Below, in pieces: positions 1 through 37,711 of a DNA stretch of 37,711 nucleotides. The position numbers and the translations under genes were made by a program. Source of the stretch: Betaproteobacteria bacterium RIFCSPLOWO2_02_FULL_66_14 (GTDB lineage Bacteria > Pseudomonadota > Gammaproteobacteria > Burkholderiales > SG8-39); the NCBI GenBank assembly GCA_001770475.1, contig MERB01000060.1:90363-128073 (forward strand). The letters are read 5' to 3'. Each line of letters opens with the position of its first letter. Position 1 is the stretch's first letter. The notes beneath the pieces were generated by a model. That model made no database searches and was not told where the DNA came from. It saw nothing but the letters and a program-made list of their open reading frames with translations.

Positions 1-1
1 C

Positions 2-589
2 GAAAGCGAAATCGTGCTGCGAACTCCCGCCGGCGAGGCGAGCGCGACGCTCGCCATTCCCGGCGCGCACAACGTGCGCAACGCGCTTGCGGCCACGGCT
101 TGCGCAGTCGCCGCGGGCGTCCCGCTTCAGGCGATCGCGCAGGGGCTGAGCGCATTCCGTCCCTGCGCCGGCCGCCTGCAGGTGCGGCGCACCGCAGAGG
201 CCACCGTGATCGACGACAGCTACAACGCGAATCCCGATTCGGTGCGCGCGGCCATCGACGTGCTCGCGTCCTGCAACGGCGCCGCGGTGCTGGTTCTCGG
301 CGACATGGGCGAGGTCGGCGAACAGGGCGCCGATTTTCATCTCGAGATCGGACGCTACGCCGCCGAGCGCGGTATCGGCGCACTGCTCGCGATCGGCGAA
401 CTCACGGTGCACAGCGTTGCGGGCTTCGGGCCCGGGGCGCGACATTTCGCGACGGCCGAGGAACTCGCGGCGGCGGCGCGAGCCCAGGCGCGCGACGGCG
501 CAACGCTGCTCGTGAAGGGTTCGCGCTTCATGCGCATGGAACGCATCGTCTCGGCGCTCACCGGCACCGGTGGGGCAGGGGCGCACTGA
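2..589 (+). CDS. murF: UDP-MurNAc-tripeptide--D-Ala-D-Ala ligase, C-terminal part (5' cut by window)
   Basis: This is the last ~195 residues of MurF, the cytoplasmic ligase that adds D-alanyl-D-alanine to UDP-MurNAc-tripeptide. The frame is open to the window edge, so the track's GTG at 14 is not a real start. What remains is the end of the central domain ([11 protein letters not shown], the usual Mur ligase hinge) and the C-terminal domain with [10 protein letters not shown], a MurF signature, and [11 protein letters not shown] near the end. The ATP-binding loop lies outside the window. Its stop codon shares one base with the mraY ATG, which suggests translational coupling. Identity is secure from the motif and from the dcw order. 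Confidence 0.93.
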
Positions 590-1680
590 TGCTGCTCGAA
601 CTGACGCAATGGCTCGCGCGCGACGTGCGCCTGTTCAACGTCTTCGGCTACATCACGCTGCGTGCGGTGCTCGCCTGCCTGACCGCGCTGGCGATCTCGC
701 TCATCCTCGGGCCCTACGTCATCCGCAAGCTGACGCGGTACAAGATCGGGCAGGCGGTGCGCGACGACGGCCCCAAGTCGCACCTCACCAAGGCGGGCAC
801 GCCGACCATGGGCGGTGCGCTGATTCTGCTGTCGATCGGCATCACGACGCTCCTGTGGGGCGACCTGCAGAACCGCTACCTGTGGGTGGTGCTGCTGGTG
901 ACGCTCGCGTTCGGCGCGATCGGCTGGATCGACGACTACCGCAAAGTCGTGCGGCGCGATCCCAAGGGACTCCCGGCAGGCGCGAAATTCTTCTGGCAGT
1001 CGGTGTTCGGCCTCGCCGCCGCGGGCTACCTCGCCTGGACCGCTCAAGGGGTGCCGGCGCTCGACCAGCTGATCGTTCCGTTCTTCAAGTTCATCACTTA
1101 CCCGCTCGGTGCGGCGGGCTTCATCGTGCTGACCTACTTCGTGATCGTCGGTACTTCCAATGCGGTCAACCTGACCGACGGCCTGGACGGCCTGGCGATC
1201 ATGCCGACGGTCATGATCGGCGGCGCGCTCGGCATCTTCGCGTACGTCGCGGGCCATTCCGGGTTTTCGAAGTATCTCGGGCTGCCGTACATCGCGGGCG
1301 CGGGGGAGCTCACGGTGATCTGCGGCGCGCTCATCGGCGCGGGGCTCGGTTTTCTCTGGTTCAACGCCTATCCCGCGGAAGTGTTCATGGGAGACGTCGG
1401 CGCGCTCGCACTCGGCGCGGCGCTCGGCACCATCGCCGTGATCGTTCGCCAGGAAATCGTGCTGTTCATCATGGGCGGCGTGTTCGTCGCCGAAACCCTG
1501 TCGGTGATGCTCCAGGTGCTGTACTTCAAGTGGACCGGGGGCAAGCGCATCTTTCGAATGGCGCCGCTGCACCACCACTACGAACTCGAGGGCTGGAAAG
1601 AGTCCCAGGTGGTGGTGAGGTTCTGGATCATCACGATGATGCTGGTGCTGTTCGGCCTCTCGACGCTCAAGTTGCGCTGA
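589..1680 (+). CDS. mraY: Phospho-N-acetylmuramoyl-pentapeptide-transferase
   Basis: MraY is an integral inner membrane enzyme that transfers phospho-MurNAc-pentapeptide to undecaprenyl phosphate, making lipid I. The 363-residue product matches the family length (about 360) and has about ten hydrophobic segments. Visible family signatures are the region KAGTPTMGG, the DDYRK loop with paired aspartates, [10 protein letters not shown], and the late histidine cluster [10 protein letters not shown]. The chosen ATG at 589 overlaps the murF stop by one base, and the longer ORFs in the track are other frames. It sits in the canonical murF-mraY-murD order. Confidence 0.97.
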
Positions 1681-1682
1681 CC

Positions 1683-3092
1683 ATGCAGATGCGCGAGCCG
1701 ATCTTCCAGTGCCTGCCTCAGCCTCGTCCGGTGCCGCTCGCGGGGCGCAACGCGCTCGTGCTCGGCCTCGGCGACACGGGACTGTCGATGGCGCGATGGA
1801 TCGCGCTTCAGGGCGGCCGCGTGCGAGCGGCCGATACCCGCGCGGAGCCGCCGCGTGCGGCCGACCTGCGCGGCGCGCTACCCGGTGCCGAGGCGCGTTG
1901 CGGGGCGTTCGAACTCTCGCTCCTCGAAGGGATCGATCTGGTTTGCGTCAGTCCAGGGCTCTCGCTCGAAGAGCCCGTGGTGCAGGAAGCGGCGCTGCGC
2001 AAGATCCCGGTGCTCGGCGACATCGAATTGTTCGCCTGGGCGCTCAATGCGCAGGCGAAGAGCGGGGTCATCGCGGTGACCGGAACCAACGGCAAGACCA
2101 CCGTCACCTCGCTCACCGGGCACCTGCTGCGAAGTGCAGGCATCGACTGCGAGGTGGCCGGAAACATCGGTCCGGCGGCGCTCGATGCCTGGATGAAACG
2201 CAGTACCGCAGCGCCCGCAATCTGGGTGCTGGAACTTTCCAGCTATCAACTGGAGATTACCTGGTCGCTCTGCGCGCGTGCCGCCACCGTACTCAATCTG
2301 AGCGAGGACCATCTCGACCGCCATCGCGATTTCGGGCGTTACGCCGCGGCCAAGCAGCGCGTTTTTCGCGGCGACGGCATGCAGGTGTTGAACCGCGAGG
2401 ACGCGCGCTCGATGGCCTGCGCGCTGCCCGGGCGGCAGATCGTGAGCTTCGGCCGCAATGCGCCGGAGCGCTCCGGCGATTACGGCATCGGCGTTCGTGA
2501 AGGACGGTCCTGGCTGCAGCGCGGCGAGGAGCCGTTGCTGCCGCTGAACGAATTGCCGTTGTTCGGGCTGCACAATGCGGCGAATGCGCTCGCTGCCTGC
2601 GCGCTTGCGCAGGCGGCGGGCGCGCCGCTCGAATCGCTTGGCGCCGGGCTACGCAGCTTCCGCGGCCTGCCGCACCGCGTGGCGCGGATCGCCCTGCGCC
2701 GGGGCGTCGCGTGGTACGACGATTCCAAGGGCACGAACGTCGGCGCCACCGTCGCGGCACTCGAGGGCTTGGGCGCAAGCACGCTCCTCATCGCCGGAGG
2801 CGAGGGCAAGGGGCAGGACTTCTCGGTCCTTGCGCCCGCGGTGGCGCGGCACGCGCGCCACGTGTTCCTCATCGGGCGCGACGCGTCGCTCATCGAGCAG
2901 GCGCTTCGCGCCTGCGGCGTATCGCTGCATCGTTGCGAGTCGCTCGAGCATGCGGTTGCGGGCGCAGCCGCCAGTGCGCGCGCGGGCGACGCGGTGCTCC
3001 TGTCGCCCGCCTGCGCGAGCTTCGACATGTTTCGCGACTATCGGCATCGCGGCGAGTCCTTCGTCGCGGCGGTGCGCGCGCTCGGCGACTGA
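1683..3092 (+). CDS. murD: UDP-N-acetylmuramoylalanine--D-glutamate ligase
   Basis: MurD is the cytosolic ATP-dependent ligase that adds D-glutamate to UDP-MurNAc-L-alanine. The ORF track extends it far upstream through mraY, but the true start is the ATG at 1683, two bases after the mraY stop, giving 469 residues (E. coli about 440). Domains in order are an N-terminal Rossmann-like UDP-binding domain (LVLGLGDTGLSMARW near residue 25), the central ATPase with P-loop GTNGKTTVTS, NLSEDHLDRH, and the C-terminal domain with WYDDSKGTNVGAT and LLSPACASFDMF. A second in-frame Met three codons in could also serve as start. Confidence 0.96.
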   Translation: MQMREPIFQCLPQPRPVPLAGRNALVLGLGDTGLSMARWIALQGGRVRAADTRAEPPRAADLRGALPGAEARCGAFELSLLEGIDLVCVSPGLSLEEPVVQEAALRKIPVLGDIELFAWALNAQAKSGVIAVTGTNGKTTVTSLTGHLLRSAGIDCEVAGNIGPAALDAWMKRSTAAPAIWVLELSSYQLEITWSLCARAATVLNLSEDHLDRHRDFGRYAAAKQRVFRGDGMQVLNREDARSMACALPGRQIVSFGRNAPERSGDYGIGVREGRSWLQRGEEPLLPLNELPLFGLHNAANALAACALAQAAGAPLESLGAGLRSFRGLPHRVARIALRRGVAWYDDSKGTNVGATVAALEGLGASTLLIAGGEGKGQDFSVLAPAVARHARHVFLIGRDASLIEQALRACGVSLHRCESLEHAVAGAAASARAGDAVLLSPACASFDMFRDYRHRGESFVAAVRALGD

Positions 3093-3095
3093 CCG

Positions 3096-4256
3096 GTGGC
3101 GAGCTACGTTTTCGCGCAAAGGGTCCCGGCAGCCGAATACGACCGCTCGCTCGCCTGGGCTGCGCTGGTGCTGGTTTCGATCGGCGCCGTGATGGTCTAT
3201 TCGGCCTCGATCAGCACTGCGGAGGCGAGCCGCTTCAGCGGAAACAACTCCGCGTACTTCCTCGTCCGGCACGGCCTGTTCATCGGGGTCGCGCTTGCCG
3301 CGGCGATCGGCGTGTTCCTGGTTCCGGTGCGCCTGTGGCAGCGCGGCGCGCCGTGGCTGTTCCTCGTCGGCATCGCGCTGCTCGTGCTGGTGCTGATTCC
3401 GGGTATCGGCCGCGAGGTGAACGGCGCGCGGCGATGGATCGGGCTGTATTTCCTCACCGTGCAGCCGTCGGAATTGATGAAGCTCGCCGTCGTCCTCTAC
3501 GCAGCCGACTACACCGTGCGCAAGCACGCCGTGATGAAGAATTTCAGGAAAGGGTTGCTGCCCATCCTGGGCGTGATGCTGGTGGTTTCGTGGCTGCTGC
3601 TGCGGGAGCCCGATTTCGGCGCGCTCGTGGTCATCGCGGTGACCGCGTTCGGCATGCTGTTCCTCGGAGGCATGAACGGCCGGCATTTTCTGCTGCTGCT
3701 CGCGATGCTGGTGGTCGGTTTTGCGGGCCTGGTGCTGTCCTCGCCGTACCGGCTGCAGCGGATTTTCGGCTTCATGGATCCTTGGTCGGATCCCTACGGC
3801 AAGGGATACCAGCTCTCGCATGCCCTGATCGCGTTCGGCCGCGGCGAGTGGCTGGGCGTCGGTCTCGGTGCGAGCGTGGAAAAACTCCTCTACCTGCCCG
3901 AGGCGCACACGGATTTTCTGCTGGCGGTGATCGCAGAGGAACTCGGCTTTGCGGGGGTCGCGGTGGTGGTCGTGCTGTTTGCCTGGATCGTGGTGCGCGC
4001 CTTTGCGATCGGGCGGGAGGCCGCGCTTCGCGAACGGCATTTCCACGCCCTCGCGGCGCAAGGCATCGGCGTCTGGCTCGGCTTCCAGTCGCTCATCAAC
4101 ATGGGTGTCAACATGGGCCTGCTGCCTACCAAGGGCCTGACGCTGCCGCTCATGAGCTTCGGCGGCTCGGGCCTGGTCGTGAACTGCGTCGCGATCGCGA
4201 TGCTGCTGCGGATCGACTGGGAAAACCGCCAGGTCGGGCGGGGGCTGCCGGCATGA
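3096..4256 (+). CDS. ftsW: Septal peptidoglycan glycosyltransferase FtsW (SEDS family)
   Basis: FtsW is the polytopic SEDS glycosyltransferase that polymerises lipid II at the septum, normally together with FtsI. The 386-residue protein has about ten membrane segments. It carries SEDS signatures: NGARRWI early, QPSELMKLA, the [21 protein letters not shown] stretch, [17 protein letters not shown], and the terminal [11 protein letters not shown]. The GTG start at 3096 follows the murD stop after three bases, and its TGA overlaps the murG ATG by four. The murD-ftsW-murG order separates it from RodA. Confidence 0.95.
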
Positions 4257-5338
4257 GCCGGACCATTCTCATCACTGCGGGCGGCACCGGCGGCCACGTG
4301 TTTCCCGGGCTGGCGGTGGCGGATGCGATGCGCGAGGCGGGATGGCGCGTGGTCTGGCTGGGCGCCAGGAACGGAATGGAAGCGCGCCTCGTGCCCGCCC
4401 GCGGCTACGAGATGGCCTGGGTTCGCGCCGGCGCGCTGCGCGGCAAGGCATTGCTCGCGAAACTGCTGCTGCCGATGAACCTGCTCGTCGGGTTCTGGCA
4501 GAGCGCGCGCGCCATCCTGCGGCATCGCCCGGACGTGGTGCTCGGCATGGGAGGTTACGTCGCATTCCCGGGCGGCATGATGGCTTCGCTGCTGGCGCGG
4601 CCGCTTGCGGTGCACGAGCAAAACGCGATCGCTGGACTGACGAACCGGATCCTCGCCGGCGTCGCCGACCGTGTGCTGGTTGCATTTCCCGGCGCGCTGC
4701 GCAACGCCGTGTGGACCGGAAACCCGGTACGCGAAGAGATCGCGCGGCTCGCGCCTCCCGAGCAGCGATTCGCCGCGCGCAGCGGGCCGCTTCGTTTGCT
4801 GGTGATCGGCGGCAGCCTCGGGGCGCAGGCGCTGAACGATTGCCTGCCGCGCGCGCTCGCCCTCATTCCCCCGGCCGAGCGGCCACGCGTCGTGCACCAG
4901 TCGGGCGAGCGGCACCTCGACGCGGTCGCGGGCCTGTATCGCGAGTTGGGCGTCGAAGCTGAGCCGATTGCGTTCATCGGCGACATGGCGCAGCGCTACG
5001 CCGAGGCCGATCTGGTGATCTGCCGCGCGGGCGCGATCACGGTCGCCGAGCTTGCCGCGGCCGGAGTCCCGAGCGTGCTGGTGCCGTATCCGCACGCGGT
5101 GGACGACCACCAGACGGCGAATGCCGCATTTCTCGTGCGCGCAGGCGCCGGCATGGTTCTGCCGCAGGGTGACATGAACCCGGAGCGCCTCGCGCAGCTC
5201 ATCCGTTCGCTCGATCGGCCGTGGCTTCTGCAGATGGCCGTGAAAGCGCGCGCGCTCGGCAAGCCCGATGCCACGCGCGCAGTGGCCGAGCACTGCATGC
5301 GCCTCGCCGACACCGGGCGCGGGGGGGCGGCCGCATGA
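4253..5338 (+). CDS. murG: UDP-GlcNAc--undecaprenyl-pyrophosphoryl-MurNAc-pentapeptide transferase
   Basis: MurG is a GT-B fold glycosyltransferase on the inner face of the cytoplasmic membrane that adds GlcNAc to lipid I to give lipid II. The 361-residue product (E. coli 355) starts [23 protein letters not shown], with the N-terminal glycine-rich loop of the family. It also has [23 protein letters not shown], a second glycine-rich loop [10 protein letters not shown] opening the UDP-GlcNAc domain, and [18 protein letters not shown]. The ATG at 4253 overlaps the ftsW stop in an ATGA arrangement. The track's 2711 start runs through ftsW in another frame and is not used. Confidence 0.97.
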
Positions 5339-6720
5339 GGCACAAGGTCCGCCGGTTGCACTTCGTCGGCATCGGCGGCTCCGGAATGAGCGGCATCGCC
5401 GAGGTGCTGCTGAACCTCGGCTACGGAGTGAGCGGATCGGACCTGGCGGAAAATCCTGCGACCCGGCGACTGCGCGAACTCGGCGCGCGCATCGCCCTGC
5501 GGCACAGCGCCGATCAGGTCACGGGCGCAGACGCCGTGGTGATTTCCAGCGCCGTGCGGGCCGACAACCCCGAAGTCATCGCAGCGCGCGCCAAACGCAT
5601 TCCGGTCGTGCCGCGGGCGCTGATGCTGGCCGAGTTGATGCGGCTGAAACAGGGCGTGGCGATCGCCGGCACCCACGGCAAGACCACGACCACCAGCCTG
5701 GTTGCGAGCGTGCTCGCGGAGGCCGGGCTCGATCCGACCTTCGTCATCGGGGGGCGCCTGACCGCGGCGGGATCCAACGCGCGGCTCGGCGCGGGCGAAT
5801 TCATCGTCGTCGAGGCCGACGAGTCCGACGCGAGCTTCCTGCATCTGCAGCCGGTGATCGCGGTGGTGACCAACATCGACGCCGATCACATGGATACCTA
5901 CGGGCACGATTTCGCGAAGCTGAAGCAGGCCTTCGTCACGTTCCTGCAGAACCTGCCCTTCTACGGCAGCGCGGTGTTGTGCCTGGACGATCCGCACGTA
6001 CGCGAGATTCTGCCGTTCGTTTCCAAACCGGTGACGAGCTACGGCTTCGCCGCCGATGCGGCGGTGCGCGCCGTGCGCATCGAACACGCAAGCGGCGCGA
6101 TGCGCTTCGGCGCCGAGCGCGAGGGACGCGCGCTGCTGGAGGTCACGCTGAATCTCCCGGGACTGCACAACGTGCAGAACGCCCTCGCGGCGATCGCCGT
6201 GGCGACCGAACTCGGCGTCGCCGACGCGGCGATCCGAAAGGCGCTCGCCGATTTCCACGGCGTCGGACGGCGCTTCCAGCGCTGCGGCGAGGTGGCTTGC
6301 GAAGGCGGGCATTTCACGCTGGTCGACGACTACGGTCATCATCCCGCGGAGATGGCGGCGACGCTTGCGGCCGCGCGCGGCGCGTTTCCCGGACGGCGCG
6401 TGCTGCTCGCGTTCCAGCCGCATCGCTACACGCGAACCCGCGACCTGTTCGAGGACTTCGTTCAGGTGCTCTCGAGCGCCGACGCGCTCGTGCTCTCCGA
6501 GGTCTACGCCGCGGGCGAGGCGCCGATCGTCGCGGCCGACGGCCGCGCCCTCGCGCGCGCGGTGCGGGTCGCCGGAAAGGTCGAACCGGTGTTCGTCGAG
6601 GAAGTGACGCAGCTCGCGGCGGCGATCCGCCGCGCCGCGCAACCCGGCGACGTCGTGCTCGCGATGGGCGCGGGATCGATCGGCGCAGTCGCGGCGGAAC
6701 TCGCCCGGAGCGGAGCCTGA
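5335..6720 (+). CDS. murC: UDP-N-acetylmuramate--L-alanine ligase
   Basis: MurC joins L-alanine to UDP-MurNAc, the first amino acid step of the stem peptide. The product is 461 residues. It starts at the ATG overlapping the murG stop (ATGA), with [17 protein letters not shown] near the N-terminus, the P-loop [10 protein letters not shown] around residue 110, [21 protein letters not shown], and a C-terminal domain with [16 protein letters not shown] and FQPHRYTRT. All motifs expected of an active enzyme are present. The track's 5221 start adds residues that overlap murG and is rejected. Confidence 0.97.
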
Positions 6721-6725
6721 AGGCG

Positions 6726-7637
6726 ATGAACATGCGCGCTGGCGCCCACTTCACCGGACTGCGAGGCGACCTGAGGCTCGGCGAGCCGATGGCGCGGCAC
6801 GTGAGCTGGCGCGCCGGCGGCGCGGCCGAACGCTGCTATCTCCCCGCGGATCTCGACGACCTGGTCGCGTTCCTGCGCCAGGTGCCGGCGGACGAACCGC
6901 TGCTGTTCGTCGGGCTCGGATCGAACCTGCTGGTGCGTAGCGGCGGCCTGCCCGGAACCGTCGTGCTGATGCATTCGGCGAAGAAGCGCCCTGAGCTGGT
7001 CGGCGGGCGGATCTACGCGGAAGCCGGCGTGGCGAGTCCGAAAGTCGCGCGCTTCGCCTCGCGCCAGGGGCTCGGCGGGGCGGAATTTCTCGCCGGCATT
7101 CCGGGCACCATCGGCGGCGCGCTCGCGATGAACGCGGGCTGCTACGGCGGCGAGACCTGGAACGTCGTCGACAGGGTGATGACGGTCGATCGGACGGGCG
7201 AACTGCACGAGCGCAGTCGCGCCGATTACACGATTGGCTATCGGCGTTGCGTTCCGAACACCGCCGTAGAGGAATGGTTCGTCGCGGCGTGGTTTCGTTT
7301 GCCGCCTGGCGATGCCGGCGTTTCGCTCGAGAGAATCCGGCTGTTCCTGAAGCGCCGCATCGCGACGCAGCCGCTCGAGCTGCCGAACGCGGGCAGCGTG
7401 TTCCGCAATCCGCCGGGCGATCACGCGGCGCGGCTGATCGAGGCCTGCGGGCTGAAGGGGCTCGAGCGCGGCGGCGCACGGGTCTCGGAGAAGCACGCCA
7501 ATTTCATCGTCAACCCGGATTCGAGGGCAGGCGCCGACGACATCGAGTGGCTGATCGGCCGGGTACGCGCGGTGGTGCTGGAGAAGACCGGCATCGACCT
7601 GATTCCCGAAGTGCGCATCGTAGGGCGCGCGGCGTGA
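6726..7637 (+). CDS. murB: UDP-N-acetylenolpyruvoylglucosamine reductase (short, type II-like)
   Basis: MurB is the FAD-dependent reductase that converts UDP-GlcNAc-enolpyruvate to UDP-MurNAc with NADPH. The start is the ATG at 6726, five bases after the murC stop, giving 303 residues. The FAD domain shows [13 protein letters not shown] and [20 protein letters not shown]. The C-terminal domain shows NAGSVFRNP, whose serine is the expected proton donor, [10 protein letters not shown], and the late glutamate in IPEVRIVG. Length and the [16 protein letters not shown] pattern look like the shorter type II (Bacillus-like) subgroup rather than the longer E. coli form; this subtype call is from memory of the families. 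Confidence 0.95.
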
Positions 7638-8575
7638 CCGCGACCGGATTCGGCAAAGTCGCGGTGCTGCTCGGCGGAAAATCCGCCGAGCGCGCGGTGT
7701 CGCTGAAAAGCGGCGCGCTGGTCCTCGCGGCGCTTCGTGAGCGCGGAATCGACGCGCATCCGTTCGATCCCGCCGAACGCGGACTCGACGCCCTGATCGG
7801 CGAGCGGTTCTCGCGCGCATTCATCGTTTTGCATGGCCGTTTCGGCGAGGACGGAACGGTCCAGGGCGCACTCGAGTTTCTCGGCCTGCCTTACACCGGA
7901 AGCGGCGTGCTCGCCTCCGCGCTCGCGATGGACAAGCTGCGCACGAAACTGCTCTGGCAGGCGAGCGGACTGCCGACGCCGGCCTGGGAAGTGCTGCGCG
8001 CAGGCTCGGATTTCGCGAGCGTCGCGGCGCGTCTCGGCCTGCCGCTGATGGTGAAACCCGTCAACGAGGGTTCGTCTCTCGGCATGACCAAGGCGCGCGC
8101 GGCTGCGCAGCTCGATGAAGCCTACGCGCTGGCGGTCAATTACGACCGCGCCGTGATCGCCGAGCGGTTCGTCGAGGGAATCGAACTGACCTGCGGAATC
8201 CTGGGCGGCGAGGCACTGCCGCTGATCCGCCTGGAGACGCCGCGCGAGTTCTACGACTACGAGGCGAAGTACAGCGCCGACGACACGCGCTACATCCTGC
8301 CGAGCGGATTGCCGCAGGCGAGGGAGCGTGATCTGCAGACGCTGTGCCTGCAGGCGTTTCACGCCCTGGGCTGTCGCGGCTGGGGAAGGGTCGACCTGAT
8401 GCTGGACGGCGACGGCGATCCGCAACTGCTCGAAGTGAACACGGCGCCCGGCATGACCGATCACTCGCTCGTGCCGATGGCGGCGCGGGCGGTCGGGCTT
8501 GCGTATCCGGACCTGTGCCAGCGCATCCTCGAACTCGCGACGACCGACGCCGACGGGACCCGCCATGTGGGATAA
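7634..8575 (+). CDS. ddlB: D-alanine--D-alanine ligase
   Basis: This ATP-grasp ligase makes the D-Ala-D-Ala dipeptide used by MurF. The GTG at 7634 overlaps the murB stop (GTGA) and gives 313 residues (E. coli DdlB 306). Visible motifs are [17 protein letters not shown] at the N-terminus, [40 protein letters not shown] (nucleotide and serine loop), and near the C-terminus [10 protein letters not shown] and [17 protein letters not shown] with the metal-binding Glu and Asn. The position between murB and ftsQ is the usual one for ddlB. Confidence 0.96.
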
Positions 8576-9281
8576 CCCGCGCCTGCTCAACGCGACCGCC
8601 AATGCGCTGATCGTGGTTGCCGTCCTTCTGACGCTGTTCGCCCTGCTGCAGCTGCTGCTGCGATCGCCGCTGTTTCCGGTGCGCGAGATCACCGTGCTCG
8701 GCAAGCTCGAGCAGGTCGACGGCGCGCAGATCGCGCGCGCTCTCGAAGGACGCGTGTCGGGGAACTTCTTCGCAGCAGACCTGCTCGCGGTGCGCACCGC
8801 CCTGGAGCCCCTGCCGTGGGTGCGCCGGGCGAGCGTGCGGCGAGCCTGGCCGGACCGCATCGAGGTGACCGTGGAAGAGCACGTCGCGTTTGCCCGCTGG
8901 GGCGACAGCGGACTGGTGAACACCCATGGCGAGCGCTTCGCGGCCGAGACGGCCGTGCCGTTGCCGTTGTTCGCGGGTCCGGCGGGTACCGAAGCCGAGG
9001 TGACTCGCCGCTATCGGCGGTTCAGCGAGCTGCTCGCGCCGCTCGGCGACACGCCCGAGCGACTGGTGCTGACGCCGCGATTCGCGTGGCAGTTGCGCCT
9101 TGCGCGCGGCCTGAACGTCGAACTGGGCCGCGATTCCGCTCGCGACCCGGTCGAGCGGCGCCTCGCGCGATTCGTCGAGGCGTATCCGCACACCCTCGGA
9201 CGCATCCAGCGGCCGCACGGATACGTCGACCTGCGTTACCCCAACGGTTTTGCGCTTCGCATTCCCGACCTGAAAAGCTGA
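8565..9281 (+). CDS. ftsQ: Cell division protein FtsQ
   Basis: FtsQ is a bitopic divisome protein that links FtsA/FtsZ to FtsB-FtsL in the periplasm. The ATG at 8565 lies inside the end of ddlB (11-base overlap) and gives 238 residues. One membrane segment spans about residues 12-33 ([19 protein letters not shown]). A POTRA domain follows ([16 protein letters not shown] through [22 protein letters not shown]), then the FtsQ beta domain ending [15 protein letters not shown], a typical FtsQ ending. The track's 8499 start lies deep in ddlB and would precede the membrane segment unnaturally. Confidence 0.94.
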
Positions 9282-9287
9282 GCGCCC

Positions 9288-10517
9288 ATGTCCAAGGAGA
9301 ACAAGAACCTCATCGTCGGGCTGGACGTCGGCACCACCAAGGTGGTGGCGCTGGTCGCCGAGCTGCTGCCCGACGGCAGTTTCGAAATTCTCGGCATGGG
9401 CAGCCACGAGTCGAAGGGCATGAAGAAGGGCGTGGTGGTCAACATCGAGGAAACCGTGACCGCGATCCAGCGCGCGCTGGAAGAGGCCGAGCTGATGGCC
9501 GATTGCAAGATCGCCTCGGCCTATGCCGGAATCGCCGGCAGCCACATCCGCAGCTTCAATTCGACCGGAATGGTCGCGGTGAAGGATCGCGAGGTGAGCG
9601 CGCTCGACGTCGATCGCGCGCTCGAGACCGCCAAGGCGGTGAACATCCCGACCGACCAGCAGATCCTTCACGTGCTGCGGCAGGAATTCATCATCGACGG
9701 CCAGGAGGACGTGCGCGAGCCGATCGGCATGTCCGGGGTTCGACTCGAGGTCAAGGTGCACATCGTCACCGGCGCGGTCTCTGCGGCGCAGAACATCGTC
9801 AAGTGCGTGCGCCGCTGCGGGCTCGAGGTCGAGGACCTGATCCTGCAGCCGCTCGCCTCCGCGCGCTCGGTGCTGACCGGCGACGAGCGCGAGCTCGGCG
9901 TCTGTCTCATCGACATCGGCGGCGGGACGACCGATCTCGCCGTGTTCACCCACGGCGCGATCCGCCATACGGCGGTGATTCCGATCGCGGGCAGCCAGAT
10001 CACGAGCGACATCGCGATGGCGCTGCGCACGCCTTTGGCGGAGGCCGAGTCGCTCAAGGTGCGGCACGGGGTCGCGCTGCGCCAGTTGGCGGACGCGAAC
10101 GAGATGATCGAAGTCCCGGGCGTCGGCGGCCGGCCCTCCCGCACGCTGTCGCGCCAGACGCTCGCCGAGGTGATCGAGCCGCGGGTCGAGGAGCTTTACC
10201 AGATGGTGCAGAAGGTGCTCCACGACTCGGGGCACGAGCAACTGCTGTCCTCGGGGCTCGTGCTCACTGGCGGTTCTTCGGTCATGAAGGGCATGGTCGA
10301 ACTGGGAGAAGAGATCTTTCACATGCCGGTGCGCCTGGGCGTGCCGCGCTACGCCGGCGGACTCGCCGACGTGGTGCGCAATCCGCGCCATGCCACCGCG
10401 GTGGGGTTGTTGCTGGAAGGGGTTGCGCAGGTGCAGCAGGGCCGCCTGTCGCGTCAGGATGGTTCGCTGCGGGCGATCCTGACGCGCATGCGGGAGTGGT
10501 TCCAGAGAAATTTCTGA
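9288..10517 (+). CDS. ftsA: Cell division protein FtsA
   Basis: FtsA is the actin-like ATPase that tethers FtsZ to the membrane and recruits later divisome proteins. The 409-residue product opens with the phosphate-1 loop LIVGLDVGTTKVVALVAE. It carries the SHMA-type insertion MKKGVVVNIEETVTAIQ, the phosphate-2 loop CLIDIGGGTTDLAVF, and the adenosine motif VLTGGSSVMKGM. It ends with an amphipathic helix (ILTRMREWFQRNF) that is the expected membrane anchor. It follows ftsQ by six bases and precedes ftsZ by 43. Confidence 0.97.
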   Translation: MSKENKNLIVGLDVGTTKVVALVAELLPDGSFEILGMGSHESKGMKKGVVVNIEETVTAIQRALEEAELMADCKIASAYAGIAGSHIRSFNSTGMVAVKDREVSALDVDRALETAKAVNIPTDQQILHVLRQEFIIDGQEDVREPIGMSGVRLEVKVHIVTGAVSAAQNIVKCVRRCGLEVEDLILQPLASARSVLTGDERELGVCLIDIGGGTTDLAVFTHGAIRHTAVIPIAGSQITSDIAMALRTPLAEAESLKVRHGVALRQLADANEMIEVPGVGGRPSRTLSRQTLAEVIEPRVEELYQMVQKVLHDSGHEQLLSSGLVLTGGSSVMKGMVELGEEIFHMPVRLGVPRYAGGLADVVRNPRHATAVGLLLEGVAQVQQGRLSRQDGSLRAILTRMREWFQRNF

Positions 10518-10546
10518 TTCATCGGGGCAGTCATCGTTCAACAGGC

Positions 10547-10553
10547 AAGGAGG
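10547..10553 (+). promoter_or_regulatory. Strong Shine-Dalgarno sequence of ftsZ
   Basis: AAGGAGG lies seven bases before the ftsZ ATG. It is the strongest ribosome binding site seen in this cluster, where most genes start by overlap with no clear site. This fits the need for much more FtsZ than FtsA or FtsQ. Confidence 0.85.
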
Positions 10554-10560
10554 CCAACAG

Positions 10561-11730
10561 ATGTTCGAAATCGTGAATGAGCAGGCACAGGGGCCCGTGA
10601 TCAAGGTGATCGGCGTCGGCGGCGCCGGCGGCAACGCGATCAATCACATGATCCAGAAGGGCGTGGAAAAGGTTGAATTCATCGCGGTGAATACCGACGC
10701 GCAGGTGCTGGCGCGCAACCAGGCGCGCAACCAGATCCAGCTCGGTTCGAGCGGTCTGGGTGCCGGCGCGCGCCCGGAGGAGGCGAAAGCGGTCGCGCTG
10801 GCGGACCGCGAACGACTCGAGGAGACGATCGCGGGCGCGAACATGGTGTTCATCACCGCGGGGATGGGCGGCGGCACGGGCACCGGCGCCGCGCCGGTGA
10901 TCGCCGAGATCGCCCGTTCGCTCGGCGTGCTGACCGTCGCGGTCGTCACCAAGCCGTTCGCCTGGGAGGGTTCGAAACGGCTGAAGATCGCGGAGGCCGG
11001 GATCGAGGCGCTCGCGCCGCACACTGATTCGTTGATCGTGATCCTCAACGACAAGCTCGAGGAAATTCTGGGCGAGGAGGTGACTCAGCGGGAGGCCTTC
11101 CTGGCTGCCGACGACGTGTTGAACGGCGCGGTCGCGGGAATCGTCGAGGTGATTCACAACCCGGGCGACGTGAACGTCGACTTCCAGGACGTGCGCACGG
11201 TGATGTCGGAGCAGGGCATGGCGATGATGGGTTCGGCGTGCGCGAGCGGAATCGACCGCGCGCGAGTGGCCGCCGAGCAGGCAATCGCCTGCCCACTGCT
11301 CGAAGGCGTCAACCTTGCCGGCGCACGCGGCGTGCTCGTAAACATCACCGCCTCGAGCGAAACGCTCAAACTGCGCGAGACGCGCGAAGTCATGAACACG
11401 ATCCGCGCGTATGCGGCGGAGGATGCGACCATCATCTACGGCGGCGCGAGCGACGATTCGCTGCAGGACCAGTTGCGCGTGACGGTCATCGCGACCGGAC
11501 TCGGGGCGCCGCTTGCGATGCGTTCGGGCAAGCCGCAGCTGGTGGTTTCGCAAAAAACCGGGACCGACAACCAGTCGTTCGTGATGAACCTGTCGAACAC
11601 GGAGGTGCAGGGCCAGGTCGATACGCCCGCGGTATTTCGCAAGAACCGGGCCGCGCAGATCGAGGCGCTCGCGAACAGCGGGGTGGACAAGTACGACATC
11701 CCCGCCTTCTTGCGCAAGCAGGCGGATTAG
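10561..11730 (+). CDS. ftsZ: Cell division protein FtsZ
   Basis: FtsZ is the tubulin-like GTPase that forms the Z ring. The 389-residue product (E. coli 383) has IGVGGAGGNAINHMI at the N-terminus, the tubulin signature GGGTGTGAAPVIAE, the T7 loop NVDFQDVRTVM, and the conserved C-terminal peptide KYDIPAFLRKQAD that binds FtsA and ZipA/ZapD-type partners. A variable linker of about 45 residues lies before that peptide. The start follows a strong ribosome binding site. ZapD, a partner of the C-terminal peptide, is encoded later in the window. Confidence 0.98.
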   Translation: MFEIVNEQAQGPVIKVIGVGGAGGNAINHMIQKGVEKVEFIAVNTDAQVLARNQARNQIQLGSSGLGAGARPEEAKAVALADRERLEETIAGANMVFITAGMGGGTGTGAAPVIAEIARSLGVLTVAVVTKPFAWEGSKRLKIAEAGIEALAPHTDSLIVILNDKLEEILGEEVTQREAFLAADDVLNGAVAGIVEVIHNPGDVNVDFQDVRTVMSEQGMAMMGSACASGIDRARVAAEQAIACPLLEGVNLAGARGVLVNITASSETLKLRETREVMNTIRAYAAEDATIIYGGASDDSLQDQLRVTVIATGLGAPLAMRSGKPQLVVSQKTGTDNQSFVMNLSNTEVQGQVDTPAVFRKNRAAQIEALANSGVDKYDIPAFLRKQAD

Positions 11731-11763
11731 CGCGGCTCCAGCGGCGGCCGAGGTGCGTACGGG

Positions 11764-11794
11764 GCGGGCGTTTTCCCTTGCCTGGGACGCCCGC
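11764..11794 (+). promoter_or_regulatory. GC-rich hairpin between ftsZ and lpxC
   Basis: GCGGGCGT pairs perfectly with ACGCCCGC across a 15-base loop, and CCC/GGG inside the loop can extend the pairing. It lies 33 bases after the ftsZ stop and 30 before the lpxC ATG. No T-run follows, so it is not a standard intrinsic terminator. It may be an attenuator or an RNA stabiliser that separates the expression of the two genes. Confidence 0.4.
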
Positions 11795-11809
11795 GCGCAC
11801 TGCAGCGGT

Positions 11810-11815
11810 TAAAAT
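11810..11815 (+). promoter_or_regulatory. Possible -10 element of lpxC
   Basis: TAAAAT ends nine bases before the lpxC ATG. A start of transcription six to eight bases downstream would leave almost no leader. No convincing -35 is seen at 16-18 bases upstream, so this is a weak call. Confidence 0.3.
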
Positions 11816-11824
11816 GAGGCCGAC

Positions 11825-12739
11825 ATGCTCCGTCAGAGAACCCTGAAAACGGTCGTTTCGGCGACCGGCGTCGGCCTGCATACCGGGCGCAAGGTCGCGA
11901 TGACCCTGAGGCCCGCGCAACCGGACACCGGGATCGTGTTTCGCCGGATGGACCTCGATCCGCCGCTCGACGTGCCGGCGCGCGCCACCCTGGTTGGCGA
12001 GACGCGCCTGTGTTCCTGTCTGGTGCGCGACGGCGTCAAGATTTACACCGTGGAGCACCTGATGTCCGCGCTGGCGGGGCTCGGCATCGACAATGCGTAT
12101 GTCGATCTGGACGGTCCCGAGGTCCCGATCATGGACGGCAGCGCCGCGCCTTTCGCGTTGCTGATCCAGCAGGCCGGAATCGAATCGCAGGGCACGCCGA
12201 AGCGCTTCCTACGCGTCACGCGGCGGGTCGAAGTGCGCGACGGCGACAAATTGGCGCGCCTCGAGCCCTACGATGGCTTCAAGCTGTCGTTTTCGATTTC
12301 CTACGATCACCCCGTAATCGAACGCTCGGCCAACGCGCTCAGCCTGGACTTCGCCGACACTTCCTACCTGAAGGAGGTGGCGCGCGCGCGGACCTACGGA
12401 TTCATGCACGACGTCGAAGCGCTGCGCGAGAGCGGCCTCGCCCTTGGCGGGGGGCTGGACAACGCCGTGGTGCTCGACGAATACCGGGTGCTGAACGCCG
12501 AGGGCCTTCGCTTCACCGATGAATTCATTCGCCACAAACTGCTCGATGCCGTGGGCGATCTCTACCTGCTCGGCAAACCACTGCTGGGGTCGTTTTCGGC
12601 CCACAAGTCGGGCCACGCGCTCAACAACCGGTTGCTGCTGGCGCTGCTCGGCGACCCGGCGGCAAGTGAAGTCGTGACCTTCGAAAGGGCCGAAGAGGCT
12701 CCCCCGCGAATCGTGCGACTCGTCGGCCAACTGGCTTGA
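11825..12739 (+). CDS. lpxC: UDP-3-O-acyl-N-acetylglucosamine deacetylase
   Basis: LpxC is the zinc deacetylase of the committed step of lipid A synthesis, in the cytosol. The 304-residue product (E. coli 305) begins [21 protein letters not shown]. It shows the first zinc histidine in [16 protein letters not shown] and the second zinc site in [15 protein letters not shown], plus the catalytic histidine region [11 protein letters not shown]. No ribosome binding site is visible before the ATG. Its presence after ftsZ shows a lipopolysaccharide-making Gram-negative host, and this is the standard proteobacterial place for it. Confidence 0.98.
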
Positions 12740-12788
12740 GCTGCGGGTCGCCCGGACACGGCTGACCCCCCCCTGCGTACCCGGCGCC

Positions 12789-13262
12789 TCATTTTCTCTG
12801 CGGCTGCCCGGCCGCCGCCACGGTCGGGCGCTGCTCGCGGTCCAGGAGTTTCTTCAAGGCCTGCCTCGCCGGCGAGTCGCCCAGGGTATCGTAAAGCGCT
12901 GATAATGCTGAATATCCTGCCGGAGACAGGCGTCTTCCGGGCGTCGCGCCAGAACGCAATCTGTTGACCGCAGCGGGTTGCACCCTCACCGAAACTGAAT
13001 TAACCTTCGCGCCCTGCTGCAACAAAAAATCGGACAAGGAAGGGAGCAGCAGCCTGAGTTTGGCGCCAGCGGCTGCATTGGCAGCCAGCAGAATCAATCG
13101 ACCGTCTCGCAGGTTGGAGGCGCGCACCATGGCGGCCAGTTCGGGCGGAAGGAATTCATTGCAATACCTGTTCAACCGGAGAATTTCGCGCGTTTTCGCG
13201 ACCAGAGGTTGAAAGGTGTCGTCGGCCGAAAGGAACTGCTCGATCTGGGTTGAGCGCGGCAC
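12789..13262 (-). CDS. DUF721 (DciA-like) family protein
   Basis: This antiparallel gene converges on lpxC and starts 27 bases from the M23 peptidase start on the other strand. The frame is open much further upstream, but the likely start is the GTG at 13262, giving 157 residues. The core (about residues 20-100) reads like DUF721: a helix around QPLVAKTREILRLN, LPPELAAMVRASNLRDGRLILLAAN, and LLPSLSDFLLQQGAKVNSVSVRVQ. DUF721 includes DciA, a loader of the replicative helicase in bacteria lacking DnaC. Members between lpxC and secA are common in betaproteobacteria. Its base composition is less GC-rich than its neighbours. The start and the DciA role are uncertain; the family call is moderately sure. 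Confidence 0.7.
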   Translation of the reverse strand: MPRSTQIEQFLSADDTFQPLVAKTREILRLNRYCNEFLPPELAAMVRASNLRDGRLILLAANAAAGAKLRLLLPSLSDFLLQQGAKVNSVSVRVQPAAVNRLRSGATPGRRLSPAGYSALSALYDTLGDSPARQALKKLLDREQRPTVAAAGQPQRK

Positions 13263-13289
13263 GGGTGGAGTGCAGATAGGAAACGAATA

Positions 13290-14261
13290 GTGCAGGTTAT
13301 CCTGATCTCTCACCGGCTGGCAAAGGCGAAGACGCTGACGTTGTCGTCGCGTCACGCAATCGTCTCGCTGGCGCTGGCGCTGGGGCTGCTGGTGGGGATG
13401 ACCGCGGCGCTGTATTGGCTGACGCTGCAGTTTGCGGCCGATCTGAAGCTGCCGGTGTTCCAGCAGCTTGCGGCGGCTTCGCACAAGAGCGAGACCGAGC
13501 GCGCGCGCGAGTTCATGCAGCAGAATCTGAACGCAATGGCGGTCAAAATGGGAGAGATGCAGGCCCAGTTGACGCGCCTCGATGCGCTCGGCGAGCGGCT
13601 TTCGGGCCTCGTCGGCATCCGTCCCCAGGATTTCCGATTCTCCGAAGTTCCCGGTCTGGGCGGTGCGCAGTCGACTTCGATTCGACCGCAGGATCTGTCG
13701 ATGGCCGAATTCGGCGACCGGCTTGCGATGCTCTCGCGTGAAATGGAGCAGCGCACCGACATGCTGAGCGTGCTCGAGGCGCAGCTTTTCGAGCGTACGG
13801 TGAAAAACAAGGCGCTGCCGACGATGATGCCGGTCGACGTGACCTTCAATGCCTCGGGATTCGGCATGCGCATCGACCCGATCACCGGGCAGCGCGCGAT
13901 GCACGAAGGGATCGATTTCCTGGTCGATCCCGGAACCCCGGTGGCGGCCGCGGCCGGCGGCGTGGTGCAGTCCGCCGGCTACCATCCGCAGTACGGGCAT
14001 TACATCGATATCGATCACGGCAGCGACCTCGTGACGCGCTACGCGCACCTGTCGAAGATCCTGGTGCAGGAGGGCGCCGTGGTGCAGCGGGGCCGCACCA
14101 TCGCTCGGTCTGGCAACAGTGGCCGCTCGACCGGTCCGCATCTGCATTTTGAAGTCCGTTTCCGCGGCGTGGCGCAAAACCCGTCGCGTTTCCTGCTTGC
14201 CGCGGACCCGCAGCTTCCCGGTGCGCGCCCGAGCGGCGGGAAGTTGGCGAGCAGCCGCTGA
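13290..14261 (+). CDS. Membrane-anchored M23 (LytM-type) peptidase
   Basis: This is a predicted periplasmic zinc endopeptidase or amidase activator acting on peptidoglycan. The 323-residue product has a short cytoplasmic N-terminus, one membrane segment at about residues 25-47 (AIVSLALALGLLVGM onward), and a coiled-coil stretch (about 70-110). The M23 domain spans about residues 185-300. Zinc ligands and catalytic residues look intact: MHEGIDF gives HxxxD and GPHLHFEV gives HxH, so it is probably an active enzyme rather than an EnvC-like degenerate one. The start is GTG at 13290. It sits directly upstream of secA, where E. coli has secM. Confidence 0.93.
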   Translation: MQVILISHRLAKAKTLTLSSRHAIVSLALALGLLVGMTAALYWLTLQFAADLKLPVFQQLAAASHKSETERAREFMQQNLNAMAVKMGEMQAQLTRLDALGERLSGLVGIRPQDFRFSEVPGLGGAQSTSIRPQDLSMAEFGDRLAMLSREMEQRTDMLSVLEAQLFERTVKNKALPTMMPVDVTFNASGFGMRIDPITGQRAMHEGIDFLVDPGTPVAAAAGGVVQSAGYHPQYGHYIDIDHGSDLVTRYAHLSKILVQEGAVVQRGRTIARSGNSGRSTGPHLHFEVRFRGVAQNPSRFLLAADPQLPGARPSGGKLASSR

Positions 14262-14266
14262 AGCGC

Positions 14267-14289
14267 CGCCGAAGCCGCCGGCTTCGGCG
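14267..14289 (+). promoter_or_regulatory. Perfect 10-bp hairpin downstream of the M23 gene, upstream of secA
   Basis: CGCCGAAGCC and GGCTTCGGCG are perfect inverted repeats with a three-base loop, beginning six bases after the M23 stop. It is followed by TGATAAAAT rather than a T-run. It could be a weak terminator of the upstream gene, an mRNA stabiliser, or a site near a secA promoter, for which TAAAAT at 14293-14298 is a possible -10. Confidence 0.55.
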
Positions 14290-14310
14290 TGATAAAATCG
14301 CTCATTTTTC

Positions 14311-14336
14311 CGGGGGTTAGCACGCCTAGGCCCCCG
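14311..14336 (+). promoter_or_regulatory. Hairpin over the secA translation start region
   Basis: CGGGGG pairs with CCCCCG, leaving a 14-base loop. The 3' arm ends five bases before the secA ATG, and the only Shine-Dalgarno-like AGG (14328-14330) sits at the edge of the loop. Folding would hinder ribosome access. Regulation of secA translation by RNA structure is known in E. coli, but its use here is inference. Confidence 0.45.
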
Positions 14337-14341
14337 TCTTC

Positions 14342-17095
14342 ATGATCACCAACGTTCTGACCAAGATTTTCGGCAGTCGCAACGACCGGCTGCTCAAGCA
14401 GTATTCGCGCACGGTCACGCGCGTGAACGCGCTGGAACCCGCGACGGCGAAGCTGACCGACGCGGAACTGCGCGCGAAGACCGACGAACTGAGAAGGCGC
14501 TTCGCGGAAAAACTCGCCGGCGTTCCCGCCGCGGAGGCCGCGGAGGCCGAGCGGCGGGCGCTCGACGAACTGCTTCCCGAGGCCTTTGCGGTGGTGCGCG
14601 AGACCGGCAAGCGCACGGTGCGAATGCGCCACTTCGACGTGCAGCTGATCGGCGGAATGGTGCTGCACTACGGCAAGATCGCCGAAATGCGCACCGGCGA
14701 GGGCAAGACGCTGGTCGCGACGCTGCCGGCGTACCTCAACGCGTTGACCGGCAAGGGCGTACACATCGTCACGGTGAACGATTACCTGGCGCGACGCGAT
14801 GCGGAATGGATGGGGAAGATCTTCGGCTTCCTCGGACTGACGGTCGGAGTGAACATCCCGCAGATGGATCCGGAGGACAAGCGCCGCGCGTATGCCGCCG
14901 ACATCACCTACGGCACGAACAATGAATTCGGCTTCGATTACCTGCGCGACAACATGGCGATGCGGATCGAGGAGCGCTACCAGCGCGGACTGCATTACGC
15001 GATCGTCGACGAGGTCGATTCCATCCTGATCGACGAGGCGCGCACGCCGCTGATCATTTCGGGGCAGGCGGAAGACCGCACCGAGATCTATCAGCGCATG
15101 AATCAGGTGCCGCCCCTGCTCACGCGCCAGGCCGAGGAGAAGGGGCCCGGGGATTTCTGGGTCGACGAGAAGAACCACCAGATTTTGCTTTCGGAGGCCG
15201 GACACGCGAAGTCCGAGGAGATTCTCGCGCGCGTCGGCTTTCTGCCGCAGGGGGCAAGCCTGTACGAGCCGGCCTACATCAATCTCGTGCACCACCTGTA
15301 CGCAGCGCTGCGCGCGCACCACCTGTTCCACCGCGACCAGCACTACGTCGTTCAGGAAGGCGAGGTGATGATCGTCGACGAGTTCACCGGGCGGCTGATG
15401 CACGGCCGGCGCTGGTCCGACGGACTGCACCAGGCGGTCGAGGCGAAGGAGGGCGTCTCGATCCAGAGCGAGAACCAGACGCTTGCCTCGATCACCTTCC
15501 AGAACTACTTCAGGCTGTACCGCAAGCTCGCAGGTATGACCGGAACCGCCGACACCGAGGCCTACGAATTCCAGGAGATCTACGGCCTGGAAACGGTGGT
15601 CATTCCTACCAACGTACCGATGATCCGCGACGACCGTCAGGACCAGGTCTATCGAACGGTGCAGGAGAAGTTCGACGCGATCATCGCAGATATCTCAGAT
15701 TGCCATACCCGCGGCCAGCCGGTGCTGGTCGGGACGACTTCGATCGAAAATTCCGAACTGCTGTCCGGCAAGCTGCAGGAGCAGAAGCTGCCGCATCAGG
15801 TCCTGAACGCCAAGCAGCACGCGCGCGAGGCGGAAATCGTGGCGCAGGCCGGCCGGCCCGGCGTGATCACGATCGCCACCAACATGGCGGGTCGGGGCAC
15901 CGACATCGTGCTCGGCGGCAACGTCGAAAAGCAGTGCGAGCTGATCGAGGCCGACTCCGCGATCGCTCCCGGCGACGCGCAGCAGCGTGTCGAACGGCTG
16001 CGCAGCGAGTGGCAGGAGCTGCACGACCGGGTGATCAAGGCGGGCGGGCTGCACATCGTCGGCACCGAACGGCACGAATCGCGCCGGGTCGACAACCAGT
16101 TGCGAGGGCGCGCCGGGCGCCAGGGCGATCCCGGGTCCTCGCGCTTTTACCTCTCGCTCGAGGATCCTTTGCTGCGGATCTTCGCCGGCGAGCGCATCAA
16201 CCGCATCATGGTGATGCTGAAGATGCCGCCGGGCGAGGCGATCGAGCACCGCATGGTGACGCGCTCGCTGGAGAGCGCGCAGCGCAAGGTGGAGGCGCGC
16301 AACTTCGACATCCGCAAGCAGTTGCTGGAATACGACGACGTGTCGAACGACCAGCGCAAGACGATCTATGCGCTGCGCAACGAATTGCTGGATTCCGAGG
16401 ATGTGTCGGCGCGGATCGCCGACCTGAGGGCCGGGGTGGCCACCGACCTGTTCCGCCAGTTCGTTCCGGAGGAAAGCGTCGAGGAGCAGTGGAGCATCGG
16501 CGGGCTCGAGGGCGCGCTCAAGCAGGAACTCGGCCTCGCGCTGCCAGTGCAGTCCTGGCTCGAGGCGGAATCCGAGCTCGATGCCGACGCGCTGCTTGCG
16601 CGCATCCTCGAGCGCGCGAACGCCGCCTACGCGGAAAAAATCCCGACTGGCGCGGAAACCGCGTTCCACCAGTACGAGCGCTACGTGATGCTTCAGATCC
16701 TCGACGCGCACTGGCGCGAGCACCTCGCGGCGCTCGATCACCTGCGTCAGGGGATCCATCTTCGCGGCTACGCGCAGAAAAATCCGAAGCAGGAGTACAA
16801 GCGCGAAGCGTTCGAGCTGTTCGGAACGATGCTCGAGGCGGTCAAGCTCGAAGTCACCCGGAACCTGATGGCGGTGGAGATCCGTGCGACCGAGGAAGTG
16901 CCTCAGGCCGATGTCGCGCAGCACGTCGAAAACGTCCGGCTGCAGCATGCGGAATACGAGGAGGCGCTCGCCGAGGCCGCCGAGCCGAAGAAGCCGCAAC
17001 CCGTCGTGCGGCCGGCGACCAAGGTCGGGCGGAACGAACCCTGCCCCTGCGGCTCGGGAAAGAAATACAAGCACTGTCACGGCAAGCTGAACTGA
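14342..17095 (+). CDS. secA: Preprotein translocase ATPase SecA
   Basis: SecA is the motor that drives unfolded preproteins through SecYEG. The 917-residue product (E. coli 901) has the first nucleotide-binding fold with Walker [18 protein letters not shown], the DEAD-like sequence [28 protein letters not shown], a second nucleotide fold with [13 protein letters not shown] and [12 protein letters not shown], and the helical scaffold and wing. It ends in the C-terminal zinc tail [15 protein letters not shown], which binds SecB and phospholipid. The ATG at 14342 has no clear ribosome binding site and is preceded by two hairpins. Its stop overlaps the argJ start by one base. Confidence 0.98.
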
Positions 17096-18306
17096 TGGCC
17101 GTCAATCTCCCGCCGCCGGACCCGGCGCGGCTTCTTCGGGTTCCGGGATTCGAACTCGGTGTCGCCAAGGCCGGCATTCGCAAACCGAACCGCCGGGATT
17201 TGCTGGTGATGCGGCTCGCGCGGGGCGCTACGGCGGCGGCCGTGTTCACGCGCAACCGCTTCTGCGCCGCGCCGGTGATTCTGGCGAAACGACATCTCGG
17301 CGGCAATGTCCGCGCACTCATCGTCAACACGGGCAACGCCAACGCCGGCACGGGCAGGGACGGACTGCGACGCGCGCTGCAGGTGTGCGAATCGCTCGCC
17401 GCTCGGCTCGGCTGCCGGACGCAGGAGGTTTTGCCGTTTTCCACCGGCGTAATCATGGAGATGCTTCCGGTCGAGCGGATCTGCGCCGGTCTGCCTCGGG
17501 CGGTCGGCAACCTGCGCGAGGACAATTGGGCCGACGCGGCCGAAGCGATCATGACGACCGACACCGTGGCGAAGGCAGCATCGCGCCGCGTGCGCCTTTC
17601 GGGGGGCATCGCGGTCGTGACCGGGATCGCGAAGGGCGCCGGGATGATCCGTCCCGACATGGCGACGATGCTCGCGTTCATCGCGACCGATGCGCGGGTG
17701 GGCAGGCGCGAGCTGCGGCGCATTACGCATCAGGCGGCGGACGGATCCTTCAATGCCATCACGGTGGATGGAGACACTTCGACGAATGATGCGTTCGTGT
17801 GTCTTGCCTCCGGCCGTGGGCCGGAGGCGAGATCGAGGAAAGACCTCGATGCACTGGGCGCGGCCATCGCCGATGTCGCGCAGCGGCTCGCGCAGGCTGT
17901 CGTGCGCGACGGCGAGGGCGCAACCAAGTTCGTCACGATTCGCGTCGAGCGCGGCCGCAGCGAGGCGGAATGCCGCAAGGTCGCGTACGCGATCGCGCAT
18001 TCGCCTCTCGTGAAGACGGCGTTTTTCGCCTCCGACCCCAACCTCGGCCGGATCCTCGCCGCGATCGGCAATTCCGGCGTGCCGGCCCTCGATACTGACA
18101 AGGTCGCCCTGTACATGGACCAGGTCCGGGTGGCAAAAGGTGGCGGTCGCGATCCGCGCTACCGTGAAGAGCAAGGTTTGGCGGTGATGCAAAAGCCCGA
18201 GTTCACGGTGCGCGCAGTGCTCAACCGCGGCCGCGGCTCGGCCACGGTCTGGACCTGCGATCTATCCTTCGACTACGTGAAAATCAACGCCGAGTACCGC
18301 ACGTGA
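17095..18306 (+). CDS. argJ: Bifunctional glutamate N-acetyltransferase/amino-acid acetyltransferase
   Basis: ArgJ recycles the acetyl group between N-acetylornithine and glutamate in the cyclic arginine pathway, and many members also use acetyl-CoA. The 403-residue proenzyme shows [21 protein letters not shown], and the self-cleavage region [16 protein letters not shown], where Thr191 would become the nucleophile of the beta chain. The late motif [16 protein letters not shown] and the ending [12 protein letters not shown] are typical. The ATG overlaps the secA stop by one base, and the stop overlaps the GTG of the next gene. The link to secA is positional only; this neighbourhood is frequent in betaproteobacteria. 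Confidence 0.96.
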
Positions 18307-19199
18307 GCCAAGACCTGCAGAAACTGCTCCAGAAGCTGGACGACCTGCTTCCCCCGCCGCCGCCGCCGACCGACTGGAAGGCCAGCGTCGCCTTTCGCTG
18401 GCGCAAGGACGCTCGCGGGCGCGGCTTCCTGCAGCCGGTGCGCCACGTGCACCGCATCCGGCTCGCCGACCTGCGCGGGATCGATGCCCAGATCCGCAGG
18501 GTCGAGCAGAACACGCGCCAGTTTCTCGAGCGGCGTCCGGCGAACAACGTGCTGCTCACGGGCGCCCGCGGCACCGGCAAGTCCTCGATCGTCAAGGGCT
18601 TGCTCAACAAGTACGCGCGGACCGGGCTGCGGCTGATCGAGATCGAGAAGAACGATCTCGTCGACCTGCCGGAGCTGGTCGATCGGGTCTCCGCGCGCGA
18701 GGAGCGCTTCGTCGTGTTCTGCGACGATCTCACCTTCGAGGCCGGGGAGGCCGGCTACATCGCGCTGAAGGTGGCGCTCGACGGTTCGATCTCGACCACA
18801 TCCGAGAACCTGCTCATCTACGCGACCTCGAACCGGCGGCACCTGATGCCGGAGTACATGCAGGAAAATCTCGACACGAAATACGTCGGCGAGGAAATAC
18901 ACCCCGGCGAATCGGTCGAGGAGAAGATCTCGCTTTCGGAGCGCTTCGGACTGTGGGTGTCGTTCTATCCGTTCGATCAGGACGAGTACCTGCAGATCGT
19001 CGCGCACTGGCTCGGTTCGTTCGGCTGCTCGCCGAGGGAGGCCGAAGCCGCGCGCGAGGAGGCCTTGCAGTGGTCGCTGCAGCGCGGCTCCCGCAGCGGC
19101 CGCGTCGCCTACCAGTTCGCGCGGGACTGGGCAGGGCGGCACGCGAGCGGGAAAAAAGGGTCAGACCCCCTTTCCCGCAACAAGAGAAAAGGGGTCTGA
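18303..19199 (+). CDS. DUF815 family AAA+-like ATPase
   Basis: This 298-residue protein belongs to DUF815, an uncharacterised P-loop ATPase family. Walker A is [15 protein letters not shown] (about residue 85), Walker B is [11 protein letters not shown], and a sensor-like [11 protein letters not shown] follows. A proline run ([11 protein letters not shown]) lies near the N-terminus. The GTG start overlaps the argJ stop (GTGA). The last 15 or so residues ([15 protein letters not shown]) and the stop codon come from a REPIN-like repeat, so the native C-terminus has probably been replaced; the family core seems to end near FARDWAG. Its biological role is unknown. Confidence is high in the family and nil in a specific function. 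Confidence 0.88.
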
Positions 19200-19210
19200 C
19201 CCCTTTTTCC
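19149..19210. repeat. REPIN-like inverted pair of palindromic repeats
   Basis: Two copies of an AAAAGGGGTCTGACCCCTTTT-like palindrome lie in opposite orientation, separated by about a dozen bases. The right copy is a perfect palindrome around a central T, and the left copy differs from its mirror by small length changes in the A and G runs. Such GGGTCAGACCC elements are widespread in proteobacterial genomes, and paired REP-type elements are moved by RAYT transposases; none is encoded in this window. The left copy supplies the end of the DUF815 ORF, and the right copy ends immediately before the Nudix ATG. Confidence 0.8.
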
Positions 19211-20131
19211 ATGGTGGAAGTCGCGGCGGCGGTGATCGAGCGCGCCGACGGCGCGTTTCTTCTCGCCCAGCGTCCCGCGGGCAAGGTGTACGCGGGCTGG
19301 TGGGAATTTCCTGGCGGCAAGGTCCATGGCGGCGAGACCGCGGCGCAGGCGCTGTCGCGCGAACTGCACGAGGAACTGGGCGTCGAAGTCACCCGCGCCT
19401 ATCCGTGGATCACCCGCGTTCACGCCTACGAGCATGCGACCGTGAGGCTGAACTTCTTCCGCGTCGTCGCCTGGCGAGGCGAGCCGCATCCGCGCGAGAA
19501 CCAGGCGTTCGTCTGGCAGCGCTTCGATTCGCCGATGGCCGAGCCGATGTTGCCGGCGAACGCTCCGGTACTGGTTTCGCTTGCTCTGCCGCTCGAATAC
19601 GCGATCACGGATGCGAAGACGCTCGGCGTCGAATCAAGCCTCGCGCGCATCGAGGCGAGGCTCGAGCGGGGGTTGCGACTGATCCAGGTCCGCGACAAGG
19701 GCCTTCCGGAGCGCGAGCGTTTCATTCAATCCGTGGCGGCGCGCGCACACGCGCACGGCGCGCGCGTTCTCGTCAACGGCGGGCCGGCACTCGCCGATGG
19801 AATTCACTACACCGCGGCGCAACTGGCGACATTGCACGAGCGCGCACCTGAGATGCTCGCAGGCGCTTCCTGCCACACGCGCGCCGAACTTGATTGCGCG
19901 ATGCGGCTCGGGATGGATTTCGCCGTGCTCGGTCCGGTCGGCGCTACGGCGTCGCACCCGGACGCACCTTCGCTCGGATGGGAGGGTTTTGCGGACATCG
20001 CGCTGGGCGCGTCGATCCCGGTCTTCGCGATCGGTGGCCTGCGGCCGAAGGACCTGCACCGGGCGCGCACCGCAGGCGCACATGGATTGGCAATGATCCG
20101 CGGCGCGTGGCAGGTGCCGCAGGCTGACTGA
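19211..20131 (+). CDS. Nudix hydrolase (MutT-like) fused to a ThiE/TenI-like domain
   Basis: The 306-residue protein has two domains. Residues 1-130 are a MutT-type Nudix domain with a complete Nudix box, GGKVHGGETAAQALSRELHEELG, which fits 8-oxo-dGTP or other nucleotide hydrolysis. Residues about 140-300 resemble thiamine phosphate synthase/TenI: IQVRDKGLPERE, LVNGGPALADGIHY, GASCHTRAELD, FAVLGPVGATASHP, and PVFAIGGLRPKDL. The ThiE Thr-x-Thr-Lys phosphate loop is replaced (ATASHP), so full ThiE activity is doubtful. This fusion is a known betaproteobacterial and gammaproteobacterial arrangement. No ribosome binding site precedes the ATG, since the REPIN abuts it. Nudix activity is likely; the role of the second domain is unknown. 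Confidence 0.9.
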   Translation: MVEVAAAVIERADGAFLLAQRPAGKVYAGWWEFPGGKVHGGETAAQALSRELHEELGVEVTRAYPWITRVHAYEHATVRLNFFRVVAWRGEPHPRENQAFVWQRFDSPMAEPMLPANAPVLVSLALPLEYAITDAKTLGVESSLARIEARLERGLRLIQVRDKGLPERERFIQSVAARAHAHGARVLVNGGPALADGIHYTAAQLATLHERAPEMLAGASCHTRAELDCAMRLGMDFAVLGPVGATASHPDAPSLGWEGFADIALGASIPVFAIGGLRPKDLHRARTAGAHGLAMIRGAWQVPQAD

Positions 20132-20155
20132 ACGCCGACGGCTGCCGAATCAGGT

Positions 20156-20377
20156 TCAATCGGGCTCGGGATCGGGCGGCGGATCCGCAGATTCCTCGTC
20201 CGGCTGCGGAATGCGATAGTCCTCGCTTGCCCACGCGCCCAGGTCGATCAGCTTGCAGCGCTCGCTGCAGAACGGACGCGACGGATTCTCGGGCGAAAAG
20301 ACCGCCGGGGCGCCGCAGCGCGGACAGGCGACGGTGTTTACAGATTGCAGAAGGTCAGCTCGAAATTGATGTCCCAA
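20156..20377 (-). CDS. yacG: DNA gyrase inhibitor YacG (zinc finger)
   Basis: YacG is a small zinc protein that binds GyrB and blocks gyrase. The 73-residue ORF carries the family's four-cysteine site (CPRCG then [14 protein letters not shown]) followed by ASEDYRIP and an acidic tail. The only usable ATG in frame is at 20377, which gives about ten more N-terminal residues than E. coli YacG and overlaps the end of zapD by 40 bases. No standard start codon lies closer to the zinc motif, so the true start may be unusual. The zapD-yacG pairing after coaE and pilD is typical of proteobacteria. Confidence 0.88.
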
Positions 20378-21096
20378 TCGGCGGTCTTGGGCCGCGGATC
20401 CTCGCCGTTCTGCGCGAGGAAACGGACGTTGAGCACGTACTTGTTGGCGCTGATCTCGGGCACGCAGGCGAGTCCGGATTCCAGGCGCACGCGAATCATC
20501 TGAGCGGTCTTGCCGCCGAGCATTTGCTGGAAGGTGCCGAGCGGCGCGCTCAAGGGTTGCGGCTTCCCCGATTCGCGCAGCAGCTTGAGCACGATCGCTG
20601 AACCGTCACGCAGCGGATACAGCGGGCTGGTCCACGCCGCGAGCTGCCCGATGCGCTCGTCCGCGGGACGGTGCAGCCAGTAGTGATACGAAGGCAGATC
20701 GAATTCGCAGGCGCCGCCCGGAATTCCGGTGCGCTGCTTGATCGACATGAGCCATTCGTTCTCCCGCACGTACTGACCGATTTTTCCCGTCATCGAGAAC
20801 AGCGCCGCGGACGCCTGCTCGATGTCGTGCATGACGTGGCTCAGCGCATCCTCCGAAATGTCCGGGTTGTTGCGGAACGAAGCGAGCACCTGCTTCTGGC
20901 GCTCGAGTTCCTGCAGCAGGTCCGATTTCAGGTCGGCGCGGCCCGCAACCTCGAGGATCTCGAACAGGGTGAGCAGGGCGACGTGGTGGTCCAGGGGATC
21001 GGTCCGCGCGATGAAGTGGCGCGAACGCTCAAACAGGTCCTCCAGACGCAGCAAAGTCCGGATGCGTTCGTTGAGCGGGTACTCGTACGTAATCAC
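20338..21096 (-). CDS. zapD: Cell division protein ZapD
   Basis: ZapD (YacF) binds the FtsZ C-terminal peptide and cross-links protofilaments in the Z ring. The 252-residue product starts with GTG and reads [19 protein letters not shown], the standard family N-terminus. It continues with a helical N-terminal domain and a beta-rich C-terminal part including [11 protein letters not shown] and [13 protein letters not shown]. It starts 74 bases after coaE and runs into yacG. Its partner FtsZ is encoded in the same window on the other strand. Confidence 0.95.
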
Positions 21097-21170
21097 GCGA
21101 GTTGGTGGCCGCTATGACGGAAAATTCAGTGCATTCTGAAGGATTTGCGCGCCCCACACAAATTGGTTTC

Positions 21171-21776
21171 TCAGGATTGCGCCAGCTCGAGATATCGTCG
21201 GTGCAGTTCGGCGACCCGTTTGTGCAGTGCGGCAATGGTGTCCGAATTGTCGATCACGTCGTCTGCTGCCGCAAGTCGCGTCGCTCGCGGCAGCTGGCTG
21301 CGCATGATGGCGAGCACGCTTTCCTCGGCGAGTCCGCTGCGGCAACGAACGCGCTCGATCTGCAACGTCTCGGGACAATCGACCACCAGCACGCGGTCGA
21401 CGCGCTCGCGATAATTCGGCGACTCGATCAGCAGGGGCACGACATGGATCACGTACGCTGCGGCAGCCGCCTCGATGCGGCGATCGGACTCCGCTCGTAT
21501 CATCGGATGCAGCACGGATTCGAGCCGCGCACGGGCGCCGGAATCGGCGAACACCAGCGTTCGTACCTTTGCCCGGTCCATCGCGCCCGATGCGTCGATA
21601 TAGGCGTCCCCGAACGCGCGCCGGATCGGCTCAACCGCCGCACCGCCGGCGCGGGTCAACTCATGCGCGATCGCGTCAGTGTCGACGACCGCGGCGCCGA
21701 GGCGCGCGAACTCCTCCGCCACCGCGCTCTTGCCGCTGCCGATTCCGCCGGTGAGTCCGACGACGAGGCGCTTCAC
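21171..21776 (-). CDS. coaE: Dephospho-CoA kinase
   Basis: CoaE phosphorylates dephospho-CoA, the last step of coenzyme A synthesis. The 201-residue product begins at the GTG at 21776, overlapping the pilD stop (GTGA). It carries the P-loop GLTGGIGSGKSAVAEEF, the DTDAIAH motif, HPMIRAESDRR, and VHVVPLLIES, then DNSDTIAALHKRV near the end. The long upstream extension in the track runs through pilD in another frame. The pilC-pilD-coaE order is the common proteobacterial arrangement. Confidence 0.96.
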   Translation of the reverse strand: MKRLVVGLTGGIGSGKSAVAEEFARLGAAVVDTDAIAHELTRAGGAAVEPIRRAFGDAYIDASGAMDRAKVRTLVFADSGARARLESVLHPMIRAESDRRIEAAAAAYVIHVVPLLIESPNYRERVDRVLVVDCPETLQIERVRCRSGLAEESVLAIMRSQLPRATRLAAADDVIDNSDTIAALHKRVAELHRRYLELAQS

Positions 21777-22633
21777 GCGACGACGGGCAGCCAACGGCGC
21801 GAAATCTCCGGTCCCCAGAGCAGGGCAATCACCCCGGCCGCGGCGAGGTAGGGACCGAAGGGTATCGGCTTGCCGCGTCGGTCGCGGTCGAACGCAATCA
21901 ATGCGATGCCGACCACGGCGCCGACGATCGAAGACATCAGAATGACGAGCGGCAGCATCTGCCATCCGAGCCAAGCGCCGATCGCCGCCAGCAGCTTGAA
22001 ATCGCCGTAGCCCATGCCTTCCTTGCCGGTCACCAGCTTGAACATCCAATAGATCAGCCAGAGCGCGAGATAACCTGCGATCGCACCCATCACTGCCGAG
22101 CCGAGCGGCGCAAAGGTCCCGCCCAGGTTCAGGGCGAGCCCTGCCCAGAGCAGCGGCAGCGTCAGGTCGTCCGGCAGGAGTTGCGTGTCGAAGTCGATCC
22201 AGGCCAGTGCGATCAGTGAGCAGCAGAAAAAGAGGGTGCCCAGCGCTGCGAGCGTGAAACCGTGGCGCGACGCGGCATAGGCGGCGATCACCCCGCACGC
22301 CAGCTCGACGATCGGGTAACGCGCACCGATCGCAGCGCCGCAGGCCGAGCACTTGCCGCGAAGCCAGATCCAGGAGAACACCGGCACGTTTTCCAGGGCG
22401 CCGATGCGGTGCCCGCAACTGGGGCAGGCCGACCGCGGCACCGCGAGGTTGTATCGCGGTTCGACGTTCGGCTCGCGCCCGGCGAGTTCGGCGCACTGCG
22501 CGCGCCATTCGCGATCCATCATCTTGGGCAGGCGATGGATCACGACATTGACGAACGAACCGACGCACAGCCCGAAGGCGAGCGCCACCCAAGGGAGCAC
22601 CGCGGGCTCGCCGAGCCAGCCGAAAAGGGACAT
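21773..22633 (-). CDS. pilD: Prepilin leader peptidase/N-methyltransferase
   Basis: PilD cleaves the leader of type IV prepilins and type II secretion pseudopilins and methylates the new N-terminus, in the inner membrane. The 286-residue product has about eight membrane segments. Its cytoplasmic loop has two CxxC pairs (CPSCGH and CSACGA), and the methylase-side region has GSFVNVVIHRLP. The two catalytic aspartates of the aspartic protease sit in IDFDTQLLPDD and in GMGYGDFKLLAAIGAWLG. It lies 38 bases downstream of pilC. Confidence 0.96.
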   Translation of the reverse strand: MSLFGWLGEPAVLPWVALAFGLCVGSFVNVVIHRLPKMMDREWRAQCAELAGREPNVEPRYNLAVPRSACPSCGHRIGALENVPVFSWIWLRGKCSACGAAIGARYPIVELACGVIAAYAASRHGFTLAALGTLFFCCSLIALAWIDFDTQLLPDDLTLPLLWAGLALNLGGTFAPLGSAVMGAIAGYLALWLIYWMFKLVTGKEGMGYGDFKLLAAIGAWLGWQMLPLVILMSSIVGAVVGIALIAFDRDRRGKPIPFGPYLAAAGVIALLWGPEISRRWLPVVA

Positions 22634-22671
22634 CGCCTCTGGACTTCGGAGTTCCGGCGCTCGCCGCGCGC

Positions 22672-23895
22672 CTAGACGACCTGACCCATCTTGAAGATCG
22701 GCAGGTACATGGCGATCACCATGCCGCCGATCAGCGTGCCGAGGATCACCATGATCATCGGCTCCATCAGCGACGAGAGCGCCTCGACGGCGTCGTCGAC
22801 CTCCGCTTCGTAGAAATCGGCGACCTTGCTGAGCATCTGATCGAGCGCGCCGGTCTCCTCGCCGATCGACACCATCTGCAGCACCATGTTCGGGAACAGC
22901 CCGACGTTCTGCATCGATACCGTGAGGCCGGTGCCGGTCGAGACTTCCTGCTTGATCTGCCTGGTCGCGATTTCATACACGTAATTGCCCGACGCGCCGC
23001 CCACCGAATCGAGCGCCTCGACGAGCGGCACGCCAGCCGCGAACATGGTCGAGAGCGTGCGCGTCCAGCGCGCGATGGTGGACTTGCGCACCAGTTCGCC
23101 GAACACCGGAACGCGCAGCATCAGCCGATCCATGAAGATCTGTATCGCGGGTACCCGTTTCCAGGCCGCAAAGAATCCGACCACGGCGCCGATGATGACC
23201 GGAAAGATGATGAACCAGTTGCTCACGAACCAGTCCGAAAGGCCGATCACGACGAGCGTCGGGGCGGGCAGATCGGCGCCGAAATTCTTGAATACTTCCT
23301 TGAACGCGGGAATGACGAAAATCATGATCACCGCGGTGATGACGAACGCGACGACGATGATCGCGATCGGGTAGAACAGCGCCGCCTTGATCTTCGACTT
23401 GATGGCGAGGATCTTTTCCTTGTAGGTCGCGAGACGGTCGAGCAGCGCCTCGAGAATCCCCGCCTGCTCGCCGGCCTGCACCAGATTGCAGAACAGCGCG
23501 TCGAAGTACAGCGGGTACTTGCGGAACGCCTGCGCGAGCGACGCGCCGGTCTCCACTTCCGTTCGCACGCCGATCAGCAGTTTCGCGACGGCCGGATTCG
23601 ACGCCCCCTTGCCCACGATATCGAAGGACTGCAGCAGCGGCACACCGGCCTTCATCATGGTGGCGAGCATGCGGGTGAAGAGCGTGATGTCCTTGTCGGT
23701 GATCCTGCCGCCGCCGCCGAGCCTCTGTTTCCTGACCTTGGAAACGATGATGCCCTGCCGGCGCAGCGTCGCGCTCGCGGCGATCTCGCTGGTCGAGCGC
23801 AGGTCCCCGCGGAGCACTTTTCCGGCGCGGTCCTTGCCTTCCCAACTGAACGTGAACTCTTTCGGTCCTTTGGCTGCCGCCGTCGCCGTCGCCAT
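22672..23895 (-). CDS. pilC: Type IV pilus / type II secretion inner membrane platform protein
   Basis: PilC is the inner membrane platform that couples the assembly ATPases to pilin insertion. The start is the ATG at 23895, with AAGGAG seven bases before it; the ORF track start at 23964 has no such support. The 407-residue product has two T2SSF domains, about residues 75-195 (LFTRMLATMMKAGVPLLQSFD) and 275-400 (RWTRTLSTMFAAGVPLVEALD), with three membrane segments and the ending MYLPIFKMGQVV. Length and ending favour PilC over GspF. The expected pilB is absent: the gene before it is a CNNM transporter. Confidence 0.93.
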   Translation of the reverse strand: MATATAAAKGPKEFTFSWEGKDRAGKVLRGDLRSTSEIAASATLRRQGIIVSKVRKQRLGGGGRITDKDITLFTRMLATMMKAGVPLLQSFDIVGKGASNPAVAKLLIGVRTEVETGASLAQAFRKYPLYFDALFCNLVQAGEQAGILEALLDRLATYKEKILAIKSKIKAALFYPIAIIVVAFVITAVIMIFVIPAFKEVFKNFGADLPAPTLVVIGLSDWFVSNWFIIFPVIIGAVVGFFAAWKRVPAIQIFMDRLMLRVPVFGELVRKSTIARWTRTLSTMFAAGVPLVEALDSVGGASGNYVYEIATRQIKQEVSTGTGLTVSMQNVGLFPNMVLQMVSIGEETGALDQMLSKVADFYEAEVDDAVEALSSLMEPMIMVILGTLIGGMVIAMYLPIFKMGQVV

Positions 23896-23902
23896 CAGTC
23901 GG

Positions 23903-23908
23903 CTCCTT
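23903..23908 (-). promoter_or_regulatory. Ribosome binding site fixing the pilC start
   Basis: AAGGAG on the minus strand lies seven bases before the ATG at 23895. This supports that start over the in-frame ATG 23 codons further upstream. Confidence 0.8.
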
Positions 23909-23928
23909 GCCTGATCACCTAGCGTTTG

Positions 23929-23957
23929 ATGATGCCCTGCAGTCGGTTTTTTGTAAA
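23929..23957 (-). promoter_or_regulatory. Putative sigma-70 promoter of pilC
   Basis: On the minus strand TTTACA (five of six matches to the -35) is followed after 17 bases by CATCAT (four of six matches to the -10). A start near 23922 would give a leader of about 27 bases with the AAGGAG site in it. It implies that pilC-pilD-coaE-zapD-yacG can be transcribed independently of the gene upstream. Confidence 0.45.
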
Positions 23958-24018
23958 GCCTCAAATCATCGCGCTAAGACCCTGAAACACCGGATTTTTT
24001 GCGTCCGCGGGACGCCCC

Positions 24019-25332
24019 CTATTCGGGTTCCGGGGGGGCGGCTTCCCGGGGCCTGAAGATGCGTACGGTCTTGATCGCACGGCCGTGCGTATGCACGATT
24101 TCCAGCGGCACCCCGCCAATTTTGATCGACACGTCGGCCTCGGGGATGTCGCGCAGATGCTCGAGGATGAGTCCGTTCAGCGTTTTCGGTCCGCCGATCG
24201 GCAGGCGCAGTCCGAGTGCACGGTTGAGTTCGCGGACGGTCATCGCGCCGTCGGCCTGCGCGCTGCCGTCCTCGCCCCAGACTACGGAGGGCGTGGCGGT
24301 CGGCAGCGAAGTCGTGAACTTGCCGATAATTTCCTCCACGGTGTCCTCGAGGGTGACCAGGCCCATCAACTCGCCGTATTCGTCGACCACCAGCGCGAGG
24401 CGCTCCCGGTTCTCCTGGAAGTACTGCATCTGCGTTACCACGGGCGTGGTGGCGGGAATGAAGTACGGCTCGTCGACGAGTTCCTCCAGGCTCGCCTCGT
24501 CGAGCGAACCGGAATGCAGCAGGCCGAGCACTTTTCGCAGATGCAGTACGCCGATCACGTCGCCCGCGTAATCGCGGAACACCGGAAGCCGCATGTGGTA
24601 GCTCGTGGCGAGCTGACGCGCCACGGCCTGCATGCCGTCGGAGAGCGTGATCGACTCGATGCGTGCGCGCGGGACCATGATGTCCTGGACGGTGATGTCG
24701 CCGAGGTCGAACAGGTTGAGCAGGATCGCGACGTGCTTCTTCGGCAGGACGTTGGAGGACTCGAGCACGATGGTGCGAATCTCCTCCTGCGACAGTGGCT
24801 GCCCGCCCGATTCGTTCGGGCGGATGCCGAGGACTCTGAGAATCGGCTTCAGTGCAGCGTCCGTCGACGCGGACAGCAGGTGGACGAAGGGCGCGGACGC
24901 CCCGGCCAGCGCCTGCATCGGCCAGGCAACGAGCCTGGCGATCCCTTCGGCGTTGTGCTGGCCCAGGCGCTTGGGCACCAGCTCGCCCACCACGATCGAA
25001 ACGTAGGTGATCGAGATCACCACCAGCATCGTCGCGACGATCCCGCTGGGCTTCGCTTCCAGGCCGAGGGACTGCAGCCAGACCGACAGCGGCGGCGACA
25101 GCAGGCTCTCACCAACGATGCCGTTCAGCAGCCCGATCGAGGTGATCCCGATCTGGATCGTGGAGAGGAACCGGGTCGGCTCGCCGGCGAGTCTCACCGC
25201 GGCAGCGGCCAGGCGATCGCCGCGGCCCGCGAGCGTCGTGAGGCGTGTCTTGCGTGCGGTGAGCAACGCCACCTCCGCCATGGCGAAACTGCCATTCAGA
25301 AGGATCAGACAGGCGAGGATCAGAATTTCCAT
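24019..25332 (-). CDS. CorB/CNNM family transporter with CBS domains
   Basis: This 437-residue protein matches the CNNM/CorB (YfjD) family linked to magnesium and cobalt efflux or homeostasis. The N-terminal DUF21 domain (residues 1-190) starts MEILILACLILLNGSFAMAEVAL and includes GITSIGLLNGIVGE and VGELVPKRLGQ in the membrane. Two CBS domains follow (DIMVPRARIESI and LALVVDEYGELMGLVTLEDTVEEIIG), then a CorC/HlyC domain with NGLILEHLRDIPEADVSIKIGG. The corB-ypjD pair divergent from ffh is also the E. coli arrangement, which supports CorB (YfjD) orthology. Transport direction and substrate are inferred from the family. Confidence 0.9.
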   Translation of the reverse strand: MEILILACLILLNGSFAMAEVALLTARKTRLTTLAGRGDRLAAAAVRLAGEPTRFLSTIQIGITSIGLLNGIVGESLLSPPLSVWLQSLGLEAKPSGIVATMLVVISITYVSIVVGELVPKRLGQHNAEGIARLVAWPMQALAGASAPFVHLLSASTDAALKPILRVLGIRPNESGGQPLSQEEIRTIVLESSNVLPKKHVAILLNLFDLGDITVQDIMVPRARIESITLSDGMQAVARQLATSYHMRLPVFRDYAGDVIGVLHLRKVLGLLHSGSLDEASLEELVDEPYFIPATTPVVTQMQYFQENRERLALVVDEYGELMGLVTLEDTVEEIIGKFTTSLPTATPSVVWGEDGSAQADGAMTVRELNRALGLRLPIGGPKTLNGLILEHLRDIPEADVSIKIGGVPLEIVHTHGRAIKTVRIFRPREAAPPEPE

Positions 25333-25374
25333 GGGTCCCCCTTGCCGGGGAATCCCGGCGTCTTGCCGCGCTGC

Positions 25375-26226
25375 TCAAACGCGACCGAGAACGACCTCGA
25401 GCACGAAGCGGCTGCCGATGTACGCGAGCAGCAGCATGATGAAACCGGTGAGCGTCCAGCGCAGCGCCGTGCGGCCGCGCCAACCATAGAAGTAGCGGCC
25501 GCCGAGCAGCACCGCGAACGTCGCCCAGGACAGCAATGCGAAGAGCGTCTTATGATTGAACGGCAGCGCGCGTCCGAAGAGCGTTTCGGAAAACAGGATT
25601 CCGGTCACGAGCGTGAGCGTCAGGAACACGAAGGCCGTCGCAATGAGCCGGAACAGCAGCCGCTCGAGCGTGAGCAGCGGCGGCAGGCGCGAGAGCGTGC
25701 CGGCGAGCAATCCGCCGCGCTCAGGCGCCAGTCCTCCGACGTCGTGCAGGCGGCGCTCGACGAGCGTCATCAGCAGCGCATGCAGGATCGCCAGCGTGAA
25801 CAGGCTGTAGGCGCACATCGCCAGCAGCAGGTGCAGCTTGAACTCGAGCGAAGCCGCAAGCGCCGGGCTCTGCAGTCCGCGAAACGCGAGCGGCAGCGGG
25901 GCGGCGATCGCCGCAAGCGGCAGGATCAGCGGCTCGAAACCGGCGAGTTGCAGGAACAGGCTCTCGACCCAGTAGATGACGATGCCGAGCCAGAGCATGA
26001 CCGAGAGCGCCTGGGCAAACCCGAAGCGCAGTTCGGGCGTGAGAAACACGTCTCGCGCGAGCAGCCAGCCGTGCAGCACGAGCGTCGCGAGCAACGCCGT
26101 GCGCTCCCAGGCTGCCAGGCTGCCGGGTGCGTCGGTGCGCGCAGCGCGCCAGCGCGTGTTCCAGAAATGCCATGCGAGGCCGGCGTACGCGGCGGACACA
26201 ACGACGTGAATTACAATGTCCGGCAC
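25375..26226 (-). CDS. YpjD/CcsA-family inner membrane protein
   Basis: This 283-residue protein has about eight membrane segments and matches the YpjD branch of the cytochrome c assembly (CcsA/CcmC-like) family. Conserved histidines lie in membrane helices (VLHGWLLARD, EFKLHLLLAMCAYSLF, PFNHKTLFALLSW), as in heme-handling members. The tryptophan-rich WGxxWxWD loop of true CcsA/CcmC cytochrome c assembly factors is absent, as expected for YpjD. E. coli places the homologue next to corB and ffh. The start is a GTG 18 bases from the ffh ATG on the other strand. Function is not established; a link to the CorB-like neighbour is inference. Confidence 0.85.
   Translation of the reverse strand: MPDIVIHVVVSAAYAGLAWHFWNTRWRAARTDAPGSLAAWERTALLATLVLHGWLLARDVFLTPELRFGFAQALSVMLWLGIVIYWVESLFLQLAGFEPLILPLAAIAAPLPLAFRGLQSPALAASLEFKLHLLLAMCAYSLFTLAILHALLMTLVERRLHDVGGLAPERGGLLAGTLSRLPPLLTLERLLFRLIATAFVFLTLTLVTGILFSETLFGRALPFNHKTLFALLSWATFAVLLGGRYFYGWRGRTALRWTLTGFIMLLLAYIGSRFVLEVVLGRV
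26212..26217 (+). promoter_or_regulatory. Possible -10 element of ffh
   Basis: TACAAT (five of six matches) lies 27 bases before the ffh ATG, inside the start of the divergent ypjD-like gene. No good -35 is seen at normal spacing. The two divergent genes are only 18 bases apart, so their promoters must overlap the opposite coding regions. Confidence 0.3.
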
Positions 26227-26244
26227 GCTTGCAGTTTATCACCC

Positions 26245-27597
26245 ATGCTCGAAAACCTGACCGCGCGGCTCAGCCGGATCGTGAAGACGATTCGCGGCGA
26301 GGCGCGCCTCACCGAAGCCAACGTGCAGGACGCGCTGCGCGAGGTGCGGGTGGCCTTGCTCGAGGCCGACGTCGCGCTGCCCGTGGTGAAGGAGTTCGTC
26401 GCATCCGTCAGGGAAAAGGCGCTCGGCGAAGCGGTGATCGGGAGCCTGACGCCCGGGCAGGCGCTGGTGGGCGTGGTGCACCGCGAACTGGCGCGCCTCA
26501 TGGGCGAAGCGCACGTCGGATTGAACCTCGCGGTACAGCCGCCGGCGGTGATTCTGATGGCGGGCCTGCAGGGCTCCGGCAAGACCACGACGGCGGCGAA
26601 GATTGCGCGGGTGCTGCGCCACGACGAACGCAAGAAGGTCCTGGTCGTATCGTGCGACGTGTACCGGCCTGCGGCGATCGAGCAGCTGAAGACGGTGGCG
26701 GCCCAGGCAGGCGTCGATTTTCTGCCGAGCGAAACCGGCGAGCAGCCCGCAGCCATCGCGCGGCGCGCGCGGGAGCATGCGCGGCTTCGCTATTACGACG
26801 TGCTGATCGTGGATACCGCGGGACGGCTCGCGATCGATCAGGAAATGATGCGCGAGATCGCCGAACTCGAGGACATCCTGAAGCCCGCGGAAACGCTGTT
26901 CGTGGTGGATGCGATGCAGGGCCAGGACGCAGTCAACGTGGCGCGCGCGTTCGGCGCCGCGCTGCCGCTCACGGGCATCGTGCTGACCAAGCTCGACGGC
27001 GATGCTCGCGGGGGCGCCGCGCTCTCGGTGCGCCAGGTCACCGGCAAGCCGGTCAAGTTCGTCGGCACCGGCGAGAAGCTCGCCGGGCTGGAGGCGTTCT
27101 ACCCGGAGCGCATGGCATCGCGGATTCTCGGCATGGGCGACATCGTGTCGCTGGTCGAGGAGGCGCACCGGCGCGTCGATCTGGACGAAGCGAAGCGCGT
27201 CGCCGACAAACTCAAGCGCGGCCGCGGTTTCGATCTCGAGGATTTCAAGCAGCAGCTCCAGCAGATGAAGAAAATGGGCGGCCTCGCGGCGCTCGCGGAC
27301 AAGCTTCCGGCGCAGCTCGCGAGCCAGATCGGGCAGGGACCCCTGCAGGACGAGCGGCAGTTCGGCCGCATCGAGGGCATCATCAATTCGATGACGGCGC
27401 TCGAGCGCTCGCGGCCGGAATTGATCAAGGCCTCGCGCAAACGGCGCATCGCCACCGGGGCGGGCGTCCCGGTGCAGGAAGTGAACCGCCTGCTCAAGCA
27501 GTTCGAGCAGATGCAGAAGATGATGAAATTGATGAAGGGCGGCAATCTGGCGCGGATGATGCGCGGCATGCGGGGCGTGCTGCCGGGGATGCGCTGA
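26245..27597 (+). CDS. ffh: Signal recognition particle GTPase Ffh
   Basis: Ffh binds 4.5S RNA and hydrophobic signal sequences and targets ribosomes to FtsY and SecYEG. The 450-residue product has the N domain (MLENLTARLSRIVKTIRGEARL), the G domain with GLQGSGKTTTAAKIAR (G1), CDVYRPAAIEQL, VDTAGRLAIDQEMM, TKLDGDARGGAALS and GTGEKLAGLEAFYPERMA. It ends in a methionine-rich M domain (EQMQKMMKLMKGGNLARMMRGM). The track's 1170-residue version extends antisense through ypjD and corB and is not real. Confidence 0.98.
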   Translation: MLENLTARLSRIVKTIRGEARLTEANVQDALREVRVALLEADVALPVVKEFVASVREKALGEAVIGSLTPGQALVGVVHRELARLMGEAHVGLNLAVQPPAVILMAGLQGSGKTTTAAKIARVLRHDERKKVLVVSCDVYRPAAIEQLKTVAAQAGVDFLPSETGEQPAAIARRAREHARLRYYDVLIVDTAGRLAIDQEMMREIAELEDILKPAETLFVVDAMQGQDAVNVARAFGAALPLTGIVLTKLDGDARGGAALSVRQVTGKPVKFVGTGEKLAGLEAFYPERMASRILGMGDIVSLVEEAHRRVDLDEAKRVADKLKRGRGFDLEDFKQQLQQMKKMGGLAALADKLPAQLASQIGQGPLQDERQFGRIEGIINSMTALERSRPELIKASRKRRIATGAGVPVQEVNRLLKQFEQMQKMMKLMKGGNLARMMRGMRGVLPGMR

Positions 27598-27627
27598 GCC
27601 CGTCACCTCAAACCCAGGAGCGAAGCC

Positions 27628-27867
27628 ATGACCCAAACCGAGTCGCGAACCAAGGTCACGATCCTCACCGGAAGCTACCGCATCAAGGGGTACATCCAGG
27701 TGATGCCCGGCGCGCGAGTCACCGATTACATGGTGGAGGCACGCGGCTTCATCGCGGTGACCGACGCCGAGGTGTGGGAACTCGTCGTCGGGGGCCGCCA
27801 GCTCATCTCGGCGCCGTTCCTGAACGTGAGCCGCGACCACATCCAGGTCATCATGCCGCAGCATTGA
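27628..27867 (+). CDS. Small conserved-looking protein between ffh and rpsP, function unknown
   Basis: This 79-residue soluble ORF has a good ribosome binding site, AGGAG, seven bases before its ATG, and codon use like its neighbours, so it is very likely expressed. The sequence suggests a small all-beta fold: KVTILTGSYRIKGYIQVMPGARVTDYM, then FIAVTDAEVWELVVGG, then an ending AGPFLNVSRDHIQV-like strand (here SAPFLNVSRDHIQVIMPQ). The layout of a first strand pair, a loop with DYM, and FIxVTDAEV resembles a small family I recall as DUF6812, but I cannot confirm it. No signal peptide, membrane segment or cysteine is seen. The position within the SRP/ribosomal protein locus hints at a housekeeping role, which is inference only. 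Confidence 0.8.
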   Translation: MTQTESRTKVTILTGSYRIKGYIQVMPGARVTDYMVEARGFIAVTDAEVWELVVGGRQLISAPFLNVSRDHIQVIMPQH

Positions 27868-27895
27868 TCCGGCGCCAGCGCGGCGGCGCAATTCC

Positions 27896-27925
27896 TTGTC
27901 AGGCTGGCGATCCATCCCGTATAAT
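27896..27925 (+). promoter_or_regulatory. Sigma-70 promoter of the rpsP-rimM-trmD-rplS operon
   Basis: TTGTCA and a perfect TATAAT are separated by 18 bases, with the -10 ending 32 bases before the rpsP ATG. It is the best promoter in the window and separates the ribosomal operon from ffh and the small gene. Confidence 0.8.
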
Positions 27926-27957
27926 TCGCCCCCTTTCCGCAGGGACCGGAGTTTCCG

Positions 27958-28209
27958 ATGGTGGTGATTCGACTGGCGCGCGGCGGCGCCAAGAAGCGGC
28001 CGTTCTATGGCCTCGTGGTGGCCGATTCGCGGCGCGCTGCACAGGGCAAATTCCTCGAGCGCGTCGGGTTCTACGATCCGAAAGCGCCGCAGGGACGTGA
28101 AGCCCTGCGCGTCGACATGGAGCGCCTCAGGCACTGGTCGGCCAAGGGCGCGCGGATGTCGCCCACGGTGACCCGGCTCGTCAAGCAGTTTGCCAAGAAG
28201 GCCGCCTGA
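27958..28209 (+). CDS. rpsP: 30S ribosomal protein S16
   Basis: S16 is a small-subunit protein that stabilises 16S rRNA folding. The 83-residue product begins [27 protein letters not shown] and has [12 protein letters not shown] and the helix [15 protein letters not shown], all standard. It is the first gene of the classic rpsP-rimM-trmD-rplS operon and has a strong promoter just upstream. Its first codons ATG GTG GTG offer alternative starts, but ATG is the natural choice. Confidence 0.98.
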
Positions 28210-28210
28210 T

Positions 28211-28243
28211 CCGCCCTCTGGGCAGGGCGCCGCTTCTGGGCGG
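28211..28243 (+). promoter_or_regulatory. Hairpin between rpsP and rimM
   Basis: CCGCCC and GGGCGG pair across about 21 bases whose interior (CCC/GGG, GGGC/GC-rich runs) can pair further. It ends nine bases before the rimM ATG, which has no clear ribosome binding site. In E. coli the low output of RimM and TrmD relative to S16 and L19 is set partly by inhibitory mRNA structure at this junction, so a similar role is plausible. Confidence 0.5.
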
Positions 28244-28252
28244 CTGATCGAA

Positions 28253-28714
28253 ATGGGACGGGTCGTCGCAAGTTACGGCGTGCTCGGCTGGCTCGCAGTC
28301 AGGGGTGAGATCGAAGCGCTCTCCGGCATCCGGCGCTGGTGGATCGACGGGGTTGAACGAGCGCTCGAGCAGCGCCGCATGCATTCCGGAAGGCTGCTCG
28401 CGAAACTCGCCGGCATCGAGACTCGCGAGCAGGCGCGCTTGCTGCGCGGAAAGCCGGTATCGGTACCGCATGACGCGCTGCCCGAGCCGGCGCAGGGAAC
28501 GTATTACTGGGCCGATCTCGCCGGCCTGGAAGTGGTGACCGATCAGGGACTGGTGCTCGGCGTGGTGAAGGGAATGTTTTCCAACGGCGCGCACGACGTG
28601 ATGCAGCTGGCCGGCGAAGGGCGGGAGCGGCTGCTGCCTTTCGTTCCGGCGGTGGTGAAACGGGTCGACCTCGTGGCGCGGCGCATCGAGGTCGATTGGG
28701 GGGCGGACTGGTAG
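28253..28714 (+). CDS. rimM: Ribosome maturation factor RimM
   Basis: RimM assists 30S assembly, mainly the 16S head domain, and binds S19. The chosen ATG at 28253 puts [18 protein letters not shown] at the N-terminus, matching the family start G-R-I-x-x-x-x-G-x-x-G; the track's start overlaps rpsP. The product of 153 residues is a little short for the family (about 170-180). The PRC-barrel part shows [36 protein letters not shown] and [11 protein letters not shown]. The operon position between rpsP and trmD confirms it. Confidence 0.93.
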
Positions 28715-28734
28715 CGTCGGTCGGAGCCGGGCGA

Positions 28735-29487
28735 ATGATCCGCTTCCATGCCGTGACGCTGTTTCCCGAGATGTTCGCCGCGGTGACGCAATGCGGGATC
28801 ACGGGACGGGCGCGCGAGCGCGGGCTCTGGAGCCTGGCGAGCTGGAATCCGCGGGACTACGCCACGGATCACTATCGCAGCGTGGACGACCGCCCCTACG
28901 GCGGCGGCCCCGGGATGGTGATGCTGGCGGGACCGCTGGAACGCGCGCTGGACGCGGCGCGGGCGGCGGGCGGCGGAAAGGTGATTTACCTTTCGCCGCA
29001 GGGACGCAGGCTCGAGCACGCGGGCGTGCTGGAAATCGCAGGACGTGGCGCGGTGACGCTGCTCTGCGGTCGGTACGAAGGCGTCGACGAGCGGCTTCTG
29101 CGGCGCCGCGTCGACGAGGAAGTGTCGCTCGGGGATTTCGTTCTCTCGGGCGGCGAATTGGCGGCAATGGCGCTGATCGACGCCGTGGTGCGGCAGTTGC
29201 CCGGCGCGCTCGGCGACGAGCAGTCGGCGGTCGAGGAGTCATTCGTCGCGGGGCTGCTGGATTGCCCGCAGTACACCCGGCCCGAACTCTGGCCGGAAGA
29301 AGGCGGCGAGCCGGTGCCGCCGGTGCTGATGTCCGGGCACCATGGCAACATCCGGCGCTGGCGGTTGAAGCAGTCGCTCGGCCGGACCTGGCTCAGGCGC
29401 CCGGACTTGCTGGCGGCGCGAAAGCTGAATGACGAGGAACTGAAGCTGCTGGAGGAATTCCAGCGCGATTGCGGAGAACGAGCATGA
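28735..29487 (+). CDS. trmD: tRNA (guanine-N1)-methyltransferase
   Basis: TrmD methylates G37 of tRNAs with SAM, preventing +1 frameshifting. The 250-residue product (E. coli 255) starts [17 protein letters not shown]. It contains [45 protein letters not shown] and [15 protein letters not shown], which form the SPOUT trefoil knot, and [11 protein letters not shown]. The start at 28735 has a GGAG at suitable distance; the track start at 28696 overlaps rimM. Its stop overlaps the rplS ATG by four bases. Confidence 0.97.
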
Positions 29488-29864
29488 ACCTGATCCAGAA
29501 AATCGAGCAGGAAGAGATCGAGCGACTCAAGCGCAACATCCCCGACTTCTCTCCCGGCGACACCGTCGTCGTGCGCGTCAACGTGGTCGAGGGCGACAAG
29601 AAGCGGGAGCAGGCCTTCGAAGGCGTGGTCATCGCCAAGCGCAACCGGGGCCTGCGCTCGTCGTTCATCGTGCGCAAGATTTCCTCGGGCGAGGGCGTCG
29701 AGCGCACCTTCCAGACCTATTCGCCCCTGATCGCGTCGATCGACGTGAAGCGCAAGGGTGACGTTCGCCGGGCGAAGCTCTATTACCTGCGTTCGCGTTC
29801 GGGCAAGTCGGCGCGGATCCGCGAGCGCGTCGGCACGCGCGAAGCCGAAACCGCCCCGGAATAG
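29484..29864 (+). CDS. rplS: 50S ribosomal protein L19
   Basis: L19 sits at the subunit interface of the ribosome. The 126-residue product starts [20 protein letters not shown] and shows [53 protein letters not shown] and [22 protein letters not shown], all typical. The ATG overlaps the trmD stop (ATGA), yet it has its own GGAG seven to eight bases upstream, which would allow higher expression than trmD. A short extra C-terminal tail ([11 protein letters not shown]) follows the family core. Confidence 0.97.
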
Positions 29865-29869
29865 GCTCG

Positions 29870-29902
29870 GCGTCGGCCGGCCGGTCTCGGGACTGGCGAC
29901 GC
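29870..29902 (+). terminator. Compound hairpin after rplS, possible operon end
   Basis: CCGGTC and GACTGG pair (one G-U) around a TCGG loop, and GCGTCG/CGACGC pair outside it with a five-base bulge. It begins five bases after the rplS stop. No T-run follows, so it is not a textbook intrinsic terminator, but it probably marks or protects the 3' end of the ribosomal operon mRNA. Confidence 0.45.
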
Positions 29903-29954
29903 GGCGCGTTGAGGTGCTCGCGGGGCAGGCACCCGGTACGCACTGCCGCTCGCC

Positions 29955-29960
29955 TATAAT
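29955..29960 (+). promoter_or_regulatory. -10 element immediately before ribBX
   Basis: A perfect TATAAT ends three bases before the GTG and six before the ATG start of ribBX. Transcription would begin at or near the start codon itself, giving a leaderless or nearly leaderless mRNA. No clear -35 is seen. Confidence 0.55.
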
Positions 29961-29966
29961 CGCGTG

Positions 29967-31088
29967 ATGCGCAGAGAGCACACGGCGATCAGCCCGATCG
30001 CCGAAATCATCGACGAAGTTCGCGCCGGCCGCATCGTCGTGCTGGTCGACGACGAGGATCGCGAAAACGAGGGCGACCTCGTGTTCGCGGCGGACTTCGT
30101 CACCCCGGACAAGGTCAATTTTCTCGCCAAGCACGGCCGCGGCCTGATCTGCATGCCGCTGACCGAGGAACACGCGGCGCGCCTGGGGTTGCGCCCGATG
30201 GTGATCCAGAACCGCTCCCGCCACGGGACCAATTTCACGGCGTCGATCGAGGCGGCCGAAGGCATCGCCACCGGGATTTCGGCGCACGACCGCGCGCTGA
30301 CCATCAAGGTCGCGGCGTCGCGCGACGCGCAGCCAGGCGACATCGTTCAGCCCGGCCACGTGTTTCCGCTGATCGCCCAGCGCGGCGGCGTGCTGGTGCG
30401 CGCGGGGCACACCGAGGCCTGCTGCGACCTCGCGCGGCTTGCGGGCCTGGCCCCGGCCGCGGTGCTGTGCGAAATCATGAAGGACGACGGCACCATGGCG
30501 AGGTTGCCGGATCTGGTCGAATTCGCCGCGCTGCACGAGCTGAAGATCGGCACCATCGCCGACCTGATTCATTACCGCAACGCCAACGAGTCGCTGGTGC
30601 GCCGCGTCGTCGAGCGGGACATCGAGACCGCGGCGGGCGCGTTCCGCCTGATTGGCTATCGCGATCTGCCGACGGGCGGCACCCACCTCGCACTGGCGCG
30701 CGGCGCGATCGAGCCAAAACTCGATACCCTGGTGCGGGTGCACGAGCCGCTGTCGGTCCTCGATCTGCTCGATACCGGCGCCGGCATCCACTCCTGGAGC
30801 ATCCCGGATTCGCTCGAGGCGATCGACCGCGAGGGTCGCGGCGTGATCGTGCTTCTGAACTGCGCGCAGTCCGACGACGCGCTCGAACTCCGGCTCCTGC
30901 AGTCGGAGCGCGGGTCGCAGAAACCGCTCGGGCGCAGCCACGATCTGCGCACCTACGGCATCGGCGCGCAGATTCTGCGGGATCTGGGGGTCGGCCGCAT
31001 GCGGCTGATGGCCGCGCCGCGCAAGATGCCGAGCATGGCGGGATTCGGCCTGGAGGTCGCCGGTTACGTGGAACGGGCGGCGCGTTGA
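29967..31088 (+). CDS. ribBX: 3,4-dihydroxy-2-butanone 4-phosphate synthase with degenerate GTP cyclohydrolase II domain (RibBX type)
   Basis: The N-terminal domain (residues 1-205) is a full DHBP synthase that makes the four-carbon precursor of riboflavin from ribulose 5-phosphate: VLVDDEDRENEGDLVFAAD, RHGTNFTASIEA, VFPLIAQRGGVLVRAGHTEA and AVLCEIMKDDGTMA are intact. The C-terminal domain (about 210-370) has the RibA fold, ending RTYGIGAQILRDLGV, but the zinc motif RVHSEClTGDvxxSxxCdC reads RVHEPLSVLDLLDTGAGIHSW, with none of the three cysteines. It therefore cannot be a zinc-dependent GTP cyclohydrolase II. This matches the RibBX variant described from Shewanella and other Proteobacteria. 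The start is ATG 29967 or GTG 29964, just after a TATAAT. Confidence 0.93.
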   Translation: MRREHTAISPIAEIIDEVRAGRIVVLVDDEDRENEGDLVFAADFVTPDKVNFLAKHGRGLICMPLTEEHAARLGLRPMVIQNRSRHGTNFTASIEAAEGIATGISAHDRALTIKVAASRDAQPGDIVQPGHVFPLIAQRGGVLVRAGHTEACCDLARLAGLAPAAVLCEIMKDDGTMARLPDLVEFAALHELKIGTIADLIHYRNANESLVRRVVERDIETAAGAFRLIGYRDLPTGGTHLALARGAIEPKLDTLVRVHEPLSVLDLLDTGAGIHSWSIPDSLEAIDREGRGVIVLLNCAQSDDALELRLLQSERGSQKPLGRSHDLRTYGIGAQILRDLGVGRMRLMAAPRKMPSMAGFGLEVAGYVERAAR

Positions 31089-31510
31089 GCGCGCTGCGGC
31101 TCGGTGTCGTGCATTCACGCTTCAATGCGGAGATCTGCGACGCCCTGCTCGAATCCGCGCGCGGCGAAATCGCGCGCAGCGGTGCGGCCGCAGAGTTCGT
31201 CGCAGTACCGGGCGCGCTCGAAATTCCGCCCGCGCTGCAATGGCTGGCGCAGTCCGGGCGATTCGACGCGCTGGTCGCCATCGGTGCGGTGATCCGCGGC
31301 GAAACCTACCATTTCGAGGTCGTGGCGGATCAATCGGCGCGCGGGCTGATGGATGTGGCGCTCGATTGCGGCGTGCCGGTGGCGAACGGCATCCTGACGA
31401 CCGAGAACGAGGCGCAGGCGCTCGCGCGCAGGGACAAAGGCGGGGAGGCGGTTCGCGTCGCGCTCGAAATGGCGCAGCTGAAGGCGGCACTGGCGGACCG
31501 ATGGCGCTGA
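31085..31510 (+). CDS. ribH: 6,7-dimethyl-8-ribityllumazine synthase
   Basis: RibH condenses the DHBP product of RibB with the pyrimidine intermediate to give lumazine, the precursor of riboflavin. The 141-residue product has RLGVVHSRFNAEI near the N-terminus, VPGALEIPPALQWL, and the catalytic loop AIGAVIRGETYHFEVVAD with its histidine, then VANGILTTENEAQA. The start is TTG at 31085, overlapping the ribBX stop (TTGA); a GTG at 31103 would cut into the first beta strand. It is slightly shorter than usual (about 155). It follows ribBX as expected for a riboflavin pair. Confidence 0.95.
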   Translation: MSALRLGVVHSRFNAEICDALLESARGEIARSGAAAEFVAVPGALEIPPALQWLAQSGRFDALVAIGAVIRGETYHFEVVADQSARGLMDVALDCGVPVANGILTTENEAQALARRDKGGEAVRVALEMAQLKAALADRWR

Positions 31511-31935
31511 GACCCGACCGCAGGCGCGCGCGGGAAATCGCGCTGCAGGCGCTCTACGCCTGGCAGCTTGCGGGCGGCGACGCGCTTGCCGAGGCGCGCT
31601 CGCTCGATGGATGGGAGGATTGCGATCAGGGACTCGCCGAGCGGCTGGTGCGCGGCGTGACGCGCAGCACCGCGGAACTCGAGGCGCGCATCGTGCCCTA
31701 CATCGACCGCAAGTTCAGCGCCCTGTCGCCGGTGGAGCGCGCCATCCTGTGTATCGGCGCCTACGAACTCGCGGAGCGCCCGGAGACGCCGGTTCGCGTC
31801 GTGCTCAACGAGGCGATCGAACTCGGCAAGGAATTCGGCGGCACTGACGGATACAAGTTCGTCAACGGCGTGCTGGAGAAGCTCGCGATCGAGCTGCGCG
31901 GCGACGAGCTGGCGCGCGCGCGCGCGCCGGTCTAG
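31501..31935 (+). CDS. nusB: Transcription antitermination factor NusB
   Basis: NusB forms a complex with NusE (S10) on boxA RNA for rRNA antitermination. The 144-residue product begins at ATG 31501, ten bases inside ribH. It has RRRAREIALQALYAWQL, the central helices, LSPVERAILCIGAYEL, and VVLNEAIELGKEFGGTDGYKFVNGVLEKLA, the family signature. The ribH-nusB-thiL-pgpA order is the classic proteobacterial one. Confidence 0.97.
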   Translation: MALRPDRRRAREIALQALYAWQLAGGDALAEARSLDGWEDCDQGLAERLVRGVTRSTAELEARIVPYIDRKFSALSPVERAILCIGAYELAERPETPVRVVLNEAIELGKEFGGTDGYKFVNGVLEKLAIELRGDELARARAPV

Positions 31936-31972
31936 GGAACGCGCGACCCGACCGCGGTCGCCGCCGCTCGCG

Positions 31973-32905
31973 GTGCCTACCGAATTCGAGATCATCCGAA
32001 AGTATTTCGACCGGCCCGCCGGCAGCGCGCGGCTGGGCGTGGGCGACGACGCGGCGCTGCTCGTACCGCGCGCGGGAATGGAGCTGGCGGCGTCGACCGA
32101 CCTGCTGCTCGAGGGACGCCATTTCGCTCGCGGCGCCGATCCGCGGCGCCTGGGTCACAAGTCGCTCGCGGTCAATCTTTCCGACATGGCGGCGATGGGA
32201 GCGACGCCGCGCTGGGCGATGCTCGCGATCGCGCTTCCCGAGGCGAACGAGGGCTGGCTCGCAGCGTTCGCCGAAGGCTGGTTCGCGCTCGCCGCGCGGC
32301 ACCGCACCGAGCTGATCGGCGGCGACACCACGCGAGGGCCGCTTGCGATCTGCATCACCATCCTGGGCGAGGTTCCGGCAGGACAGGCGCTGCTGCGGTC
32401 GGGCGCGCGTCCGGGAGACGACCTCTGGGTCTCGGGGGAACTCGGCGGCGCGGCGCTGGCACTGTCGCATCCCGAGATCGACGCGGCCGTGCGTCGACTC
32501 GATGCGCCCGAACCGCGGGTCGCGCTCGGCGAAAGACTGCGCGGCGTGGCGAACTCGGCAATCGACGTTTCGGACGGATTCGTGCAGGACCTCGGCCACG
32601 TACTGGCGCGCTCAGGATGCGGCGCGCGGGTGGAGTATTCGAAGTTGCCGCGCTCGGCGGCGTTCGAACAGTTGCGCGATCCTGCGCTCGAACGCCGCTG
32701 CGTCCTGGGTGGCGGCGACGATTACGAACTCGTGTTCAGCGCGCCGTCCGCGGAGCGCAGCCGGATCGAAGCTCTGGTGCCGGCACTCGGGGTCGCACTG
32801 ACGCGCGTGGGCGCCATCGTTGCGGGCGAGTCCCGCCTGGACCTGCTCGATGCCGCGGGCCGGCCGATGGTCCTGGAGCGCGGCTTCGACCATTTCGCGA
32901 CATGA
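31973..32905 (+). CDS. thiL: Thiamine-monophosphate kinase
   Basis: ThiL phosphorylates thiamine monophosphate to thiamine diphosphate, the active cofactor. The 310-residue product starts at GTG 31973 and has FEIIRKYF, the ATP site GVGDDAALL, STDLLLEGRHF, NLSDMAAMGATPRW, GGDTTRGPLAI, AIDVSDGFVQDLGH and GGDDYELVF, covering all AIR-synthase-like fold motifs. It is 37 bases from nusB and overlaps pgpA (ATGA). No TPP riboswitch is seen nearby. Confidence 0.96.
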   Translation: MPTEFEIIRKYFDRPAGSARLGVGDDAALLVPRAGMELAASTDLLLEGRHFARGADPRRLGHKSLAVNLSDMAAMGATPRWAMLAIALPEANEGWLAAFAEGWFALAARHRTELIGGDTTRGPLAICITILGEVPAGQALLRSGARPGDDLWVSGELGGAALALSHPEIDAAVRRLDAPEPRVALGERLRGVANSAIDVSDGFVQDLGHVLARSGCGARVEYSKLPRSAAFEQLRDPALERRCVLGGGDDYELVFSAPSAERSRIEALVPALGVALTRVGAIVAGESRLDLLDAAGRPMVLERGFDHFAT

Positions 32906-33390
32906 TTCCGCGCCATCCCGGAGTCGCATTCGCGTTCTCGCATCCGGCGCATTTCATCGCGCTCGGCTTCGGTGCGGGCGTGTCGCGGTTTGCGCCGGGC
33001 ACCGTCGGCACGCTGGTCGCGTTTCCGTTGTGGTGGCTCCTCGGCCCGGGCTATTCGCCGCTCGAGATGCTCCTCGTGCTGGTCCTGCTGTTCGGCATCG
33101 GCGTCTGGGCCTGCGAAATCACCGGCCGAAACCTCGGCGTTTCGGACCATGGCGCGATGTGCTGGGACGAGGTGGTCGCTTTTCTCGCGGTGCTTGCGGT
33201 GCTGCCCGACGAGCCGCTCTGGCAGGCGGCGGCGTTCTTCGTCTTCCGCGCCTTCGACGTCGTCAAGCCGCCGCCGATCCGCGAAGTGGAGCGCCGCGTC
33301 AAGGGAGGCATGGGCGTGATGCTCGACGACGTGCTCGCAGCCGGTTATACGCTGCTGGTGCTCGCCGTCGCGGAGCGCGTGTTTCTGTGA
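32902..33390 (+). CDS. pgpA: Phosphatidylglycerophosphatase A
   Basis: PgpA dephosphorylates phosphatidylglycerol phosphate to phosphatidylglycerol in the inner membrane. The 162-residue product has FIALGFGAGVSRFAPGTVGTLVA at the N-terminus, three to four hydrophobic segments, CWDEVVAFLAVLA with the metal-binding acid residues, FRAFDVVKPPPIREVERRVKGGMGVMLDDVLAAGY, all family signatures. The ATG overlaps the thiL stop, and the stop overlaps the pncC GTG. Confidence 0.96.
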   Translation: MIPRHPGVAFAFSHPAHFIALGFGAGVSRFAPGTVGTLVAFPLWWLLGPGYSPLEMLLVLVLLFGIGVWACEITGRNLGVSDHGAMCWDEVVAFLAVLAVLPDEPLWQAAAFFVFRAFDVVKPPPIREVERRVKGGMGVMLDDVLAAGYTLLVLAVAERVFL

Positions 33391-33872
33391 CCGATTCGCT
33401 GGCGCGCGAGGTCGGCCGGCGTTTGCTCGAGACGCGCACGCTGCTGGTCACTGCGGAATCCTGCACCGGCGGCTGGGTCGCGCAGGCCGTGACTTCGGTG
33501 TCCGGATCGTCCGCGTGGTTCGAGCGCGGCTTCGTCACCTATTCGAACGCATCGAAGGAGGAGATGCTCGGCGTTTCTGGCGCAACGCTCGAGCGGCACG
33601 GCGCAGTGAGCGAGGAAACGGCGCGCGAAATGGCGCTGGGCGCGATTGCGCGAAGCCGCGGCACCCTGGCGGTTGCCGTCACCGGCGTCGCAGGCCCCAC
33701 CGGCGGCACGGCCGCGAAACCGGTGGGTACGGTCTGCTTCGCGTGGACGGGTGCGGGGTTGACTCGATGCGAAACACGGTTCTACGCGGGCGACCGGAGC
33801 AGCATCCGGCGCCAATCCGTCGAGCGTGCATTGCAGGGGGTGATCGAACTGCTCCAAACGAGGTCGAAGTAA
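33387..33872 (+). CDS. pncC: Nicotinamide-nucleotide amidase (CinA C-terminal family)
   Basis: PncC deamidates nicotinamide mononucleotide to nicotinate mononucleotide, recycling NAD made available by DNA ligase. The 161-residue protein is the stand-alone CinA C-terminal domain: LLVTAESCTGGWVAQAVTSVSGSS with the catalytic serine, FVTYSNASKEEMLGV, HGAVSEETAREMA, and AVTGVAGPTGGTAAKPVGTV. It starts at the GTG overlapping the pgpA stop (GTGA). The next gene follows after 34 bases. Confidence 0.95.
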   Translation: MTDSLAREVGRRLLETRTLLVTAESCTGGWVAQAVTSVSGSSAWFERGFVTYSNASKEEMLGVSGATLERHGAVSEETAREMALGAIARSRGTLAVAVTGVAGPTGGTAAKPVGTVCFAWTGAGLTRCETRFYAGDRSSIRRQSVERALQGVIELLQTRSK

Positions 33873-33906
33873 CTCCACTGTCTTGAAATGACGCCTCAAA
33901 GCGTCC

Positions 33907-35301
33907 ATGCTGGGAAAGGTGATCGTGAACCCAGCAATGACCAGCGTCCGTCCTGCTGCCGTGGCGGGCATGTTCTACCCGCGCGATCCGCGGCAACTCC
34001 TTGCCGAGGTCGGCGAACTGCTCGACGGCGTGGAGCGGTTCGCGCCGCGGCTCGACGTTCCCAAAATGATCGTCGTGCCGCATGCCGGCTATATCTATTC
34101 CGGAGCCGTTGCCGCGGCCGCGTACGACGCGCTCGCGCCCGGACGCGGCATCGTCCGGCGGGTCGTGATGCTGGGTCCCGTGCACCGCGTGCCGGTGCGC
34201 GGGCTGGCGCTGCCGGGGAGCGCCGCGTTCGACACCCCGCTCGGACGCGTGCCGGTCGATGCGGAGGCGATCGCTCGCCTCGCCGACCTGCCGCAAGTGG
34301 TGGCGAGCGCTGCCGCGCACGCGCAGGAACATTCGCTCGAAGTGCAGTTGCCTTTCCTGCAGCGCGTGCTGGGTGAGTTTTCGCTCGTGCCGTTCGCCGT
34401 AGGCGCGGCGCGCCCGGCGGAGGTCGCTGCGGTGATCGAGCGTCTATGGGGCGGCCGCGAGACGCTGTTCGTTCTGTCCACGGACCTGTCGCACTACCAT
34501 CCTTACGACGAGGCAAGAACCATCGATGCGGCCACCGTCGGGCGCATCGGCGCGCTCGCGAACGATCTCGACCATCAAGAGGCCTGCGGCGCGACGCCGC
34601 TCAACGGCGCGCTGCTCGCGGCGCGCAACCGTGGCCTTCGCATCGAGCTGCTCGCGGCGTGCAATTCGGGCGACAGCGCGGGCGGGAAGGATCGCGTCGT
34701 CGGCTATTCGTCGTTTGCGCTCTACGAACCGGACTCGGTTGCGCCGCAGGCGGCAGGGGCCGAACTGATCGAGATCGCGCGCGACGCGATCGCACGGCAA
34801 CTGGGTTTTCCGGCGCGGGCGCGAGCCGCCGCCGAACCGTCCTGGCTTCAGCAGAGCGCCGCCACCTTCGTCACCCTGACGAAGGACGGGAAACTCAGGG
34901 GCTGCATCGGCAGCCTCTCGGCGCATCGCCCGTTGCGTGAGGACGTCGCCGACAACGCGCGGCGTGCGGCGTTCCACGACCCGCGTTTCTCCGCTCTCGC
35001 ACGCGAGGAATGGCCGCGGTGCCGGGTCGAAGTTTCGCTGCTGTCGCCGCCCAAGCCCTTGCACTTCGCCGACGAAACCGACCTGCTCGCACAGCTCCGG
35101 CCCGGCGAAGACGGACTGATTCTCGAGTGCGAAGGCCGGCGCGGCACGTTCCTGCCGCAGGTCTGGGAAACGATTCCGGAACCGCCGCGGTTCCTCAACG
35201 AACTTCGCAGGAAAGCCGGGGTCTCGGCGGACGTGCCGTTCTCGCGCTGCCGCGTGTTGCGCTACCGAGTGCACAAATGGAAGCAGGCGACGCCCCGATG
35301 A
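33907..35301 (+). CDS. Memo-AMMECR1 fusion protein (AmmeMemoRadiSam system B + A)
   Basis: This 464-residue protein joins two normally separate families. Residues about 13-275 are Memo (system B): SVRPAAVAGMFYP, PHAGYIYSG (His59), GPVHRVP (His93), EHSLEVQLPFLQ (His142), STDLSHYH, and AACNSGDSAG (Cys252). The two histidines and the cysteine match the metal ligands of human MEMO1, so a metal site looks intact. Residues about 285-460 are AMMECR1 (system A), with KLRGCIGSLSAHRPLREDVADNA. Starts are ambiguous: ATG 33907, GTG 33925 (with GGGAAAGG just upstream) or ATG 33937, which best matches family N-termini. Its stop overlaps the amrS ATG. The chemistry of the trio is unknown. Confidence 0.92.
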   Translation: MLGKVIVNPAMTSVRPAAVAGMFYPRDPRQLLAEVGELLDGVERFAPRLDVPKMIVVPHAGYIYSGAVAAAAYDALAPGRGIVRRVVMLGPVHRVPVRGLALPGSAAFDTPLGRVPVDAEAIARLADLPQVVASAAAHAQEHSLEVQLPFLQRVLGEFSLVPFAVGAARPAEVAAVIERLWGGRETLFVLSTDLSHYHPYDEARTIDAATVGRIGALANDLDHQEACGATPLNGALLAARNRGLRIELLAACNSGDSAGGKDRVVGYSSFALYEPDSVAPQAAGAELIEIARDAIARQLGFPARARAAAEPSWLQQSAATFVTLTKDGKLRGCIGSLSAHRPLREDVADNARRAAFHDPRFSALAREEWPRCRVEVSLLSPPKPLHFADETDLLAQLRPGEDGLILECEGRRGTFLPQVWETIPEPPRFLNELRRKAGVSADVPFSRCRVLRYRVHKWKQATPR

Positions 35302-36392
35302 CTCCCGAGTCGAACTACCCGGGGCGCTGGTGGCACGCGTTGCCCGACGGCCGCATCCAGTGCGATCTCTGTCCGCGCGACTGCCGGCTGCACGAGGGAC
35401 AGCGCGGGCTGTGCTTCGTGCGCAAGATGGAGGCCGGCCGGATGGTGCTCACCACCTACGGGCGCTCCTCGGGTTTCTGCGTCGACCCGATCGAGAAGAA
35501 ACCGCTCAACCACTTCTATCCCGGCACGAGCGTGCTGTCGTTCGGCACGGCCGGCTGCAATCTCGCGTGCAAGTTCTGCCAGAACTGGGACATCTCGAAA
35601 TCCCGCGAAATGGACCGGCTGATGGATGCGGCCTCGCCGGAGGCGATCGCCGCCGCAGCGGTCCGCATGCGCTGCCAGTCGGTCGCCTACACCTACAACG
35701 ATCCAGTGATCTTCGCCGAGTACGCGATGGACGTCGCCGACGCCTGCCGCGAGCGTGGCATCAAGAACGTCGCGGTCACCGCCGGCTTCATCCACGCCGC
35801 GCCGCGCCGCGAGTTCTACGCGAAAATGGACGCGGCCAACGTCGACTTGAAGGCGTTCACCGACGCGTTCTATTTCAAGCTCTGCGGCGGCCACTTGCAG
35901 CCGGTGCTCGAGACGCTCGAGTACCTGGTCAGGGAAACCGCCGTCTGGACCGAAATCACCACGCTGCTGATTCCCGGAAAGAACGATTCCGACGCCGAGA
36001 TCGAAGCCGAATGCGCCTGGATTGCGCGGCACCTGGGGCGCGACGTGCCGCTGCACTTCTCCGCCTTCCATCCGGACTGGAAGATGCGCGACGTTGCTGC
36101 GACGCCCGCCGCGACGCTCGCGCGCGCCCGCGAAATCGCGCTGCGCGCGGGTCTGCGGTACGTCTACACCGGCAACGTTCACGACGTGAAGGGCGGTTCG
36201 ACCTACTGCCCCGGATGCGGCAAGGCGCTGATCGTGCGCGACTGGTACGACATCCGCGCCTATCACCTGAACGATTCCGGGCACTGCGACGGATGCGGCG
36301 TGCAGCTCGCTGGGCGCTACCAGAAATTCGGCAAGCCCTTCGGCCAGCGGCGCATCCCCGTACGTCTGAGCGACGCGCGGACGACGGCGTGA
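35298..36392 (+). CDS. amrS: AmmeMemoRadiSam system radical SAM enzyme
   Basis: AmrS is a radical SAM enzyme related to pyruvate formate-lyase activases. The 364-residue product carries the [4Fe-4S] motif CNLACKFC (Cys87, 91, 94). A cysteine-rich N-terminus (CDLCPRDCRLHEGQRGLC, four cysteines by residue 39) and a C-terminal zinc-ribbon-like pair (CPGCG and CDGCG) may bind further metal. The SAM-barrel signatures AYTYNDPVIFAEYA, VAVTAGFIHAAP and NVDLKAFTDAFYFKLCGGHLQPVLE are clear. It overlaps the Memo-AMMECR1 stop (ATGA) and the MFS start (GTGA). Its substrate is unknown in any organism as far as I know. Confidence 0.93.
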   Translation: MTPESNYPGRWWHALPDGRIQCDLCPRDCRLHEGQRGLCFVRKMEAGRMVLTTYGRSSGFCVDPIEKKPLNHFYPGTSVLSFGTAGCNLACKFCQNWDISKSREMDRLMDAASPEAIAAAAVRMRCQSVAYTYNDPVIFAEYAMDVADACRERGIKNVAVTAGFIHAAPRREFYAKMDAANVDLKAFTDAFYFKLCGGHLQPVLETLEYLVRETAVWTEITTLLIPGKNDSDAEIEAECAWIARHLGRDVPLHFSAFHPDWKMRDVAATPAATLARAREIALRAGLRYVYTGNVHDVKGGSTYCPGCGKALIVRDWYDIRAYHLNDSGHCDGCGVQLAGRYQKFGKPFGQRRIPVRLSDARTTA

Positions 36393-37627
36393 GCTGGACG
36401 CCCGGGTCGGGCGCCTGGCTCGGGGCCATCTGCACCAGCCGCGCGCTCGCGGCGAGCTGGTTCGTCGCCTACTCCGCGGTGCTGCCTCTCACGCAGCTCG
36501 CCTGGGGGCTGTCGGGGCGCGAAGCGGGTCTGATCCAGTCGGGGTTTCATCTCGGCTATCTGTGCTCGCTCTTCATCGTCGGTTTTCTCACCGACCACTT
36601 CGGGGCCAAGCGCGCGTGGCTTGCGACCGGCGTCTTCGCCTGGGCGAGTCCGTTCATCTTCGTCTACTTCGCCGACGGATTCTGGTCCGCGTTCTGGCTG
36701 CACGCGCTGACTGGGCTGTGCCAGGGCGGCTCGTACACGCCGGTGCTCGCCTTGATCAACGATCACGTGGTGCGCGAACGGCGCGCGCGCGCCATGGGCT
36801 TTCTCATCGCCGCCTCGAGCGCCGGGTATGCCGTCTGTCTGGGCGTGGCGGGGCTGGCGCTCAAAGTCGCCGATTGGCGCGGGGCGCTGACCGCAGTGGC
36901 ATTAATGCCGCTCCTGTCGTGGTTCCTGGGGCTGGCGGCGATGCGCGGCACGGCGAACCGCGTGCATCCGCGACCCGCGGGCGAATCGATGCTTGCCGCG
37001 ATTCCCGCGGTGCTGCGGAACCGCAACGGCATGCTCTCGGTATGGGCGTATACGTTTCACAACTGGGAACTGCTCGGGCTGTGGGCCTGGCTGCCCGCAT
37101 TTCTCACCGCCGCCGTGATGGCTTCTGGTGCGGCCGCGGGCGAAGCCGCGGCGCTCGCGCTGTCGCTTTCCGCGCTCACCTACGTCGCCAACATCGGCGG
37201 CTCGATCGTCGGCGGCACGATGGCCGATCGCTGGGGGCGAACGCAGGCGATCCTGCTGTGGTCGTGCGTGAGCCTCGTCCTGTCGTTTTCGATCGGCTGG
37301 CTGATCGCGCTGCCGATCGGCGTTCTCGTCGTGCTGGCGTGCCTGTACAACTTTGCCGGCATCGCCGATTCGGCGACGCACTCTACGGTGCTCGCGGAGA
37401 GCGTGCCGCCGCATTACCTCGGGGTTGCTTATGCAGTGCGCTCGGTCATCGGTTTCGGTGCCGGCGTCGTCAGCCCCGTGGCCTTCGGCTGGGCGCTCGA
37501 TCTCTTTGGCGGCGGCAGGAGCACCGCCGATCCATTCGCCTGGGGCATCGCCTGGGCGACGCTCGGACTGGGCGGGCTGCTCGGGCCGATGGCAACTTGG
37601 AAGCTGCGGCGCGCGCTGCGGCGCTAG
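36389..37627 (+). CDS. MFS transporter, coupled to the AmmeMemoRadiSam genes
   Basis: This 412-residue protein has about 12 membrane segments in two halves. MFS motif A occurs after helix 2 (GFLTDHFGAKRAW) and again in the second half (GGTMADRWGRTQ). Other marks are GLCQGGSYTPVLALINDHV and ERRARAMGFLIAASSAGYA. The GTG start overlaps the amrS stop (GTGA), so translation is probably coupled. The substrate cannot be told from sequence; the overall style resembles MFS permeases of anions or organic acids. It may import a substrate or export a product of the Memo/AMMECR1/AmrS pathway, which is inference from position alone. Confidence 0.9.
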   Translation: MSWTPGSGAWLGAICTSRALAASWFVAYSAVLPLTQLAWGLSGREAGLIQSGFHLGYLCSLFIVGFLTDHFGAKRAWLATGVFAWASPFIFVYFADGFWSAFWLHALTGLCQGGSYTPVLALINDHVVRERRARAMGFLIAASSAGYAVCLGVAGLALKVADWRGALTAVALMPLLSWFLGLAAMRGTANRVHPRPAGESMLAAIPAVLRNRNGMLSVWAYTFHNWELLGLWAWLPAFLTAAVMASGAAAGEAAALALSLSALTYVANIGGSIVGGTMADRWGRTQAILLWSCVSLVLSFSIGWLIALPIGVLVVLACLYNFAGIADSATHSTVLAESVPPHYLGVAYAVRSVIGFGAGVVSPVAFGWALDLFGGGRSTADPFAWGIAWATLGLGGLLGPMATWKLRRALRR

Positions 37628-37711
37628 CCCAACTTCCACAGTTCAAGGGTGTGAATCGTAGTAGATCAAGGATTTAAGGTCCAAGGTCGGCACTACATTT
37701 GCACAGTTTGG
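37628..37711. other. AT-richer end of window, no gene seen
   Basis: The last 84 bases are clearly less GC-rich than the rest. They contain the short direct repeat AAGGTCCAAGGTC and no ORF, convincing promoter or terminator. It is probably the start of an intergenic region at the end of the operon. Confidence 0.4.

Follow-up and report, generated by a model that had tools for sequence, protein, structure and literature searches.

A Memo-AMMECR1 fusion gene overlapping the radical SAM gene amrS in a betaproteobacterial AmmeMemoRadiSam locus

A fused Memo-AMMECR1 gene overlaps amrS

The window analysed here is a 37,711-nucleotide stretch of a contig from Betaproteobacteria bacterium RIFCSPLOWO2_02_FULL_66_14, which towards its end encodes a two-domain protein and a radical SAM enzyme in overlapping genes (Table 1). 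A first-pass annotation of the DNA had proposed that a complete Memo domain and a complete AMMECR1 domain are joined in one open reading frame, and this was confirmed with both Pfam and NCBIfam profiles, each of which is matched over nearly its full length. The NCBIfam models exceed their cut-offs, where TIGR04336 (AmmeMemoRadiSam protein B) covers residues 15-271 (251.5 bits, cut-off 26, profile positions 1-269 of 270) and TIGR04335 (protein A) covers residues 286-458 (186.3 bits, cut-off 99, profile positions 2-175 of 175). Translation could equally well begin at an ATG at 33937 (Met11) instead of 33907, as similarity to proteins from other genera sets in at approximately residue 10-14. The presence of the LRGCIGSL motif was also upheld: the alignment shows R331, G332, C333 and G335 kept in 58 of 59 homologues, the remaining row being a gap, and the two hallmarks of the AMMECR1 family, LRGCIG at residues 330-335 and an entire domain, are both present. 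The claim that the fusion stop overlaps the AmrS start likewise held, with 4 nt shared as ATGA, an arrangement shared by 23 of the 49 loci in which the fusion stop could be compared.

Table 1. Features of the Memo-AMMECR1/amrS locus, numbered from the first nucleotide of the window
Feature	Position	Strand	Basis or remark
CinA/PncC-domain amidase gene, upstream	33384..33872	+	Conserved neighbour within family only
Memo-AMMECR1 fusion gene (AmmeMemoRadiSam proteins B+A)	33907..35301	+	464 aa, single open frame, no internal stops
Memo domain, residues 17-269	33955..34713	+	Pfam PF01875, profile 2-267/269, E 1.4e-44
His59, predicted metal ligand (= MEMO1 His49)	34081..34083	+	59/59 homologues; alignment to MEMO1
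His93, predicted metal ligand (= MEMO1 His81)	34183..34185	+	59/59 homologues; alignment to MEMO1
Cys227, predicted third metal ligand (= MEMO1 Cys244)	34585..34587	+	59/59 homologues; alignment to MEMO1
Cys252, non-conserved	34660..34662	+	Metal ligand in the first-pass annotation; Arg in 36/59
Interdomain linker, residues 270-288	34714..34770	+	Model: helix 280-298 continues into AMMECR1
AMMECR1 domain, residues 289-457	34771..35277	+	Pfam PF01871, profile 2-167/168, E 6.5e-45
LRGCIGSL motif, residues 330-337	34894..34917	+	Sequence
ATGA overlap, fusion stop TGA (35299-35301) and amrS ATG (35298-35300)	35298..35301	+	Sequence
amrS, AmmeMemoRadiSam radical SAM enzyme	35298..36392	+	364 aa; TIGR04337, 640.2 bits, cut-off 220
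Radical SAM 4Fe-4S motif CNLACKFC (CxxxCxxC), residues 87-94	35556..35579	+	Canonical
MFS transporter gene, GTG start overlaps amrS stop (GTGA)	36389..37627	+	Pfam MFS_1

Since TIGR04336, TIGR04335 and TIGR04337 all score above their cut-offs and the three parts lie in one locus (33907-36392), this is almost certainly a standard AmmeMemoRadiSam locus in which proteins B and A form one polypeptide. The locus is thus already known and is not a new system, and the fusion is a common bacterial variant. The description of the locus as an uncharacterised biological system stands only for its chemistry: NCBIfam already names it AmmeMemoRadiSam, a published study speaks of 'Memo-Ammecr1 systems' (PMC7159879) and the gene names amrS, amrB and amrA are in use in the literature (PMC9062700). 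The reference AmmeMemoRadiSam arrangement shares the adjacent, overlapping genes and all three families with this locus, and differs in that B and A are fused here.

The fusion recurs across phyla

The source assembly is fragmented (62 contigs, 86.6% complete) and adjacent split forms of the two genes are common, which could point to two genes joined artificially during sequencing or assembly. There is next to no chance that this accounts for the fusion: in the 37 genomes sampled from the organism's own family, 29 had a match and 28 of these 29 show the identical read-through in independently sequenced genomes. A sequencing error at the linker, the event that the first-pass annotation had named as fatal to its proposal, is thereby excluded, and the Memo-AMMECR1 fusion is genuine. 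Within this family, the locus of G004 is cut at a contig end and that of G028 is truly split, while fused and split forms are both present in other families of the order.

Fusions are present in Pseudomonadota, Actinomycetota, Myxococcota, Thermodesulfobacteriota and Ignavibacteriota, and the named isolates that carry one include Pseudomonas sp. R-28-1W-6, Quisquiliibacterium transsilvanicum and Bifidobacterium felsineum. A set of 138 loci from several phyla comprised 101 fused and 37 split forms, counts that are rough because the search profile was built from fusions, which biases the sample towards them, and because some split forms in metagenome assemblies are possible frameshift errors. 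Mapped onto a FastTree tree of the Memo domain, these states changed at least 13 times. One myxococcal locus (L124:7833-9932) encodes Memo followed directly by AmrS, and an AMMECR1 domain was detected neither between the two nor behind them.

The Memo domain has a predicted MEMO1-type metal site

The first-pass annotation had assigned the metal site to His59, His93 and Cys252. Ligands were mapped by profile alignment to iron-bound human MEMO1 (7kq8/3bcz), in which iron is held by H49, H81 and C244 (PMC11081632). Both histidines were upheld, whereas Cys252 was ruled out as a ligand: this position is R in 36, C in 21, N in one and Q in one of the 59 homologues, and MEMO1 C244 (chain position 241, offset 3) aligns instead with the invariant Cys227, inside an 'ACGATP' motif. 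Asp193 and His196 are invariant too; their MEMO1 counterparts, D189 and H192, lie close to the metal. The predicted Memo site is therefore His59/His93/Cys227, a His/His/Cys site of the MEMO1 type, and for experimenters the corrected ligand, Cys227 and not Cys252, is the residue to mutate.

AlphaFold2 modelling of the fusion from a 23-sequence alignment gave a mean pLDDT of 91.7 and a pTM of 0.88, which indicates a confident relative placement of the two domains, so that Memo and AMMECR1 are modelled as one confident unit. A Foldseek search with this model matched MEMO1 (3bcz/7kq8) with TMt values of 0.78-0.80 (0.79 for 3bcz), while the AMMECR1 part matched the folds of the archaeal AMMECR1 proteins 1wsc, 1zq7 and 1vaj. 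Remoter matches were TK2203 and DesB (3wr8, E 1.4e-5). Human MEMO1 and yeast Mho1 (PF01875) resemble the Memo domain in fold and, by alignment, in the H/H/C iron site, but MEMO1 is only ∼26% identical to it and is a separate protein with neither an AMMECR1 domain nor AmrS. Similarly, human AMMECR1 and AMMECR1L and the archaeal proteins ST0229, MM0484 and PH0010 (PF01871) are alike in the whole domain, the LRGCIG motif and the fold (E 7e-11 to 6e-18 for the archaeal chains), but stand alone where the domain here is fused.

AmrS features invariant cysteines outside its radical SAM motif

Eleven AmrS cysteines (22, 25, 29, 39, 87, 91, 94, 304, 307, 330 and 333) are invariant across 85 homologues. 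Eight of these (22, 25, 29, 39, 304, 307, 330 and 333) lie outside the CxxxCxxC motif, which suggests that AmrS has at least one additional metal site. The radical SAM core is common to AmrS and pyruvate formate-lyase (PFL) activating enzyme (COG1180-type; E 1.4e-7 to 3c8f), but AmrS is longer and has four N-terminal and four C-terminal invariant cysteines. AmrS scores 52.1 bits against the NCBIfam PFLA model, far under its cut-off of 231.75, and thus does not classify as a PFL-activating enzyme. The AmrS model itself (pLDDT 58.5) fell below usable quality.

The neighbourhood offers no conserved fourth partner

ORF clustering (ORFs of at least 90 aa) across 80 named loci revealed no conserved fourth partner, as the only clusters present in most loci are Memo, AMMECR1 and AmrS. 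Once antisense shadows are set aside, these are followed by a hydrolase-like ORF (14 loci), ispD (10), an ABC ATPase (9), sua5 (7), cinA (6) and ispF (6), which are mostly lineage-bound. The isoprenoid pathway genes ispD and ispF lie divergently beside split Memo, AMMECR1 and AmrS genes in up to 10 of the 80 loci (L106, L119 and other betaproteobacterial loci, for example), which is possibly mere lineage synteny. Upstream of the fusion are rimM, trmD, rplS, ribBA, ribH, nusB, thiL, pgpA and the pncC/cinA-type gene, and the order thiL-pgpA-cinA-fusion-amrS is kept only among close relatives. The same applies to the MFS gene, which adjoins amrS in 12 loci and could encode a transporter for the substrate or product. 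PADLOC found no match to a defence model at the locus and an anti-phage role was rejected on this basis.

AmrS co-occurs with Memo-AMMECR1 proteins

A survey of 399 genomes of the phylum identified 96 with both a Memo-AMMECR1 match and AmrS, 10 with the fusion match only, five with AmrS only and 288 with neither. AmrS thus occurs in 101 genomes in total, namely in 96 of the 106 that have a Memo-AMMECR1 match and in five of the 293 without one (Fisher P ∼1e-73, a value inflated by genome relatedness). This association does not depend on gene order. For a large set of fused genes, no AmrS lies less than 1.5 kb away, yet approximately nine-tenths of the genomes with such a gene carry AmrS elsewhere, while in some loci AmrS is encoded divergently upstream and linkage recurs in both orientations across phyla. 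The link between Memo-AMMECR1 and AmrS thus outlasts rearrangement.

There are exceptions in complete genomes. G395 encodes a longer, diverged fusion (L188:3820-5523) with the H/H/C and LRGC(M)G motifs intact but has no AmrS, which resembles the eukaryotic state, whereas G437 and G258 encode full-length AmrS with neither Memo nor AMMECR1. In these two genomes AmrS is found near genes for a response regulator, uvrC and a CDP-alcohol phosphatidyltransferase (G437, L189), and for a beta-lactamase-fold protein and a flavin monooxygenase (G258, L190). The complete three-family set is found in four of 14 control genomes. Among these controls, Memo is the only one of the three in Thermus composti, and AMMECR1 the only one in Haloferax volcanii. 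Genomes with a single partner indicate that the partnership is strong but not obligate.

A proposed joint reaction and its alternatives

The first-pass annotation had also suggested that the fusion forms a functional unit with its radical SAM partner, and this is supported by the co-occurrence across the phylum, the gene overlap, the recurrent fusion and the confident single-unit model. From these data we infer that Memo works as a single unit with AMMECR1, in most cases together with AmrS, and joint action of all three is probable. The fusion further suggests a 1:1 stoichiometry of Memo and AMMECR1. The explanation that we favour overall, with modest assurance, is that the AmmeMemoRadiSam locus carries out a radical-initiated modification with the fusion serving as a single metal-site unit. 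The fusion and AmrS would be co-translated, and the Memo-AMMECR1 polypeptide and AmrS would together constitute one enzyme unit. AmrS would cleave S-adenosylmethionine at its CxxxCxxC cluster to initiate radical modification of a substrate, AMMECR1, with its LRGCIG loop, would position this substrate beside the His59/His93/Cys227 iron site of Memo, and that site would finish or protect the product with no need for O2. The first-pass annotation had likewise suggested that what AmrS makes is completed at the Memo metal site, with AMMECR1 as a binding module. This order of chemical steps is speculative and may well need revision, and an obligate relay is partly contradicted by G395, which keeps both motifs without AmrS, and by G437 and G258, where AmrS occurs alone. 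An equally tentative first guess at the substrate is a nucleic-acid base or a nucleotide-derived small molecule; the archaeal AMMECR1 gene is linked to a gene for a PIN/Zn-ribbon protein (PMC6393860), a weak hint that points to RNA.

AmrS could instead act on the Memo-AMMECR1 protein itself, as PFL-activating enzyme does on its target, and equip the LRGCIG loop with, for example, a glycyl radical or a modified Cys or Gly. The nearest AmrS relatives with known function are indeed glycyl-radical activases and the loop offers a conserved Gly and Cys, but we consider this rather unlikely, given that the G395 protein keeps the motif and metal site without AmrS, that H. volcanii has AMMECR1 without AmrS and that AmrS is not known from eukaryotes. 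Human AMMECR1 also features LRGCIG (PMC5502304), which again speaks against this reading. Comparable doubt attaches to a role for Memo-AMMECR1 in iron or redox homeostasis, with AmrS loosely associated through a common anaerobic, iron-rich lifestyle. In favour of such a role, MEMO1 is an iron-binding protein that influences iron homeostasis (PMC11081632), AMMECR1 is an indicator of anaerobes (PMC13386939) and some genomes have Memo or AMMECR1 alone, although the gene overlap, the co-occurrence of unlinked genes and the repeated linkage in both orientations across phyla exceed what a common lifestyle would produce.

Peptides or proteins would be the substrates if the system were RiPP-like, and here radical SAM domains related to AmrS occur in peptide-processing conflict systems (PMC7159879) and Memo-like proteins fused to RiPP recognition elements have been predicted (PMC12710340). 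We regard this as improbable, since the operon has no space for a precursor gene, as the gap upstream of the fusion measures 35-65 nt and the downstream genes overlap, and no recurrent small neighbour was seen among the clustered ORFs of at least 90 aa. Less probable still, and indeed very unlikely, is an extradiol-type, O2-dependent dioxygenase activity of Memo towards a ring that AmrS has made accessible. The LigB-type fold relationship and the Foldseek matches to DesB and TK2203 speak for such an activity, but the likeness to LigB/DesB dioxygenases is remote (12% identity) and the alignment places Cys227 at the third position of their His/His/Glu site, in place of the Glu ligand. In addition, MEMO1 has no detectable dioxygenase activity on standard substrates (PMC11081632), and AMMECR1 is a leading anaerobe marker, found in 50.66% of anaerobes and 3.38% of aerobes (PMC13386939), a strongly anaerobic distribution that argues against a requirement for O2. 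The source genome itself carries heme-copper oxidase genes, so a strictly anaerobic lifestyle is improbable for this organism.

There is no agreed molecular function for the human proteins MEMO1 and AMMECR1, and recurrent fusions that are co-translated with a radical SAM enzyme offer a tractable entry to them. It is conceivable, though unlikely, that in humans and bacteria alike MEMO1 and AMMECR1 each supply half of a single ancient enzyme, which in anaerobes finishes a radical-SAM-initiated modification at the His/His/Cys iron site. If so, the biochemical role of these disease-linked human proteins would first become accessible through the bacterial fusion; one family with disease carried an AMMECR1 G177D substitution, inside LRGCIG (PMC5502304).

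A shorter AmrS-like paralogue

A second class of AmrS-like proteins in at least 10 genomes, each with an apparent in-frame TGA, was considered as a candidate selenoprotein AmrS. This was rejected, as translation showed that the TGA is the ordinary C-terminal stop (..GVWT*) of a shorter paralogue. This paralogue (365-397 bits, ending ..GVWT*) is found at loci L175-L184 and L193, in genomes G161, G090, G101, G113, G129, G097, G094, G137, G184, G231 and G243. Several of these genomes also have the standard set and seem to encode two parallel systems. In G161 and G090, the shorter paralogue lies beside a second fusion, in which 'ITACAFGP' replaces 'EACGATP'.
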